Assembly (NCBI RefSeq): GCF_003319185.1
Contig: NZ_QOHJ01000006.1
Span: 248,001-312,000 of the forward strand
From: Blastococcus sp. TF02A-30
GTDB taxonomy: Bacteria; Actinomycetota; Actinomycetes; Mycobacteriales; Geodermatophilaceae
Length of the DNA stretch: 64,000 nt
Direction of reading: 5' to 3'
The position numbers were made by a program, and so were the translations under genes. How positions within the stretch are numbered: the first letter of the stretch is position 1; the number at the start of each line of letters is the position of its first letter. This document shows positions 1 through 64,000 of the stretch, one piece after another. The notes beneath the pieces were generated by a model. It ran no database searches and had not been told where the DNA came from. It worked only from the letters and a program-made list of their open reading frames with translations.

Positions 1-1
1 C

Positions 2-817
2 GAGAAGCGCTGGGTCGCCCGCGGCGGCGCCCCGGGCGACGTGCTCGACATCGCCGTCTGGGCGGTGCCCTTCGGCATCGTCGGCGGCCGGATCTACCAC
101 GTGCTCACCACGCCGCGCCCGTACTTCGGCGAGGGCGGGGACCCGCTGCGCGCCTTCGCCATCTGGGAGGGCGGGCTCGGCATCTGGGGGGCCATCGCCC
201 TCGGCGGGGTCGGTGCCTGGATCGCCTGCCGCCGCCGCGGCATCCCGCTGCCGGCCTTCGCGGACGCGATCGCCCCCGGCCTGCTGGTCGCCCAGGCGAT
301 CGGCCGGCTGGGCAACTGGTTCAACAACGAGCTGTACGGGCGGGCCACCGACCTGCCCTGGGCGCTGACCATCTACGACTGGCGCGGCGGCCGGGCGGTC
401 GTGGGCGCCGACGGCGAGCCGGTGGTGCTGGGCACGTTCCACCCCACCTTCCTCTACGAGCTGCTGTGGAACCTGGCCGCGGCCGCGCTGGTCATCTGGG
501 CCGACCGCCGCTTCAAGCTCAGCCACGGCCGGGCCTTCGCCCTCTACGTCGCCAGCTACTGCGCGGGGCGGCTGTGGATCGAGCTCCTCCGGACCGACTA
601 CGCCGAGACGGTCCTCGGCGTGCGGCTCAACGTGTTCACCGCGGTCGTCGTCGGGCTGCTCGCCGTCGCCTACCTGGTCTGGCAGCGCGGCCGCCCGCGC
701 GAGGTGATCACCCGGGGCGCCGAGGCGGCGGCGGCCGAGGCCCCGGCCGAGGCGTCCTCGCCCGCGTCCCCGGCCTCCGGGGCCGGGCCGGAGCAGCCCC
801 GGCCGCCGGCCGGCTGA
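2..817 (+). CDS. lgt: Prolipoprotein diacylglyceryl transferase, 5' end missing
   Basis: Lgt is the inner-membrane enzyme that moves the diacylglyceryl group of phosphatidylglycerol onto the lipobox cysteine of prolipoproteins. The frame is open from base 2, so the N-terminus lies upstream of the window; the GTG at 41 is internal. The family signature is seen as GRLGNWFNNELYGRAT, preceded by VPFGIVGGRIYHV, and several hydrophobic spans follow. The C-terminus ends in an Ala/Glu/Pro-rich tail of about 35 residues, common in actinobacterial Lgt. The window also encodes likely lipoprotein substrates, the LivJ-like protein and the CapA-like protein. The call is secure; only the start is unknown. 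Confidence 0.95.
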   Translation, partial: EKRWVARGGAPGDVLDIAVWAVPFGIVGGRIYHVLTTPRPYFGEGGDPLRAFAIWEGGLGIWGAIALGGVGAWIACRRRGIPLPAFADAIAPGLLVAQAIGRLGNWFNNELYGRATDLPWALTIYDWRGGRAVVGADGEPVVLGTFHPTFLYELLWNLAAAALVIWADRRFKLSHGRAFALYVASYCAGRLWIELLRTDYAETVLGVRLNVFTAVVVGLLAVAYLVWQRGRPREVITRGAEAAAAEAPAEASSPASPASGAGPEQPRPPAG

Positions 818-1172
818 CCGCCGCCCGCGTCGTTCCGGACGACGACCGGTGTGATCCTGCCGACGCGCAGGATGTGATGTTCGCCGTCGCGGCCGGGGTG
901 TTACGGCTGTGTACCCTTTCGCCAGACCCGCCGGCGATCCTGGCCGGGTCACCCCGTCGGAACCGGGCCAGCGTCGCCCCGCGCACGACAGCCCCGCCGG
1001 TCACCACCCGGGGGGCTCGCGAGCAGTCGTCGGTGCCGGGGCGTACGTTGCCCCGGCCGCGGTGCGCTCTCCCCACGTGCTGCCTCCATCGCCGCCCTTG
1101 ACCCCCGGCCCGGGCACCCGCCCCGTCCGGTCCTCCTCCGAGGGCCGGCCGACCGCCGACGACGGGAGTGAC
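818..1172. other. Intergenic region upstream of gltB
   Basis: This 355-base gap lies between lgt and gltB. The gltB frame stays open across most of it, but I see no family-like protein sequence there. A TANNNT hexamer (TACCCT, 912-917) could be a -10 element but has no convincing -35. A GGGAG ribosome site lies just before the gltB ATG. It probably holds the gltBD promoter and a long leader; I find no clear riboswitch or operator. Confidence 0.4.
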
Positions 1173-4100
1173 ATGTCCGACCTCTCCGCCCCCGCCACCC
1201 GCGGCACCGCTGTCCCGTTCTCCGCCGTGCCCGCCGCCACCGGCCTGTACGACCCGGCGAACGACAAGGACGCCTGCGGCGTGGCCTTCGTGGCCGACGC
1301 CCGTGGCCGCCGCTCCCGCGACATCGTCGCGAAGGGGCTCACCGCGCTGCACAACCTGGACCACCGGGGTGCCGCCGGTGCCGAGCCGAACTCCGGTGAC
1401 GGCGCCGGCATCCTGACCCAGGTCCCCGACGCGCTGCTGCGCGCCTCGGTCGACTTCGACCTGCCGCCCCTGGGCGAGTACTCGGTCGGCATCGCGTTCC
1501 TCCCCGCCGACGACGCCGAGCGGGCCGCCCGCTACGAGGACGTCGCCCGGCTCGCGGAGGAGGAGGGCCTCACCGTCCTCGGCTGGCGCGAGGTGCCGAT
1601 CGACCCCGACGGTGCCGACCTCGGTCCGACGGCGCGCGCGGTCATGCCGCACTTCGCCCAGCTGTTCGTCGCCGAGACCATGGGTGCCCGCGCCGACGAG
1701 AAGGCCTTCGGCGGCAACGTCGAGTGCAACGGGGTCACCCGGCTTGAGCGCCGCTCCTTCGTGCTGCGCAAGCGGGCCGAGCGGGCCGCCGTCGACGCCG
1801 GCAGCTCCCTCTACATCGCCTCGCTGTCGTCGCGGACGATCACCTACAAGGGCATGCTGACCACCGACCAGCTGCCGCTGTTCTTCCCCGACCTGCGCGA
1901 CGAGCGCTACGAGTCGGCGATCGCGCTGGTGCACAGCCGGTTCTCGACCAACACCTTCCCGTCCTGGCCGCTGGCCCACCCGTTCCGCTTCATCGCGCAC
2001 AACGGCGAGATCAACACGATCAAGGGCAACCGGAACCGGATGCGGGCCCGCGAGGCCAAGCTGGCCACCGAGCTGTTCGACGGCCCGGCCGGTCCCGCCT
2101 CGGAGCTCGGCCTGGAGCGCATCTTCCCGGTCACCGCGAGCGACTTCAGCGACTCGGCGACCTTCGACGAGGTCCTCGAGCTGCTGCACCTGTCGGGCCG
2201 CTCGCTGCCGCACGCGGTGCTCATGATGATCCCGGAGGCCTGGGAGAACCACGACGAGATGGACCCGGCCCGCCGGGCCTTCTACCGGTTCCACTCCTCG
2301 ATCATGGAGCCGTGGGACGGGCCGGCCGCGGTCTGCTTCACCGACGGCACGCTCATCGGCGCCGTCCTCGACCGCAACGGGCTGCGCCCGGGCCGCTGGT
2401 GGCACACCAAGGACGACCTGGTGGTCCTCGCCAGCGAGGTCGGCGTGCTCGACATCCCGGCGGCCGACGTCGTCGCCAAGGGCCGGCTGCAGCCGGGCCG
2501 CATGTTCCTGGTCGACACCTCGTCGGGGCGGATCGTCTCCGACGAGGAGGTCAAGGGCGCGCTGGCCGCCGAGCACCCCTACGACGACTGGCTGCACGCC
2601 GGGCTGGTCCACCTGCCCTCGCTGCCCGAGCGCCGGCGCTCGCGGCCCAGCCACGAGTCCGTCGTCCGGCGCCAGGCGCTGTTCGGCTACACCGAGGAGG
2701 AGCTGCGGGTCCTCCTGCAGCCGATGGCCGCCTCGGGCGCGGAGCCGATCGGCTCCATGGGCACCGACACCCCCATCGCCGCCCTGTCGGACCGCTCGCG
2801 GTTGCTCTACGACTACTTCGGGCAGCTGTTCGCCCAGGTGACCAACCCGCCGCTGGACGCGATCCGCGAGGAGCTGGTCACCAGCCTGGGCCGCACCTTC
2901 GGTCCGGAGCAGAACCTGCTGCAGGCCAGCCCCGCCTCCTGCCGCCAGGTGTTCCTGCCGTTCCCCGTCATCGACAACGACGAGCTGGCCAAGATCCTGC
3001 ACATCGACGACGACGGCGACCTGCCCGGCTACGCCGCCGTCCGGATCACCGGCCACTTCGACGTCAACGGCGGCGGTCCCGCGCTGGCGCAGGCGGTCGA
3101 GGAGCTGCGGACCAAGGTCAGCAAGGCGATCTCCGCCGGCGCGCGGATCATCGTGCTGTCCGACCGCGACTGCGACGAGAAGCGCGCCCCGATCCCGTCG
3201 CTGCTGATGACCGCCGCGGTGCACCACCACCTGGTGCGGGAGAAGACCCGCATGGAGGTCGGGCTCGTCGTCGAGTCCGGCGACTGCCGCGAGGTGCACC
3301 ACGTCGCCCTGCTGCTCGGCTACGGCGCCGCCGCGGTCAACCCCTACCTGGCCTTCGAGTCGATCGAGGACCTCATCCGCGACGGCCACCTGACCGGTGT
3401 CGAGCCGGCCCAGGCCGTCCGCAACGTGGTCAAGGCGCTCGGCAAGGGCGTCCTCAAGGTCATGAGCAAGATGGGCATCAGCACCGTCGGCTCGTACACG
3501 ATGGCCCAGATCTTCGAGGCCGTCGGCCTGTCCAAGGACGTCGTCGACGAGTACTTCACCGGTACCTCCGCGCCCCTGGACGGCGTCGGCATCGACGTCC
3601 TGGCCGAGGAGGTGGCCATGCGCCACCGCCGGGCCTACCCGGAGAACCCGACCGAGACCGCGCACCGGCGGCTCGAGGTCGGCGGCGAGTACCAGTGGCG
3701 CCGCGAGGGCGAGATCCACCTGTTCAACCCCGAGACGGTGTTCCTGCTCCAGCACGCCACCCGCTCGCGGCAGTACGACGTCTTCCGCAAGTACACCGAG
3801 GCCGTCGACAAGCTCTCCGAGGACGCCGGCACGCTGCGCGGGCTCTTCACGCTGCGGACCGGCGTGCGCCCGCCCGTGCCGCTGGAGGAGGTCGAGCCGG
3901 TCAGCGAGATCGTCAAGCGCTTCCAGACCGGCGCGATGAGCTACGGCTCCATCTCGCAGGAGGCCCACGAGACCCTCGCCATCGCGATGAACCGGCTGGG
4001 CGGCAAGTCCAACACCGGTGAGGGCGGCGAGGACCCCGACCGGTTCACCCCGGACGAGAACGGCGACCTGCGCCGTTCGGCGATCAAGCAGGTGGCCAGC

Positions 4101-5828
4101 GGCCGGTTCGGCGTGACCAGCGAGTACCTGGTCAACGCCGACGACATCCAGATCAAGATGGCGCAGGGCGCCAAGCCCGGTGAGGGCGGCCAGCTGCCCG
4201 GCGGCAAGGTGTACCCGTGGGTGGCCCGCACCCGGCACTCGACGCCGGGCGTCGGCCTGATCAGCCCGCCGCCGCACCACGACATCTACTCGATCGAGGA
4301 CCTCAAGCAGCTCATCCACGACCTGAAGAACGCGAACGACCAGGCGCGGATCAACGTCAAGCTGGTCGCCGAGGTCGGGGTCGGCACGGTCGCGGCCGGC
4401 GTGAGCAAGGCGCACGCCGACCTGGTGCTCATCTCCGGCCACGACGGCGGGACCGGCGCGGCGCCGCTCACCTCGCTCAAGCACGCCGGCTCCCCGTGGG
4501 AGCTGGGGCTGGCCGAGACGCAGCAGACGCTGCTGGCCAACGGGCTGCGCGACCGGATCACCGTGCAGGCCGACGGCCAGATGAAGACCGGCCGCGACGT
4601 CGTCGTCGCCGCGCTGCTGGGCGCCGAGGAGTACGGCTTCGCGACCGCGCCGCTGGTCGTCTCCGGCTGCGTGATGATGCGGGTCTGCCACCTCGACACC
4701 TGCCCGGTGGGTGTCGCGACGCAGAACCCCGAGCTGCGCAGCCGGTTCACCGGCAGGCCGGAGTTCGTCGTCACCTTCTTCGAGTTCCTCGCGGAGCAGG
4801 TGCGCGAGTACCTGGCGGAGCTGGGCTTCCGCAGCCTGGACGAGGCGATCGGCCACGCCGAGCTGCTCGACACCCGGACGGCGGTCGACCACTGGAAGGC
4901 CGCCGGGCTCGACCTCAGCCCGCTGCTCGTCGTCCCCGAGCTGCCCGAGGGGACGCCGCTGCGGAAGGTGCGCGACCAGGACCACGGCCTGGACGTCGCC
5001 CTGGACCAGACGCTGATCCAGCTCTGCGAGGGCGCGCTGCTGGACGCGCGGCCGGTCAGCCTCGAGCTGCCGGTGCGCAACGTCAACCGCACCGTCGGCA
5101 CGATGCTCGGCTCGATGGTCACCCGCCGCTTCGGCGGCGAGGGCCTGCCGGACGGCACGATCGACCTGACCTTCGGCGGGTCGGCCGGCCAGTCCTTCGG
5201 CGCCTTCCTGCCGCGCGGCATCACCATGCGGCTCTACGGCGACGCCAACGACTACGTCGGCAAGGGCCTGTCCGGCGGGCGGATCGTGGTCCGGCCGTCG
5301 CGCGAGGCACCCTTCGCCGCGGAGGACAACGTGATCGCCGGCAACGTGATCGGCTACGGGGCGACCGGCGGCGAGATCTTCCTGCGCGGCCGGGTCGGGG
5401 AGCGGTTCTGCGTCCGCAACTCCGGGGCGCTCGCCGTCGTCGAGGGCGTGGGCGACCACGCGCTGGAGTACATGACCGGCGGTCGCGCGGTGATCCTGGG
5501 CGCCACCGGCCGCAACATCGCGGCCGGCATGTCCGGGGGCATCGGGTACGTGCTCGACCTGGCGAAGCACCGGGTCAACGGCGAGATGGTCGACATCGAG
5601 CCGCTGGACGGGGAGTCCGCGCAGTGGCTGCGCGACGTGCTGGTCCGGTACGCGGCGGAGACGGAGTCGACGGTGGCCCACGCGCTGCTGGCCGACTGGG
5701 GCCGCTGGTCGGAGCAGTTCAGCATCATCATGCCGCGCGACTACCGTCGCGCGCTCGAAGCCAAGCGCGCGGCCGAAGCGGCCGGCACCGACGTCGACGT
5801 CGCAGTTATGGAGGCGGCTCGTGGCTGA
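1173..5828 (+). CDS. gltB: Glutamate synthase (NADPH) large subunit
   Basis: The alpha subunit of GOGAT makes two glutamates from glutamine and 2-oxoglutarate in ammonia assimilation. The 1551-residue protein has the full family order. An N-terminal class II glutaminase domain has its nucleophile Cys35 in DACGVAF, with residues 1-34 as a removable propeptide. A central domain and an FMN-binding synthase domain follow, the latter with the 3Fe-4S cysteines in the [16 protein letters not shown] stretch near residue 1166. A C-terminal GXGXG beta-helix closes the protein. The ATG at 1173 is chosen because it follows GGGAG and gives a normal propeptide; the open frame further upstream has no family similarity. 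It overlaps gltD by 8 bases, implying coupled translation. Confidence 0.97.
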
Positions 5829-7311
5829 CCAGACCGGATTCCTCAAGTTCGACCGGGCGCTGCCGCCGCGCCGCCCCGTCGACGTCCGCATCCTCGACTG
5901 GAAGGACGTCTACCTCTCCCGGCAGAACGGGGAGGACGCCGTCTTCCCGGTGTCGGCCGTGCGCACGCAGGCCGCCCGCTGCATGGACTGCGGCATCCCG
6001 TTCTGCCACCACGGCTGCCCGCTGGCCAACCTGATCCCCGAGTGGAACGACCTGGCCCGCCGCGACGACTGGCGTACCGCGATCGAGCGGCTGCACGCGA
6101 CGAACAACTTCCCCGAGTTCACCGGGAAGCTGTGCCCCGCCCCGTGCGAGGGCTCCTGCGTGCTGAACCTGCAGGAGTCGCCGGTCACGATCAAGCAGAT
6201 CGAGTGGGAGATCATCGACCGCGCCTGGGACGAGGGCTGGGTCGAGCCGCAGGTCCCCGCCGAGCGGACCGGCAAGAAGGTCGCCGTCGTCGGCTCGGGT
6301 CCGGCCGGGCTGGCCGCCGCCCAGCAGCTGACCCGCGCCGGCCACGAGGTCACCGTCTACGAGCGGGCCGACCGGGTCGGCGGGCTGCTCCGCTACGGCA
6401 TCCCCGAGTTCAAGATGGAGAAGTCGGTCCTGGACCGGCGGCTGGACCAGATGCGCGGCGAGGGCACCCGGTTCGTCACCGGGGTCGAGGTGGGCAGCGG
6501 CCGGGACGGCGCCCCCAGCGCCGAGCAGCTCCGCGACGAGTACGACGCCGTCGTCCTCGCCGGTGGCGCGACCATCGGCCGCGACCTCCCGGCCCCGGGC
6601 CGCGAGCTGGCCGGCATCCACCTGGCCATGGAGTACCTGCCCTACGGCAACCGCCAGGCGCTCGGCGAGCTCGACGACCCGCCGATCAACGCCCACGGCA
6701 AGCACGTCGTGATCATCGGTGGCGGTGACACCGGCGCCGACTGCCTCGGCACCGCGCACCGGCAGGGGGCCGCCTCGGTCACCCAGCTGGAGATCATGCC
6801 GGCGCCGCCGGACCGCCGGGACCACGGCAGCAACCCGTGGCCGACCTACCCGATGATCATGCGGGTCTCCAGCGCCCACGAGGAGGGCGGCGAGCGGCTC
6901 TACTCGGTCAACACCGAGCGCTTCGAGGGCGACGAGCACGGCAACGTGCGCGCGCTGCTCATCCACGACGTGGAGCGGGTCGACGGCCGCTTCCAGAAGG
7001 TGGAGGGCTCCGAGCGGGAGCTGCCGGCGGACCTGGTCTTCCTCGCTATGGGGTTCACCGGGGCGCAGCGGGAGGGCCTGGTCGACGCGCTCGGGGTCGA
7101 CGTCGACGGGCGCGGCAACGTCGCGCGCGACGCGGAGTTCATGTCGACGGTGCCGGGCGTCTTCGTGGCCGGCGACATGGGCCGCGGGCAGTCGCTGATC
7201 GTGTGGGCGATCGCGGAGGGCCGCTCGGCGGCCGCCGCCGCCGACGCCTGGCTGACCGGCCGGTCGGCGCTGCCGCGACCGGTCACGCCGACGGCGGTCG
7301 CGCTCCGGTGA
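5821..7311 (+). CDS. gltD: Glutamate synthase small subunit
   Basis: The beta subunit of GOGAT takes electrons from NADPH through FAD and two 4Fe-4S clusters to the large subunit. The 496-residue protein has the N-terminal cluster cysteines ([13 protein letters not shown] near residue 54, then CPAPCEGSC). It also has the FAD Rossmann motif [10 protein letters not shown] near residue 160 and the NADPH motif GGGDTGADC near residue 300. The GTG start lies inside the end of gltB (8-base overlap), so the two subunits are translationally coupled. A GC-rich hairpin follows the gene at 7320-7371. Length and motifs are typical. Confidence 0.97.
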
Positions 7312-7319
7312 GCGGCAGC

Positions 7320-7371
7320 GGCCCGGGTCGTCCCGAGGTCGGTCCCCGACACGCGGGGCCTGACCCGGGCC
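7320..7371 (+). terminator. Hairpin terminator after gltBD
   Basis: A 10-base arm (7320-7329) pairs perfectly with 7362-7371, and an inner CCCC/GGGG pairing (7344-7347 with 7355-7358) lies in the loop. There is no T-tract, as is usual in high-GC actinobacteria. It separates gltBD from the pyk promoter. Confidence 0.5.
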
Positions 7372-7398
7372 GCTCCGACGGACAGTTCGTCTAGCCAC

Positions 7399-7404
7399 TA
7401 GCGT
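7399..7404 (+). promoter_or_regulatory. -10 element of pyk, likely leaderless
   Basis: TAGCGT ends 7 bases before the pyk ATG at 7412, and the gap holds no purine-rich ribosome site. The spacing puts the transcription start on or next to the A of the ATG. Confidence 0.55.
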
Positions 7405-7411
7405 TATCCCC

Positions 7412-8827
7412 ATGTCCCGACGCGCCAAGATCGTCTGCACCCTCGGTCCGGCGACCGGCTCCCTCGAGCAGGTCACCGCCCTCGTCGAGGCGGGGATGGA
7501 CGTCGCCCGGCTCAACTTCAGCCACGGCGCGCACGCCGACCACGCCACCTCCTACCGGCTGGTGCGCGAGGCGTCGGACCGCACCGGCCGCGCCGTCGCC
7601 ATCCTCGCCGACCTGCAGGGCCCCAAGATCCGGCTCGGCACCTTCGCCGACGGCCCCGTCGAGTGGCCCACCGGCAGCCAGGTGTGCATCACGGTCGAGG
7701 ACGTCCCCGGCACCGCCCAGCGCGTGTCCACCACGTACAAGGACCTCGCCAACGACGTCGTCGTCGGCGACCGGCTGCTCGTGGACGACGGCAAGCTGGC
7801 CCTCACGGTGGTCCGCGTGGAGGGCCCCGACGTCTTCTGCCTGGTGGTCGAGGGCGGCCCGGTCTCGAACAACAAGGGCCTGTCGCTGCCCGGCGTGGCC
7901 GTGAGCGTCCCCGCCCTGTCCGACAAGGACGAGGAGGACCTGCGCTTCGCCCTGCACCTGGGCGTCGACTTCATCGCGCTGTCCTTCGTCCGCTCCGCCG
8001 CCGACGCGGAGCTGGTGCGCGAGATCATGCGCCAGGAGGACGTCGAGGTCCCGGTCATCGCCAAGCTGGAGAAGCCCGAGGCGGTCGAGCGGCTCGAGGA
8101 GATCGTCGAGGCCTTCGACGGGCTGATGGTCGCTCGCGGTGACCTCGGGGTCGAGCTCCCGCTGGAGCAGGTGCCGCTGGTGCAGAAGCGGGCCATCCAG
8201 GCCGCCCGCGAGCGCAACCGCCCGGTCATCGTGGCCACCCAGATGCTCGAGTCGATGATCCAGAACTCGCGGCCGACCCGCGCCGAGGCCTCCGACGTCG
8301 CCAACGCGGTGCTCGACGGCGCGGACGCGGTCATGCTCTCCGGCGAGACGTCGGTGGGCGCCCACCCGATCGCCGCGGTCCGCACGATGGAGCGGATCAT
8401 CGACGCGGTCGAGAGCGACGACGTCAGCGTGCCGGAGATCCTGCGGCGCTCGCGGTCCCGGTCCGGGGCGATCGTCCGCGCGGCCAAGGACGTCGGCGAG
8501 GCGCTGGAGGTCAAGGCCCTGGCCACCTTCACCCAGACCGGCGAGACCGCCCGCCGGCTCGCCGCGCTGCACCCCCGGCAGCCGCTGCTGGCGTTCACCG
8601 TCGACGCACGGGTGCGCAGCCAGCTCGCCCTGTCCTGGGGCGTGGAGACCTTCCTCGTCCCGCAGGTCGAGCACACCGACGACATGGTCGAGCAGGTGGA
8701 CTTCTCGCTGCTGTCGATCGGCCGGCTCAAGGTCGGCGACCGGGTCGTCGTCGTCGCCGGCAGCCCGCCCAACACCGTCGGCTCGACCAACCTGATCCGC
8801 GTGCACGAGGTGGGCACCGACTCGTGA
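7412..8827 (+). CDS. pyk: Pyruvate kinase
   Basis: This cytosolic glycolytic enzyme converts phosphoenolpyruvate and ADP to pyruvate and ATP. The 471-residue protein has the expected barrel motifs: ARLNFSHG near the N-terminus, the catalytic lysine region IAKLEKPEA, the metal and phosphoenolpyruvate site MVARGDLGVE, and ATQMLESM. A normal C-terminal domain with an allosteric-type fold follows. The start is fixed by RRAKIVCTLGP directly after the Met and by a -10 hexamer only 7 bases upstream. The stop overlaps the next gene's GTG by 4 bases, so pyk and the thioesterase are probably cotranscribed. Confidence 0.97.
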   Translation: MSRRAKIVCTLGPATGSLEQVTALVEAGMDVARLNFSHGAHADHATSYRLVREASDRTGRAVAILADLQGPKIRLGTFADGPVEWPTGSQVCITVEDVPGTAQRVSTTYKDLANDVVVGDRLLVDDGKLALTVVRVEGPDVFCLVVEGGPVSNNKGLSLPGVAVSVPALSDKDEEDLRFALHLGVDFIALSFVRSAADAELVREIMRQEDVEVPVIAKLEKPEAVERLEEIVEAFDGLMVARGDLGVELPLEQVPLVQKRAIQAARERNRPVIVATQMLESMIQNSRPTRAEASDVANAVLDGADAVMLSGETSVGAHPIAAVRTMERIIDAVESDDVSVPEILRRSRSRSGAIVRAAKDVGEALEVKALATFTQTGETARRLAALHPRQPLLAFTVDARVRSQLALSWGVETFLVPQVEHTDDMVEQVDFSLLSIGRLKVGDRVVVVAGSPPNTVGSTNLIRVHEVGTDS

Positions 8828-9705
8828 GCACGGGGACGGGGGAGACGCAGGCCGCAGCGCTGACGGCGGTGCTCGAGCTCGAGGAGCGCGAGCCCGACGT
8901 CTTCGTGGGGCGGACCCCCCGTACCCCGCTGCAGCGCATCTTCGGCGGCCAGGTGGCCGGTCAGGCGCTGATGGCGGCGACCCGCACCCTGCCGGAGGGG
9001 CGCGGGGTGCACTCGCTGCACTCCTACTTCCTCCGGCCCGGCGACCCGCACGAGGAGATCCGGTACGCCGTCGAGCGGATCCGCGACGGCCGGACCTTCA
9101 CCACGCGCCGGGTCGTGGCCTGGCAGCGGCGGCGCGGGGAGGACGTCGCGATCTTCGCCCTCACCGCCGACGCGTCGGCGGGGGAGGAGCCGGTGGCCGA
9201 GCACGCCCTCCCCATGCCCGACGTGCCGGCTCCGGAGAGCCTGCCGACCCTCGCCGACCTGGTGGCCAGCCGCGGCGAGGAGGCACGCGCGGCGCTCACC
9301 ATCAGCCAGGCGGTCGAGCAGCGGCTGCTCGAGGACCCGTTCGACCCCCGCCCGAAGAGCTACCCGGCCACGAAGAGCTGGGTCTGGATGCGGGTGTCCG
9401 GCCGGCTGCCCGAGGAGCAGTCGGTGCACGACGCGGCGCTGACCTTCGTCAGCGACCTCACGCTGCTCTCCGCCGGTCTGGCCCGCCTGGGCGGCGGCTG
9501 GGGCGGCAAGTACGTGGGCTCCAGCCTCGACCACGCCGTCTGGTTCCACCGCCCCGTGCGGGCCGACGAGTGGTTCCTCTACGAGACCGACAGCCCGGCC
9601 GCCTCCGCCGGGCGGGCGCTGTGCACCGGGCAGATCTGGGCGGCCGACGGCACGCACGTGGCGAGCGTCGCGCAGCAGGGCCTCATCCGCTCGCTCGAGG
9701 CCTGA
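8824..9705 (+). CDS. tesB: Acyl-CoA thioesterase II (TesB type)
   Basis: TesB-family enzymes hydrolyse medium- and long-chain acyl-CoA to free fatty acid and CoA. The 293-residue length fits the double-hotdog architecture. FGGQVAGQALMAA near residue 40 and SLHSYFLRPGDP near residue 65 mark the first hotdog, and the second contains DHAVWFHRP and ends with GTHVASVAQQGLIR. The GTG start overlaps the pyk stop, so translation is coupled. It runs into a perfect palindrome shared with the convergent decarboxylase gene. The physiological substrate is not visible from sequence. Confidence 0.92.
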   Translation: MSTGTGETQAAALTAVLELEEREPDVFVGRTPRTPLQRIFGGQVAGQALMAATRTLPEGRGVHSLHSYFLRPGDPHEEIRYAVERIRDGRTFTTRRVVAWQRRRGEDVAIFALTADASAGEEPVAEHALPMPDVPAPESLPTLADLVASRGEEARAALTISQAVEQRLLEDPFDPRPKSYPATKSWVWMRVSGRLPEEQSVHDAALTFVSDLTLLSAGLARLGGGWGGKYVGSSLDHAVWFHRPVRADEWFLYETDSPAASAGRALCTGQIWAADGTHVASVAQQGLIRSLEA

Positions 9706-9707
9706 GG

Positions 9708-9733
9708 GCCGGTCAGCCCGCGGGCTGACCGGC
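9708..9733. terminator. Bidirectional terminator hairpin, tesB / decarboxylase
   Basis: A perfect 26-base palindrome (9708-9720 pairs with 9721-9733) lies between the two convergent genes. It overlaps the last codons and stop of the minus-strand gene, so it can end transcription from both sides. Confidence 0.6.
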
Positions 9734-11317
9734 GGCCGGCTCCTCGGCGACCTCCCGGTCCGCGATCTCCCGCTCGGCCTGCGCGCGCTCGGCCCGCTCC
9801 CGCTCGGCCTGCTCCCGCTCGGCGGCCCGGGCCGCGGCCCGCTCCGCGGCCGCGGCGGCGAAGTCGGCGGCCAGCCAGTCGTGGCCTTCGCGCAGCAGCG
9901 CCCAGAGCCGTTCCACGTGCGCCCGCGTCGTCGCCGGCGCCCCCACGGCCACGCGGAGCACCGCCCGGCCGCCGACGGTGGTGTGGGTCAGGAAGACCTC
10001 CCCGCCGTCGTTGAGCCGCTCCAGCAGGGTCATGGTGGCGACGTCGGCGTCCACCTCCTCCGGCCAGCTGGGGCGCAGGCAGACCAGGGACAGCGGGTGC
10101 GGGGCGACGACGTCGAAGCGCTCGTCGGCCGCCGCCCAGCCGGCCAGCTCCTGGGCGAGCGCCACGGAGCCGCGGATGTGCGCGCGCAGCCCCTCCGCGC
10201 CGTACCAGCGCAGCACGAACCACAGCTTCAGGGCGCGGAAGCGGCGGCCCAGCGGGATCTGCCAGTCGCGGAAGTCGACCACGGTGCCGGCGTCGGTCGC
10301 GGCGTTGCGGAGGTACTCGGGCAGGATCGCCAGGGCGCCGGTGAGCGCGGCGCGGTCGGCGACCCAGAACAGCGTGGCGTCGAACCCGGTGAGCAGCCAC
10401 TTGTGCGCGTCGGTGGTGTAGCTGTCGGCCCACTCGACGCCGGCCTGGAGCGGGCGGAGCTCGGGGGCGACCGCGCTGACCCCGGCGTAGGCGGCGTCCA
10501 CGTGCAGCCACGCGCCGTGCTTGCGGCAGATGGGCCCGATGGCGGCCAGGGGGTCGACCGCCGTCGTCGAGGTGGTGCCGACCGTCGCGCAGACGAGCAC
10601 CGGCGTGTAGCCCCGGGCGACGTCCCGCTCCATGCGGGCGGCGAGCTTGCCGGGGTCCATGGCCAGGTCGCCGTCGACCTCCACGATGCGCACCGCGTCG
10701 CTGCCGAGGCCGGCCACCCGGACCGCCTTCTCCATGGAGGAGTGCGTCTCCGAGGAGACGTAGACGGTCACCCGGTCGGGTTCCACGCCGTGGCGCACGG
10801 TCGCCCCGCCGGAGGCGCGGTGCAGGGCCGCGAGGAGGGCGACCAGGTTGGCGCCGGAGCTGGAGTCCTGGACGACGCCGCCGCCGGCGCCGGTCGACCG
10901 GAACGCGGCGGGCAGACCCAGGAGCTCGGCGAACCAGTCCATGACGTGCTGCTCGAGCTCCGTGGCCGCCGGGCTGGTCACCCACGACATGCCCTGGACG
11001 CCCAGGCCGGCGGACACCAGGTCGCCGAGGACCGACGGGCCGGAGGTGTTGGCGGGGAAGTAGCCGAAGAAGCCCGGGTGCTGCCAGTGCGTGAGCCCGG
11101 GGACGACGACGCGGTCGAGGTCGGCCAGCACCTCGCCGAAGGGCCGGCCCTGCTCCGGGGGAGCGGTGGGCAGCGCGGCCCGGACGTCGCCGGGGGCGAC
11201 CTGCGAGCGCACGGGGAACGAGCCGATGCGCGACCAGTAGTCGGCGATCCAGTCGACCACCTCGTGGCCGTGCTGCCGGAACTGCTCGGGCGTCATGTGC
11301 GGGGCGGGCTCGGTCAC
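9713..11317 (-). CDS. Pyridoxal-phosphate-dependent group II decarboxylase (aromatic-amino-acid type)
   Basis: The fold type I PLP decarboxylase family includes aromatic L-amino acid, tyrosine and glutamate decarboxylases. PGFFGYFPANTS near the N-terminus, HVDAAYAG, and the PLP lysine in TTDAHKWLLTGFDATLFW are all present. The body is about 480 residues of normal length. An extra C-terminal tail of about 45 residues is almost all Ala, Glu and Arg and is predicted to be a charged helix. The GTG at 11317 is chosen because TACCGT lies 6 bases upstream; the ATG at 11296 is an alternative, and a longer frame to 11398 would run through the tRNA gene. The exact amino-acid substrate cannot be told. 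Confidence 0.88.
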   Translation of the reverse strand: MTEPAPHMTPEQFRQHGHEVVDWIADYWSRIGSFPVRSQVAPGDVRAALPTAPPEQGRPFGEVLADLDRVVVPGLTHWQHPGFFGYFPANTSGPSVLGDLVSAGLGVQGMSWVTSPAATELEQHVMDWFAELLGLPAAFRSTGAGGGVVQDSSSGANLVALLAALHRASGGATVRHGVEPDRVTVYVSSETHSSMEKAVRVAGLGSDAVRIVEVDGDLAMDPGKLAARMERDVARGYTPVLVCATVGTTSTTAVDPLAAIGPICRKHGAWLHVDAAYAGVSAVAPELRPLQAGVEWADSYTTDAHKWLLTGFDATLFWVADRAALTGALAILPEYLRNAATDAGTVVDFRDWQIPLGRRFRALKLWFVLRWYGAEGLRAHIRGSVALAQELAGWAAADERFDVVAPHPLSLVCLRPSWPEEVDADVATMTLLERLNDGGEVFLTHTTVGGRAVLRVAVGAPATTRAHVERLWALLREGHDWLAADFAAAAAERAAARAAEREQAERERAERAQAEREIADREVAEEPAAGQPAG

Positions 11318-11323
11318 GCGCCC

Positions 11324-11329
11324 ACGGTA
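11324..11329 (-). promoter_or_regulatory. -10 element of the PLP decarboxylase gene, likely leaderless
   Basis: On the minus strand TACCGT ends 6 bases before the GTG start at 11317, with no ribosome-binding site in the gap. It lies between the tRNA-Leu gene and the decarboxylase. Confidence 0.5.
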
Positions 11330-11371
11330 TTGGGTGCCGCGACCGGGCCGGAACGCGGTCGACGGGCTCGG

Positions 11372-11445
11372 TGCCCCCGGTGCGACTCGAACGCACACTG
11401 CGCGGGTTTTGAATCCGCTCCCTCTGCCGATTGGGGTACGGGGGC
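11372..11445 (-). tRNA. tRNA-Leu (anticodon CAA), short variable arm
   Basis: The minus strand folds as a 74-base cloverleaf. Acceptor arms GCCCCCG/CGGGGGC pair perfectly, the discriminator is A, and the T arm is GTGCG-TTCGAGT-CGCAC. The anticodon loop is TTCAAAA, giving CAA for UUG leucine codons. The D arm CCC-CAATCGGCAGA-GGG looks like those of leucine tRNAs. The variable region is only 5 bases (GCAGT), whereas bacterial tRNA-Leu normally has a long variable arm. The last anticodon-stem pair is A-C. CCA is not encoded. Confidence 0.85.
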
Positions 11446-11510
11446 GTTCCGGAGCGGGCCCCGGTAGCCCGATGAGCGTAGCGGGGGAGGTGGGGGCGCC
11501 CGGTCCTGGC

Positions 11511-11516
11511 TAGGCT
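11511..11516 (+). promoter_or_regulatory. -10 element of pdtaR, likely leaderless
   Basis: TAGGCT ends 7 bases before the GTG start at 11524, and the seven bases between contain no ribosome site. Confidence 0.55.
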
Positions 11517-11523
11517 CTGCGAC

Positions 11524-12123
11524 GTGAGCAGCGAGACGATCCGGGTCCTCATCGCCGAGGACGAGGCGCTGATCCGCCTCGACCTCAAGGAGATGCTCGA
11601 GGAGGAGGGGTACTCGGTCGTCGCCGAGGTGGGCGACGGGCAGCAGGCCGTCGACCGCGCCCGCGAGCTGACGCCGGACCTCGTGATCCTCGACATCCAG
11701 ATGCCGGTGCTCGACGGGTTGTCGGCCGCCGAGCAGATCGCCTCGGCCCGGATCGCCCCCGTCATCGTGCTGACCGCCTTCAGCCAGCGCGAGCTGGTCG
11801 AGCGGGCCCGTGACGCCGGCGCCATGGCCTACCTGGTGAAGCCCTTCTCCAAGAACGACCTGGTCCCCGCCATCGAGGTGGCCCGCGCCCGGTTCACCGA
11901 GATGACGGCCCTGGACGGCGAGGTGCGCACGCTGGAGGAGCGGCTCGAGACCCGCAAGGTCGTGGAGCAGGCCAAGGGCAAGCTGATGGCCGACCGCGGG
12001 CTGACCGAGGCCGAGGCCTTCCGGTGGATCCAGCGGACCGCCATGAACCAGCGCACGTCGATGAAGGCCCTCGCCCAGGAGGTCCTCGACGGCACCGCCG
12101 CCCCGGAGGCGTCGCCCGCCTGA
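11524..12123 (+). CDS. pdtaR: ANTAR-domain response regulator, PdtaR-like
   Basis: PdtaR is the output regulator of the actinobacterial PdtaS/PdtaR two-component pair. It binds RNA through its ANTAR domain and acts by antitermination rather than DNA binding. The 199-residue protein has an N-terminal receiver (residues 1-125) with acidic pocket EDE, phosphoacceptor Asp in LVILDIQMP, the switch Thr in VLTAF and the lysine in LVKPF. The C-terminal ANTAR domain reads KGKLMADRGLTEAEAFRWIQ. No kinase gene is adjacent, consistent with the orphan location known for pdtaR. The start is supported by the leaderless -10 at 11511. Confidence 0.93.
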   Translation: MSSETIRVLIAEDEALIRLDLKEMLEEEGYSVVAEVGDGQQAVDRARELTPDLVILDIQMPVLDGLSAAEQIASARIAPVIVLTAFSQRELVERARDAGAMAYLVKPFSKNDLVPAIEVARARFTEMTALDGEVRTLEERLETRKVVEQAKGKLMADRGLTEAEAFRWIQRTAMNQRTSMKALAQEVLDGTAAPEASPA

Positions 12124-12395
12124 CCGTCGGTGTAGCGGCTCCACCCGCATCACCGGCAGTGCTTCCTTAGGCGGTTCCTTGCGGCCGCCTGGGAATCGAC
12201 GGACCGACCCGTACCGGTACGCGGGAATGGCAGAAGCGGCCATTTCCCCCCGCGATCACGAGACGGTCACGATCCCCCCACGTCCGGTTCGGCCCGTGCG
12301 GATCGCCCCCTAGGGTTCGTGTCCGCCGATCCCGTCGGGACGGCACGACGTCCGGCGCGCCGAACCGCGGCCCGCCGACTTGTTCAGGAGGACAT

Positions 12396-13550
12396 GTGCG
12401 TTTCTCGGTCAAGACGGGCGTTCCGCTGCTCGCCGCGGCGCTGGCGCTCACCGCCTGCGGCGGGACCACGGGTGGCGACGACGACAACGCTTCGGGCGGC
12501 GGCGACGCCGGCAGCTGCGAGGACATCGCGATCGGCTACTTCGGTGCACTGACCGGCGCGGCCGCCAACCTGGGCATCAACATCCGCAACGGCGTGCAGC
12601 TGGCGGTCGACCAGTTCAACGAGGAGAACGCCGACTGCCAGGTCGGGCTGGAGGAGTACGACTCCGCCGGTGACCCGAACCAGGCCACCGGTCTGGCCAC
12701 CCAGGCCATCGGTGACGACTCGGTGATCGGCATCGTCGGCCCCGCCTTCTCGGGCGAGTCCGACACCGCCGGCCCGATCTTCGCGGAGGGTGGCCTGCCC
12801 ACCATCTCCGCCTCGGCCACCAACCCGGCGCTCTCGACGAACGGCTGGGACACCTTCCACCGGATCCTCGGCAACGACGACAGCCAGGGCCCGGCGGCCG
12901 CGACCTACATCTCCGACGTCCTGCAGGCCCCGTCGGTCTTCGTCGTCGACGACGCGTCGGCCTACGGTGCCGGTCTCGCCGAGATCGTGAACGAGTCGCT
13001 CGCCGACGCGGTCGTGGGCGAGGACACCATCCAGACCGGTCAGACCGACTTCTCGGCCACCATCACCGCGATCCGCGACTCGGGTGCCGAGGCGGTCTTC
13101 TTCGGCGGCTACTACGCCGAGGCCGGCCTGCTGGTCCAGCAGATGCGCGGTGCCGGTGTCGACGCCACCTTCGTGGTGGCCGACGGCGTGAAGGACCCGG
13201 GCTTCATCGAGGCGGCCGGTGACGCCGCCGAGGGCACGATCATCACCTGCCCGTGCCTCCCGCCGGAGGAGCAGCAGGAGTTCTTCACCGCCTTCGAGGA
13301 GGCGTTCGGCTCCGCGCCGGCGACCTACTCGGCCGAGGCCTACGACGCGGCCAACGTGATGCTCGAGGGCATCAAGGAGGGCAACACCGACCGCGAGTCG
13401 CTGCTGGAGTGGATCAACGACTACAGCGGCGAGGGCATCACCAAGCAGGTGTCCTTCGACGAGAGCGGTGAGGTCGAGAACATCTCCGTCTGGGCCTACA
13501 AGGTCGAGAACGGCGAGATCGTGGCCGACCAGGAGATCGAGACCGACTGA
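12396..13550 (+). CDS. livJ: Branched-chain amino acid ABC transporter, substrate-binding lipoprotein
   Basis: This is the extracytoplasmic binding protein of a HAAT-type importer, holding leucine, isoleucine, valine or a related amide. The 384-residue protein begins with a short signal peptide and lipobox LTAC (lipidation at Cys21), followed by a Gly/Asp/Ser linker. The type I periplasmic-binding fold begins at DIAIGYFGALTG. The GTG start has a strong AGGAGG at 12387-12392. A very strong hairpin follows (13570-13609), separating it from the permease genes. This suggests the binding protein is made in excess of the membrane parts. Confidence 0.93.
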   Translation: MRFSVKTGVPLLAAALALTACGGTTGGDDDNASGGGDAGSCEDIAIGYFGALTGAAANLGINIRNGVQLAVDQFNEENADCQVGLEEYDSAGDPNQATGLATQAIGDDSVIGIVGPAFSGESDTAGPIFAEGGLPTISASATNPALSTNGWDTFHRILGNDDSQGPAAATYISDVLQAPSVFVVDDASAYGAGLAEIVNESLADAVVGEDTIQTGQTDFSATITAIRDSGAEAVFFGGYYAEAGLLVQQMRGAGVDATFVVADGVKDPGFIEAAGDAAEGTIITCPCLPPEEQQEFFTAFEEAFGSAPATYSAEAYDAANVMLEGIKEGNTDRESLLEWINDYSGEGITKQVSFDESGEVENISVWAYKVENGEIVADQEIETD

Positions 13551-13569
13551 TCTCCCGCTGACCCACCAG

Positions 13570-13609
13570 GGCGCGGCCGGGCCCCCTCGCTGAGGGAGCC
13601 CGGCCGCGC
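13570..13609 (+). terminator. Intra-operon hairpin between livJ and livH
   Basis: A 13-base arm (13570-13582) pairs perfectly with 13597-13609, extended inside by CCCTC/GAGGG. It lies 20 bases after the livJ stop and 28 bases before livH. It may act as a partial terminator or as a 3' mRNA stabiliser that raises livJ output over the permease genes. Confidence 0.6.
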
Positions 13610-13636
13610 CGACCTCTGCCGCGGCCCGGAGGCCCT

Positions 13637-14626
13637 GTGTCCTTCCTGATCAACAACTTCGTCGAGCTGACCGTCACCGGTCTCGTGCTCGGCGCCGTGT
13701 ACGGGCTCGTCGCCCTCGGCTACACGCTCGTCTACGGCGTGCTCCAGCTGATCAACTTCGCCCACTCCGAAGTCTGGATGTTCGGCAGCTTCGCCGCGGT
13801 CTGGGTGACCGTGGCCGTGGGCGTCGCCCCGGGCAGCGCCCTGCCGGTCGTGATCGGCGTCCTGCTGCTGGCGCTGCTGGCCGCCATGACCGTCAGCGGC
13901 GGCGTCGCCCTGCTGCTGGAGCGGGTGGCGTACCGCCGGCTCATCCGGCTCGACGCCCCCAAGCTCGTCGCGCTCATCAGCGCGATCGGCGCCAGCTTCG
14001 CGCTGGCCGAGATCATGGGTCTGCGCGACCGGATCGTCGGCTGGTTCGGGCTGCGCGACGACCTGGACCCCTACGTCCGGTCCGCGCGCGACAACACCCG
14101 TTTCCGCAACCCGCTGGAGACCGAGGGGCTGTTCACGGTCGGCGGGTACACGGTCACCAACGTCGACGTCATCATCATCGTCAGCGCGGTCGTCATGATG
14201 ATCGCGCTGGACCAGTTCATCCGGCGCACCCGCACCGGCAAGGGCATCCGCGCCGTGGCGCAGGACTCCGAGGCCGCCGCGCTCATGGGCGTCAACCGCA
14301 ACCGGATCATCCGCGCGACGTTCCTCGTCGGCGGGATCATGGCCGGCGCGGCGGCGCTGCTGTACCTGATGCGCTTCGGCGTCACCCGCTGGAACGCCGG
14401 CTTCCTGCTCGGCGTGAAGGCCTTCACCGCCGCGGTCCTCGGAGGCATCGGCAACGTGCGCGGCGCGCTGCTGGGCGGTTTCGTCCTCGGCCTGGCGGAG
14501 AACTACGGTTCGGCCCTGATCGGGTCGGAGTGGCGCGACGTCGTCGCGTTCCTGCTGCTGGTCGTCATCCTGCTGTTCCGGCCCACCGGGCTGCTCGGCG
14601 AGAGCCTGGGGAGGGCCCGCGCATGA
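13637..14626 (+). CDS. livH: Branched-chain amino acid ABC transporter permease LivH
   Basis: This is one of the two membrane-spanning subunits of the HAAT importer. The 329-residue protein shows hydrophobic helices from the N-terminus (GLVLGAVYGLVALGYTLVYG), the family stretch LINFAHSEVWMFG, and the conserved cytoplasmic loop AVAQDSEAAALMGVN that contacts the ATPase. The C-terminal helices include GGIGNVRGALLGG. The GTG start follows a GGCCCGGAGG-like ribosome site. It overlaps livM by 4 bases (ATGA), so the permeases are translationally coupled. Confidence 0.95.
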   Translation: MSFLINNFVELTVTGLVLGAVYGLVALGYTLVYGVLQLINFAHSEVWMFGSFAAVWVTVAVGVAPGSALPVVIGVLLLALLAAMTVSGGVALLLERVAYRRLIRLDAPKLVALISAIGASFALAEIMGLRDRIVGWFGLRDDLDPYVRSARDNTRFRNPLETEGLFTVGGYTVTNVDVIIIVSAVVMMIALDQFIRRTRTGKGIRAVAQDSEAAALMGVNRNRIIRATFLVGGIMAGAAALLYLMRFGVTRWNAGFLLGVKAFTAAVLGGIGNVRGALLGGFVLGLAENYGSALIGSEWRDVVAFLLLVVILLFRPTGLLGESLGRARA

Positions 14627-15810
14627 CTTCAGGGAAGGCTTCCCCCGACACCGAGTCGGGCTCGGCGCGCTCCATGGCGTGGGGACCGCGGCTGGGCTGG
14701 GACCGCGGCGCGCTGGCGCGCCGAGTGTCCGGCCTGCCCAAGCCGGTCAAGTGGGCGCTGATCGGGCTCCTGGTGGTGCTGCTCTACGCGCTGCCGCTGC
14801 TGGAGATCCCGATCATCAGCACCCCGGACACCGACTTCGGCGCGGTGCTGTTCACCGTGGCCAGCTACGTGCTGGTCGCGCTGGGGCTCAACATCGTGCT
14901 CGGCTACGCCGGCCTGCTCGACCTCGGGTACGTCGGCTTCTACGCCATCGGTGCCTACACCGTCGCCGTGCTCGGGTCGCTGCAGGCCCAGTGGTCCTGG
15001 TGGCTGCTCATCCCGCTGGCCGTGCTCTTCACGACCATCTCGGGTGTGCTGCTCGGCGCCCCGACGCTGCGCGTCCGCGGCGACTACCTGGCCATCGTCA
15101 CGCTCGGCTTCGGCGAGATCATCCGGCTCACCGCGCTGAACACCGAGTGGCTGGGTGCGGCGAAGGGCATCACCGGGGTCCCGCGGCCGCCGAGCGTCGA
15201 GCTGTTCGAGCTGCCGCACCTCCAGTGGGAGGGAGCCACGGCGTTCCTCGACCTGGACGACAAGACGACGTTCCTGTTCTTCGGCGTCGCCGACCAGGCC
15301 CCGTACTACTGGCTGGCGCTCACGGTGATCTTCGTGATCCTGGGGGCCGACCGGATGCTGCGCCTGTCCCGGATCGGCCGGGCGTGGGAGGCCACCCGCG
15401 AGGACGAGGACGCCGCCGAGCTCATGGGCGTCCCCACGTTCAAGTTCAAGCTGCTCGCCTTCGCCTCGGGCGCGTTCATCGGCGGCCTCTCCGGCGCCCT
15501 GTTCGCCTCGCGGCAGGGGTTCATCAACCCCGAGTCCTTCCAGCTGCTCCTGTCCATCCTGTTCGTCGCCGCCGTCGTCGTCGGCGGTGCCGGCAACCGG
15601 TGGGGCGTCATCCTGGGCGCCATCGTGGTGGCCTACCTGCCGGAGCGGTTCCGCGGCTTCGAGGAGTGGCGGCTGCTCGTCTTCGGTGCGGCGCTGCTCG
15701 TCTTGGCCAACTTCCGGCCGCAGGGGCTGATCCCCCCACGGCGGACCCGCCGGGCCCAAGCAGTGGACGAACAGCTCGAAGCACTCGAGGAAGGGGCCGA
15801 CCGTGCCTGA
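14623..15810 (+). CDS. livM: Branched-chain amino acid ABC transporter permease LivM
   Basis: This is the second membrane subunit of the importer. The 395-residue protein has an N-terminal hydrophilic extension of about 40 residues before the first helix, then the family motif LGLNIVLGYAGLLDLGYVGFYAIGAY and APTLRVRGDYLAIVTLGFGEIIRL. The ATPase-contact loop reads ATREDEDAAELMGV. The ATG at 14623 sits in the livH stop (ATGA). A short acidic C-terminal tail overlaps the start of livG by 8 bases. No abnormal features are seen. Confidence 0.95.
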   Translation: MTSGKASPDTESGSARSMAWGPRLGWDRGALARRVSGLPKPVKWALIGLLVVLLYALPLLEIPIISTPDTDFGAVLFTVASYVLVALGLNIVLGYAGLLDLGYVGFYAIGAYTVAVLGSLQAQWSWWLLIPLAVLFTTISGVLLGAPTLRVRGDYLAIVTLGFGEIIRLTALNTEWLGAAKGITGVPRPPSVELFELPHLQWEGATAFLDLDDKTTFLFFGVADQAPYYWLALTVIFVILGADRMLRLSRIGRAWEATREDEDAAELMGVPTFKFKLLAFASGAFIGGLSGALFASRQGFINPESFQLLLSILFVAAVVVGGAGNRWGVILGAIVVAYLPERFRGFEEWRLLVFGAALLVLANFRPQGLIPPRRTRRAQAVDEQLEALEEGADRA

Positions 15811-16627
15811 GGCACCGCTGGCCGAGCAGTCCGCGCCCCGCACGGGGGCGGCGCTGCTCGAGCTCGACGACGTCAGCATCCAGTTCGGTGGTCTCAAGGC
15901 CCTCGACGGCGTGAGCTTCGCCGTGCGCGAGGGCGAGATCCTCGGGCTGATCGGGCCCAACGGCGCCGGCAAGACCACCTGCTTCAACGTGATGACCGGG
16001 GTCTACCAGCCGACGTCGGGGCAGGTCCGCTTCGCCGGTGAGCCGCTGGGCCGGCGCAAGCGCTTCGCCATCACCCGGCTGGGCATCGCGCGCACGTTCC
16101 AGAACATCCGGCTGTTCGGCAACATGACGGCGCTGGAGAACGTCCTGGTCGGTGCGGACGCCCACCACCGCACCAACGTCATCGACGCGCTCGTCCGGTC
16201 CCCGCGGCACCGCCGCGAGGAGCGGGAGGGCGAGGAGACCGCGCGCGAGGTCATGCGCTTCCTCGGCCTGGAGCGCCGGGCCGACGAGCTGGCCCGCAAC
16301 CTGTCCTACGGCGAGCAGCGCCGGCTCGAGATCGCCCGCGCCATGGCGACCAAGCCGAGGCTGCTGTGCCTGGACGAGCCGGCGGCCGGGTTCAACCCGG
16401 CCGAGAAGGCCCAGCTGATGGACCTGATCCGGCGGATCCGCGACCGCGGCCTCACCGTGCTGCTCATCGAGCACGACATGGGCCTGGTCATGGGCGTGTC
16501 CGACCGCGTCGCGGTGCTCGAGTTCGGGCGCAAGATCGCCGAAGGGGTGCCGGCGGAGATCCGCAACGACCCTGCGGTGATCGCCGCGTACCTGGGCACC
16601 GAGGTCGACGAGGAAGGGGACCTCTGA
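15803..16627 (+). CDS. livG: Branched-chain amino acid ABC transporter ATP-binding protein LivG
   Basis: This is one of the two cytoplasmic ATPases powering the importer. The 274-residue protein carries Walker A GPNGAGKTT, the signature LSYGEQRRLEIARAMA and Walker B RLLCLDEPAAGFNP. The C-terminus matches the BCA_ABC_TP_C region (NDPAVIAAYLGTE), which is typical of LivG. It starts with GTG inside the end of livM and overlaps livF by 1-3 bases, so all four membrane and ATPase genes form one translationally coupled unit. Confidence 0.95.
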   Translation: MPEAPLAEQSAPRTGAALLELDDVSIQFGGLKALDGVSFAVREGEILGLIGPNGAGKTTCFNVMTGVYQPTSGQVRFAGEPLGRRKRFAITRLGIARTFQNIRLFGNMTALENVLVGADAHHRTNVIDALVRSPRHRREEREGEETAREVMRFLGLERRADELARNLSYGEQRRLEIARAMATKPRLLCLDEPAAGFNPAEKAQLMDLIRRIRDRGLTVLLIEHDMGLVMGVSDRVAVLEFGRKIAEGVPAEIRNDPAVIAAYLGTEVDEEGDL

Positions 16628-17343
16628 TGCTGCTCGAGGTCGAGGGGCTGTGCGTCAACTACGGGCGCATCGAGGCCATCCGGGACATCACCTTCTCCGT
16701 CGAGCAGGGGTCGGTGGTCACGCTCATCGGGGCCAACGGCGCCGGCAAGACGACGACGCTGAAGACGCTGTCCGGCCTGCGCAAGGTGCGGGCCGGGGCC
16801 GTCCGGTTCCAGGGCCGCGACATCACCCACATGGCGTCGCACGAGCGGGTCCCTCTGGGCATCAGCCAGTCGCCCGAGGGGCGGCGGATCTTCCCGGGCA
16901 TGACCGTCGTCGAGAACCTGGACATGGGCGCGTACGCGCGCGCGGACCGGGCCAGGACGCGGTCGGCGGACCTGGAGCGGGTCTTCGGGCTGTTCCCGCG
17001 GCTCTACGAGCGGCGCGACCAGGCGGCGGGCACGATGTCCGGCGGCGAGCAGCAGATGCTGGCCATCGGGCGGGCGCTCATGTCGCACCCGACGCTGCTG
17101 CTGCTGGACGAACCGTCCATGGGGCTGGCGCCCAAGCTGATCCAGCAGATCTTCTCGATCATCAAGGAGATCCGCGAGCAGGGGACGACGATCCTGCTGG
17201 TCGAGCAGAACGCCGCCCAGGCGCTCAAGATCGCCGACCGCGCCTACATCCTCGAGACCGGTGAGGTCGTGCGGGAGGGCCTGGGCCGGGAGCTCGCCGA
17301 CGACGACAGCGTCCGCGCGGCGTACCTCGGTGGTGACGTCTAG
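16627..17343 (+). CDS. livF: Branched-chain amino acid ABC transporter ATP-binding protein LivF
   Basis: This is the second ATPase of the importer. The 238-residue protein has Walker A GANGAGKTT, signature MSGGEQQMLAIGRALM and Walker B TLLLLDEPSMGLAP, and ends in DDDSVRAAYLGGDV as LivF proteins do. Its ATG shares the A of the livG TGA stop. It is the last gene of the liv cluster; an inverted repeat 63 bases downstream (17406-17438) may end the operon. Confidence 0.95.
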   Translation: MLLEVEGLCVNYGRIEAIRDITFSVEQGSVVTLIGANGAGKTTTLKTLSGLRKVRAGAVRFQGRDITHMASHERVPLGISQSPEGRRIFPGMTVVENLDMGAYARADRARTRSADLERVFGLFPRLYERRDQAAGTMSGGEQQMLAIGRALMSHPTLLLLDEPSMGLAPKLIQQIFSIIKEIREQGTTILLVEQNAAQALKIADRAYILETGEVVREGLGRELADDDSVRAAYLGGDV

Positions 17344-17405
17344 GTCGCGAGACGCCGCGCCCGTCCCGTGCGTCACACGGGTCGGCGCGCCGCTCGCTCC
17401 TCCCC

Positions 17406-17438
17406 GGAGCGGTGGGTGCACCCTGCGCTCACCGCTCC
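17406..17438 (+). terminator. Possible terminator after the liv operon
   Basis: The 9-base arm 17406-17414 pairs perfectly with 17430-17438, with a 15-base loop. It is immediately followed by the GGGGGAGG ribosome site of the acetyltransferase gene, so it could instead be a leader structure of that gene. Confidence 0.35.
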
Positions 17439-17452
17439 AGGGGGAGGCACCC

Positions 17453-18097
17453 GTGCCAGGGTCCGCACCGCGTTCCCGCGTCGTCACGCGCACCGCGCGT
17501 CCTGACGACCTGCCCGCCGTGCTGGCGCTCGTGCGCCAGCACCGCGCCGACGCCCACGCGGAGGAGGTGCTGACCGGCCAGGTGCCCGGCGCCGCCGCCG
17601 CCGCGGGGTTCCGGAGGCTGCTGGCCGATCCGCACCACGAGGTGGTGCTGGCGGTCCTCCCCGGTCCGAGCGCGGCCGACGGCGGGGCGGACACCGCCGA
17701 GGTGGCCGTGGGACTGGCCGTGCTGGGCGTCGACCCGCTCTCGGTCGTCCTCGGCGTGCCGCAGGTGACCGTCGACAACCTGGTCGTGCACCGGGAGCAC
17801 CGCCGTCGCGGTGCCGGTGCTGCCCTGCTGGCGGCCGCGGCCGAGCACGCCTCGCGCGTGGGCGCCGCGCACGTGGTGGCCGCGGTCGGTGGGCACGAGG
17901 CGGAGCGGCAGCGCTTCCTCGCCCGGATGGGCTTCGCGCCGCTGACCACGCGGCGGATCGTCGCCGTCGAGACGCTGGGCCGGACCCTGGCGTCGTGGCG
18001 GCGCAGCTGGCTGCCGGTCCCGCAGCCGCGGCGGGTCCTGCCGGCCGCGCGCCGGCGGCCGGTGCCGCCGGCGCGGTCGGCTACCGCTTCGGGCTGA
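17453..18097 (+). CDS. GNAT-family N-acetyltransferase
   Basis: This is a 214-residue protein of the Gcn5-related acetyltransferase fold. The acetyl-CoA motif A is visible as VHREHRRRGAGAALLAAAAEHA, preceded by VTVDNLVV. The GTG at 17453 is chosen for the GGGGGAGG ribosome site 5-12 bases upstream; an earlier in-frame GTG/ATG would overlap livF and adds no family-like sequence. The C-terminal 45 residues are Arg/Pro/Ala-rich and probably disordered. The 3' end overlaps the convergent hotdog gene by 17 bases. The substrate is unknown. Confidence 0.8.
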   Translation: MPGSAPRSRVVTRTARPDDLPAVLALVRQHRADAHAEEVLTGQVPGAAAAAGFRRLLADPHHEVVLAVLPGPSAADGGADTAEVAVGLAVLGVDPLSVVLGVPQVTVDNLVVHREHRRRGAGAALLAAAAEHASRVGAAHVVAAVGGHEAERQRFLARMGFAPLTTRRIVAVETLGRTLASWRRSWLPVPQPRRVLPAARRRPVPPARSATASG

Positions 18098-18491
18098 GCG
18101 TCATGCAGGTCAGCCGGGCGGTCGCCGTCCGGTTGCCCTGGTCGTCGGTGATGTCGATGAGGAACGTCGACAGCGACCGCCCCCGCCGGACGGGGGTGCA
18201 CACCGCGGTCACCGTGCCCGACGTCGCGGCCCGCAGGTAGCTGGCGTTGAGCTCGATCCCCACGACCTGCTTGTCCGGACCGGCGCCCAGCGCCGCGGCC
18301 ACCGAGCCGATGGTCTCCACGAGCGTGCAGGTGGCGCCGCCGTGGAGCAGACCGAAGGGCTGCTCGTTGCCGGCCACGGGCATCGTGGCGACCAGCCGGT
18401 CGGGGTCGTAGTCGACGATCCGCACGCCCAGCTTGTCGTCCAGCGGGCTGCGCATGCCGTCGGGCAGCCAGTCAGGGGGAGGAGTGGTCAC
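18081..18491 (-). CDS. PaaI-type hotdog thioesterase
   Basis: The protein is a 136-residue single hotdog domain of the PaaI/DUF4442-like thioesterase superfamily. The family core is seen as PFGLLHGGATCTLVETIGSVAA, where the HGG loop and the following acidic residue form the acyl-CoA thioesterase site; GIELNASYLR and RRGRSLSTFLIDI follow. The GTG at 18491 is chosen because TACGGT lies 6 bases before it; the open frame upstream would cover the polA promoter. It is divergent from polA and convergent with the acetyltransferase gene. The acyl substrate cannot be told. Confidence 0.85.
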   Translation of the reverse strand: MTTPPPDWLPDGMRSPLDDKLGVRIVDYDPDRLVATMPVAGNEQPFGLLHGGATCTLVETIGSVAAALGAGPDKQVVGIELNASYLRAATSGTVTAVCTPVRRGRSLSTFLIDITDDQGNRTATARLTCMTLSPKR

Positions 18492-18497
18492 CCGGGC

Positions 18498-18503
18498 ACC
18501 GTA
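18498..18503 (-). promoter_or_regulatory. -10 element of the hotdog thioesterase gene, likely leaderless
   Basis: On the minus strand TACGGT ends 6 bases before the GTG start at 18491. It lies in the 64-base divergent gap with polA. Confidence 0.5.
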
Positions 18504-18542
18504 GCCACCGGCCGGGGCGTCCCGGCTGTCGGTGCCCGGACC

Positions 18543-18548
18543 TAAGCT
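18543..18548 (+). promoter_or_regulatory. -10 element of polA, likely leaderless
   Basis: TAAGCT ends 7 bases before the ATG at 18556, with GGCGGCG between and no spaced ribosome site. It argues against the upstream GTG at 18532, which would lie before the promoter. Confidence 0.55.
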
Positions 18549-18555
18549 GGCGGCG

Positions 18556-21294
18556 ATGTCCGCTCCGGTCTCCACCTCCGCGCCCGCCGTCCCCGCCAGC
18601 ACGGGCACCCGCCCGCGGCTGCTGCTGCTCGACGGCCACTCGCTGGCCTACCGGGCGTTCTTCGCCCTGCCGGTCGAGAACTTCTCGACGACGACGGGGC
18701 AGCCGACCAACGCGGTGTACGGCTTCACCTCGATGCTGATCAACATCCTGCGCGACGAGCAGCCGACCCACCTGGCGGTCGCCTTCGACGTGGGCCGCAA
18801 GACCTTCCGCAGCGAGATCTACGCCGAGTACAAGGCCAACCGCTCGGAGAGCCCCACCGACTTCCGCGGCCAGGTCAGCCTCGTCCAGGAGGTGCTGGGC
18901 GCGCTCCGCGTCCCGGTCATCACCGCGGAGGGCTACGAGGCCGACGACGTCATCGCCACGCTCACCGTCCAGGCGGTCGAGCAGGGCATGGACGTGCTCA
19001 TCGCGACCGGTGACCGCGACGCGCTCCAGCTGGTCAACGAGCACGTCACGGTGCTCTACCCGCGCAAGGGCGTCTCCGACATGACCCGGTTCACGCCGGC
19101 GGAGGTCGAGGCCAAGTACAACCTGACGCCGGCGCAGTACCCCGACTTCGCGGCGCTGCGCGGCGACCCGAGCGACAACCTCCCCAGCATCCCGAGCGTG
19201 GGCGAGAAGACCGCGGCCAAGTGGGTGCGCGAGTACGGCTCGCTCGACGCGCTGGTCGACCAGGTCGACACCGTCAAGGGCAAGGTCGGCGAGAAGCTGC
19301 GTGAGCACCTCTCCTCGGTGCTGCAGAACCGCCGGCTCACCGAGCTCGACCGCGCCGTGCCGCTGGAGGTGGGCCCCCAGGACCTCGCCGTCCAGCCGTG
19401 GGACCGCAACGAGGTGCACACCCTCTTCGACAACCTGCAGTTCCGCGTGCTGCGCGACCGGCTGTTCGCCACGCTGACCAGCGCCGAGCCCGAGGTCGAG
19501 GGCGGCTTCGACGTCACGGTCGACGACGTCCCGGCCGGCGGGCTGGGGGAGTGGCTCGACGCGCACGCCCGCACCGGGCACACCGGCGTCATCTTCCGGG
19601 GCACCTGGGGTCGGGGCACCGGTGAGCTGACCGGCCTCGCGCTGGCCGCCGCCGACGACCACACGGCGTTCGTCGACCTGGGTCCCGATCTCGAGGTGGC
19701 CGACGAGCAGGCGCTGGCCGCCTGGCTCGCCGACGCCGACCGGCCCAAGGTCGTGCACGAGGTCAAGGGCCCGCTGCTGGCGATCTGGGCGCGCGGCTGG
19801 GAGCTGGCCGGGCTGGTCAGCGACACCGCGCTGGCCGCCTACCTGGCGCTGCCCGGTCAGCGCTCGTTCGACCTCGGCGACCTCGCCGTCCGCTACCTGC
19901 GCCGCGAGCTCAAGGACGCCGCGGAGGCCGAGGGCCAGCTCACCCTGGACGGGCTGGGCCCCAGCGACGAGGACCTGGCCGCGGAGGCGGCGAAGGCCGA
20001 CGTGCTCAAGGCCGTGGCCGTCAACGACCTGTCGGACGCGCTGGAGCAGGTGCTCGGCCAGCGCGGCGGCGATGCGCTCCTCGGCCAGATCGAGCTGCCG
20101 CTGACCCGGGTGCTGGCCGCCATGGAGTACCGCGGCATCGCGGCGGACCTCGACTTCCTGCACGAGCTGCAGAAGGAGTTCGCCGAGGGCGTCGCCGCCG
20201 CGGCGGCCGAGTGCTACGCCGTCATCGGCCGCGAGGTGAACCTCGGTTCGCCCAAGCAGCTGCAGACGGTGCTCTTCGACGAGCTGGGCCTGCCCAAGAC
20301 CAAGAAGAACAAGACCGGCTACACCACCGACGCCGAGGCGCTGACCAGCCTGCTCGCCCAGACCGGCCATCCGTTCCTCGAGCACCTGCTGCGGCACCGC
20401 GACGTGACCCGGCTGCGCACGGTCATCGACGGCCTGATCCCGATGGTCGACGACGCCGGGCGGATCCACACCACGTTCCAGCAGACCGTCGCGGCCACCG
20501 GCCGGCTCTCCTCGACCGACCCGAACCTGCAGAACATCCCGATCCGCACCGCCGAGGGCCGCCGGATCCGCCAGGCGTTCGTGGTCGGGCAGGGCTACGA
20601 GTCGCTGATGACCGCCGACTACAGCCAGATCGAGATGCGGATCATGGCGCACCTCTCCGGCGACGAGGGCCTGATCGAGGCCTTCATGTCGGGGGAGGAC
20701 CTGCACTCGTTCGTCGCCTCGCGGGCGTTCGACATCCCGATCGACCAGGTCGACCCGGAGATGCGCCGCCGGATCAAGGCGATGAGCTACGGCCTGGCCT
20801 ACGGGTTGTCGGCCTACGGGCTCTCGCAGCAGCTGCGGATCACGCCGGAGGAGGCGCGGGGGCAGATGCACGCCTACTTCGAGCGCTTCGGCGGGATCCG
20901 CGACTACCTCGACGGCGTGGTCGACGAGGCGCGGATGACCGGTTACACCGAGACGACGCTGGGCCGGCGCCGGTACCTGCCCGACCTGACCAGCGACAAC
21001 CGGCAGCGCCGCGAGATGGCCGAGCGGATGGCCCTCAACGCCCCCATCCAGGGCTCGGCGGCCGACGTCATCAAGGTCGCCATGCTGAACGTGGAGAAGG
21101 CGATCGAGGCCGAGGGGCTGCGCTCGCGGATGCTGCTGCAGGTGCACGACGAGCTCGTGCTCGAGGTGGCGCCGGGGGAGAAGGACGCCCTGGAGACGCT
21201 GGTCCGCCGGGAGATGGCCGGCGCCGCCCAGCTGTCGGTGCCGCTGGAGGTCTCGGTCGGCTTCGGCCGGACGTGGGACGAAGCCGCCCACTGA
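18556..21294 (+). CDS. polA: DNA polymerase I
   Basis: Pol I fills gaps and removes RNA primers in replication and repair. The 912-residue protein has an N-terminal 5'-3' exonuclease (LLLLDGHSLAYRAFFALP through GDPSDNLPSIPSVGEKTA). It is followed by a 3'-5' exonuclease fold that has lost its catalytic acidic motifs: the usual DXE is replaced by neutral residues near FRGTWGRG, and HEVKGP stands where an Asp is expected. The polymerase domain carries motif A (DYSQIEMR), the O-helix (RIKAMSYGLAYG, with Tyr where E. coli has Phe762) and motif C (VHDELVLEV). Proofreading is therefore probably absent, as in other actinobacterial Pol I. Confidence 0.97.
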   Translation: MSAPVSTSAPAVPASTGTRPRLLLLDGHSLAYRAFFALPVENFSTTTGQPTNAVYGFTSMLINILRDEQPTHLAVAFDVGRKTFRSEIYAEYKANRSESPTDFRGQVSLVQEVLGALRVPVITAEGYEADDVIATLTVQAVEQGMDVLIATGDRDALQLVNEHVTVLYPRKGVSDMTRFTPAEVEAKYNLTPAQYPDFAALRGDPSDNLPSIPSVGEKTAAKWVREYGSLDALVDQVDTVKGKVGEKLREHLSSVLQNRRLTELDRAVPLEVGPQDLAVQPWDRNEVHTLFDNLQFRVLRDRLFATLTSAEPEVEGGFDVTVDDVPAGGLGEWLDAHARTGHTGVIFRGTWGRGTGELTGLALAAADDHTAFVDLGPDLEVADEQALAAWLADADRPKVVHEVKGPLLAIWARGWELAGLVSDTALAAYLALPGQRSFDLGDLAVRYLRRELKDAAEAEGQLTLDGLGPSDEDLAAEAAKADVLKAVAVNDLSDALEQVLGQRGGDALLGQIELPLTRVLAAMEYRGIAADLDFLHELQKEFAEGVAAAAAECYAVIGREVNLGSPKQLQTVLFDELGLPKTKKNKTGYTTDAEALTSLLAQTGHPFLEHLLRHRDVTRLRTVIDGLIPMVDDAGRIHTTFQQTVAATGRLSSTDPNLQNIPIRTAEGRRIRQAFVVGQGYESLMTADYSQIEMRIMAHLSGDEGLIEAFMSGEDLHSFVASRAFDIPIDQVDPEMRRRIKAMSYGLAYGLSAYGLSQQLRITPEEARGQMHAYFERFGGIRDYLDGVVDEARMTGYTETTLGRRRYLPDLTSDNRQRREMAERMALNAPIQGSAADVIKVAMLNVEKAIEAEGLRSRMLLQVHDELVLEVAPGEKDALETLVRREMAGAAQLSVPLEVSVGFGRTWDEAAH

Positions 21295-21301
21295 AGAAGG
21301 A

Positions 21302-21352
21302 CCTCGCCCCTCCCCACCCTTCGCGAGCTCAGGGCGGGCCCCTGGGGCGAGG
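21302..21352. terminator. Bidirectional terminator, polA / methyltransferase
   Basis: The 9-base arm 21302-21310 (CCTCGCCCC) pairs perfectly with 21344-21352 across a GC-rich loop. It lies 8 bases after the polA stop and 14 bases from the end of the convergent methyltransferase gene. Confidence 0.5.
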
Positions 21353-21365
21353 CCGCTCCTGTTCG

Positions 21366-22220
21366 TTACGCCGGCCGCTCCGCGACCAGGATGAGCGTGC
21401 CGGGGACCAGGGCGCCGCGCTCGGGGGACCACTGGCCCCAGTTCTGCGTGCGTCCCGGTGTCCACTCCGGCTCGAGCAGGTCGGTGAGCAGGAGGCCGGC
21501 GCCCACGACGGCGCGCACCCAGTCGCCGACCGTGCGGTGGTGCTCGACGTAGACGGTGCGCCCCGAGCCGTCGGTCTCCACGTAGGGCCGCCGGTCGAAG
21601 TAGGACGAGGTGACCTGCAGGTCCTCGGGGTCGGGGGAGTCGGGGAACGGCCAGCGGAACGGGTGGTTCACCGAGGCGACGAACCGCCCGCCGGGCCGCA
21701 GCACGCGCGCCACCTCGGCGAGCACCGCCTGCGCGTCGGCGAGGAACGGGAGACCGCCGAACGCCGAGCACGCCGCGTCGACCGACGACGACACCAGCGG
21801 CAGCGCGCCGGCGTCGGCCTGCAGCAGCGGGACCGGGATGCCGGTCGCCCGGTTCAGCTCCGCCGCCCGGGCGAGCATCCCGCCCGAGACGTCGAGCGCG
21901 ACGACGTCGGCACCGTGGCGGGCCAGCCAGCGGGCGCACGGTGCGGACCCGCAGCCGATCTCCAGCACCCGGCGCCCCGCGACGTCGCCGAGCAGGTGCG
22001 CGTCGGCCTCGCGGAGACCCTCCGGGCACCACAGGAAGTCGGCGTCACCCAGGTCGGTGCCGTGCTCGGCCAGGTAGGCCGGCGCGGCCGCGTCCCACCA
22101 GAGCCGGTTGGCGCGCGCGGACTCGGCCTGACCCGCCGGCCGGCGGGCGACGCCGCCCGCGGCGGGGTACCCGTCGCTGCCCAGCGGCAGGCCGGGGGAG
22201 GAGGAGGGCGGTCGGCTCAT
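21366..22220 (-). CDS. Class I SAM-dependent methyltransferase
   Basis: The 284-residue protein has a Methyltransf_11-type Rossmann fold. An N-terminal segment WWDAAAPAYLAEHG precedes motif I VLEIGCGSAPCARWL near residue 90, then motif II VVALDVSGGML, and LLQADAGALPL and LRPGGRFVASVNHP later. Similar proteins commonly sit beside rpsA/polA in actinobacteria. The ATG at 22220 is used; the first 40 residues are low in complexity, so a later start is possible. The methyl acceptor is unknown. It is divergent from rpsA with 220 bases between. Confidence 0.85.
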   Translation of the reverse strand: MSRPPSSSPGLPLGSDGYPAAGGVARRPAGQAESARANRLWWDAAAPAYLAEHGTDLGDADFLWCPEGLREADAHLLGDVAGRRVLEIGCGSAPCARWLARHGADVVALDVSGGMLARAAELNRATGIPVPLLQADAGALPLVSSSVDAACSAFGGLPFLADAQAVLAEVARVLRPGGRFVASVNHPFRWPFPDSPDPEDLQVTSSYFDRRPYVETDGSGRTVYVEHHRTVGDWVRAVVGAGLLLTDLLEPEWTPGRTQNWGQWSPERGALVPGTLILVAERPA

Positions 22221-22272
22221 GACGCGCCGATGGTGACACGCCGCAGCGCGGGACCGACGTGCCGGACCCAGG

Positions 22273-22302
22273 TGGACCCGGTGGTCCGGACGTCCGTACC
22301 AT
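22273..22302 (+). promoter_or_regulatory. Candidate housekeeping promoter of rpsA
   Basis: A -35-like TGGACC (22273-22278) and a -10-like TACCAT (22297-22302) are separated by 18 bases. This leaves a leader of about 130 bases before the rpsA ATG, room for autogenous control by S1. The call rests only on consensus match. Confidence 0.35.
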
Positions 22303-22440
22303 GGGGAATGCGCCAGAGGTCTGTCGTGGTTTTCCCCACACGGAACGCCAGAGCCGGCTCTCCCCGCTGATCATCCCCGCGGCCGCAGGGTCGCGGGCAG
22401 TCCTGTCCCTACGCATAAACCGTCCGGAGCAACCAACCAC

Positions 22441-23913
22441 ATGACCTCCACCCAGGTCCGTCCTTCCAGCACCCCCCAGGTCGCCGTCAACGACATCGGC
22501 AGCGCCGAGGACTTCCTCGCCGCCATCGACGCCACGATCAAGTACTTCAACGATGGCGACATCGTCGAGGGCGTCATCGTCAAGGTCGACCGGGACGAGG
22601 TGCTGCTGGACATCGGCTACAAGACCGAGGGCGTCATCCCCTCGCGCGAGCTCTCCATCAAGCACGACGTCGACCCGAACGAGGTCGTCAAGGTCGGCGA
22701 CGAGGTGGAAGCCCTGGTTCTCCAGAAGGAGGACAAGGAAGGCCGTCTGATCCTGTCCAAGAAGCGCGCCCAGTACGAGCGCGCCTGGGGCACGATCGAG
22801 GCGAAGAAGGAAGCCGACGAGGTCGTCACCGGCACCGTCATCGAGGTCGTCAAGGGTGGCCTCATCCTGGACATCGGTCTGCGCGGGTTCCTCCCGGCCT
22901 CGCTGGTCGAGATGCGCCGCGTCCGCGACCTGCAGCCCTACGTGGGCCGCGAGCTCGAGGCCAAGATCATCGAGCTCGACAAGAACCGCAACAACGTCGT
23001 CCTCTCCCGCCGCCAGTGGCTGGAGCAGACCCAGTCCGAGGTCCGCAGCGAGTTCCTCAACAAGCTCGCCAAGGGTCAGGTCCGGACCGGCGTCGTCTCC
23101 TCGATCGTCAACTTCGGTGCGTTCGTCGACCTGGGCGGCGTGGACGGCCTCGTGCACGTCTCCGAGCTGTCCTGGAAGCACATCGACCACCCGTCCGAGG
23201 TCGTCGAGGTGGGCCAGGAGGTCACCGTCGAGGTCCTCGACGTCGACCTGGACCGCGAGCGCGTCTCCCTGTCGCTGAAGGCGACGCAGGAGGACCCGTG
23301 GCGCCAGTTCGCCCGCACGCACCAGATCGGTCAGGTCGTGCCGGGCAAGGTCACCAAGCTCGTCCCCTTCGGTGCGTTCGTGCGCGTCGACGAGGGCATC
23401 GAGGGCCTGGTGCACATCTCCGAGCTGGCCGAGCGCCACGTGGAGATCCCCGAGCAGGTCGTGCAGGTCGGCGACGAGATCCTGGTCAAGGTCATCGACA
23501 TCGACCTGGACCGCCGCCGCATCTCGCTCTCGCTCAAGCAGGCCAACGAGGGCGTCATCGGCGACGAGGAGCAGTTCGACCCGGCCGCCTACGGCATGTC
23601 GGCCTCGTACGACGAGCAGGGCAACTACATCTACCCCGAGGGCTTCGACCCGGAGACCGGCGAGTGGCTCGAGGGCTACGACGAGGCCCGCGAGACGTGG
23701 GAGCGGCAGTACGCCGAGGCCCAGGCCCGCTTCGAGGCGCACCGCAAGCAGATCGCGGCGGCCAAGGAGGCCGACGCCGAGGCTGCGGCCGGTGGCAACT
23801 ACACCAGCGGCGACGCTCCGGCCGGTGGCGACGCCGCCGCGACCGGTGGCGGCACGCTGGCCAGCGACGAGGCCCTGGCCGCCCTGCGCGCCAAGCTCGC
23901 CGGCGGCGAGTGA
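22441..23913 (+). CDS. rpsA: 30S ribosomal protein S1
   Basis: S1 binds mRNA on the 30S subunit and aids translation initiation. The 490-residue protein has four S1 RNA-binding repeats, each with a [14 protein letters not shown]-like core (clearest at residues 40-110, 125-190, 210-280 and 295-370). The linker and C-terminal tail are acidic and Gly/Ala-rich. Four rather than six repeats is the normal actinobacterial form. The ATG is preceded by CCGGAG about 12 bases upstream. A 16-base-pair hairpin follows the stop. Confidence 0.97.
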
Positions 23914-23952
23914 GCAGGTAGCTCGGCGCTGAACGCCTGAGCGCTGGACACA

Positions 23953-23989
23953 CCGGAGGCCCAGGACCCACGTGGTCCTGGGCCTCCGG
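23953..23989 (+). terminator. Terminator of rpsA
   Basis: A perfect 16-base stem (23953-23968 with 23974-23989) has a 5-base CACGT loop. It lies 40 bases after the rpsA stop. Confidence 0.75.
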
Positions 23990-24130
23990 CGTTGCCGGGC
24001 CGGGCGCGCCGGCTCCCTGCTCGTCCTCGCGGCGCGGGCCTGCCCTCCGGTGCATCCCTGCCCTCGCGGTGCGGTGGTCGGCCTCGCCGTCGACCGCGCA
24101 CCTCGCTACGACACCGCGAGGTCGAGGTGG

Positions 24131-24152
24131 GCGCGTCTCCCGCGAGACGCGC
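24131..24152. terminator. Short hairpin next to the small-gene terminator
   Basis: The 9-base arm 24131-24139 pairs perfectly with 24144-24152 around CCGC. It touches the larger palindrome starting at 24151, so the two stems form a tandem, and they share two bases. Confidence 0.5.
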
Positions 24153-24191
24153 GAGAGGCCCCGCGGACCACTGGTCCGCGGGGCCTCTCGC
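24151..24191 (-). terminator. Large palindrome, terminator of the small minus-strand gene
   Basis: A 20-base arm (24151-24170) is the exact reverse complement of 24172-24191. It lies 26 bases past the stop codon of the small minus-strand gene. Confidence 0.65.
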
Positions 24192-24217
24192 GTTCCCTGC
24201 GAGGGGAGGCTGCCCTG

Positions 24218-24490
24218 CTACAGGCTGAGGATGATGGCGAACGCGGTGCGCGGGCGGCCGCCGTTGCCGGCCAGGAAGGTCCAGGTGTGCCGGCCGGTCG
24301 GCGGGGCCTGGAAGAGCCAGCGCAGGAACGAGTTGCGGGGGGCCGGAGCGGGGCGCTGGAACGCCATGCGCTCGCGGACGGCCGGGATGTCGGTGCAGCG
24401 CACCCCGGTGGGCGTGCCGAGCCGGTGCCGGCCGGCGCCACGGCGGGCAGCACGGGTCGACGGGGTACCGGCGGACGTGGCAACGGACAT
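24218..24490 (-). CDS. Small conserved-looking protein of unknown function
   Basis: The 90-residue basic protein begins MSVATSAGTPSTRAARRG and has no domain I recognise. The N-terminal half is Arg/Ala/Thr-rich. The C-terminal half has a Trp/Phe-containing core (NSFLRWLFQAPP, HTWTFLAGNGG) and ends in a short hydrophobic stretch FAIILSL. The ATG at 24490 has GAGAGGC about 11 bases upstream. Two tandem hairpins sit just downstream in its direction of transcription, which supports a real transcript. It is convergent with rpsA and divergent from coaE. No function is proposed. Confidence 0.6.
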   Translation of the reverse strand: MSVATSAGTPSTRAARRGAGRHRLGTPTGVRCTDIPAVRERMAFQRPAPAPRNSFLRWLFQAPPTGRHTWTFLAGNGGRPRTAFAIILSL

Positions 24491-24625
24491 GGTTCGGTTC
24501 TGCCTCTCTCGGCGGGGAAGTTCGCCGGGACGGACGTTATCGGTGGGACTCGTGTGACTGGTGCGACGCGCCGGTCGACACGCACCCGTGTTATCTCTTC
24601 GTGACCAACACCGGCGTCGGCTCGC

Positions 24626-24631
24626 TACTGT
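24626..24631 (+). promoter_or_regulatory. -10 element of coaE, likely leaderless
   Basis: TACTGT ends 6 bases before the ATG at 24638. A -35-like GTGACC lies at 24601-24606, 19 bases upstream. Confidence 0.55.
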
Positions 24632-24637
24632 CCGTGC

Positions 24638-25234
24638 ATGCTGCGGATCGGACTGACCGGTGGGATCGGCTCGGGCAAGAGCACGGTGGCGAAGCTGCTC
24701 GTCGAGCGGGGCGCCGTCCTGATCGACGCCGACCGCATCGCCCGCGAGGTGGTGGCACCCGGCACCCCGGGTCTGGCCGCGGTCGTCGACGCGTTCGGCG
24801 ACGGGGTGCTGACCGCCGACGGCGCCCTCGACCGGCCCGCCCTGGCCGCGCTCGTCTTCGCCGACCCGCAGGCGCGGGCCCGGCTGGACGCCCTGGTCCA
24901 CCCGCTGGTGCGCGCCCGGTCCGCTGAGCTGCTCGCGGAGGTCCCGGACGGCGCCGTCGTGGTCAACGACGTCCCCCTGCTGGTCGAGACCGGCCAGGCG
25001 GCCTCCTACGACCTAGTGCTCGTCGTCGAGGCCGACACGGAGACGCGGGTGGCGCGCCTCGTGGGCCGGGGCTTGACCGAGGACGACGCGCGCGCCCGCA
25101 TCGGCGCGCAGGCGACCGACGAGCAGCGCCGCGCCGTCGCCGACGTCGTCCTGGACAACACCGGCACCCCCGAGGAGCTCGCCGCCCAGGTCGACCGGTT
25201 CTGGGTGGAACGGGTCGAGCCGGCCCGTGGCTGA
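24638..25234 (+). CDS. coaE: Dephospho-CoA kinase
   Basis: CoaE phosphorylates the 3'-hydroxyl of dephospho-CoA in the last step of coenzyme A synthesis. The 198-residue protein has the P-loop GGIGSGKST at residues 8-16, the substrate motif [13 protein letters not shown] and the lid region [11 protein letters not shown]. It is the single-domain form; some actinobacterial CoaE proteins carry an extra C-terminal GrpB-like domain, absent here. The start is supported by the leaderless -10. Its 3' end overlaps the next gene by 8 bases. Confidence 0.95.
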
Positions 25235-25736
25235 TCCCGCACGGGTCGAGCTGCAGCCGGTCGGCGAGGCGCTGCTCGACCAGCTCGTGGCGGCAGCGCT
25301 CGACGGTGCCGCGGCCGACGAGGTCACCCCGGCCGTGACGCCGGGGGAGGGGTGGACGCCCGAGCGGGTGGAGTGGCTGCGCGCGTTCCACCGCGACCGC
25401 CGTCCCGGGCTGGACGGCCCGGCGGCAGAGGCCACCTGGGCGGTCGTGGAGGTCGCCGGTCGGGCGCGGGTCGTCGGCGGCGCCCGGCTCCGGCGCCTGG
25501 CCGAGCCGGGCGTCGTGGAGGTGGGGCTCTGGCTCGCGCGCGACGCCCGCGGCCGCGGTCTGGGCGCCGAGGCCCTCGGTCTCGTGGTCGACCGGGCGAG
25601 GGCGGCCGGCGCCCGACGGGTCGTGGCCGACACGGCTCCCGGCAACCGCGGCGCTCTCGCGGCGCTGCGGTCGGTGGGCTTCGCCACACGGGTGGACCGG
25701 GAGGGGGTCCGGGCCCAGCTGCCGCTCAACGGCTAG
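25227..25736 (+). CDS. GNAT-family N-acetyltransferase
   Basis: The 169-residue protein shows the acetyl-CoA-binding motif A as [25 protein letters not shown], and [14 protein letters not shown] typical of RimJ/RimL-like acetyltransferases. GTG at 25227 lies within the end of coaE (8-base overlap), so it is coupled to coaE translation. It runs toward a hairpin at 25753-25788. The substrate is unknown; protein N-termini or small amines are possible for this subgroup. Confidence 0.85.
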
Positions 25737-25752
25737 CGACTCCCGGAACGGC

Positions 25753-25788
25753 AGAACCCCAGGCGCCGGATCGGCGTCCTGGGGTTCT
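25753..25788. terminator. Bidirectional terminator, acetyltransferase / tRNA operon
   Basis: The arm 25753-25763 pairs with 25778-25788, with inner pairs CGCC/GGCG and a single bulged T at 25777. It lies between the acetyltransferase stop and the 3' end of the minus-strand tRNA cluster. Confidence 0.65.
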
Positions 25789-25793
25789 CGTTG

Positions 25794-25865
25794 TGGGCGA
25801 TACTGGGATCGAACCAGTGACCTCTTCCGTGTCAGGGAAGCGCGCTACCGCTGCGCCAATCGCCC
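25794..25865 (-). tRNA. tRNA-Val (GAC)
   Basis: The minus strand forms a complete cloverleaf: acceptor GGGCGAT/ATCGCCC, D arm GCGC/GCGC, anticodon arm CTTCC-CTGACAC-GGAAG giving GAC, T arm ACTGG-TTCGATC-CCAGT and discriminator A. CCA is not encoded. It is last in a Gly-Cys-Val minus-strand cluster. Confidence 0.95.
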
Positions 25866-25920
25866 GGCCCGGTCTCGCGACCGGTCCCTCCTCCGCGCTC
25901 GTGCTCCGCGGGGGAGAACG

Positions 25921-25991
25921 AGGTGGAGACGGGATTTGAACCCGTGTAGACGGCTTTGCAGGCCGTTGCCTCGCCTCTCGGCCACTCCACC
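25921..25991 (-). tRNA. tRNA-Cys (GCA)
   Basis: The minus strand has acceptor GGTGGAG/CTCCACC, anticodon arm CGGCC/TGCAAAG giving GCA, T loop TTCAAAT and discriminator U, a cysteine identity base. It is the middle gene of the cluster. Confidence 0.95.
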
Positions 25992-26032
25992 GCACGCGGG
26001 CGCTGATCTCTCGATCAGCGCCCGAGGTTCCG

Positions 26033-26105
26033 AGCGGACGACGGGATTCGAACCCGCGACCCTCACCTTGGCAAGGTGATGCTCTACCAACTGAGCCACG
26101 TCCGC
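26033..26105 (-). tRNA. tRNA-Gly (GCC)
   Basis: The minus strand has acceptor GCGGACG/CGTCCGC, D arm GCTC/GAGC, anticodon arm CACCT-TGCCAAG giving GCC, T arm GCGGG-TTCGAAT-CCCGT and discriminator U. It is first in the Gly-Cys-Val cluster. Confidence 0.95.
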
Positions 26106-26188
26106 GTTGCAGGGAGAACATTACCTGACCCGATCCGGGGCTTGCGAGGGGGGGTCCCCGGAGGGGGTGTCAGGCCTGTTTCCCCAGG

Positions 26189-26647
26189 TCAGCGCCCCGA
26201 CGGGTCCGTTCCGCCGTTGGACAGCAGGGCGTGCAGCTCGTCGTCGAGGGCGAGCAGGTCGCTCTCCGTCCCCGAGGGCACCATCGCCTCGGTCTGCCGG
26301 AGGAACCCGGCGACGGTGGCGCGGGACAGCTCGAACAGCGCCTCACCCGAGGGTGCGCGCAGGTGCAGGAACAGGACGTCGGCGGCCGCGTGCGCCGGCC
26401 AGATGCGCACATCACCCTCGCCGGCCGGGGCGTCCAGGCCGGCGCGGAGGAGCTCGCGGCTCACCAGCCACGCGATGCCGTCGTCCGCGGCGGCGTCGTC
26501 CTCGCCGAGGTCACCGAAGGCGATCCGGACGGCGTAGGGGTCGGAGATCTCGTAGCAGAGCAGCGCCGGCACCTCGGTCCACGACTGCGGCCCGATGAGC
26601 TGCAGCGTGATCGGCGAGGTGTGCCCGGGAGTCCATCGGCTGGCCAT
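26189..26647 (-). CDS. ssgB: SsgA-family sporulation/cell-division regulator, SsgB-like
   Basis: SsgA-like proteins occur only in actinobacteria; SsgB recruits FtsZ to sporulation septa in Streptomyces. The 152-residue protein matches the family core: DPYAVRIAFGDL, IAWLVSRELLRAGL, GEGDVRIWP, LFLHLRAPSGEALFEL, FLRQTEAMVPSGTE. It lies beside a tRNA cluster and a small PGPGW membrane protein, a setting I recall for ssgB in other actinobacteria. The ATG at 26647 is used. Assignment to SsgB rather than another SALP is from length and setting, so the family is firm and the symbol less so. Confidence 0.85.
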   Translation of the reverse strand: MASRWTPGHTSPITLQLIGPQSWTEVPALLCYEISDPYAVRIAFGDLGEDDAAADDGIAWLVSRELLRAGLDAPAGEGDVRIWPAHAAADVLFLHLRAPSGEALFELSRATVAGFLRQTEAMVPSGTESDLLALDDELHALLSNGGTDPSGR

Positions 26648-26880
26648 GTCAGGTCAACGACGTCCCGGTCGGGAAGTGACGTGGTTCGTCACTCCTGTCA
26701 CACACGTACCAGCCGCCACGGTTCTCGGTCACGCCTCCCTATGTGTCCGCCGATGGGGGTTCGGAAACGGGATCACGCGGGTTCCTCCCGGACGGGGGAA
26801 CAGCAGCCCCGGCGGCCCCACGCGGCCCCGTAGGCTGCGGGGCAGGCCGTCGTCCCGACGGCACGAGCACGACCGGGCGG

Positions 26881-27369
26881 GTGACGAGGCTGAACGGACC
26901 GGAGACGACGGCGCCCGAGCGGCACCGGGAGACCCGTGACGAACGGATCGCCCGGTACGACGAGGACGACGTCCGCAGCCTGCGCGAGCGCGTGGCCGAC
27001 ACCGCCTGGCGTCGCCGGCTGGCCGCGCGGCGCAGCGTCAACCACGGGTACCGGGTGGCGGTCGGTGTCGTCGGCGGCCTGATCGTCGCCGTGGGCCTGG
27101 CGACCATCCCGCTCCCCGGGCCGGGCTGGCTCACGGTCATCGCCGGGCTGTTCGTCCTGGCGTCGGAGTTCACCTGGGCCGAGCGGCTGCTGGAGTTCAC
27201 CCGGAAGCACGTCAAGCGCTGGACCGACTGGGTCAGCACGCAGCCGATCTGGGTGCGGGTGCTGATCGGGCTGCTGACCGCGGCCTTCGTCTACGGCGTC
27301 CTGGTGGTGACCCTGCACCTGCTCGGTGTTCCCGGATGGGTGCCGGGGTGGGTGCCGCTCTGGCGGTGA
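26881..27369 (+). CDS. TIGR02611-type PGPGW membrane protein
   Basis: This is a 162-residue integral membrane protein. After about 50 charged residues, two helices flank the IPLPGPGW motif that defines the family, and a third lies near residues 130-150 (VLIGLLTAAFVYGVLVVTL). The GTG at 26881 is chosen as the first start after a TAGGCT -10-like hexamer at 26831-26836; the ribosome site is weak. It is divergent from ssgB with 233 bases between and followed at once by tRNA-Val. The function of the family is unknown. Confidence 0.75.
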   Translation: MTRLNGPETTAPERHRETRDERIARYDEDDVRSLRERVADTAWRRRLAARRSVNHGYRVAVGVVGGLIVAVGLATIPLPGPGWLTVIAGLFVLASEFTWAERLLEFTRKHVKRWTDWVSTQPIWVRVLIGLLTAAFVYGVLVVTLHLLGVPGWVPGWVPLWR

Positions 27370-27395
27370 GCATCTGGCACAATCGACGACGCACC

Positions 27396-27467
27396 GGGCG
27401 ATTGGCTCAGTGGTAGAGCGCTTCGTTCACACCGAAGAGGTCACTGGTTCGAACCCAGTATCGCCCA
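27396..27467 (+). tRNA. tRNA-Val (CAC)
   Basis: The plus strand has acceptor GGGCGAT/ATCGCCC, D arm GCTC/GAGC, anticodon arm CTTCG-TTCACAC-CGAAG giving CAC, T arm ACTGG-TTCGAAC-CCAGT and discriminator A. The acceptor arm is identical to that of tRNA-Val(GAC) at 25794. Confidence 0.95.
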
Positions 27468-27476
27468 CCCGCACGG

Positions 27477-27513
27477 AAGGGCCGGGCTCCCGGGAAACGG
27501 GGGCCCGGCCCTT
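27477..27513. terminator. Terminator after tRNA-Val(CAC)
   Basis: The 11-base arm 27477-27487 pairs perfectly with 27503-27513, extended inside by TCCC/GGGG. It also lies at the end of the convergent RibD-like gene, so it can serve both. Confidence 0.7.
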
Positions 27514-27546
27514 CGCCGTGTTGCGGCCGCGACGTCCGGGGGCGGC

Positions 27547-28107
27547 TCAGCGCGTCCGGTACCGCGCGTAGAGCAGGCCGCTGGCGAAGGCCCGCTCCTC
27601 GACCAGCTCGAGGTCCAGGCGCACCCCGTCGGGGAAGAAGCGCTTGCCGCCGCCGACGACGCTCGTGGTGAGGAACAGGTGGTACTCGTCCACCAGCCCG
27701 GCCCGGATCGCCTGGGCGGCCAGGGTCGGTCCGTCCACGGTGAGGTCGGAGCCGGACCCGTCCTTCAGCCGGCGGACCGCCTCCGGGTCGAAGCTCCGCT
27801 CGAGCCTGGTCCGCTCGCTCGACACCTGGTCCAGCGTCGTGGAGTAGACGACCTTCTCGGCCGCCTGCCAGTCCCGCGCGTACTGCACGACGAACGGCGG
27901 GGCGTCGGGCAGCTCGTGCGCCGTCTCCCAGAAGACCATCGTCTCGTACATGCGCCGGCCGTAGAGGTACGTGCCCACGTGCCGGAAGGTGTCGCCGATG
28001 AAGGTGTGCACCTCCTCGTCGTCGGCGGCGCCCCAGCCGAGGTCGCCCTCGGTCGCCTCGGCGTAGCCGTCCAGCGAGGTCACCATCGAGTAGATGAGCT
28101 TGGCCAT
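27547..28107 (-). CDS. Dihydrofolate reductase-family (RibD C-terminal) protein
   Basis: The 186-residue protein belongs to the RibD_C/DHFR-like superfamily of NADPH-dependent reductases. The start KLIYSMVTSLDGYAE and the nucleotide-site region GTYLYGRRMYETM are typical, as is [46 protein letters not shown] lies at the right distance before the ATG at 28107. It stands alone, with no riboflavin or folate genes nearby, so the substrate is unknown; such stand-alone proteins are common in actinobacteria. Confidence 0.88.
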   Translation of the reverse strand: MAKLIYSMVTSLDGYAEATEGDLGWGAADDEEVHTFIGDTFRHVGTYLYGRRMYETMVFWETAHELPDAPPFVVQYARDWQAAEKVVYSTTLDQVSSERTRLERSFDPEAVRRLKDGSGSDLTVDGPTLAAQAIRAGLVDEYHLFLTTSVVGGGKRFFPDGVRLDLELVEERAFASGLLYARYRTR

Positions 28108-28277
28108 GCGGGATCCCTCCGGGTCGCGGCGCGACGGTCGGCTCCCCGCGCTCGTGGGCTGTGACCTGTGCGGCCGCTCGATCTCATCGCTCTCGTCGTC
28201 CAGGTGGTGGTGCTCGTGGCCGGGTTCCGGCGATCCGGGATGCGGAGCACCGGCGTCGTCGGCCGGAACGGGGGACC

Positions 28278-28682
28278 ATGGGCAGGGTGGGAACGCAGCC
28301 CGGTCGCGCGCAGCGCCTCCGCTCCGCCGTCGACCGGGACGGCGCCACCTGCATCTGGTGCGGCCGGGCGTTCGGTCCCCTGGTGCCGCCGACGCGGGAG
28401 CACGTCGTGCCCCGGGTCAAGGGCGGCCCGTCCTGGCTGGAGAACGAGGTCGCGGCCTGCCGGAGGTGCAACTCCGAGCGCGGCCACCGCGGCCCCGTGG
28501 AGTGGCTGGAGGAGTGCGACCGACGCGGCTGGTCGCCCGACGAGCCCCGCCTGGCGCGGGCGCTCACCGCGCTGGCCGGTGCCATCGCCCGGGAGGGCGG
28601 TCAGCGGCGGGCACGGCCGTACCTGGACGCCCAGCTGCGCCGGCTCCGCCGCCGGGGCGGCGGTGCCGCGGTCCCGGCCTAG
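28278..28682 (+). CDS. Small HNH endonuclease-like protein
   Basis: The 134-residue protein has a zinc-finger HNH core. CIWCGRAF supplies the first Cys pair, TREHVVPRVKGG the catalytic His region, and NEVAACRRCNSERGH the Asn and second Cys pair. The rest is Arg/Ala-rich. The ATG at 28278 follows GGGGGA; the open frame upstream has no family similarity. Such proteins are widespread in actinobacteria with unknown biological targets; no toxin, phage or restriction gene is adjacent. Function beyond the fold is not assigned. Confidence 0.8.
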   Translation: MGRVGTQPGRAQRLRSAVDRDGATCIWCGRAFGPLVPPTREHVVPRVKGGPSWLENEVAACRRCNSERGHRGPVEWLEECDRRGWSPDEPRLARALTALAGAIAREGGQRRARPYLDAQLRRLRRRGGGAAVPA

Positions 28683-28685
28683 GGT
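28680..28685 (+). promoter_or_regulatory. -10 element of the MOSC gene, likely leaderless
   Basis: TAGGGT overlaps the stop of the HNH gene and ends 6 bases before the GTG at 28692. Confidence 0.5.
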
Positions 28686-28691
28686 CGAGCC

Positions 28692-29234
28692 GTGACGACC
28701 GACGGCACGGTGGCGGGCATCTGGATCTACCCGGTCAAGTCGATGGCCGGCGCGGCACGGGAGCGGGTGCGGCTGACGCCCACCGGCCCCGAGGGCGACC
28801 GGGCCTGGACCCTCGTGGACGCCACCACGGACGAGGTGGTGCGGAGCAAACACGCCCCGGGACTCACCGGCGTCGCGCCGACCGGCGACCCGGCGGCCGA
28901 CGAGCGCGCCGCCACCGCGGTGCTGGGTCGCCCCGTGCGGCTGCGCGCGGTGGAGGGGTCCGGCGCCGACGCCGCCGCCGTGCACCTGGTCTCCCGGCAG
29001 GCGATCGACCGAGCCGGGGCCGGCGACGTCCCCGAGGGGTGCTCGGCCGAGGACCCGCGGGCCAACGTCGTGCTCGACCTGCCCGACGACGACGAGCGCA
29101 CGTGGGTGGGGCGCACCGTGCGGATCGGGACCGCCGAGCTGGTGGTCACCCGCACGCCCAAGCACTGCCTGGGCGTCTACGCCGAGGTGCGACAGCCCGG
29201 CGAGATCACCGTCGGGGACGCCGTCCTGCTCTAG
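28692..29234 (+). CDS. MOSC-domain protein
   Basis: MOSC domains bind molybdenum cofactor or sulfur-carrier groups, as in the C-terminus of Moco sulfurase and mARC-type reductases. The 180-residue protein has the N-terminal beta-barrel part (GIWIYPVKSMAGAARERV, GPEGDRAWTLVD). The C-terminal MOSC part follows with RANVVLDLP and the conserved cysteine in TPKHCLGVYAEV. It is shorter than two-domain MOSC proteins. The start is fixed by the leaderless -10. Substrate and partner are unknown. Confidence 0.85.
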   Translation: MTTDGTVAGIWIYPVKSMAGAARERVRLTPTGPEGDRAWTLVDATTDEVVRSKHAPGLTGVAPTGDPAADERAATAVLGRPVRLRAVEGSGADAAAVHLVSRQAIDRAGAGDVPEGCSAEDPRANVVLDLPDDDERTWVGRTVRIGTAELVVTRTPKHCLGVYAEVRQPGEITVGDAVLL

Positions 29235-29237
29235 CCT
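29232..29237 (+). promoter_or_regulatory. -10 element of the CapA-like gene, likely leaderless
   Basis: TAGCCT contains the MOSC stop codon and ends 7 bases before the GTG at 29245. Confidence 0.5.
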
Positions 29238-29244
29238 GCCGGTC

Positions 29245-30357
29245 GTGCGCCGCTGGGTGGCCGCCGCGGCGGCCGTGCTCCTGACCGCCGCCTGCGGCGC
29301 GGAGCCGGGGACGCCGGAGAACCCGGCCCCGGCGCCCGACCCCCGGGCGACCGCGACGGCGCCGCCGGAGCCGGAGAGCTTCACGCTCGTGGCGACGGGG
29401 GACGTGCTCGTCCACCAGGGACGCCGGCTCACCGACGGGGCGCAGCGGCCCGACGGGTCCTACGACTTCAGCGGCGTGTTCGCCCCCGTCTCCGGGATCA
29501 TCGGCGACGCCGACCTGGCGATCTGCCACCTGGAGACGCCGGTCGCGCCGGAGGGCGGCCCGTACCGCGGCTACCCGAGCTTCGCCGTCCAGCCGGAGAT
29601 CGTCGACGCGCTCGCCGGCGCGGGCTACGACCTGTGCTCCACCGCGTCCAACCACTCGCTGGACGACGGCTTCGAGGGGCTCACCCGCACGCTGGACGCG
29701 CTCGACGCGGCCGGGATCGCGCACGCGGGCACCTACCGCAGCCAGGCCGAGGGTCAGGAGCCGGTGCTGGTCGACGTCGGCGGGGTCACGGTCGGGCACG
29801 TCGCCGCCACCTTCAGCCTCAACGGGGTGCCGCTGCCGCCCGGGCGGGAGTGGTCGGTCGACGTGGCCGCGGTCCCGGACGTCGAGGGGGTCCTGGCCGC
29901 GGCCGGGCGGGCGCGGGCGGCGGGAGCCGACGTCGTCGTCGCCAGCCTGCACTGCTGCCAGGAGTACCGGAACGACCCGACCGAGACGCAGGTGGCGGCG
30001 GTCCGGGCGCTGCTCGCGTCGCCCGACGTCGACCTCGTGCTGGGCCACCACGCGCACGTGGTGCAGCCGTTCGAGCGGATCGACGGGAAGTGGGTGGCCT
30101 ACGGCCTGGGCAACCACGTCGCCGAGCACGCGACCGAGGGGTACCCGACCGAGGACTCCGTCGCCGCCCGCTTCACCTTCACCCGCGGGGACGACGGCCG
30201 GTTCGCGGTGGCGCACGCCGAGGCGGTGCCGCTGCGCATCGAGATCGGCACCGGGGTCCAGGTGGTGCCGGCCGATCCGGTGAGCTGGTCGCGGATCTTC
30301 GAGGTCCTCGACCGGCGGGGCGCGGTGGCCGCCGGGCTGGACGTCGTCCGGGACTGA
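29245..30357 (+). CDS. CapA-family lipoprotein (poly-gamma-glutamate capsule protein-like)
   Basis: The CapA/PgsA family is a metallophosphatase-fold group tied to poly-gamma-glutamate capsule in Bacillus. The 370-residue protein starts with a signal peptide and a near-lipobox TAAC (Cys17), then a Pro/Ala linker. The fold begins at SFTLVATGDVLVHQGR, with DLAICHLETPVAPEGG, STASNHSLDDGFEGL, VVASLHCCQEY and LVLGHHAHVVQPFERIDGKWVAYGLGN as the family metal-site motifs. No capB/capC ligase genes are nearby, so a capsule role is doubtful; an envelope phosphoesterase or transpeptidase role is equally possible. Confidence 0.85.
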   Translation: MRRWVAAAAAVLLTAACGAEPGTPENPAPAPDPRATATAPPEPESFTLVATGDVLVHQGRRLTDGAQRPDGSYDFSGVFAPVSGIIGDADLAICHLETPVAPEGGPYRGYPSFAVQPEIVDALAGAGYDLCSTASNHSLDDGFEGLTRTLDALDAAGIAHAGTYRSQAEGQEPVLVDVGGVTVGHVAATFSLNGVPLPPGREWSVDVAAVPDVEGVLAAAGRARAAGADVVVASLHCCQEYRNDPTETQVAAVRALLASPDVDLVLGHHAHVVQPFERIDGKWVAYGLGNHVAEHATEGYPTEDSVAARFTFTRGDDGRFAVAHAEAVPLRIEIGTGVQVVPADPVSWSRIFEVLDRRGAVAAGLDVVRD

Positions 30358-30370
30358 GCCCGGCGCGCAC

Positions 30371-30376
30371 TAGGCT
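30371..30376 (+). promoter_or_regulatory. -10 element of the thrS operon
   Basis: TAGGCT lies 36 bases before the thrS GTG; TGGAGCG just before the start serves as ribosome site, so this transcript has a leader. Confidence 0.4.
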
Positions 30377-30412
30377 CGGGGCGTCTGCCCGCCTGATCCC
30401 TGGAGCGTCCCC

Positions 30413-32452
30413 GTGCCCACGCAGCCCTCGCCCACCGCCGTCGGTCCCGTCCGGGTGCCGGCCGGGACGACTGCCGCGGACGCGCTCAAGGCGGCCGGCG
30501 TCCCGCTCAAGGGACCCGACGGCGCCGTCGTCGTCCGCGACGTGGCCTCCGGCGACCTCAAGGACCTGGCGTGGGTGCCCGACTCCGACGCCGAGGTGGA
30601 GGCGGTCGCCGCCTCCAGCGAGGACGGCCGCGCGGTCATCCGGCACTCCACCGCGCACGTGCTCGCGCAGGCGGTGCAGGACCTGTTCCCCGGCACCCGG
30701 CTGGGCATCGGCCCGCCGGTCGAGAACGGCTTCTACTACGACTTCGACCCCGAGCGCCCGTTCACGCCCGAGGACCTCAAGGCGCTCGAGAAGCGGATGC
30801 AGGAGATCGTCCGGGCCGGTCAGCACTTCGCCCGGCGCGAGATCAGCGACGACGACGCGAAGGGCGAGCTGGCGCACGAGCCGTACAAGCTCGAGCTGAT
30901 CGGGCTCAAGGGCGGCGCATCCGACGCCGCCGAGGGTGCCTCCGTCGAGGTCGGCGGGGCGCAGCTGACGATGTACGACAACCTCGACCCGCGGTCCGGG
31001 GAGCGGGTGTGGACCGACCTGTGCCGGGGTCCGCACCTGCCGCGGACGAGCAGCATCCCGGCGTTCAGCCTGACCCGGTCCGCCGCGGCCTACTGGCGGG
31101 GGAGCGAGAAGAACCCCCAGCTGCAGCGCATCTACGGCACCGCCTGGGAGAGCAAGGACGCGCACAAGGCGTACCTGGAGCACCTGGCCGAGGCCGAGCG
31201 CCGCGACCACCGCCGGCTGGGGGTCGAGCTGGACCTGTTCAGCTTCCCCGACGAGATCGGCTCGGGCCTGGCCGTCTTCCACCCCAAGGGCGGGGTGATC
31301 AAGCGGGAGATGGAGGACTACGTCCGCCGTCGGCACATCGAGGAGGGCTTCGACTACGTCGGCACCCCGCACATCACCAAGAGCGGGGTGTTCGAGACCT
31401 CCGGCCACCTGCCGTACTACGCGGACACGATGTTCCCCGGCATGGAGCTGGAGAACAGCGAGTACCGGCTCAAGGCCATGAACTGCCCCATGCACAACCT
31501 GATCTTCCGGTCGCGCGGGCGGTCCTACCGCGAGCTGCCGCTGCGGTTCTTCGAGTTCGGCACCGTCTACCGGTACGAGAAGTCCGGCGTCGTGCACGGC
31601 CTGACCCGGGTACGCGGGCTGACCCAGGACGACTCGCACAGCTACGTCACCCCGGAGCAGGCGCCGGGCGAGATCCGGCACCTGCTGGCGTTCGTGCTCG
31701 GCCTGCTGCGCGACTTCGGCCTGGACGAGTACTACCTCGAGCTGTCCACCCGCGGCGACGACCCGGACAAGCAGGGCAAGTTCATCGGCTCCGACGAGGA
31801 GTGGGCGGTCGCCACGCAGGTCCTCGAGGACGCGGCGAAGGAGACCGGGCTGGAGCTCGTCCCCGACCCGGGCGGTGCCGCCTTCTACGGCCCGAAGATC
31901 TCCGTCCAGGCCAAGGACGCCATCGGCCGCACCTGGCAGATGTCGACCATCCAGTACGACTTCAACCAGCCGGCCCGGTTCGGCCTGGAGTACACGACGC
32001 CCGAGGGCGGCCGCGCGCAGCCGGTGATGATCCACTCGGCGAAGTTCGGCTCGATCGAGCGCTTCTTCGGCGTCCTCACCGAGCACTACGCCGGCGCCTT
32101 CCCGGCCTGGCTGGCCCCGGTGCAGGTCGTCGGCATCCCGGTCACCGACGACCAGGTGCCCTACCTGCGCGACGTCGCGCTGAAGCTGAGGGCGCGCGGC
32201 ATCCGGGTGGAGATCGACGACTCCGACGACCGGATGCAGAAGAAGATCCGCACCGCCAGCAAGCAGAAGGTGCCGTTCGTCCTCATCGCCGGGGCCACCG
32301 ACGCCGAGGCGGGCGCGGTCTCCTTCCGCTACCGCGACGGCTCCCAGCGCAACGGGGTGCCGGTCGACGACGCCGTCGCCCAGGTCGAGGCGTGGATCGC
32401 CGCGCGGCACAACGCCGACCCGACCGCGGAGACCCCGCAGGTGGCCGGATGA
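30413..32452 (+). CDS. thrS: Threonyl-tRNA synthetase
   Basis: ThrRS charges tRNA-Thr. The 679-residue protein has the full bacterial layout: an N-terminal TGS domain, an editing domain starting at [18 protein letters not shown], the class II catalytic core with AMNCPMHN (zinc Cys/His) and [18 protein letters not shown], and a C-terminal anticodon-binding domain ending near [14 protein letters not shown] at 30413 has GGAG upstream. The stop overlaps the HIT gene by ATGA. It heads the run of lipid-glycosylation genes, an arrangement common to actinobacteria. Confidence 0.97.
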
Positions 32453-33054
32453 GCGCGCCCCTCGACGGACCCGGGTGGGCCGGGGGCGATGAGCCCTACC
32501 GGATCGCCGTCTCCTCCGACGACGGTGGCCCGGCCACCGTCTTCCAGCACCTGTGGACGCCCTACCGGATGGCCTACATCCGCGGCGAGGGCAAGCCGAC
32601 CGGCGCGCACGACTGCCCGTTCTGCGTCATCCCCACGATGACCGACGAGGAGGGCCTGGTCGTGGCCCGGGGGACGACGGTCTTCGCCGTCCTCAACCTG
32701 TACCCGTACAACGCCGGGCACCTGATGGTCGTGCCGTACCGCCACGTGCCCGACTACACCGACCTCACCGCCGAGGAGGTCGCGGAGCTCGGCGCCTTCA
32801 CCCAGACGGCGATGCGGGTCGTGCGCACGGTGGCCGGGGCGCACGGCTTCAACATCGGGATGAACCAGGGCTCGGTCGCCGGGGCCGGCATCGCCGACCA
32901 CCTGCACCAGCACGCCGTGCCGCGCTGGGGCGGCGACACCAACTTCATGCCGGTCGTCGGGCTCACCCGCGTGCTGCCGCAGGTGCTGCGTGAGACCCGG
33001 GCGCTGCTGGCCGCGGCGTGGCCCGCGCGCGTGCCCGAGGGCGAGGAGGCGTAG
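32449..33054 (+). CDS. HIT-family nucleotide hydrolase or transferase
   Basis: The 201-residue protein belongs to the histidine-triad superfamily that hydrolyses dinucleoside polyphosphates or AMP conjugates. The zinc-type CPFCVIP motif and [18 protein letters not shown] lie in the middle, and the catalytic triad reads [10 protein letters not shown]. It is the actinobacterial form (like Rv2613c) that sits between thrS and pgsA. It overlaps thrS by 4 bases, and pgsA shares the last base of its stop. The physiological substrate is unproven. Confidence 0.92.
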
Positions 33055-33671
33055 TGCTCGGCGTCAACGCGCGCCCCGCCGTCGCGAAGGTCGTCAAGCC
33101 GGTCGTGTCCCGGCTGAACCGGGCCGGGGTCACGCCGGACGCGGTCACCGTCACCGGCACGGTGGGTGCGGTCCTGGGCGCGGTCCTCCTGATCGGCACG
33201 GGGCACCTCTTCTGGGGTGCCTTCACGGTCACGCTGTTCGTGCTGCTCGACATGCTCGACGGCGCGCTGGCCCGCCTGCGCGGGGGCGGCTCGGTGTTCG
33301 GCGCGGTCCTCGACTCCGTGGGCGACCGGGCGGCCGACGCCGCGATCTTCGGCGCCCTCGTCTGGTGGTACTCGGGGGAGGGCGACAACCGGCTGCTCGT
33401 CCTGCTGGCCCTGCTCTGCCTGGTTCTCGGCGTCCTCACCAGCTACATCAAGGCCCGCGCGGAGGGCATGGGGTTGTCCTGCGACGTCGGGATCGTCGAG
33501 CGCACCGAGCGGCTGATCCTGGTGCTCACCGGCACGGGCTTCACCGGCCTGGGCATCCCGTACGCCGTGCACGTGGCCCTGTGGGTGCTGCTGGCCGGCA
33601 GCGCGGTGACCGTCGGGCAGCGCGTGCTGGCGGTGAAGCGGTCCGCCGCCGGACGCCGGATCGAGCCGTGA
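33054..33671 (+). CDS. pgsA: CDP-alcohol phosphatidyltransferase, phosphatidylinositol-phosphate synthase
   Basis: In actinobacteria this gene position encodes the enzyme joining CDP-diacylglycerol to inositol phosphate, the first step to phosphatidylinositol. The 205-residue membrane protein has the family signature with its aspartates and GxxAR: DMLDGALARLRGGGSVFGA followed by LDSVGDRAAD. Several hydrophobic helices follow. GTG at 33054 shares its first base with the HIT stop; a longer upstream frame adds only Arg-rich sequence. It is followed by patA and pimA, which use its product. Confidence 0.92.
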   Translation: MLGVNARPAVAKVVKPVVSRLNRAGVTPDAVTVTGTVGAVLGAVLLIGTGHLFWGAFTVTLFVLLDMLDGALARLRGGGSVFGAVLDSVGDRAADAAIFGALVWWYSGEGDNRLLVLLALLCLVLGVLTSYIKARAEGMGLSCDVGIVERTERLILVLTGTGFTGLGIPYAVHVALWVLLAGSAVTVGQRVLAVKRSAAGRRIEP

Positions 33672-34627
33672 GCGGCGCCCGCGAGCGGCTGCTGGCCGGC
33701 CTCACCGACGCGGGTTACGGGGCCGGCTGGCGCGTGGTCCGGATGCTGCCCGAGCCGTGGGCCCGCGGCGCCTTCGACCGGGCCGGGCGCTGGGCGGCCG
33801 GGCGCGACGGGAAGGGCGTGCGCCAGCTGCGCGCGAACCTCCGGGTGGCCACCGGCGGCACCCTGTCCGAGAGCGACCTCGACGAGCTGACCGGGCGGGC
33901 CATGAGCTCCTACGCCCGGTACTGGCAGGAGGCGTTCCGGCTGCCGACCCTGACCGCCGACCGGATCCGCCGCGACAGCGTGCTGCCCGGGATCGAGCAC
34001 ATCGCCCGGGCCCGCGCCGAGGGGCGCGGCGTCATCGTCGCCCTCCCGCACAGCGGCAACTGGGACGCCGCCGGCGCGTGGTTCGTCGACTGGCTCGGCG
34101 GCCCGTTCATGACCGTCGCCGAGCGGCTCAGGCCCGAGTCCCTGTACCGGCGCTTCCTGGAGTACCGCGAGACGCTCGGCTTCCGGGTGGTGCCGCTGAC
34201 CGGCGGCGAACGGCCCAGCTCCGAGGTGCTGCGCGACTGGCTGGCCGACGCCGGCGTCGCCTGCCTGCTCGTCGACCGGAACCTCGGTGCCGGCGGCGTC
34301 CCCGTCTCCTTCTTCGGCCGACCGGCCACCATGCCGTCGGGTGCCGCGCTGCTCGCCGAGCGCACCGGCGCGGCCCTCGTGCCGGCGGTCTGCCAGTTCA
34401 CCCCGTCCGGCTGGCGGGTCTGCGTCCACCCGGAGGTGCCGGTGCAGGGCCCGGGCCGGCTCAAGGACCGGGTCGCGGCCGCCATGCAGGGGGTGGCCGA
34501 CGCCTTCACCGCCACGATCGCGACCCAGCCCGAGGACTGGCACATGCTCGGCCGGATCTGGGCGGACGTGCCACCCGACCCGCCCGCCGCGCAGCGGGCC
34601 GGGGCCTCCCGGGAGGTCCGGGTCTGA
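33668..34627 (+). CDS. patA: Phosphatidylinositol mannoside acyltransferase
   Basis: PatA acylates the mannose of PIM1/PIM2 at the inner face of the membrane. The 319-residue protein belongs to the LpxL/HtrB acyltransferase family. The HX4D catalytic motif is seen as LPHSGNWDAAG, followed by FMTVAERLRPESLYRRFLEYRETLGF and LLVDRNLGAGGVPVSFFGRPA. GTG at 33668 overlaps pgsA by 4 bases and the stop shares a base with the pimA ATG. Position and motifs agree with Rv2611c-type PatA. Confidence 0.93.
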   Translation: MSGARERLLAGLTDAGYGAGWRVVRMLPEPWARGAFDRAGRWAAGRDGKGVRQLRANLRVATGGTLSESDLDELTGRAMSSYARYWQEAFRLPTLTADRIRRDSVLPGIEHIARARAEGRGVIVALPHSGNWDAAGAWFVDWLGGPFMTVAERLRPESLYRRFLEYRETLGFRVVPLTGGERPSSEVLRDWLADAGVACLLVDRNLGAGGVPVSFFGRPATMPSGAALLAERTGAALVPAVCQFTPSGWRVCVHPEVPVQGPGRLKDRVAAAMQGVADAFTATIATQPEDWHMLGRIWADVPPDPPAAQRAGASREVRV

Positions 34628-35835
34628 TGCGCATCGGCCTGGTCTGCCCCTACCAGTGGGACGTGCCCGGCGGGGTGCAGTACCACGTGCGGGACCTGGC
34701 CGAGACGCTGCGCGGGCTGGGCCACCACGTGGAGGTGCTGACCCCCGCCGAGCGCGAGGAGTCCATCGACGACCCGTTCATCACCTTCGCCGGCCGCACC
34801 GTGCCGGTGCCCTACAACGGCTCGATGGCCAGCGTGCAGTTCGGACCGGTGTCGGCCGCCCGGGTCCGCCGCTGGCTGCGGGACGGGCGCTTCGACGTCG
34901 TCCACGTGCACGAACCAGCGCCCCCGTCGGTGTCGCTGCTGGTCTGCATGATCGCCACCGGGCCCATCGTCGCCACCTTCCACACCGCGACGACCCGCTC
35001 CAAGTGGCTGGCCGCCTGGGGGCCGGTCGTGCGCCCGTGGCTGGAGCGGATCAGCGGCCGGATCGCGGTCTCCGACTTCGCCCGCCGGGTGCAGGTCGAG
35101 CACCTGGGCGGCGACGCGGTGATCATCCCGAACGGCGTGCACGTGGGCTTCTTCGCCGACGGCCCGACGTTGCCGGCGGCGATCCGCGGCGACGGCCCCA
35201 CGATCGGGTTCGTCGGCCGCTTCGACGAGCCGCGCAAGGGCCTGCCGGTGCTGCTGGAGGCCCTGCGCACCGTCGTCGCCACCCACCCGGGGGCCCGGCT
35301 GCTGATCGCCGGGCGCGGGAACGCCGACGCGGTGAGCGCGCTGATCGGCGAGGACCTCCGGCCGCACGTCGCGCTGCTCGGCGAGGTGAGCGAGGCCGAC
35401 AAGGCCGCGCTGCTGCGCTCGGTGGACGTGTACTGCGCGCCGAACCTGCTCGGCGAGTCCTTCGGCGTGATCCTGATCGAGGCGATGGCGGCCGGCGCGC
35501 CCGTGGTCGCCAGCGACCTGGACGCCTTCGCCCGCGTGCTCGAGGACGGGACGGCCGGGGTGCTGGTCCGCCGCGGGGACCCCGGCGCGCTGGCCCGGGC
35601 GCTGGTCGACGTGCTCGGCGACAGCGAACGGCGGGCCGAGCTCTCCGCCCGCGGCTCGGCGGCCGCGGCGCAGTACGACTGGCAGGTGCTGGCCCGCCGG
35701 ATCCTGGCCGTCTACGAGACCGTCCTCCCCGCCGGTGGGGGAACGGTGACCGCGGGGGAGCACGAGGACTTCCCGGCGATCCCGCCGACCGCCTCGCGGC
35801 CGCGGTCCTCCCGCAGGCGGTGGGTGCCCCGCTAG
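34627..35835 (+). CDS. pimA: Phosphatidylinositol mannosyltransferase
   Basis: PimA is the GT4 glycosyltransferase that adds the first mannose from GDP-mannose to phosphatidylinositol, starting PIM and lipomannan synthesis. The 402-residue protein begins MRIGLVCPYQWDVPGGVQYH, with the acceptor-site loop, and has VHEPAPPSVSLLV and TFHTATTRSKW in the N-lobe. The C-lobe has IGFVGRFDEPRKGLPVLLEAL and the donor EX7E motif ESFGVILIEAMAAG. A Pro/Arg-rich tail of about 30 residues is added. It ends just before the LemA-like gene. Confidence 0.94.
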   Translation: MRIGLVCPYQWDVPGGVQYHVRDLAETLRGLGHHVEVLTPAEREESIDDPFITFAGRTVPVPYNGSMASVQFGPVSAARVRRWLRDGRFDVVHVHEPAPPSVSLLVCMIATGPIVATFHTATTRSKWLAAWGPVVRPWLERISGRIAVSDFARRVQVEHLGGDAVIIPNGVHVGFFADGPTLPAAIRGDGPTIGFVGRFDEPRKGLPVLLEALRTVVATHPGARLLIAGRGNADAVSALIGEDLRPHVALLGEVSEADKAALLRSVDVYCAPNLLGESFGVILIEAMAAGAPVVASDLDAFARVLEDGTAGVLVRRGDPGALARALVDVLGDSERRAELSARGSAAAAQYDWQVLARRILAVYETVLPAGGGTVTAGEHEDFPAIPPTASRPRSSRRRWVPR

Positions 35836-35838
35836 CGT
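35833..35838 (+). promoter_or_regulatory. -10 element of the LemA-like gene, likely leaderless
   Basis: TAGCGT contains the pimA stop and ends 7 bases before the ATG at 35846, which makes that ATG a better start than the GTG at 35837. Confidence 0.5.
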
Positions 35839-35845
35839 GAGTCCC

Positions 35846-36388
35846 ATGACCGCCCAGGCCCTCCTGCTGCTCGCCGCAGCGGTGCTCGTCGTGCTGGTGG
35901 CCTGGACCGGCTGGACGCTCACCCGGCTCCGCCGGCTCGAGGGACGGGTGGCCCGGGCACGCAACGCGCTGGAGACGCAGCTGCAGCGCCGCGCCGGGCT
36001 GGCCGAGGAGCTGGCACGGCAGTACCCCGCTGCCCTGGGCGAGGAGCGCGCCGCCCGGCTGGCCGCGGTCGCCGCCGCGGTCCGCGCCCCCGCCGGGGGC
36101 GACCGGGAGGTCGCCGAGAACGCCCTCGGCCGCGAGCTCCGCGAGCTCCCGCCCGACCTGGTCGGGGTGCCGGTCTCGCTGCGGACCGACCTGGCGGGCA
36201 CCAGCACGAGGGTCGTCCTGGCCCGGCGCTTCTACAACGACGCGGTGCGCGACACCCAGGCCCTGCGGCACCGCCGGCTCACCAGGCTCCTGCGGGTGCA
36301 CGCGTCGCGGCCCATGCCGCGCTTCTTCGACATCGACGACCGGCTGACCGGCACGCTGGTCGGCGCCGACCGGCACCGCGGGGCCTGA
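35846..36388 (+). CDS. LemA-like membrane-anchored protein
   Basis: The 180-residue protein has one N-terminal membrane helix (ALLLLAAAVLVVLVAWTGW) then a long helical region. The stretch VVLARRFYNDAVRDTQALR resembles the YN-containing segment of LemA proteins, and VARARNALETQLQRRAGL resembles their first helix, so it is a divergent LemA-type protein. The ATG at 35846 is preferred for the -10 hexamer 7 bases upstream. It lies where actinobacterial pimA clusters often have a NUDIX gene. Function is unknown. Confidence 0.7.
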   Translation: MTAQALLLLAAAVLVVLVAWTGWTLTRLRRLEGRVARARNALETQLQRRAGLAEELARQYPAALGEERAARLAAVAAAVRAPAGGDREVAENALGRELRELPPDLVGVPVSLRTDLAGTSTRVVLARRFYNDAVRDTQALRHRRLTRLLRVHASRPMPRFFDIDDRLTGTLVGADRHRGA

Positions 36389-36394
36389 GCCGGC

Positions 36395-37520
36395 GTGCCG
36401 CCGGAGGCCCCGGGGCGGATCGGGGGGATCGACCTCGCCCGCGGCCTCGCCGTCCTCGGCATGTTCGGCGCCCACCTGGGCCTGGACGACCGGCTGGGCT
36501 GGTCGCCCTCCTCCTGGGGAGCGGTCGTGCACGGCCGCCCGTCGATCCTCTTCGCCACCCTGGCGGGGGTCTCCATCGCCCTGCTGTCCGGCGGGCACGA
36601 GCCGGCGACCGGGGACGCGCTGGTGCGGGCCCGGGTGCGCGTCTTCGTGCGGGCCGCCTGGATCTTCCTCATCGGTGGCCTGCTGGAGCTGCTCGACACC
36701 TTCGTCGCGGTGATCCTCGGCGCGTACGCGGTCCTCTTCGTGCTGGCGCTGCCGGTGCTCGGCTGGTCCCCGCGCCGCCTGCTGCTGCTCGCTGCCGGGC
36801 TCACCGTGGTCGCGCCCCCCGTCATCGTGGGGGTCGGGCAGATCGCGGTGGACCACGGCGACGAGGAGCTGCCGTTCGTCGCGCTCACCGTGACCGGGTT
36901 CTACCCGGCGCTGCTGTGGTGGGTGTTCGTGCTCGTGGGCCTGGCGATCGGGCGGCAGGACCTGCGCCGCGCCGGCGTGCGCGCCCGGCTGGTGGGGTGG
37001 GGCAGCGCCGCGGCGGTGGCGGGCTACGCGGGGGGGATGGCTGAGCGCCCGGGAGTTCGGCGGCGGTACGGCGGCAGCCGAGGGGCTGGACGCCGGCATC
37101 GCGGCCGACCGGGGCACGTGGGAGCTCTCGTGGTTCTCGGGGGCGTGGCCGCACAGCGGGACGCCGTTCGAGGTGGTCGGCTCCACCGGGGTGGCCGTCG
37201 CCGTCCTCGGGGTGTGCCTGGTGCTCGCCGATCTGCTGCCGGTGCTGACCGCGCCGTTCGAGGCGGTCGGGGCCCTGGCGCTCACCGTCTACAGCGCGCA
37301 CATAGTCCTGATCTGGGCGCTGTGGACGGTGGACCCGTTGCGCGAAGGGGGCTCCGCCACCTGGCTGCTGTTCGCGGGGACCGCCCTCGTCGGGGCCGCG
37401 GCCTGGCGCGCGGCGCGGGGGCGCGGACCCCTGGAGCGCCTGCTGACCTGGAGCTCCCGCGCCGCGGCGGGGGAGCGCTCCCCGGCTCGGGCGGATCACC
37501 GTGCGGGAGCGCGACGGTAG
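36395..37520 (+). pseudogene. Polytopic membrane acyltransferase-like gene (DUF1624/DUF418 type) with a frameshift
   Basis: The N-terminal half reads RIGGIDLARGLAVLGMFGAHLG, the start of the heparan-alpha-glucosaminide acetyltransferase/DUF418-like membrane family, followed by several hydrophobic helices up to VAGYAGG. At 37030-37036 there is a run of seven Gs. After it the frame turns to Arg-rich non-membrane sequence, while the next frame continues the family with WLSAREFGGG, WPHSGTPFEVVGSTG and a long hydrophobic C-terminus ending at 37520. Deleting one G restores about 374 residues. Either a real disruption, a phase-variable tract or a sequencing error is possible. Confidence 0.75.
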
Positions 37521-37670
37521 GATCTCCCCGGCGCACCGGCACTCCGGTGGCCGACGACTTCCGTCCCCGACCAGAGCGGGGACCGCCGGGTGCAGCACCG
37601 CGCGCGGGCCCCGTCCGCCGTTGCCCGGCCGACCAGGCCGGCGCCCGTGCCGGGACGAGAGGGGAACGCC

Positions 37671-38432
37671 GTGAGTGGCCACTCCAAGTGGGCGACGACG
37701 AAGCACAAGAAGGCCGGGATCGACGCCAAGCGGGGCAAGCTCTTCGCCAAGCTGATCAAGAACATCGAGGTCGCCGCGCGCACCGGTGGGGGCGACCCGG
37801 CCGGCAACCCGACGCTCTACGACGCCATCCAGAAGGCGAAGAAGAGCTCGGTCCCCAACGACAACATCGACCGCGCCGTCAAGCGCGGCTCCGGTGCCGA
37901 GGCCGGCGGTGTCGACTACCAGGGCATCACCTACGAGGGGTACGCCGCCGGCGGCGTCGCGGTGCTGATCGAGTGCCTGACGGACAACAAGAACCGCTCG
38001 GCCATGGAGGTGCGCACCGCCATGACCCGCAACGGGGGCTCGATGGCCGACCCGGGGTCGGTGTCCTACCTCTTCTCCCGCAAGGGCGTCGTCGTCGTGC
38101 CCAAGGCCGACGGCGTGGACGAGGACACCGTGCTCATGGCCGTGCTCGACGCGGGCGCCGAGGAGGTGCGCGACCTCGGCGACACCTTCGAGGTGGTCAG
38201 CGAGCCCGGCGACATGGTCGCCGTGCGCACCGCCCTGCAGGACGCCGGCATCGACTACGACTCCGCCGACATGGGCTTCCTGCCCAGCGTGCAGGTGGAG
38301 CTGGACGAGGACGGCGCGGCCAAGGTCTTCCGGCTGATCGACGCCCTCGAGGACCTCGACGACGTGCAGAACGTGTACGCCAACTACGACGTGCCCGACG
38401 ACGTCATGGAGAAGGTCGCCGCCGACGCCTAG
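37671..38432 (+). CDS. yebC: YebC/PmpR-family DNA-binding protein
   Basis: YebC-family proteins act as transcription regulators in some bacteria, and some members aid ribosomes stalled on proline runs. The 253-residue protein has the invariant start [24 protein letters not shown], then [25 protein letters not shown] and a C-terminal [15 protein letters not shown] at 37671 follows GAGAGGGGA. A TAGGAT hexamer at 37518-37523 may be the promoter, leaving a long leader. It lies upstream of ruvCAB, the usual bacterial order. Confidence 0.95.
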
Positions 38433-38514
38433 CGGGGCGTGTCGGGCGTCCGGCGTCGGTCCTTCCGGTTAGCGTGGGTCGAACACCCGTTCGGCTCGCA
38501 CCAGGAGGCGCTGC

Positions 38515-39084
38515 ATGCGCGTGCTCGGCATCGACCCCGGCCTCACCCGGTGCGGGTGGGGGGTCGTCGAGGGCCGTCCCGGTGCGCGCCCGACCGCGCT
38601 CGGCGTCGGCGTGATCCGCACCCTGCCGGAGCTGGACCTGGAGCTGCGCCTGCTCGAGCTGCACACCGCGGTCACCGCGCTGCTGCGCGAGCACCGGCCC
38701 GACGTCGTCGCGGTCGAGCGGGTCTTCACCCAGAACAACAAGGGCACCGGGCACGCCACGGCGCAGGCCGCGGGCGTCGCCGCGCTGGCGGCCGCCCAGG
38801 CCGACCGGCCGGTCGCCTGGCACACGCCCAGCGAGGTCAAGGCGGCCATCTCCGGCAACGGCCGCGCGGACAAGGAGCAGGTCACCCTCATGGTCACCCG
38901 CGTGCTCGGCCTCTCCGAGGCGCCCAAGCCGGCCGACGCCGCCGACGCGCTGGCCCTGGCGGTCTGCCACGCGTGGCGCGGCCCGGCCCAGCAGCGGCTG
39001 CGCTCGGCCGCACTGGCCGGTGGCATCGGCGCGCCCGTCGTCCAGCGCACGCTGCCCCGCTGGCAGGGGGCGGCGGCCCGATGA
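38515..39084 (+). CDS. ruvC: Holliday junction resolvase RuvC
   Basis: RuvC cuts Holliday junctions bound by RuvAB. The 189-residue protein has the catalytic acids in LGIDPGLTRCGWG (first Asp), VVAVERVF (Glu) and KPADAADALALAVCH (final pair). ATG at 38515 has AGGAGG just upstream; TAGCGT at 38470-38475 is a likely -10 with a short leader. It overlaps ruvA by 4 bases. Length and motifs are normal. Confidence 0.96.
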   Translation: MRVLGIDPGLTRCGWGVVEGRPGARPTALGVGVIRTLPELDLELRLLELHTAVTALLREHRPDVVAVERVFTQNNKGTGHATAQAAGVAALAAAQADRPVAWHTPSEVKAAISGNGRADKEQVTLMVTRVLGLSEAPKPADAADALALAVCHAWRGPAQQRLRSAALAGGIGAPVVQRTLPRWQGAAAR

Positions 39085-39719
39085 TCGCCTCGGTGAACGG
39101 CCGGGTCGCGGCCGTGGGACCCGACGGCGCCGTGGTCGAGGTCGGCGGCATCGGCCTCGCCGTCCAGTGCACGCCCGGCACGATCGCCCGGCTGCAGGTC
39201 GGCGAGAGCGCCCGGCTGGCCACCAGCCTCGTCGTGCGCGAGGACTCGCTGACCCTCTACGGCTTCGCCGACGACGACGAGCGGCAGACCTTCGAGCTGC
39301 TCCAGACCGCCAACGGCGTCGGCCCGCGGCTGGCCCAGGCGGTGCTGGCCATCCACCCGCCGCGGGAGATCCGCCGCGCGGTGTCGATGGGCGACCTCAA
39401 GGCGCTCATGCAGGTGCCGGGCATCGGCAAGAAGGGCGCCGAGCGGCTCGTGCTGGAGCTGCGCGACCGGCTGGGCTCGACCAGCACCGACACCTCGCTC
39501 GACGCGCCGGCCGCCGCCGGGCTGCCCGCGGTGACGCCGGTGGCGCCCTGGCGCGACCAGCTCACCTCCGCGCTGGTGGGCCTGGGCTGGAGCGCGCGGG
39601 AGGCCGACGGCGCGGTGCTGCAGCTGGCGCCGGTGGCCGACGAGCAGATTGCGGCGACCGGGTCGGTCGAGGTCGCCGTCCTGCTGCGGCAGGCGCTCCA
39701 GCTGCTCGGTAGGGCATGA
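39081..39719 (+). CDS. ruvA: Holliday junction DNA helicase subunit RuvA
   Basis: RuvA tetramers hold the Holliday junction for the RuvB motor. The 212-residue protein has an N-terminal OB fold ([13 protein letters not shown]), a helix-hairpin-helix core ([19 protein letters not shown] and [19 protein letters not shown]), and the C-terminal RuvB-contact domain ([18 protein letters not shown]). It overlaps both ruvC and ruvB by ATGA, so the three are translationally coupled. Confidence 0.96.
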
Positions 39720-40840
39720 GCGCGCCGTTCGACCGGTCGCTGACCGGTGAGCTGGTCGCGGGCTCGGACCAGGAGTGGGCGGTGTCGCCGCAGGCCGGCG
39801 ACGAGGAGCGGGTGGTCGAGTCCGCACTGCGGCCGCACTCGCTGCATGACTTCATCGGCCAGCCCAAGGTCGCCCGCCAGCTCGCGCTGGTGCTCGAGGG
39901 CGCCAAGCGGCGGGGGCGGACGCCGGACCACGTGCTGCTGTCCGGCCCGCCCGGGCTGGGCAAGACCAGCCTCGCGCTGATCATCGGCTCGGAGCTGGGC
40001 ACCTCGGTCAAGATCACCAGCGGCCCGGCGATCGAGCGCTCCGGCGACCTCGCCGCGATGCTGTCCAACCTCGCGCCGGGCGACGTGCTGTTCATCGACG
40101 AGATCCACCGCATCGCCCGGCCGGCCGAAGAGCTGCTCTACATGGCGATGGAGGACTTCCGCGTCGACGTCGTCGTCGGCAAGGGGCCCGGGGCCACCGC
40201 GATCCCGCTGGAGATCAACCCCTTCACGCTGGTCGGCGCCACGACGCGCGCCGGGCTGCTCACCGGGCCGCTGCGCGACCGGTTCGGCTTCGTCGGCCAG
40301 ATGGAGTTCTACGAGCCGGCCGAGCTGCAGCGGGTCCTGGCCCGCAGCGCCGACCTGCTCGGCGTCGAGCTGACCCCCGAGGGCTCCGCGGAGATCGCCG
40401 GTCGCTCCCGCGGCACGCCGCGCATCGCCAACCGGCTGCTGCGCCGGGTCCGCGACTACGCGGAGGTCGAGGCCGACGGTCGGGTGACCCGGGAGGTCGC
40501 CGAGGCTGCGCTCGCGCTCTACGACGTCGACCACCTCGGGCTGGACCGGCTCGACCGCGCCGTCCTGGAGGCGCTGGTCGTCAAGTTCGGCGGCGGCCCG
40601 GTCGGCGTCGCGACCCTCGCGGTGGCCGTGGGGGAGGAGCCGCACACCGTCGAGGAGGTCTGCGAGCCCTTCCTCGTCCGGGCCGGGCTGTTGGCCCGCA
40701 CATCGCGCGGCCGGGTGGCCACCGAGGCGGCGTTCGCCCACCTGGGCCGCCCCGTGCCGCAGGGCGGGGTGCCACTCGGTCGAGTCACAGCAGACCCACT
40801 GGTCGCGGGGGCTTCCGCCGAGACGCTGTTCGACGCCTAG
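39716..40840 (+). CDS. ruvB: Holliday junction branch-migration ATPase RuvB
   Basis: RuvB is the hexameric AAA+ motor of branch migration. The 374-residue protein has [15 protein letters not shown], Walker [12 protein letters not shown], Walker [11 protein letters not shown], sensor 1 [20 protein letters not shown], the arginine finger region RDRFG, and the C-terminal winged-helix domain with [19 protein letters not shown]. An N-terminal extension of about 30 residues is typical for actinobacteria. It is followed by a 179-base gap before yajC. Confidence 0.97.
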
Positions 40841-41019
40841 ACTGCGGGGCGCTGGCGCGCAATTCGTGAAGGCCGCGGCCGTGCGCGTCCCGCCCGGTCG
40901 CTGCGCGCCGCGCACGAGACGACCCCGGCCAGACGCACATGGCACCAGACGCACCCGAGCGGGCCACTCGGTCCGCACCCACCGCGGCGCAGATCGCGCG
41001 GTAGAGAGGCACACCTGTC

Positions 41020-41349
41020 GTGGAGTACTTCCCCCTGATCATGCTGGCCCTGCTGGCCGTGCTGCTCTTCGTGCTGCCCGCCCGGCAGCGGAAGACGATG
41101 CAGGCCCGGGCGCAGCAGCTCCAGGAGTCGCTGACCATCGGCACGCCGGTGACGACCACCAGCGGCCTGCACGGGACCGTCGCGGCGCTCGCCGAGAGCA
41201 CCGTCGACCTGGAGATCTCCCCGGGCGTCGTCGTCACCTTCGCCCGCCCGGCGATCCTGGAGATCCGCCGGCCCGCGGGCGCGGACGGCACCCCGGGCAC
41301 CGACGCCCCAGGCTCGGCCGGCGAGCGCCCGGCCGACGGCACCGTCTGA
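41020..41349 (+). CDS. yajC: Preprotein translocase subunit YajC
   Basis: YajC is the small single-helix partner of SecDF. The 109-residue protein has one N-terminal helix (LIMLALLAVLLFVLPARQRK) and the conserved cytoplasmic segment LTIGTPVTTTSGLHGTVAAL. GTG at 41020 follows AGAGAGGCAC. A TAGACT hexamer at the ruvB stop (40838-40843) is a possible promoter. secD begins 13 bases after its stop, so yajC-secD-secF form an operon. Confidence 0.92.
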   Translation: MEYFPLIMLALLAVLLFVLPARQRKTMQARAQQLQESLTIGTPVTTTSGLHGTVAALAESTVDLEISPGVVVTFARPAILEIRRPAGADGTPGTDAPGSAGERPADGTV

Positions 41350-41362
41350 CCGGGGGCGCACC

Positions 41363-43015
41363 GTGGCCAACCGCTCGCTGCCGGCGCCGCGCTACTTCGG
41401 CGCGTTCGTCGCGATCCTCGCTTTGATCTACGGGCTGGTGTTCTTCACCGGTGACACCCGCACACCGCAGCTCGGTCTCGACCTGCGCGGCGGCACGACG
41501 GTCACGCTGACCGCGCGCACCCCGGACGGGCAGGCGCCGGCGCAGGAGGACCTCGAGCTGGCCCGCCAGATCATCGAGCAGCGGGTGAACGGCCTCGGCG
41601 TCGCCGAGGCCGAGGTGGTCACCGAGGGCGACTCGAACATCGTCATCTCGGTGCCGGGGGACGACGGCGAGCAGGCCCGCGAGCTGGGGGCCACCGCGCA
41701 GCTGCGCTTCCGCCCGGTGCTGCAGGGACCCGAGCCCGTGACGCCGGTGGAGGACCCCGCAGGCGAGGATCCCGCCGCGGAGGCGCCTGCCGCCGAAGGC
41801 ACGGACGCCACCGAGCCGACCGACGCGGCCGAGCCGACCGACGCGGCCGAGCCGTCCGACGCGGCGGGCGACGGCGATGCGATCGCCGACCCCGCCATCC
41901 CCGACCCGGACGCCCCGGCCGTGACCCAGGAGGAGGCCGCGGCCGCGTACGCCACCCTCACCTGCGAGGCCGAGAACACCACGGGCGAGACCGCCCGGCC
42001 GATCGACCACGTCGCCGCGTGCAGCGAGGACGGCACGGCCAAGTACCTGCTGGGCCCCACGATCATCGAGGGCACCCAGATCGACGACGCCAGCGCCGGG
42101 ACGCAGACCGCGACCGGCGAGTGGGTCGTGCTGCTGGACTTCAAGACCGAGGGCCGCAACGCCTGGGCGGAGTACACCGCGGCCAACGTCGGCAGCAACG
42201 TCGCCTTCACCCTCGACGGCCGGGTCATCTCCGCGCCGACCATCCAGGGCGCGATCAACGGCGAGACCACCATCACCGGTTCGTTCGATCAGGAGTCGGC
42301 GACCGACCTGGCCAACCAGCTCAAGTACGGCGCCCTGCCGCTGACCTTCGAGCAGGCGACCGCGCAGTCGATCTCCACCGAGCTCGGCGAGGAGCAGCTG
42401 CAGGCCGGCCTGATCGCCGGCGCGATCGGCATCGCGCTGGTCTTCCTGTACTCGCTGCTCTACTACCGGCTGCTCGGCCTGGTGATGATCGCCAGCCTCA
42501 TCCTCTCCGGCGTCGTGGTCTACGGCTGCCTGGTGCTGCTGGGCCGGCAGATCGGGTTCACCCTGAGCCTGGCCGGGATCGCGGGCTTCATCGTGTCGCT
42601 CGGCATCACCGCCGACTCGTTCGTCGTCTACTTCGAACGGCTCAAGGACGAGATCCGCGAGGGTCGGACCCTCCGCTCGGCCGTGCCGCGCGCCTGGGTG
42701 CGGGCCCGCCGGACGATCCTCTCCGCCGACGCGGTGAGCTTCCTGGCGGCAGCCATCCTCTACTTCCTCGCGATCGGTGACGTGAAGGGCTTCGCGTTCA
42801 CCCTGGGTATGTCGACGGTGCTGGACCTCGTCGTCGTCTTCCTCTTCACCCACCCGTTGATGGCGGTGCTGTCCCGCTACAAGTGGTTCGGCAGCGCCCG
42901 CATCTCCGGCCTCGGCAACGTCGACCGGTCGCGTACCGCGGCGGCCGCTCCGGCGGCCGACCGCCAGCTGGTCGGCGCCGGCCGGTCCGGCGCCCAGGAC
43001 AGGAGCACCCCGTGA
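41363..43015 (+). CDS. secD: Protein translocase subunit SecD
   Basis: SecD with SecF uses the proton gradient to pull exported proteins through SecYEG. The 550-residue protein has one N-terminal helix, the [10 protein letters not shown] segment and a large outer-face domain. A block of five C-terminal helices contains [31 protein letters not shown]. An insertion rich in Ala, Pro, Asp and Glu occupies about residues 130-195 and includes three tandem copies of EPTDAA. The GTG start follows CCGGGGGCG. It overlaps secF by 4 bases. Confidence 0.95.
41813..41866 (+). repeat. Tandem 18-base repeat inside secD
   Basis: Three copies of an 18-base unit (41813-41830, 41831-41848, 41849-41866) encode [12 protein letters not shown] and EPSDAA. 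The first two copies are identical and the third has two changes. Being a multiple of three, copy-number change would keep the frame. Confidence 0.9.
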
Positions 43016-44388
43016 CCCGCGACCCGAACGGCAGCGCGCCGACCGACGGGACCGAGGAGGTGCCCGTGGGCACCGAGGCCGACGAGCGCCGGGACGCCGG
43101 CTCGGCCGGTGCTCAGGCGGCCGCGGCGATGGGCGACGACGACCTCGCCGAGGCCGGCCTCCCGCAGGAGGGACGCCCGGGGGCCTCGCGGCCGCGCGGC
43201 TCGCTGGCGCACCGCCTGTACAACGGCGAGGCGGGCCTGGACGTCGTCGGCCGCAGCACGCTGATCTACAAGATCACCGCGGTCGTCGTCCTGCTCTCCA
43301 TCGCGGCGATGGTGTTCCGCGGGTTCAACTTCGGCATCGACTTCGCCGGAGGCAACAGCTTCCGGCTGCCCGGCAGCGAGCAGCAGCTGTCCGAGGTGCG
43401 CGACGCCGCCGAGGAGGCCGGGGCCGAGGTGGCCACCGCGCAGGTGGTCGGCGGCAACACGATCCTGCTGCGCACCGGCAGCCTGGACAACGACGGCGAA
43501 CGGGCGGTCGTGGAGGCGGTGGCCGGGGCCGCGGACGTCGAGCCGAACCAGGTCAGCCCCGAGTCGGTGAGCGCGGAGTGGGGCAACGACGTCACCGACC
43601 AGGCGATCGTGGCGCTGGTCGTGTTCCTGGTCGCGGTCACGCTGTTCCTGGCGATCCGGTTCCAGCTGAAGATGGCCGTCGGTGCCATGGCGGCGGTGGT
43701 GCACGACATCGTCGTCACGGCCGGCATCTACGCGCTCGTCGGCTTCGAGGTGACGCCGTCGACGGTCATCGGCTTCCTCACCATCCTCGGCTTCTCGCTG
43801 TACGACACCGTCGTGGTGTTCGACAAGGTCGACGAGAACGTGAAGGGCCTGGAGCGCACCGCCCGCATGACGTGGGGCGAGGCGGCCAACCTGGCGGTCA
43901 ACCAGACCCTCATGCGCTCGATCAACACCTCGGTCATCGCGCTGCTGCCGGTGGCGGGCCTGCTGTTCGTCGGCGCCGGCCTGCTCGGGGTCGGCACGCT
44001 CAAGGACCTCGCCCTGGTGCTGTTCGTCGGCCTCGCCGCCGGGACCTACTCCTCGATCGTGCTGGCCACCCCGATCGTGGCCGACCTCAAGGAGCGCGAG
44101 CCCGAGGTGCAGGCGCTGCGCCGCCGCGTCCTGGCCCGCCGGTCGTCGGCGGCCCGCCAGGGCGCGGCCGCACCGCAGGGGCCGGTGGCCAGCGCCCGCC
44201 GCAGCCGGCGTCCCGCGGCCGGTGGCGGGGTCGCCGTCGCGGAGCTGCCCGCGGAGGTGCAGGCCGACGTCGTCGTGGAGTCGCCGTCGTCGGTGCGTCC
44301 CGAGGGTTCGGGAGCCACCGCCGCGCCGCGCCCGGGTGCCCGCCCGCAGCGGCCGGGCGGTCGGCCGTCGGGCAAGAGGCGCCGGTGA
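43012..44388 (+). CDS. secF: Protein translocase subunit SecF
   Basis: This is the SecD partner in proton-driven translocation. The 458-residue protein has an N-terminal disordered stretch of about 65 residues, helix 1 ([18 protein letters not shown]), [13 protein letters not shown], and the C-terminal helix bundle with [27 protein letters not shown] basic Pro/Ala/Arg tail of about 100 residues follows the last helix, longer than in E. coli but common in actinobacteria. It overlaps secD and apt by 4 bases each. Confidence 0.95.
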
Positions 44389-44963
44389 GCGCCGCCGCGG
44401 CCGAGCTGCCGATCGACGAGCTGGTCGCCTCGCTGACCGTGGACATCCCCGATCACCCCGAGCCGGGGGTGCTCTTCCGCGATCTGACGCCGGTGTTCGC
44501 CGACGGCCCGGCGTTCCGGCGGGTGGCCGAGGGTCTGGCCGCCCCCACGGACTCGGACCCGCGCGCCGCGGCGGTCGCCGCCGGAGGGTCGGGCTTCGAC
44601 GTCGTCGTCGGGGTCGAGGCCCGCGGCTTCCTGCTGGCCGCCGCCGTCGCCCTGACCGCCGGTGTCGGCGTGGTCCCGGTCCGCAAGGCGGGCAAGCTGC
44701 CGCGCGAGCGGATCTCGGCCGACTACGCGCTCGAGTACGGGAACGCGACCCTGGAGCTGCACGCCGACTCGCTGCACGCCGGCCAGCGGGTGCTGGTGGT
44801 CGACGACGTGCTGGCCACCGGCGGCACGCTGGGGGCGACGGTCGCCCTCGTCGAGCAGCTGGGCGCCGTCGTCACCGCCGTCTCGGTGGTCGTGGAGCTC
44901 GCCGCTCTCGGCGGCCGGCAGCGGCTGGCGCCGCACGCCGTGCACTCGCTCTGGACCACCTGA
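44385..44963 (+). CDS. apt: Adenine phosphoribosyltransferase
   Basis: Apt salvages adenine with PRPP to AMP. The 192-residue protein has the type I PRTase core: [37 protein letters not shown] and the PRPP motif [16 protein letters not shown]. The substrate-proximal start [19 protein letters not shown] is normal. GTG at 44385 overlaps the secF stop. The order secDF-apt-relA is widely conserved in actinobacteria and puts purine salvage next to (p)ppGpp synthesis. Confidence 0.95.
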
Positions 44964-45056
44964 CCGGGGGAGACGCCTCCCCGCGCGTCCGCCGCACAGG
45001 TGCGGGCGCGGCTAGCATGGGGAGGGTCCTCCCTCCTCGAGCCCGCAGGAGTCGCC

Positions 45057-47497
<2,441 letters not shown>

Positions 47498-47498
<1 letters not shown>

Positions 47499-47548
47499 CC
47501 CCGCTTTTCCGCGGTAAAGCGGGCCGCATCATCGCGGAAAAGCGGGGT
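47498..47548. terminator. Bidirectional terminator, relA / cyclophilin
   Basis: A 16-base arm (47498-47513) pairs perfectly with 47533-47548 across a 19-base loop. It starts at the last base of the relA stop and ends 5 bases before the convergent cyclophilin stop; each arm has a run of four A or T. Confidence 0.75.
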
Positions 47549-47553
47549 GGGCG

Positions 47554-48390
47554 TCAGGAGACGACGGTCATGGAGTTGATCGTCACCGGGGTGGCGGGGG
47601 CGCCGTCGCCCTCCGGGCCGACGCCCTCGATGCCGCCCGCGGCGATGGTCTCGAGCACGCCGATCCCGGCCTCGTCGACGGTGCCGACGACGGTGTACTC
47701 CGGCGGCAGCTCGGTGTCGACGAAGCACAGGAAGAACTGGCTGCCGGTGGAGCTCGGTGCGCTGGTCTTGGCCATGGCGATCGTGCCGCGCGGGTAGGTC
47801 GTGTCGGCGCCGACCTCCTCGCCGTACCGGTAGCTGGGGCCGCCGGACCCGGTGCCGGTCGGGTCGCCGCACTGCAGCACGCCGAAGCTGGGCTGGTTCA
47901 CCAGGCGGTGGCAGGGGCTGCCGTCGAAGAACTGCTGCTGCGCGAGGTAGACGAAGCTCGCCGCGGCGCAGGGGGCCTTCGCCCGGTCCAGGGTCAGCGT
48001 GAGGTCGCCCTGGTCGGTGGCCATGAGCAGGGTGGCGCTGCCCTGGGTCGGCGTCGCCTCCGGGTTCGGCGGGGTGCCGACGTCCTGGCTGTTGGGGTTG
48101 CCGGACTCGTCGGGCAGGTACTCGCAGGTGACCGTGCCGTCGGGGTTGGTGGTGCGCGCAGCGGCGCTCGTGGTGGGCGACGGGGAGGCGAGCGGGTCGG
48201 TGCCCTCGTCGTCGTCCCCGGAGAAGACGCCGGTGATCAGCAGCGCGGCACCGACGACGACCACCACGGCCAGCGCGGTGACCAGGATGCCGAGGTTGCG
48301 GCGCCGCTTCTTCGCCTGCTCGGCGCGGCGCTCCAGCTGGCGCTGCAGGTGGCGCTGCGCGGCTTCGCGCCGCTGCTTGTTCGTGGGCAC
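47554..48390 (-). CDS. Membrane-anchored peptidyl-prolyl cis-trans isomerase, cyclophilin type
   Basis: The 278-residue protein has a basic, Gln/Arg-rich cytoplasmic N-terminus (about 35 residues), one membrane helix (LGILVTALAVVVVVGAALLI), a Ser/Thr/Asp linker and an outside cyclophilin domain. The domain retains AAASFVYLAQQQFFDGSPCHRL, TIAMAKTSAPSSTGSQFFLCF and YTVVGTVDEAGIGVLETIA. It is a likely folding helper for exported proteins. GTG at 48390 has GAGGAG upstream. It is the Rv2582-type gene that lies beside relA in actinobacteria. Confidence 0.92.
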   Translation of the reverse strand: MPTNKQRREAAQRHLQRQLERRAEQAKKRRRNLGILVTALAVVVVVGAALLITGVFSGDDDEGTDPLASPSPTTSAAARTTNPDGTVTCEYLPDESGNPNSQDVGTPPNPEATPTQGSATLLMATDQGDLTLTLDRAKAPCAAASFVYLAQQQFFDGSPCHRLVNQPSFGVLQCGDPTGTGSGGPSYRYGEEVGADTTYPRGTIAMAKTSAPSSTGSQFFLCFVDTELPPEYTVVGTVDEAGIGVLETIAAGGIEGVGPEGDGAPATPVTINSMTVVS

Positions 48391-48537
48391 GGGTCGACTC
48401 CTCGGACGTGCGGGTGCTCGGCGGGCGGCGGCACCACCGGGGACGCCGGCGGTGCGCTCGGCGCGGGTCGGCTCCGGAGTCTAGGGGCCGGGCCTGTGCG
48501 TTCCCTGGCACGCCCGGGGGCGCGGACGGGTCCCGCG

Positions 48538-48543
48538 TAACCT
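48538..48543 (+). promoter_or_regulatory. -10 element of the MBL hydrolase gene, likely leaderless
   Basis: TAACCT ends 6 bases before the GTG at 48550. Confidence 0.5.
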
Positions 48544-48549
48544 GCACGG

Positions 48550-49245
48550 GTGCTCATCCGCTCGTTCCCCGCCGGCGCGTTCGGCACCAACTGCTACGCC
48601 GTGGCCTCGGGCCCGGGGCAGGAGTGCGTCGTCGTCGACCCGGGGATGGACGCCGTCGAGCCGCTGGCCCGGATGCTGGCCGAGGACGGTCTCAAGCCGG
48701 TCGCCGTCGTGCTGACCCACGGCCACCTCGACCACACGTTCTCGGTGCTGCCGGTGTGCGACGGCTACGACATCCCGGCCTACCTCCACCCGGCCGACTC
48801 CGGCATGCTCGCCGACCCGGCCCGCTGGCACGGTCCGCAGCTGGCCCCGCTGATCTCCGGCGTGCGGCTGCCCGACCCGTCGGAGGTGAAGAGCCTGGAC
48901 GACGGCGAGGTGCTGTCGCTGGCCGGCGTGGAGCTGACCGTGCGGCACGCGCCCGGGCACACGCAGGGTTCGGTGGTGTTCTCCCTCGACCTCGGTGAGG
49001 CCCCCGGGCTGCTGGCCGGCGACGTGCTGTTCGCCGGCTCGGTGGGCCGCGTCGACCTGCCCGGCGGCTCGTGGCACGCCATGCTGCGCTCCCTGCGCGA
49101 CGTCGTCCTGCCGCTGGACGACGAGACGGTGGTGCTGCCCGGGCACGGCCCGGCGACGACGATCGGCCGGGAGCGGGCGACCAACCCGTACCTGGCCGAG
49201 GCCGCGGCGGGCGAGGGCCCGGCGCCGAAGGGGCGGGGACTGTGA
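48550..49245 (+). CDS. Metallo-beta-lactamase-fold hydrolase (glyoxalase II-like)
   Basis: The 231-residue protein has the zinc motif [10 protein letters not shown], the second-site His in [28 protein letters not shown] and the final [11 protein letters not shown]. This pattern fits YcbL/GloB-like MBL enzymes of unknown substrate rather than true lactamases. The leaderless -10 fixes the GTG start. It overlaps hisS by 4 bases; the pair cyclophilin-MBL-hisS after relA is conserved in actinobacteria. Confidence 0.92.
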
Positions 49246-50504
49246 GCGGGCTGACCGCGCCGAAGGGCACCTTCGACACGCTGCCGCCGGACTCGGCGCG
49301 CTTCCTCGCCGTCCGGGACACGCTCACCGCGCCGCTGCGGCGGGCCGGCTACGGCTACGTGGAGACGCCGGTGTTCGAGGACACCGCCGTCTTCTCCCGC
49401 GGTGTGGGGGAGTCGACCGACGTCGTCACGAAGGAGATGTACACCTTCGCCGACCGCGGCGGCCGGTCGCTGACGCTGCGCCCGGAGCTCACCGCCGGGC
49501 TGATGCGCGCCTTCATCGAGCACCGGCTGCACACCGGTGCGCTGCCGGTGAAGCTGTGGACCGTCGGGACGGCGTTCCGCTACGAGCGGCCGCAGGCCGG
49601 GCGGTACCGGCACTTCACCCAGGTCGACTGCGAGGCGCTCGGCGTGGACGACCCTGCGCTGGACGCCGAGGTCGTGGCGCTGGGCGTGCAGGGCTTCCGC
49701 GACCTGGGGCTGACCGACTTCGAGCTGCTGCTCACCTCGCTCGGGGACGCGACCTGCCGGCCGCAGTACCGGGAGAAGCTGGTCGCCTTCCTCGAGAAGC
49801 TGGACCTGGACGAGGAGACCCGGCGGCGCGCGGAGATCAACCCGCTGCGGGTGCTCGACGACAAGCGGCCCGAGGTCCAGGCGCAGCTGGACGACGCGCC
49901 GCTGATGGTCGACCACCTGTCGGACTCCACGAAGGCGCACTACGACGCCGTCCGCCAGCACCTCACCGACCTCGGCGTCACCTGGACCGAGGCGCCGCGG
50001 CTGGTGCGCGGGCTGGACTACTACACCAAGACGACGTTCGAGTTCGTGCACTCCGGCCTCGGCGCGCAGTCGGCCATCGGCGGTGGCGGGCGCTACGACG
50101 GGCTGTCGGCGGCGCTCGGCGGGCCGGACGTCTCCGGCATCGGCTACGCGGTGGGCGTCGACCGGACGCTGCTCGCGGTGGAGGCCGAGGGGCTGACCAT
50201 CGGCGCGGTCGCCGGCGTCCAGGCGTTCGTCGTCCCGCTGGGCTCGGAGGCCAAGCAGCTGGCCGTGCGGCTGGTCGGGCAGCTCCGGCAGGCCGGCGTC
50301 GCGGCGGACACCGTGTACGGCGACCGCGGGCTCAAGGGCGCCATGAAGGCCGCCGACCGCTCGGGGGCCACGCACGTCGTCGTCATCGGGGAGCGGGACC
50401 TGGCCGAGGGCGTCGGCCAGCTCAAGGACATGCGCACCGGCGAGCAGCACGCCGTCCCCGTGGGGGAGCTGTTCGAGCAGGTTCGTGAAAGCGTGGGGGC
50501 ATGA
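49242..50504 (+). CDS. hisS: Histidyl-tRNA synthetase
   Basis: This class II synthetase charges tRNA-His. The 420-residue protein has motif 2 and active-site loops as [41 protein letters not shown], and the histidine motifs [14 protein letters not shown] and [10 protein letters not shown]. The C-terminal anticodon domain ends in [15 protein letters not shown] at 49242 overlaps the MBL gene stop, and the hisS stop overlaps the next gene's ATG. Confidence 0.97.
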
Positions 50505-51490
50505 GCATGGAGCAGCGGCCGCTGGGCCGGACCGGGGCAGACGTCAGCGTGATCGGGCTGGGGACCTGGCAGCTCGGCGGGGACTGGGGCGACGTGTCCG
50601 AGGACGACGCCGCCGAGGTGCTCGACGCCGCGCTCGACGCCGGCGTGACCCTGCTCGACACCGCGGACGTCTACGGCGACGGCCGCTCCGAGGAGCGGAT
50701 CCGCAAGGCGCTGGCCCCGCGCGCGGACCGGCCCTTCGTCGCCACCAAGGCCGGCCGCCGCGCCGACCCCTTCGAGGCGGCGCAGTACACCCCCGAGAAC
50801 CTGCGGGCCTGGATCGACCGGTCCCGCCGCAACCTCGGCGTCGACACCCTCGACCTGGTGCAGCTGCACTGCCCGCCGACCGCGGTCTACTCCGACCAGC
50901 GGGTGTACGACGCGCTCGACTCGTTCGTCGAGGACGGCGCCATCGCGGCGTACGGGGTGAGCGTCGAGACCGTCGCCGAGGGCCTGACCGCGCTCGAGCA
51001 CCCGGGCGTGGCGACCATCCAGGTCATCCTCAACATCTTCCGGCGCAAGCCGCTGGAGGAGCTGCTGCCCGCCGCCCAGCGCGCCGGCGTCGGCGTCCTG
51101 GCCCGCGTGCCGCTGGCCAGCGGCCTGCTCACCGGCAAGTACGACGAGCAGACGACCTTCCCGGCCGACGACCACCGGAACTTCAACCGCAACGGCGAGG
51201 CCTTCGACGTCGGCGAGACCTTCGCCGGCGTGCCGTTCGAGGTCGGCGTCGCCGCCGCCCGCGAGGTGGCCGAGATCGCCGGCGACGCCGTCCCCACCGC
51301 CGCCTTCGCGCTGCGCTGGGTCATCGACCAGCCCGGCGTCACCACCGTCATCCCCGGGGCCCGCAACGTGACCCAGGTGCGCGGCAACGTCGCCGCCGCG
51401 TCGATGGCCCCGCTGTCGGACTCCCAGCTCGCCGACCTGGAGCGGGTGTACGACGAGCGCATCCGCGCCCACGTCCACGACCGCTGGTAA
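50501..51490 (+). CDS. Aldo/keto reductase
   Basis: The 329-residue NADPH-dependent TIM-barrel oxidoreductase has the active-site Asp and Tyr in [15 protein letters not shown], the Lys in FVATKAGRR, the His in LVQLHCPP, and the cofactor region [14 protein letters not shown]. It overlaps hisS by ATGA, so it is probably expressed with it, and sits 27 bases before aspS, breaking the usual hisS-aspS pair. The substrate is unknown. It has little in common with the second aldo-keto reductase at 60887 beyond fold motifs. Confidence 0.9.
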
Positions 51491-51517
51491 CCCACCCCAC
51501 CACCCGAAGGATCTCCC

Positions 51518-53293
51518 GTGCTCCGCACCCACGACGCCGGAACGCTGCGCGCGTCCGACGCCGGCACCACCGTCACCCTCGCCGGCTGGGTGGCCCGCCG
51601 CCGCGACCACGGCGGGGTGGTCTTCCTCGACCTGCGCGACGCCTCCGGGTACGTGCAGGTCGTCGTCCGCGAGGAGGAGGCCCACCACCTGCGCAACGAG
51701 TACTGCGTGCTCGTGACCGGTGAGGTGCGCCGCCGCCCCGAGGGCAACGAGAACCCGGAGCTGCCCACCGGTGAGATCGAGGTGGCCACCACCTCGCTCG
51801 AGGTGCTGTCGGCCTCCGCGCCGCTGCCGTTCCCGATCGAGACCGACCAGGCGGCGTCGGACGACGTCCGCTACAAGCACCGCTACCTCGACCTGCGCCG
51901 GCAGGGCCCGGCCCGGGTGCTGCGGCTGCGCTCGGAGATCAGCCGGATCGCCCGCGGCGTCATGGCCGGGCACGGGTTCACCGAGGTGGAGACGCCGAAC
52001 CTCACCCGGTCCACGCCCGAGGGCGCCCGCGACTTCCTGGTGCCGGTCCGCCTCCAGCAGGGCAAGTGGTACGCGCTGCCGCAGTCGCCGCAGCTGTTCA
52101 AGCAGCTGCTGATGATCGGCGGGCTGGAGCGGTACTACCAGATCGCGCGCTGCTTCCGGGACGAGGACTTCCGCGCCGACCGCCAGCCGGAGTTCACCCA
52201 GCTCGACTTCGAGATGAGCTTCGTCGAGCGCGACGACGTGCTCGCCGTCGTCCAGGACGTCGTGACGGCGCTGTGGCGCGAGCTGGCCGGGCACGAGGTC
52301 GGCGAGATCCCGCGGATGACCTACCGGGAGGCGATGGACCGGTTCGGGTCGGACAAGCCCGACCTGCGCTTCGGCATCGAGCTGACCGAGCTGACCTCCT
52401 ACTTCGCCGGGACCCCGTTCCGCGTGTTCCAGGCGCCCTACGTCGGTGCCGTGGTCATGCCCGGCGGCGGCTCCCAGCCGCGGCGCGCCTTCGACGCCTG
52501 GCAGGACTGGGCGAAGTCCCGGGGGGCGCGCGGCCTGGCCTACGTGACCATCGCCGAGGACGGCACGCTGGGCGGCCCGGTCGCCAAGAACATCTCCGAG
52601 GCCGAGCGCGAGGGCCTGGTGGCCGCCGTCGGCGCGCAGCCCGGCGACTGCGTCTTCTTCGCCGCCGGCCAGCGCCGCTCCTCGCAGGAGCTGCTGGGCG
52701 CCGCGCGCAACGAGATCGCCAAGCGGCTGGAGCTCATCGAGCCGGGGTCGTGGTCGTTCCTGTTCGTCGTCGACTTCCCGATGTTCGAGGAGACCGAGGA
52801 CGGCGACTGGACGTTCATGCACCACCCGTTCACCTCGCCCACGCCCGAGTGGCGGGAGCGCTTCGCCGAGGACAAGGGCGCGGCGCTCTCGGACGCCTAC
52901 GACCTGGTGGTCAACGGCAACGAGCTGGCCAGCGGCTCGGTCCGCATCCACGACGCGGACCTGCAGGAGCGGGTGTTCGAGACGCTCGGCATGTCCCGCG
53001 AGGAGGCCCGCGAGCGGTTCGGGTTCTTCCTTGAGGCCTTCGCCTACGGCCCGCCGCCGCACGCCGGGGCCGCGCTGGGCTGGGACCGGCTGACCGCCCT
53101 GCTGGCCGGGGTGGAGTCGATCCGCGAGGTCATCGCGTTCCCGAAGACCGGCGCCGGGTTCGACCCGCTCACCGGTGCGCCCACGCCGATCACGGAGGCG
53201 CAGCGCAAGGAGGCCGGCATCGACGCGAAGCCGGAGGAGCCGGCGCTGCCCGGCGAGCCGGGGGCGCCCGGCCCGTCCGACCCGACGAAGTAG
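51518..53293 (+). CDS. aspS: Aspartyl-tRNA synthetase
   Basis: This bacterial-type class II synthetase charges tRNA-Asp. The 591-residue protein has the N-terminal OB anticodon domain ([19 protein letters not shown]), motif 2 ([20 protein letters not shown]), the GAD insertion typical of bacterial AspRS, and motif 3 ([13 protein letters not shown]). GTG at 51518 has GAAGGA upstream. No gatCAB genes are in the window, so whether it is discriminating or not cannot be decided here. The C-terminus ends in a Pro/Gly tail. Confidence 0.96.
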
Positions 53294-53316
53294 CGGCCGG
53301 CCCGGGCCGTTCCCCT

Positions 53317-53322
53317 TAGGGT
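53317..53322 (+). promoter_or_regulatory. -10 element of the class V aminotransferase gene, likely leaderless
   Basis: TAGGGT ends 6 bases before the ATG at 53329. Confidence 0.5.
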
Positions 53323-53328
53323 GCGGGC

Positions 53329-54420
53329 ATGCCGTTGCGTGCCCGCACCCTGCTCGGTCCCGGTCCCTCCAACCCGTACCCGGAGGCCACCGCGGCGCTC
53401 GGGTTCCCGCTCCTGGGGCACCTGGACCCGCTCTTCCTTCAGGTGCTGGACGAGACCTCCGACCGGCTGCGGGCCGTCTTCGGGACGGCGAACCGGCGGA
53501 CGCTGCCGCTGTCGGCGACCGGCTCGGCCGGTATGGAGGCCGCGTTCGTCAACACCGTGGGCCCGGGCGACGTCGTCGTCGTCGCGGTGAACGGGCTGTT
53601 CGGGCAGCGGATGACCGACGTCGCCGCCCGGTGCGGCGCCGAGGTCGTCGCCGTCGAGCACGAGTGGGGCCGGCCGGTCGACGCCGAGCGCGTGCTGGCC
53701 GCGCACCCCGCACCGAAGCTCATCGCGGCCGTGCACGCCGAGACCTCGACCGGTGTCCGCTCCGACCTCGAGCCGCTGGCCGCCGGCAAGGGCGACGCCC
53801 TGCTGCTGGCGGACTGCGTGACCTCGCTCGGCGGCATCCCGGTGCGGCTGGACGAGTGGGGCGTGGACCTGGCCTACGCGGGCTCGCAGAAGTGCCTGGG
53901 GGTGCCCCCGGGCCTGGCGCCGTTCACCATCTCCGACCGCGCGTGGGAGCGGCGGATCGAGAAGCCGCAGAGCTGGTACCTCGACCTCGGCATGCTCGGC
54001 GGGTACGCCGGCGAGGCCGCGGGTTCGGGTGGCCGGACCTACCACCACACGGCCCCGACCGGGATGGTCGTCTCGCTGCACGCCGGGCTCGGGCGGATCC
54101 TCGAGGAGGGGCTCGACGCGGTGCACGCGCGGCACGCCGAGGCGGGCCGGCTGCTGCACGAGGGGCTGCAGGAGCTGGGTCTCGAGCTGTTCGCCGCCGA
54201 GGGGCACCGGCTCCCGGAGCTGACCACGGTGAAGGTGCCCGACGGCGTGGACCCGGCCGCCGTGCGCAAGGAGCTCCTGGAGCGCTACGACCTGGAGATC
54301 GGGGCCGGCGCGGGCGCGTACGCGGCCACCGTGTGGCGGATCGGCCTCATGGGGCCCAACGCCGCGCCGGACAAGGTGGCCCTCGTGCTGGCCGCGCTGA
54401 AGGACGTCCTCGGCCGCTGA
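53329..54420 (+). CDS. Class V aminotransferase (alanine/serine-glyoxylate type)
   Basis: The 363-residue fold type I PLP enzyme shows LLGPGPSNPYPEA at the start, SATGSAGMEAAFVN for phosphate binding, LLADCVTSLGG with the cofactor Asp, and the PLP lysine in AYAGSQKCLGVPPGLAPF. The C-terminus IGAGAGAYAATVWRIGLMG is typical of alanine-glyoxylate and serine-pyruvate aminotransferases. Which amino donor it uses is not visible. The leaderless -10 fixes the start. A hairpin follows at 54429. Confidence 0.92.
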   Translation: MPLRARTLLGPGPSNPYPEATAALGFPLLGHLDPLFLQVLDETSDRLRAVFGTANRRTLPLSATGSAGMEAAFVNTVGPGDVVVVAVNGLFGQRMTDVAARCGAEVVAVEHEWGRPVDAERVLAAHPAPKLIAAVHAETSTGVRSDLEPLAAGKGDALLLADCVTSLGGIPVRLDEWGVDLAYAGSQKCLGVPPGLAPFTISDRAWERRIEKPQSWYLDLGMLGGYAGEAAGSGGRTYHHTAPTGMVVSLHAGLGRILEEGLDAVHARHAEAGRLLHEGLQELGLELFAAEGHRLPELTTVKVPDGVDPAAVRKELLERYDLEIGAGAGAYAATVWRIGLMGPNAAPDKVALVLAALKDVLGR

Positions 54421-54428
54421 CCCGGGTC

Positions 54429-54452
54429 GATCATCGCCGGACGGCGGTGATC
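54429..54452 (+). terminator. Hairpin after the aminotransferase gene
   Basis: The arm 54429-54439 pairs with 54442-54452 with one G-T pair; it lies 8 bases past the stop and just before the signalling island. Confidence 0.45.
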
Positions 54453-54493
54453 ACGGGGGACCGGCGGGTGGGAGGGGTGCCAGACTGCTGCGC

Positions 54494-55825
54494 GTGCTGC
54501 CCAGCACGCGCTACGCCCGCAGCGGTGAGCTGTCCATCGCCTACCAGGTGGTCGGGGACGGCCCGCTGGACCTCGTCGCCGCCCCGGGCTTCATCTCCCA
54601 CCTCGACTGGAACTGGCAGGAGCCCGCGCTGCGCCGGTTCCTGCAGCGCCTGGCGGAGTTCAGCCGGCTGATCCTGTTCGACAAGCGCGGCACCGGGCTG
54701 TCGGACCCGGTGCCCGGCCCGGCCACCCTCGAGGAGCGCACCGACGACCTGCGCGCGGTGATGGACGCCGCCGGCTCCGAGCGCGCCGCCCTGCTCGGCG
54801 TCTCCGAGGGTGGCGCGATGGCGATGCTGTTCGCCGCCCAGCACCCCGAGCGCACCCGGGCGCTGGTGCTGTACGGCGCCTACCCCCGCATCGTCCGCGC
54901 CCCCGACTTCCCCGAGGGCGTGGACGCCGAGGTGATGGCCGCGATGCTGAGCCGGCTGGTCGAGCGCTGGGGCGAGGGTTCCGGTCTGGGCGCGTGGGCG
55001 CCCGACCACCGCCAGGACCCCGCGCTGCGGGCGTGGTGGGGCACCCTGCAGCGGATGGGTGCCAGCCCCGGCATGGCGCGGCGCATGTTCGAGCTGTACC
55101 CGCGCATCGACCTCCGCGATGTCCTCGGGACCATCCGCGTGCCGACCCTGGTGCTGCACCGGCGCGGGGACCGGATGATCCCCCTCGGCGTCGGCCGCTA
55201 CCTGGCCGAGCACATCGCCGGCGCCCGGATGGTCGAGCTGGACGGCGCCGACCACCTGTTCTTCCTCGGGGACACCGAGACGCCGCTGGCCGAGATCGAG
55301 GGGTTCCTCACCGGCAGCCGCCCGGCGCCGGACCCGGGGGGCACGGTGCTGGCCACCGTGCTGTTCGCCGACGTCGCCGGCTCCACCGAGCTGGCCGCAC
55401 GGGTCGGCGACGCCGCGTGGCGCGGCATCCGGCAGCGGTTCCTCGACCTGGTCCGGGCCGAGCTGGACCGCTACGGCGGGGCGGAGGTCGACGTCGCCGG
55501 CGACGGGCTGCTCGCCACCTTCCCCGGGCCGGCCCGGGCCATCCGCTGCGCGCTGGCGATGCAGGAGGCGGCCGGTGCCGCCGGTGTGCGGCTGCGGGTG
55601 GGCGTGCACGCGGGTGAGGTGCAGCGGCTCGACGGCGGGCAGGTCGCCGGCCTCGCCGTGCACATCGGCGCGCGGGTGATGGCCGAGGCGGAGCCGGGCG
55701 AGGTGCTGGTCTCGGGCACCGTGAAGGACCTCGTCGTGGGGTCGGGGCTCGCCTTCGCCGAGCGCGGGGTGCGGACGCTGCGCGGGGTGCCGGGCAGCTG
55801 GCCGCTGTTCGCCGCGGCCGGCTGA
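54494..55825 (+). CDS. Alpha/beta-hydrolase fused to a class III nucleotide cyclase domain
   Basis: The 443-residue two-domain protein has an N-terminal alpha/beta-hydrolase (residues 1-275). Its nucleophile elbow is GVSEGG, and a possible acid and His lie in RRGDRMIP and DGADHLFF. The C-terminal class III cyclase (about 285-443) has metal ligands Asp293 in LFADVAGST and Asp337 in VAGDGLL. The residue that is usually the adenine-binding Lys is Asp333, and the usual transition-state Asn is His390, while Arg394 is kept. Cyclase activity or base specificity may therefore be altered. A CAGACT hexamer 7 bases before the GTG is a weak promoter candidate. Confidence 0.88.
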   Translation: MLPSTRYARSGELSIAYQVVGDGPLDLVAAPGFISHLDWNWQEPALRRFLQRLAEFSRLILFDKRGTGLSDPVPGPATLEERTDDLRAVMDAAGSERAALLGVSEGGAMAMLFAAQHPERTRALVLYGAYPRIVRAPDFPEGVDAEVMAAMLSRLVERWGEGSGLGAWAPDHRQDPALRAWWGTLQRMGASPGMARRMFELYPRIDLRDVLGTIRVPTLVLHRRGDRMIPLGVGRYLAEHIAGARMVELDGADHLFFLGDTETPLAEIEGFLTGSRPAPDPGGTVLATVLFADVAGSTELAARVGDAAWRGIRQRFLDLVRAELDRYGGAEVDVAGDGLLATFPGPARAIRCALAMQEAAGAAGVRLRVGVHAGEVQRLDGGQVAGLAVHIGARVMAEAEPGEVLVSGTVKDLVVGSGLAFAERGVRTLRGVPGSWPLFAAAG

Positions 55826-55904
55826 GCGCCGTCCTCCGGCCCTTCTCAGCAGCGGCGGAACAGGCGTACGGTCCGCGCAGCCGCCCGACGGAGCGGAGGA
55901 CCCC

Positions 55905-57545
55905 ATGGGCCAGCCGGTGCTGCTCGCCGTGGACGACGACGCGCCCGTGCTGGCCGCGGTCGAGCGCGACCTGAGGTCCCGCTACGCCGAGCACTACCAG
56001 GTCCTCGCCGCCTCCTCGGGCGAGCAGGCGCTGGACCTGCTGCACCGGCTGCGGCTGCGCGAGGAACCGGTCGCGCTGCTGCTGGTGGACGAGCGCATGC
56101 CCGGCATGAGCGGCACCGAGTTCCTCACCGCGTCGCGCCGGCTCTACCCGGAGGCGCGCCGGGTGCTGCTCACCGCCTACGCCGACACCGACGCCGCCAT
56201 CCGCGCCATCAACGACGCCGAGGTGCAGCACTACCTGCTCAAGCCCTGGGACCCGCCCGAGGACCGGCTCTACCCGGTCCTGGACGACCTGCTGGAGACC
56301 TGGCGGCGGCCGGCGCCGGCCGCGAACCTCCGGCTGATCGGCGACCGGTGGTCCCCGTCGACGCACGAGGTGCGCCAGTTCCTCGCCCGCAACCTGGTTC
56401 CCTACCGGTGGCTGGACGTGGAGACCGACGCGGCGGCGCGCGAGCTGCTGGACGTGGCCCGGGTGGACGCCGGCGAGCTGCCGGTCCTCGTGCTGGAGGA
56501 CGGGGACGTGCTGGCCCGGCCCGACCTGCACGAGGTGGCGCAGCGGATCGGCCTGCACGTCCGGGCCGACCGGGACGCCTACGACCTGGTCATCGCCGGC
56601 GCCGGTCCGGCCGGGCTGGCCGCCGCGGTGTACGGGGCGTCGGAGGGACTGGCCACGCTGCTGCTGGAGTGCAGCGCCCCCGGCGGCCAGGCGGGGACGA
56701 CCACGCGGATCGAGAACTACCTCGGCTTCCCGGTGGGGCTCTCCGGCGCCGACCTCACGCTGCGCGCGCGGGAGCAGGCGATCCGCTTCGGTGCCGAGAT
56801 GCTGGTGCCGAGCGAGGCCGTCGGCCTGGAGCGTGCCGACCCGTACACCGTCGTCCGCCTGGCCGACGGCGGTGAGGTGAGCGCCTCGGCGCTGGTCATC
56901 GCCTCCGGCGTCACCTACCGCACGCTCGACGTGCCCGGCGCCGCGGCGCTGACCGGCATGGGCGTCTACTACGGCGCCGGGCGCGCGGAGGCGGTCGACC
57001 ACAGCGGCGGTTCGGTGTTCGTGGTCGGCGGGGGGAACTCGGCCGGGCAGGCGGCGGTGTTCCTGTCCGCGTTCGCCGCCTCCGTCACCGTGCTGGTCCG
57101 CGGGGACGACCTGACGAGCACCATGTCGCGCTACCTCATCGACCGGATCGAGGCCTCGGAGCGGATCACCGTCGCCCACCGGACGGAGGTCGCCGGCGTG
57201 CTGGGGGAGCGGCGGGTGGAGGGGCTGCGGCTGCGGTCGGGCACGGACGAGCAGGAGGTGCCCGCCGACGCGCTGTTCGTCTTCGTGGGCCAGGCGCCGC
57301 GCACCGGCTGGCTGGAGGGTGTGGTGCGCCGCGACGAGCGCGGCTTCCTGCTCACCGGAGCGGAGCTGGGCCAGCCCCCGGAGGGCTGGCCGCTGCCGGT
57401 GCCGCCGCTGCCCCTGGAGACCTCGGTGCCGCGGGTGTTCGCGGCCGGCGACGTCCGCAGGGGATCGATCAAGCGGATCGCCTCCGCCGTCGGCGAGGGG
57501 GCGATGGCGGTCAGCTTCGCGCACGAGCGCCTGGCCGGGCGGTGA
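55905..57545 (+). CDS. Response regulator fused to a thioredoxin-reductase-like flavoprotein
   Basis: The 546-residue protein has three parts. Residues 1-130 are a receiver with acidic triad DDD at 10-12, phosphoacceptor Asp62 in LLVDERMPG, Thr in LLTAY and Lys in YLLKPWD. Residues 140-220 resemble a glutaredoxin-like fold with SPST (150-153) where CPxC would be. Residues 227-546 are a FAD/NADPH reductase with GAGPAG (232-237), GGQAGTTTRIENYLGFP, GGGNSAGQAA and FAAGDVRRGSIKR. The two redox cysteines of thioredoxin reductase are missing; GVYYGAG occupies that place. ATG has GGAGGA upstream. It overlaps the kinase gene by 4 bases. Confidence 0.9.
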   Translation: MGQPVLLAVDDDAPVLAAVERDLRSRYAEHYQVLAASSGEQALDLLHRLRLREEPVALLLVDERMPGMSGTEFLTASRRLYPEARRVLLTAYADTDAAIRAINDAEVQHYLLKPWDPPEDRLYPVLDDLLETWRRPAPAANLRLIGDRWSPSTHEVRQFLARNLVPYRWLDVETDAAARELLDVARVDAGELPVLVLEDGDVLARPDLHEVAQRIGLHVRADRDAYDLVIAGAGPAGLAAAVYGASEGLATLLLECSAPGGQAGTTTRIENYLGFPVGLSGADLTLRAREQAIRFGAEMLVPSEAVGLERADPYTVVRLADGGEVSASALVIASGVTYRTLDVPGAAALTGMGVYYGAGRAEAVDHSGGSVFVVGGGNSAGQAAVFLSAFAASVTVLVRGDDLTSTMSRYLIDRIEASERITVAHRTEVAGVLGERRVEGLRLRSGTDEQEVPADALFVFVGQAPRTGWLEGVVRRDERGFLLTGAELGQPPEGWPLPVPPLPLETSVPRVFAAGDVRRGSIKRIASAVGEGAMAVSFAHERLAGR

Positions 57546-58879
57546 CCCCGGCGCCTGCCGACGACGTGGTCGCCGCGCTGCGGTCCTCGCCGTTGCTCGC
57601 CGAGCTACCGGACCCGGTGGTGGCCGAGCTGGCCGCCGGCGGCCGGACCGTGGACGTGCCGGCCGGGGCGGTGCTCATGGCCGAGGGGGAGCCGTCGGAC
57701 GCGATGGTGGTCGTCCTGGACGGTGAGCTGGAGGTCACCCGGGCAGGTGGCGGGGAGCGCGTGCTGCTCAACGTCTGCACGCGGGGGGACCTTCTGGGGG
57801 AGCTGGGCGTGCTGCAGGGCCTGCCGCGCTCGGCGACGGTGCGGGCCCGGACCGCGGTGCGCGTGCGGCAGATCGGCGCCGACGCCCTGGACCGGCTGCT
57901 CGCCCACCCGAGGACCGCGCGCGCCCTCCTGCAGGCGGTCACCCGGCGGCTGGCGCGCGAGGAGGCGCTGCTGCGCCAGCGGGAGCGGATGGCCGCGCTG
58001 GGCTCGCTGGCCGCCGGGCTGCTGCACGAGGTGAACAACCCCGCCGCCGCGGTCACCCGGGGCGCCGCCCGGCTGCGCGGCCTGCTGCCACCGGATCCGC
58101 GCACCGCGCCGCTGCGCGCCCTGGTCGCGCCGCCCGCGGCCGATCCGCTGGACCGCGCCGATGCGGCCACGGCGCTGGTCGCCGTCCTGCGGCGGACCGC
58201 GCCGCAGCTCGACCGGTCCGCCGCCGACCAGCTGGCCGGGCTCGGGGTCGACCCGGCGGCGCTGGAGAAGGTGCTGGGCGGTCTGCCGGCGGGCGAGCGG
58301 GTCGGGACCGTCCGGGCCTTCCTGCGCGACGCCGAGGTGGCCGCGATCCTGGACGAGCTGGCGGCGGGCGCCGAGCACCTGAGCCGGATCGTCAGCGGGG
58401 TGCGCCCGCTGGCGTACTCCGCCGACCAGGGCCTGACCGACGTCGACCTGCACGCCGGCCTGGAGCAGGCGCTGGTGCTGGTCCGGCACAAGATCCCGCC
58501 GGGGGTGGAGGTGGTCCGCGAGCTCGACCCGGAGGCCCGGTTCGTCCGGGGCCGCCCGGCCGACCTGGCCCTGGTGTGGGTGAACCTGCTGGACAACGCC
58601 GTCGCCGCGGTGGGGGAGCGGGGCACGATCACGCTGCGGACCCGCCCGGCCGGCGACCGGGTGGAGGTCGACGTCGACGACACCGGGCCGCCGCCGTCCC
58701 CCGAGGTGCTGGAGCGGGCCTTCGACGCGTTCTTCACCACCAAGCCGGTGGGGGAGGGCACCGGTCTGGGCCTGGCCACCGCGCTGGCCGTCGTCGCCCA
58801 GCAGCACGGCGGCGAGCTGACCCTGGGGGCGGCCGACGGCGTCACGCGCGCCCGGGTGCTGCTGCCGCGGCGCGGCTGA
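57542..58879 (+). CDS. Cyclic-nucleotide-binding sensor histidine kinase
   Basis: The 445-residue cytoplasmic protein has an N-terminal cNMP-binding domain (residues 15-135), with VPAGAVLMAEGEPSDAM and the phosphate-binding-cassette region RGDLLGELGVLQGLPRSATV. The second half has a dimerisation/phosphoacceptor helix LGSLAAGLLHEVNNPAAAV (His162), an N box LVWVNLLDNAVAAVG and G boxes DDTGPPPSP and GTGLGLATALAVV. No membrane helix is seen. Translation is coupled to the response-regulator gene (GTGA overlap), so the two are presumed partners. The cassette arginine is present, favouring real nucleotide binding. Confidence 0.9.
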   Translation: MTPAPADDVVAALRSSPLLAELPDPVVAELAAGGRTVDVPAGAVLMAEGEPSDAMVVVLDGELEVTRAGGGERVLLNVCTRGDLLGELGVLQGLPRSATVRARTAVRVRQIGADALDRLLAHPRTARALLQAVTRRLAREEALLRQRERMAALGSLAAGLLHEVNNPAAAVTRGAARLRGLLPPDPRTAPLRALVAPPAADPLDRADAATALVAVLRRTAPQLDRSAADQLAGLGVDPAALEKVLGGLPAGERVGTVRAFLRDAEVAAILDELAAGAEHLSRIVSGVRPLAYSADQGLTDVDLHAGLEQALVLVRHKIPPGVEVVRELDPEARFVRGRPADLALVWVNLLDNAVAAVGERGTITLRTRPAGDRVEVDVDDTGPPPSPEVLERAFDAFFTTKPVGEGTGLGLATALAVVAQQHGGELTLGAADGVTRARVLLPRRG

Positions 58880-58895
58880 GGGTCCTGCGGCAGGG

Positions 58896-59339
58896 CTACG
58901 GGCGAGGCACCCCGGCGCGGTCGGTGCGCCGCTCGGCGAGCAGTGCCCGGCAGACACCGGGCATGTCCACCAGGCCGACCAGGCGACCGCCGGCCACCAC
59001 GGGCGCGAAGACGACGTCGGCCGCCAGCATCCGCTCCGCCGCCTCGGTCACGCCGTCCTCCGGGGCCAGCAGCACCAGCGGGGGCAGCGGCAGCTCGGTG
59101 ATCCGCGCCTGCTCGGGATCCCGCCCGTCGGCGACGGCCCGGGTGACGTCGCTGTCGCAGACCATGGTGACCGGTTCGCAGGTGGCTCCGTCGGCGAGCA
59201 CCACGATGGCGTTGTCGTGCGACTTCTTCATCAGGTAGGCCACGGCGGCCACGTGGGCGCTGCGTTCCACGGTGGTCACCGGCGGGCGCATCACCTCGGC
59301 CACGGTCAGGTGGCCGGTGGCGGTCGTCGACGTGCTCAT
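58896..59339 (-). CDS. CBS-domain pair protein
   Basis: The 147-residue protein consists of two CBS motifs, which bind adenosyl ligands such as AMP, ATP or cyclic dinucleotides. The first starts VAEVMRPPVTTVERSAHVAAVAYLM and includes VTMVCDSDVTRAVADG. The second runs through APEDGVTEAAERMLAADVVFAPVVAGGRLVGLVDMPGVCRAL. The ATG at 59339 overlaps the cyclase stop by ATGA, so the two are cotranscribed. It is convergent with the histidine kinase gene, 16 bases apart. The ligand is unknown. Confidence 0.88.
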   Translation of the reverse strand: MSTSTTATGHLTVAEVMRPPVTTVERSAHVAAVAYLMKKSHDNAIVVLADGATCEPVTMVCDSDVTRAVADGRDPEQARITELPLPPLVLLAPEDGVTEAAERMLAADVVFAPVVAGGRLVGLVDMPGVCRALLAERRTDRAGVPRP

Positions 59340-60865
59340 CGGATCTCCTTCGGGTGCGTGGCGGGGTGCGGCCGGGGCTCGGTGCGGGGACCGGGGACCT
59401 GGAGGAGGTAGGCGTCGACCGCGTCGGCCTTCCCCTTCACCTCCAGCCGGGGGGTGGGCAGCAGCGGGGCGGCGTCGCCGAGGAGCGCGCGGGTGCGGGC
59501 CCCGACGAGGACACCACCGACCGGGGCGGCGGCCTGCAGCCGCGCGGCCACGTTCACCGTGTCCCCGACGGCGGCGTAGACGACGTAGCCGCGGCCGCCC
59601 ATCTCGCTGACGACCACCGGTCCGCTGTTGACGCCCACGCGCAGGCCCGGCCAGTCCGGGTGCGCATCCCGGACCTGCGCCACCTCCGCCTGAAGCGCCG
59701 CGGCGGCCGCGACGGCCCGTGCGGCGTGGTCGGGTTGGTCGCCGCGCCGGTTGAAGGTGGCGAAGATGCCGTCGCCGGTGAACTTCTCCACCTCGCCCCG
59801 GTACCGGCGGGCGACCAGCGGGGTCGCCACCTCGTAGTAGGCGCGGAGCATGGCGGCGACCTCGGCGGGGTCCCGGTGCTCGGCGTAGCTCGTGTAGCCG
59901 GCGAGGTCGCCGACCAGCACCGACACCTCCTGGCGCTGCTCGCGGGTGGCCGGCAGGTAGAGCGGCCGGAAGCGCTCCTCCCGCCACTCCCGCCGGGCGG
60001 CGACGAAGACCAGCAGGAAACCGGCCACGATCAGCGCGTGCCACACCCACCAGGACGGGTGGAACTTGCGCTCGCCGGCCGCGGCGACCCCCACGAGCGC
60101 CTCGGCCAGCAGGACGTAGCAGACGACGACGCTGAGCACGAGAAAACCCGGGTGGTCGCGGTGCACCCACCACAGGCGGGCGGCGGCGGCGACGTAGGCG
60201 AGCGCGGCCAACCCGGCGGCGATCTCCAGCGCGTCCCCGCTGGGTCCCTCACCGGTGATGACGTCGATCGGCGGCCAGTTGCCCACCGACCAGACGCCCC
60301 ACAGCGCCAGCGCCCCGACGACGCCTGCCCGCAGCCACGGCCGGGCCCGCATGACCGCCGGTCCGGCCCACGGCCGCAGGTCCACGTACCCCGAGGCCAG
60401 CGCGAGCGGGGCCGCGACCAGCAGCCCGACCGTGATGGCGACGGTGAACCCCGGCAGCGACCGGCGGGTCAGCACGTCCTGCGTGCCGGCGGCGTGCAGC
60501 GCCATGAAGCCGCTGATCGTCAGGAAGGCCAGCGACAGCAGGAACACGCGGGCATCGCCGCGCCTGCGGGCCGCCTCGGCGGTGACCAGGGAGAGGCTGG
60601 CCGCGGTGGCGCCGACGACCAGGAAGAAGACGAAGTGCAGCGACGGGCTGGTCCAGTGGACGGCCGCGTAGTCGGGGCGGAGGAGGAAGACCAGCCCGGC
60701 GATCGGCAGGACCAGCGCGGCGACCACGACCGCGGCCGCCGTCGGGTGCACCGCACGGATCGCCCGCCGGCCGTCGTCGAGGCGCCGGCGGCCCGACTCG
60801 TCCTGCGCGGGGCGGAGCCCGGCCGGGTCCACCGGGTCAGTGTGCTCCCGTCGGCCGCGCGCCAC
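59336..60865 (-). CDS. Membrane class III adenylate/guanylate cyclase
   Basis: The 509-residue protein has a cytoplasmic N-terminus of about 40 residues and roughly eight membrane helices (44-295; for example AAAVVVAALVLPIAGLVFLL and FLVLSVVVCYVLLAEALVGV). A C-terminal class III catalytic domain starts near 315. The catalytic set looks complete: metal Asp in VLVGDLAGYTSYAEH, Lys and second Asp in EKFTGDGIFATF, and Asn/Arg in AVGDTVNVAARL. It should make cAMP, or cGMP less likely, in response to a membrane or lipid cue. It is cotranscribed with the CBS gene. Confidence 0.9.
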   Translation of the reverse strand: MARGRREHTDPVDPAGLRPAQDESGRRRLDDGRRAIRAVHPTAAAVVVAALVLPIAGLVFLLRPDYAAVHWTSPSLHFVFFLVVGATAASLSLVTAEAARRRGDARVFLLSLAFLTISGFMALHAAGTQDVLTRRSLPGFTVAITVGLLVAAPLALASGYVDLRPWAGPAVMRARPWLRAGVVGALALWGVWSVGNWPPIDVITGEGPSGDALEIAAGLAALAYVAAAARLWWVHRDHPGFLVLSVVVCYVLLAEALVGVAAAGERKFHPSWWVWHALIVAGFLLVFVAARREWREERFRPLYLPATREQRQEVSVLVGDLAGYTSYAEHRDPAEVAAMLRAYYEVATPLVARRYRGEVEKFTGDGIFATFNRRGDQPDHAARAVAAAAALQAEVAQVRDAHPDWPGLRVGVNSGPVVVSEMGGRGYVVYAAVGDTVNVAARLQAAAPVGGVLVGARTRALLGDAAPLLPTPRLEVKGKADAVDAYLLQVPGPRTEPRPHPATHPKEIR

Positions 60866-60886
60866 CAGCGCCCTGCGGCGAGGAGC

Positions 60887-61741
60887 TCAGCTCGCGTCGA
60901 GGCGGGCGAGCTGGTCCGCGGTGAGCGCCAGGCCGGCGGCGGCCGCGGAGTCCTCGACCGACTCCCGCCGCGACGCCCCCGGGATGGGGACGACGACGTC
61001 GGCCTGCGCCAGGTGCCACGCGAGCGCCACCCTGTGCACCGACACGCCGAGCTCCGCCGCCACCTCCGCGAACGCCGGCGCCGTGGTGCCCAGCGAGCCG
61101 GCCGCCCCGACCCCGCCGAACGGGCTCCACGGCAGGAACGCCAGCCCGTGCCCGGCGCAGTGCGCGAGCTCGTCGGCGGAGAAGCGCCAGCCCGGGGAGA
61201 ACTGGTTCTGCACGCTGACGAACGCCGGGCCGATGATCGAACGGGCGATGTCGATCTGCGCGATGTCGGCGTTGGAGACCCCGACCATCCGCACCAGGCC
61301 GTCGTCCACCAGCCCGCGCAGGGCACCCATGGAGTCCTCCCACGGCGTGGCGGGGTCGGGCCGGTGGTACTGGTACAGGCCGATCGCGTCGACGCCGAGC
61401 CGCCGCAGCGACCCCTCGCACGCCCGGCGCAGGTAGGCCGGGGAGCCGTCCAGCTCCCAGTCGGTCCCGCGTCGGGTGTGCCCGCCCTTGGTCGCCACGA
61501 GCACCTCCGGGGACCCGTGGGAGCGCAGCGCCTCGGCGACCAGCTCCTCGTTGTGCCCGAACTCGGCTTCGTCCCGCGCGTAGGCGTCGGCGGTGTCGAT
61601 CAGCGTCAGGCCGGCGTCCAGGGCCGCGTGCACCACGCCGATCGCCTCGTCCCGGGGCGGGCGCCCGTCCTTCGTCGAGAGGGGCATGGCCCCCAGCCCG
61701 ATGGCGCTGACCTGCACGTCTCCGATGCGTCGCTGCTGCAT
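60887..61741 (-). CDS. Aldo/keto reductase
   Basis: The 284-residue NADPH-dependent TIM-barrel reductase has the catalytic Asp/Tyr in LTLIDTADAYARDE, Lys in VLVATKGGHTRRG, His in LYQYHRPDP, and the C-terminal VVVPIPGASRRESVED for the cofactor phosphate. ATG at 61741 (MQQRRIGDVQVSAIGLG) is the clear start; the frame stays open far beyond, across rarA on the other strand, but that part is not protein-like. It is divergent from rarA with 36 bases between. The substrate is unknown. Confidence 0.9.
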   Translation of the reverse strand: MQQRRIGDVQVSAIGLGAMPLSTKDGRPPRDEAIGVVHAALDAGLTLIDTADAYARDEAEFGHNEELVAEALRSHGSPEVLVATKGGHTRRGTDWELDGSPAYLRRACEGSLRRLGVDAIGLYQYHRPDPATPWEDSMGALRGLVDDGLVRMVGVSNADIAQIDIARSIIGPAFVSVQNQFSPGWRFSADELAHCAGHGLAFLPWSPFGGVGAAGSLGTTAPAFAEVAAELGVSVHRVALAWHLAQADVVVPIPGASRRESVEDSAAAAGLALTADQLARLDAS

Positions 61742-61763
61742 GGGGGGTGTCGTGCCCCGCGGG

Positions 61764-61769
61764 TAGCGT
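61764..61769 (+). promoter_or_regulatory. -10 element of rarA, likely leaderless
   Basis: TAGCGT ends 8 bases before the GTG at 61778. Confidence 0.45.
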
Positions 61770-61777
61770 TCTGACCC

Positions 61778-63115
61778 GTGACATCCCTGTTCGACCCGGC
61801 GCCGGACGGGGACGGCGCCCCGGCCGTCGACCCCGGCGCCCCGCTCGCCGTGCGCATGCGGCCGCGGTCGCTGGACGAGGTCGTCGGCCAGCAGCACCTC
61901 CTCGGGCCGCGCGCACCCCTGCGGAGGCTGGTCGAGTCCGACGAGCCGATGTCCCTGGTCCTCTACGGCCCGCCCGGCACCGGCAAGACCACCCTGGCGC
62001 ACGTGATCTCGCTGGCCACCAAGCGCCAGTTCGTCCAGCTGTCGGCGCTGGACTCGGGCGTCAAGGAGGTCCGCGCGGTCATCCAGAGCGCCAAGCGCGA
62101 GCTCACCTTCTCCGGCCGCCGCACCGTCCTGTTCATCGACGAGGTGCACCGCTTCTCCAAGACCCAGCAGGACAGCCTGCTGTCGGCGGTCGAGGACCGG
62201 ATCGTCAGCCTGATCGCCGCCACCACCGAGAACCCCTTCTTCTCCGTGGTCAGCCCGCTGCTCTCGCGCAGCCTCGTGCTCGCCCTGCAGCCGCTGGCCG
62301 ACGACGACATCCGCGCCCTGCTGCGCCGCGCGCTCACCAGCGACCGCGGCCTGGGCGGCGAGGTGACGATCAGCGAGGAGGCGCAGGAGCACCTGGTCCG
62401 CATCGCCGGCGGTGACGGGCGCAAGGCCCTGACCGCGCTGGAGTCCGGCGCGGGGGCGGCCAGGGCCGTCGGCGCGTCCGAGATCGACCTCGCCACCCTG
62501 GAGACGGCGGTGGCGCAGGCGGCGGTCCGGTACGACCGGCAGGGCGACCAGCACTACGACGTCGCCAGCGCGCTGATCAAGTCCATCCGGGGCAGCGACG
62601 TCGACGCCGCGATGCACTACCTGGCCCGCATGGTCGAGGCCGGGGAGGACCCGCGGTTCATCGCCCGCCGCCTGGTCATCTCCGCCAGCGAGGACATCGG
62701 GATGGCCGATCCGACGGCGCTGCCGGTGGCGGTCGCGGCGATGCAGGCAGTGCAGTTCATCGGCATGCCCGAGGGGCACTTCCCGCTCGCGCAGGCCGTC
62801 GTCCACCTGGCGACCGCGCCGAAGTCGAACGCGGTCACCACCGCCATCGGCGAGTCGGTGCGCGACGTGCGCGCCGGGCTGGCGGGGCCGGTGCCACCGG
62901 GGCTGCGGGACGGGCACTACGCCGGCGCCAAGAGGCTCGGCCACGCGCAGACCTACGTCTACCCGCACGCCCACCCCGACGGCGTCGTCCCGCAGCAGTA
63001 CCCGCCGGACGCGCTGGTGGGGAAGGACTACTACCGGCCGACGGCGCGCGGTGCCGAGGCCCGGCTCGGCGAACGGCTGGCCAAGCTGCGGGCGATCATC
63101 AGGCGTCCCCGCTAG
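61778..63115 (+). CDS. rarA: Replication-associated recombination AAA+ ATPase RarA (MgsA)
   Basis: RarA/MgsA is a clamp-loader-like AAA+ ATPase acting at stalled replication forks. The 445-residue protein has the family start [17 protein letters not shown], Walker [12 protein letters not shown], Walker [20 protein letters not shown], sensor [12 protein letters not shown], and a C-terminal tetramerisation domain with [26 protein letters not shown]. The leaderless -10 fixes the start. It lies upstream of the alaS cluster, as in other actinobacteria. Confidence 0.95.
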
Positions 63116-63221
63116 CTCGACTGCCGATGGAGGAGCGGGGCCCACCCCGCGACTACTGTGACCACTCCGGGCAGGACCGTCGTCGGGCCCGGTCGCCGAG
63201 AGAGACAGATGAGGAGCGCGC

Positions 63222-63647
63222 GTGTCCGCAGGAGAGATCGCCGGGCTGATCGCAGCCGGCGCCGTGGTGCTGCTGGTGGTGCTGCTGGCCTTCCCGCTGC
63301 TCAAGCTCGGCCGCACGCTCGACGAGGCCACGCTGACCATCCGCCAGGTGCGGGAGCAGAGCGCGCCCATCCTCAGCCAGGCCACGACCACGGTGACCCA
63401 CGTCAACAGCAACCTCGAGCGGGTCGACGACATCACCGGCAACGCGGTCAGCGTCTCCAGCAACGTCGCCGCGCTCACCAGCGTCGTGGCCGCCACGCTG
63501 GGCAGCCCGCTGATCAAGGTCGCCGCCTTCAGCTACGGCGTGCGCAGCGCCACGAAGAAGAAGCGCGAGGGCCAGGCGATCGCCGACGCGGCCGCCCGTG
63601 ACAAGGCCGCGCGCCGTGCCCGTCGCGCCGCCCGGCGGGCCGCCTGA
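63222..63647 (+). CDS. DUF948-type membrane-anchored protein
   Basis: The 141-residue protein starts with one membrane helix (LIAAGAVVLLVVLLAFPLLKL), then a coiled-coil-like helix with LDEATLTIRQVREQSAP and many Thr/Ser/Asn, and a basic C-terminus KAARRARRAARRAA. This is the DUF948 layout. GTG at 63222 has GAGGAG upstream. It overlaps the next gene by one base. The position just before alaS is conserved in actinobacteria; the function is unknown. Confidence 0.85.
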   Translation: MSAGEIAGLIAAGAVVLLVVLLAFPLLKLGRTLDEATLTIRQVREQSAPILSQATTTVTHVNSNLERVDDITGNAVSVSSNVAALTSVVAATLGSPLIKVAAFSYGVRSATKKKREGQAIADAAARDKAARRARRAARRAA

Positions 63648-63931
63648 TGCGCCGGCTGTTCTGGCTCGCCATGGGCATCACCATCGGCGCCCTCGTCGTC
63701 CGCAAGCTGTCCCGGGCGGCCGAGAAGATGACCCCCGCCGGCATCGGCGCGAGCATCGCCGAGGGCCTGCGCGACCTCGCCGACGCCATCGGCGACTTCG
63801 GCGCCGACGTCCGCGACGCGATGGCCGAGCGCGAGCAGGAGCTGCGCGCCGGCACCGGCCTGGACGCGCCGCTGCCCGCCGCCGGCGACGCCGCGGTCCT
63901 GCGCCGCGGGGCGCACGCCGCCGACCTCTGA
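63647..63931 (+). CDS. DUF6167-like small membrane protein
   Basis: The 94-residue protein has a single N-terminal helix (LFWLAMGITIGALVV) followed by an amphipathic helix with KMTPAGIGASIAEGLRDLADAIGDFGADVRDAM. It looks like the DUF6167 family that precedes alaS in actinobacteria. The ATG shares its A with the stop of the DUF948 gene. Together the two may form an envelope-associated pair cotranscribed with alaS. No function is known. Confidence 0.8.
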   Translation: MRRLFWLAMGITIGALVVRKLSRAAEKMTPAGIGASIAEGLRDLADAIGDFGADVRDAMAEREQELRAGTGLDAPLPAAGDAAVLRRGAHAADL

Positions 63932-63980
63932 CCCCCGACCGGCCGGGACCCGTCCCCGGCCCGGAGACCGAGAAGACCTG

Positions 63981-64000
63981 ATGCAGACCGCCGAGATCCG
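63981..64000 (+). CDS. alaS: Start of alanyl-tRNA synthetase, cut by window end
   Basis: Only 20 bases are present, reading MQTAEI and part of the next codon. MQTAEIR is the usual start of actinobacterial AlaRS, and the two upstream genes are its normal neighbours. GACCTG lies just before the ATG. The call rests on these seven residues plus context. Confidence 0.7.

Follow-up and report, generated by a model that had tools for sequence, protein, structure and literature searches.

A histidine kinase with an intact cyclic-nucleotide cassette, its flavoprotein response regulator, and neighbouring class III cyclases in Blastococcus sp. TF02A-30

Closest described systems

Receiver–thioredoxin reductase fusions, which we take to be the proteins named 'fused response regulator/thioredoxin-disulfide reductase' by NCBI, have the same domain order as the flavoprotein response regulator (gene B) described here, but in this locus the partner kinase (gene C) carries an intact cyclic-nucleotide cassette, and class III cyclases lie beside the B–C pair. 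One relative was annotated as 'FAD-dependent oxidoreductase' and adjoined a kinase annotated as 'ATP-binding protein'. Cyclic nucleotide-binding domain-containing thioredoxin-disulfide reductases (an annotation carried by 4 of the 40 plasmid matches listed, from Deinococcus, Streptomyces, and Rhodococcus) have the same CxxC-less flavoprotein module, to which a cyclic-nucleotide-type domain is directly attached; in the two inspected, however, the cassette Arg was missing, and the control domain was in cis with no kinase relay. Other CxxC-less reductase-fold proteins resemble B in fold, but neither a receiver nor a glutaredoxin-like domain is mentioned in the available part of their description.

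The N-terminal domain of C is similar to that of cAMP-binding CRP/GlxR regulators and of the mycobacterial acetyltransferase Pat (likeness to GlxR, mycobacterial CRP, and PKA regulatory subunits), but the output of C is a histidine kinase instead of DNA binding or acetylation. LipJ, presumably an Rv1900c-type lipase/adenylate cyclase (name as in NCBIfam), has the same two-domain layout as gene A, but A falls below the LipJ cut-off and has three canonical catalytic residues replaced (see below). The literature searched (titles and the starts of abstracts) yielded no paper on a cyclase/kinase/flavoprotein pairing beyond a mention of receiver–thioredoxin reductase in PMC5847659, and no described function for the widespread flavoprotein family of B.

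Sequence samples

The comparison was based on the following: (i) an own-family sample of 40 regions fetched among the places listed; (ii) a second set, with 40 of 46 other places fetched; (iii) a phylum set of 40 regions fetched among the kinase places listed; and (iv) a scan of named genomes giving at least 80 loci, 12 of which had a full-length kinase and were used. Own-family orthologues were B–C relatives whose B was at least 77% identical (n = 13), and paralogous pairs were those with B at 52–55%. Cyclases were counted with a custom HMM, which recovered 5/5 PF00211 loci of the Blastococcus genome itself.

Gene organization of the island

Five adjacent genes with 4-base overlaps between B and C and between D and E had been called from the letters alone; all five ORFs at 54494–60865 of the window (the whole 64,000-nucleotide stretch analysed) and both overlaps were confirmed by ORF coordinates:

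Gene A, 54494..55825, + strand: LipJ-like protein that joins an alpha/beta hydrolase and a class III cyclase domain; not always part of the island
Gene B, 55905..57545, + strand: receiver domain, then Cys-less glutaredoxin-like domain, then thioredoxin-reductase-like flavoprotein
Asp62 codon of B, 56088..56090, + strand: predicted phospho-acceptor
B residues 357–361 (GAGRA), 56973..56987, + strand: site equivalent to the active-site CATC of thioredoxin reductase, Cys-free (alignment to PDB 5uth)
B stop/C start, 57542..57545, + strand: 4-base overlap
Gene C, 57542..58879, + strand: soluble histidine kinase, cyclic-nucleotide-binding domain at the N terminus
Phosphate-binding cassette of C, 57797..57841, + strand: residues 86–100 including Glu87 and Arg96, GELGVLQGLPRSATV
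His162 codon of C, 58025..58027, + strand: predicted phosphorylation site
Gene D, 58896..59339, − strand: CBS-pair protein (Pfam CBS, two stretches)
E stop/D start, 59336..59339, − strand: 4-base overlap
Gene E, 59336..60865, − strand: class III cyclase with about eight membrane helices and 6/6 canonical catalytic residues

B matched Pfam Response_reg (58.0 bits) and Pyr_redox_2 (115.1 bits) above the cut-offs. The response-regulator receiver residues D10, D11, D62, T90, and K113 were invariant in 12/12 own-family orthologues, which confirmed Asp62 as the receiver residue singled out by the original prediction, and the FAD-binding GxGPAG motif was present (GAGPAGL in 12/12). Against TIGR01292, B scored 206.9 bits, under the cut-off of 343.45, and the redox-active CxxC of thioredoxin reductase was not found (the position reads GAGRA and is Cys-free in 12/12 orthologues). 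The NADPH motifs of thioredoxin reductases are GGGxxAxE and HRRDxxRA according to PMC5627308, and B had G(G/A)GNSAGQ in 12/12 orthologues with HRRD absent. B was therefore rejected as a true thioredoxin reductase, since both CxxC and HRRD were missing, and the earlier description of it as an enzyme of that type was not supported. Residues 142–214 showed a thioredoxin-like strand/helix order in a low-confidence structure model, the model of B being poor (mean pLDDT 57.0).

C matched Pfam cNMP_binding (68.1 bits) and HATPase_c (64.2 bits) above the cut-offs, and its hydropathy profile contained one weak peak (340–358), located within the ATPase domain, as expected from its first description as a kinase with a cNMP-binding domain and no membrane helix. 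The histidine-kinase signature H162, N352, and G406–L411 (GTGLGL ATP lid) was invariant in 13/13 own-family orthologues, so His162 likewise stood as predicted; cassette residues Glu87 and Arg96 were kept in all 13, and the cassette aligned with those of cAMP-binding PKA regulatory subunits. The structure model of C (mean pLDDT 80.4, pTM 0.50) had fold matches including GlxR and mycobacterial CRP for the N-terminal part and ZraS and ThkA for the kinase part. Against NCBIfam Pat, C scored 50.8 bits, far under the cut-off of 460.

Two class III cyclase domains had been proposed, both as possible makers of cyclic nucleotide. Guanylate_cyc was indeed matched in A (26.8 bits, cut-off 21.9; Abhydrolase_1 61.6 bits, also above cut-off) and in E (PF00211, 58.1 bits, above cut-off), but the cyclase site of A had 3/6 canonical residues replaced (K-site D333, D-site L387, N-site H390), with D293, D337, and R394 retained, so cyclic-nucleotide synthesis was not supported for A, which also scored 440 bits against LipJ NF058673 (cut-off 800). 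E displayed the class III cyclase residues D320, K361, D365, D435, N438, and R442, which we take to be two metal Asp, the Lys/Asp substrate pair as in adenylate cyclases, Asn, and Arg. Nine hydropathy peaks, two of them overlapping, agreed with the predicted eight or so membrane helices of E.

The set of genes was variable among relatives. The B/C 4-base overlap (genes as called) was found in 12/12 complete own-family orthologues. A adjoined B–C in G094 as well; in G053 this LipJ-like cyclase was located directly downstream (3') of C with a 4-base overlap. A-like genes (E ≤1e-40), including unlinked cases, were present in 9/13 genomes with the B–C pair versus 2/83 without; in G002, one of the two, only the hydrolase part matched. 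The Fisher test counted 1/83. A D homologue lay near C in 8/13 own-family orthologous loci, with A between them in G053 and a weaker match in G088. The island occupied a variable site flanked by an aminotransferase gene and by the aldo/keto reductase gene that adjoins rarA, and A to E were absent from the viewed stretch of that site in 17/20 same-genus genomes (besides G000, G094, and G058); in G088, A alone was found at this site and B–C on another contig. G491 had E as two overlapping pieces. The five-gene set first reported was thus present here but not fixed, A being optional and the cyclase beside B–C differing among lineages: A to E as a fixed operon was rejected because gene content varied among orthologous loci, and the set represents a local form of a pattern with a variable cyclase.

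The B–C pair and its association with cyclases

For 78/85 related kinases, B lay no more than 1.5 kb away and in the same orientation, bearing out the early remark that kinase and flavoprotein recur together, and C plus B is an old and widespread pair. In 72/85 related kinases, the pair was kept without an intact cyclic-nucleotide cassette, and most relatives examined had the pair without an intact cassette or a nearby cyclase.

Cyclase adjacency tracked the cassette. A class III cyclase was present in the fetched region of 12/13 own-family B–C orthologues versus 0/18 loci of paralogous pairs, and the kinase cassette was intact in 13/13 own-family orthologues versus 0/19 kinases of paralogous pairs. 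Across 136 related kinases, 23 kept both cassette Glu and Arg; a cyclase was found in the fetched stretch (3.7–21 kb) of 17/23 intact-cassette kinases versus 4/113 others, where kinases L246 and L275, whose contigs are 3.7 and 4.2 kb long, were counted as without a cyclase (they were dropped in another Fisher test). Outside the own family and counted by locus, a cyclase was nearby in 5/10 intact versus 4/82 non-intact loci (Fisher p 0.0005, rows taken as independent; the 82 contain one sequence twice, L087 and L197).

With genomes likewise taken as independent, chance adjacency of B–C and a cyclase was rejected, the observed counts being far over those expected: (i) about 0.21 of 12 own-family loci expected versus 12 observed (G072 left out) and (ii) 0.31 of 8 loci outside the own family expected versus 5 observed (L246 and L275, on short contigs, not counted). 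Both the 78/85 kinase–B proximity and the 12/13 cyclase adjacency are more than chance. By the kinase tree, intact cassettes formed one clade or needed two changes, and the cassette–cyclase link therefore amounts to one or two independent contrasts; the tree offered a single pair that an independent-pairs test could use.

The nearby cyclases were of several architectures, including the membrane type (E), AAA ATPase-containing proteins of about 1,085 and 1,192 residues, the LipJ-like type, and others, and the association was therefore formed, or refilled, more than once. The 1,085-residue cyclases had Gln and Leu at substrate positions, and the G088 cyclase had Ser in place of Asn. The link held in several chromosomal contexts and in other classes: in G600, from another class, a homologue of E with the membrane part (42% identical to E over 432 residues) was one gene away from B–C and was the only PF00211 match of the genome; G698 also had an E homologue with the membrane part near B–C; and in G053 and G698, the cyclase and B–C genes formed tight same-strand runs. 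Conservation of the neighbourhood beyond one genome, a check set by the original prediction, was accordingly found, and its inferred link between cyclases and kinase gained comparative support from the 17/23 versus 4/113 contrast; as a whole, that interpretation is partly supported.

Exceptions occurred in both directions. Among kinases with an intact cassette, no cyclase was found for G072 (own family, with the pair) on its visible sides of 8.7 and 12 kb or for L277, L280, and L284 (outside the own family) on 20-kb stretches; G533, the genome of L277, had 17 cyclases elsewhere. G821 (L246) had two PF00211 matches on other contigs, and G728 (L275) had none in the whole genome, which was 90% complete. 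Four kinases without an intact cassette had a cyclase nearby (L173, L285, L288, and L297), L285 grouping with the intact-cassette kinases and having lost the domain. All 13 own-family genomes with the pair had two to seven cyclases each, hence at least one beyond the neighbour.

Proposed signalling route and alternatives

What these sequences show directly is the order of the genes, their domains and conserved residues, and the tendency of intact cassettes to have cyclases as neighbours. This suggests that the island is probably a real signalling route, and a local cyclic-nucleotide circuit from E through C to B is considered, with somewhat better than even confidence, its best explanation. 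E would sense a membrane cue and make cAMP, the nucleotide would bind the intact cassette of C and alter autophosphorylation at His162, and the phosphate would move to Asp62 of B, where it may open or close the oxidoreductase half (flavin and NAD(P)H), the enzyme activity of B being the presumed output; A, with its hydrolase and degenerate cyclase domain, and D, with its CBS pair, may serve as accessory inputs. The fuller version, to which we give slightly under an even chance, is a cAMP-gated two-component system in which a neighbouring membrane cyclase would drive a soluble kinase and a phosphorylation-controlled NAD(P)H/redox switch without the reductase cysteines, and in which different cyclases could replace one another as sensors. 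A further step would have the flavoprotein report the redox state back and close a cAMP–redox loop.

B–C and the cyclases might instead have gathered separately at variable sites with no common signal, as the variable site (empty of A to E in 17/20 same-genus genomes), the solitary A in G088, and the split E of G491 would allow; this is unlikely, for the link was seen in varied chromosomal contexts and other classes, tracked the cassette rather than the site, was missing from paralogous pairs of the same family (0/18 loci), and extended to A co-occurring with the pair even when unlinked. We assign a similarly small chance to C reading a pool of cAMP that other cyclases make for the whole cell, the neighbours having their own inputs and adjacency reflecting shared cAMP physiology. 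The additional cyclases of all 13 own-family genomes and the intact cassettes of G072, L277, L280, and L284, with cyclases only elsewhere, fit such a pool; the single class III cyclase match of G600 being the one near B–C and the tight runs in G053 and G698 argue against it, as does the intact cassette of G728 without any cyclase match, which counts equally against the local circuit. Because most relatives examined keep the pair without an intact cassette, cAMP is not necessarily part of what B or C senses, and the 72/85 kinases of this kind would suit a reverse flow: B–C would respond to redox state through flavin or NAD(P)H, and one of the two proteins would then control the cyclases, with cAMP as the output. 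Such a flow leaves the intact cassette and its association with cyclase neighbours unexplained and is considered quite improbable.

If the local circuit from E to B is true, cyclic nucleotides would be joined with a histidine–aspartate phosphorelay, two bacterial currencies usually described apart, and a widespread flavoprotein family would gain a testable input. Homologous kinases with and without the cassette offer a natural control, comparable for binding, kinase activity, and cyclase dependence.

Occurrence of E elsewhere in the phylum

E homologues were found in 26 other genomes among the 396 of the phylum sample, and only two of the 26 had it within 10 kb of a related kinase (by position); E as a cyclase dedicated to B–C was rejected on this count. 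In favour of the proposed circuit, E homologues elsewhere in the phylum adjoined other proteins with intact-cassette cyclic-nucleotide domains, of which L317 also has an NTE-like part and L323 is an MFS fusion.

Gene content and chromosomal site of the island

The original prediction had placed five genes at 54494-60865 of the window, and all five were present at those positions:

54494-55825, + strand, gene A: alpha/beta hydrolase fused to a class III nucleotide cyclase domain
55905-57545, + strand, gene B: receiver domain, glutaredoxin-like middle domain, and thioredoxin-reductase-like flavoprotein part
57542-58879, + strand, gene C: soluble histidine kinase with an N-terminal cyclic-nucleotide-binding domain
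58896-59339, - strand, gene D: two CBS repeats
59336-60865, - strand, gene E: class III cyclase with about eight hydrophobic helices

The two 4-base overlaps claimed for the kinase/regulator and CBS/membrane cyclase genes were both seen (B/C and E/D). The cyclase domain of A lacked three of six catalytic residues, and A may be inactive or a sensor. A-like genes co-occurred with the B–C pair, being found in 9/13 genomes with the pair versus 2/83 without it (one of these two matches was the hydrolase part alone), and the A-like copy in genome G093 contained two stops.

The island was located between an aminotransferase gene and an aldo/keto reductase gene by rarA, and island genes come and go at this site. 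None of A–E was found in the viewed stretch of 17/20 further genomes of the same genus; the aminotransferase gene was likewise not found in three of these 17 (G035, G020, and G044), leaving 14 that had an empty site with both flanks. Different subsets of the island were identified in other genomes: (i) B, C, D, and E, with E in two overlapping pieces, at the site in G491; (ii) A alone at the site in G088; (iii) in G490, D and the 3' portion of C where one contig begins and A where another ends, with B not seen in the stretches viewed; and (iv) all but A at this site in G034, a genome outside the genus.

Distribution of the B–C pair and of the intact cassette

B was found within 1.5 kb on the same strand for 78/85 kinases related to C, and the listed matches with the pair included Bacteroidota, Acidobacteria, Verrucomicrobia, and Cyanobacteria records. 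The phosphate-binding cassette has a Glu and an Arg (Glu87 and Arg96 in C) that bind a cyclic nucleotide by its phosphate and ribose. Both were intact in 13/13 orthologues from Geodermatophilaceae, C included, and one or both were missing in the remaining 72/85 kinases, so conventional binding of a cyclic nucleotide is improbable for most related kinases; C, its cassette being intact, is probably capable of it. Intact-cassette kinases formed one clade in the 85-kinase tree, and the intact cassette needed two changes on a quick 136-kinase tree. Judged from sequence comparison, the pair is old and the intact cassette rare. Seven genomes of family f58 (L281, L282, L283, L286, L287, L289, and L290) harbored two or three tandem kinases of C type, none of which kept both cassette residues; B lay in the same stretch except in L287.

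Cyclases beside intact-cassette kinases

A close B orthologue was present in 13/96 Geodermatophilaceae genomes surveyed, and a class III cyclase lay within the fetched region at 12/13 of these B–C loci, with about 0.21 of those 12 loci expected by chance from the cyclase number per genome. The exception was the fragmented genome G072; no cyclase lay on its two contigs, which covered 12 kb ahead of B and 8.7 kb beyond C. Paralogous pairs of the same family had a cyclase nearby in 0/18 loci. Across 136 kinases, a cyclase was nearby for 17/23 with the cassette versus 4/113 without it, and outside the family the counts by locus were 5/10 versus 4/82; p-values for this association overstate independence because the intact cassette represents one clade, or two changes. 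Cyclase presence needed nine changes on the quick 136-kinase tree, and the variety of the cyclases speaks for a repeated association. The five outside intact-cassette loci with a cyclase belonged to other classes of the phylum. The five without included L277, L280, and L284, where no cyclase was found despite ample flanks, and L246 and L275, whose contigs were short; in G728, the 90% complete genome carrying L275, the cyclase model PF00211 had no match, and the intact-cassette kinase adjoined B. The kinase–cyclase neighborhood was conserved beyond the source genome, at 12/13 loci of its family (the source genome among them) and at five in other classes. The proposed pathway from cyclic nucleotide through a phosphorelay to the flavoprotein was partly supported: comparative evidence now backs its cyclase link, and its biochemical steps are still ones that we infer.

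At the intact-cassette pair of L277, a calcineurin-like phosphoesterase gene (L277:12386-13216) preceded B by 45 bp. The fold of its product is shared by some cAMP phosphodiesterases; no NCBIfam family matched the L277 protein.

The cyclases at B–C loci displayed several architectures: (i) E in G000 (the source genome), G034, G094, and G058; (ii) a cyclase-AAA protein, about 1,085 residues long and encoded convergently with C, in G093, G087, G090, G059, and G083; and (iii) a cyclase that has AAA and TPR parts and is about 1,192 residues long, in G038 and G088, with a broken form in G053. Pfam domains of the large cyclases were read on the G093 and G038 copies, and gene starts in the compared loci came from a simple purpose-made gene caller. 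A preceded B in G000 and G094; in G053 it was the gene immediately after C and overlapped it by 4 bases. Outside the family, the sole PF00211 match of the G600 genome was an E homologue (42% identity across 432 residues, including the membrane part) separated from B by one MFS transporter gene. G698 (L276:409-14025) had a same-strand run of an FAD-binding protein, an E-like cyclase, a cyclase-AAA protein, B, C, a short ORF, and a HEAT-repeat protein carrying its own cyclic-nucleotide-binding domain. Other cyclases were found near B–C in G820, G801, and G769. The genes after B and C in G820 (L273:1914-11804) were, in order, a truncated-haemoglobin-like gene and two cyclase genes separated by an MFS transporter gene; a gas or redox input is possible.

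Features of flavoprotein B

Sequence alignment placed GAGRA in B at the CATC position of thioredoxin reductase, no cysteine occurred there in any of 12 orthologues (0/12), and the NADPH motif HRRD (from the motif list of PMC5627308) was likewise absent. B as a thioredoxin reductase was ruled out on these two sites; its FAD motif was intact. The middle domain, which had no cysteines at the active-site position and matched no Pfam model, is read as glutaredoxin-like from its sequence and a low-confidence model. Direct fusions of the flavoprotein module to a cyclic-nucleotide-type domain were annotated in 4/40 plasmid rows among the matches listed, and the two fusion proteins compared had neither CxxC nor the cassette Arg.

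PMC5847659 notes proteins that combine a receiver with thioredoxin reductase, and PMC10294844 describes reductase-like oxidoreductases without CxxC; the passages of PMC8945050 and of the reference list of PMC2447327 contained nothing on a cAMP-reading kinase–flavoprotein pairing. No publication on such a kinase paired with a B-type flavoprotein was found among the matches listed, in a search of mainly open-access literature.

The source genome encoded three further B-like proteins, on contigs C24, C17, and C11 (53, 45, and 42% identical to the product of 55905-57545, respectively). The C24 copy adjoined a kinase with a degenerate cassette, and no kinase was found within the 20 kb fetched for the C17 and C11 copies. 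An RPE65-type carotenoid oxygenase gene preceded B in G059 (L053:7682-9052).

E homologues away from the pair

E homologues were identified in 26 other genomes of a 396-genome phylum sample; by position, none except the G600 and G698 homologues lay within 10 kb of the place of a C-type kinase, so dedication of E to B–C was rejected. Neighborhoods were viewed at 11 loci, G600 included, up to 1.5 kb on either side, with some other homologues lying at contig ends. Adjoining genes encoded (i) a B-like flavoprotein module directly beside the cyclase in G691 (L314:1519-4384), its N-terminal end lying outside the locus; (ii) in G764 (L317:2-1606), a protein with tandem cyclic-nucleotide domains, an intact cassette, and an NTE-like part; (iii) an MFS transporter fused to a cyclic-nucleotide domain, cassette intact, in G785 (L323:1700-3124); and (iv) a LuxR-type response regulator in G765. 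These arrangements fit a view of E-type cyclases as a family that would sometimes carry a local reader, C being one such reader.
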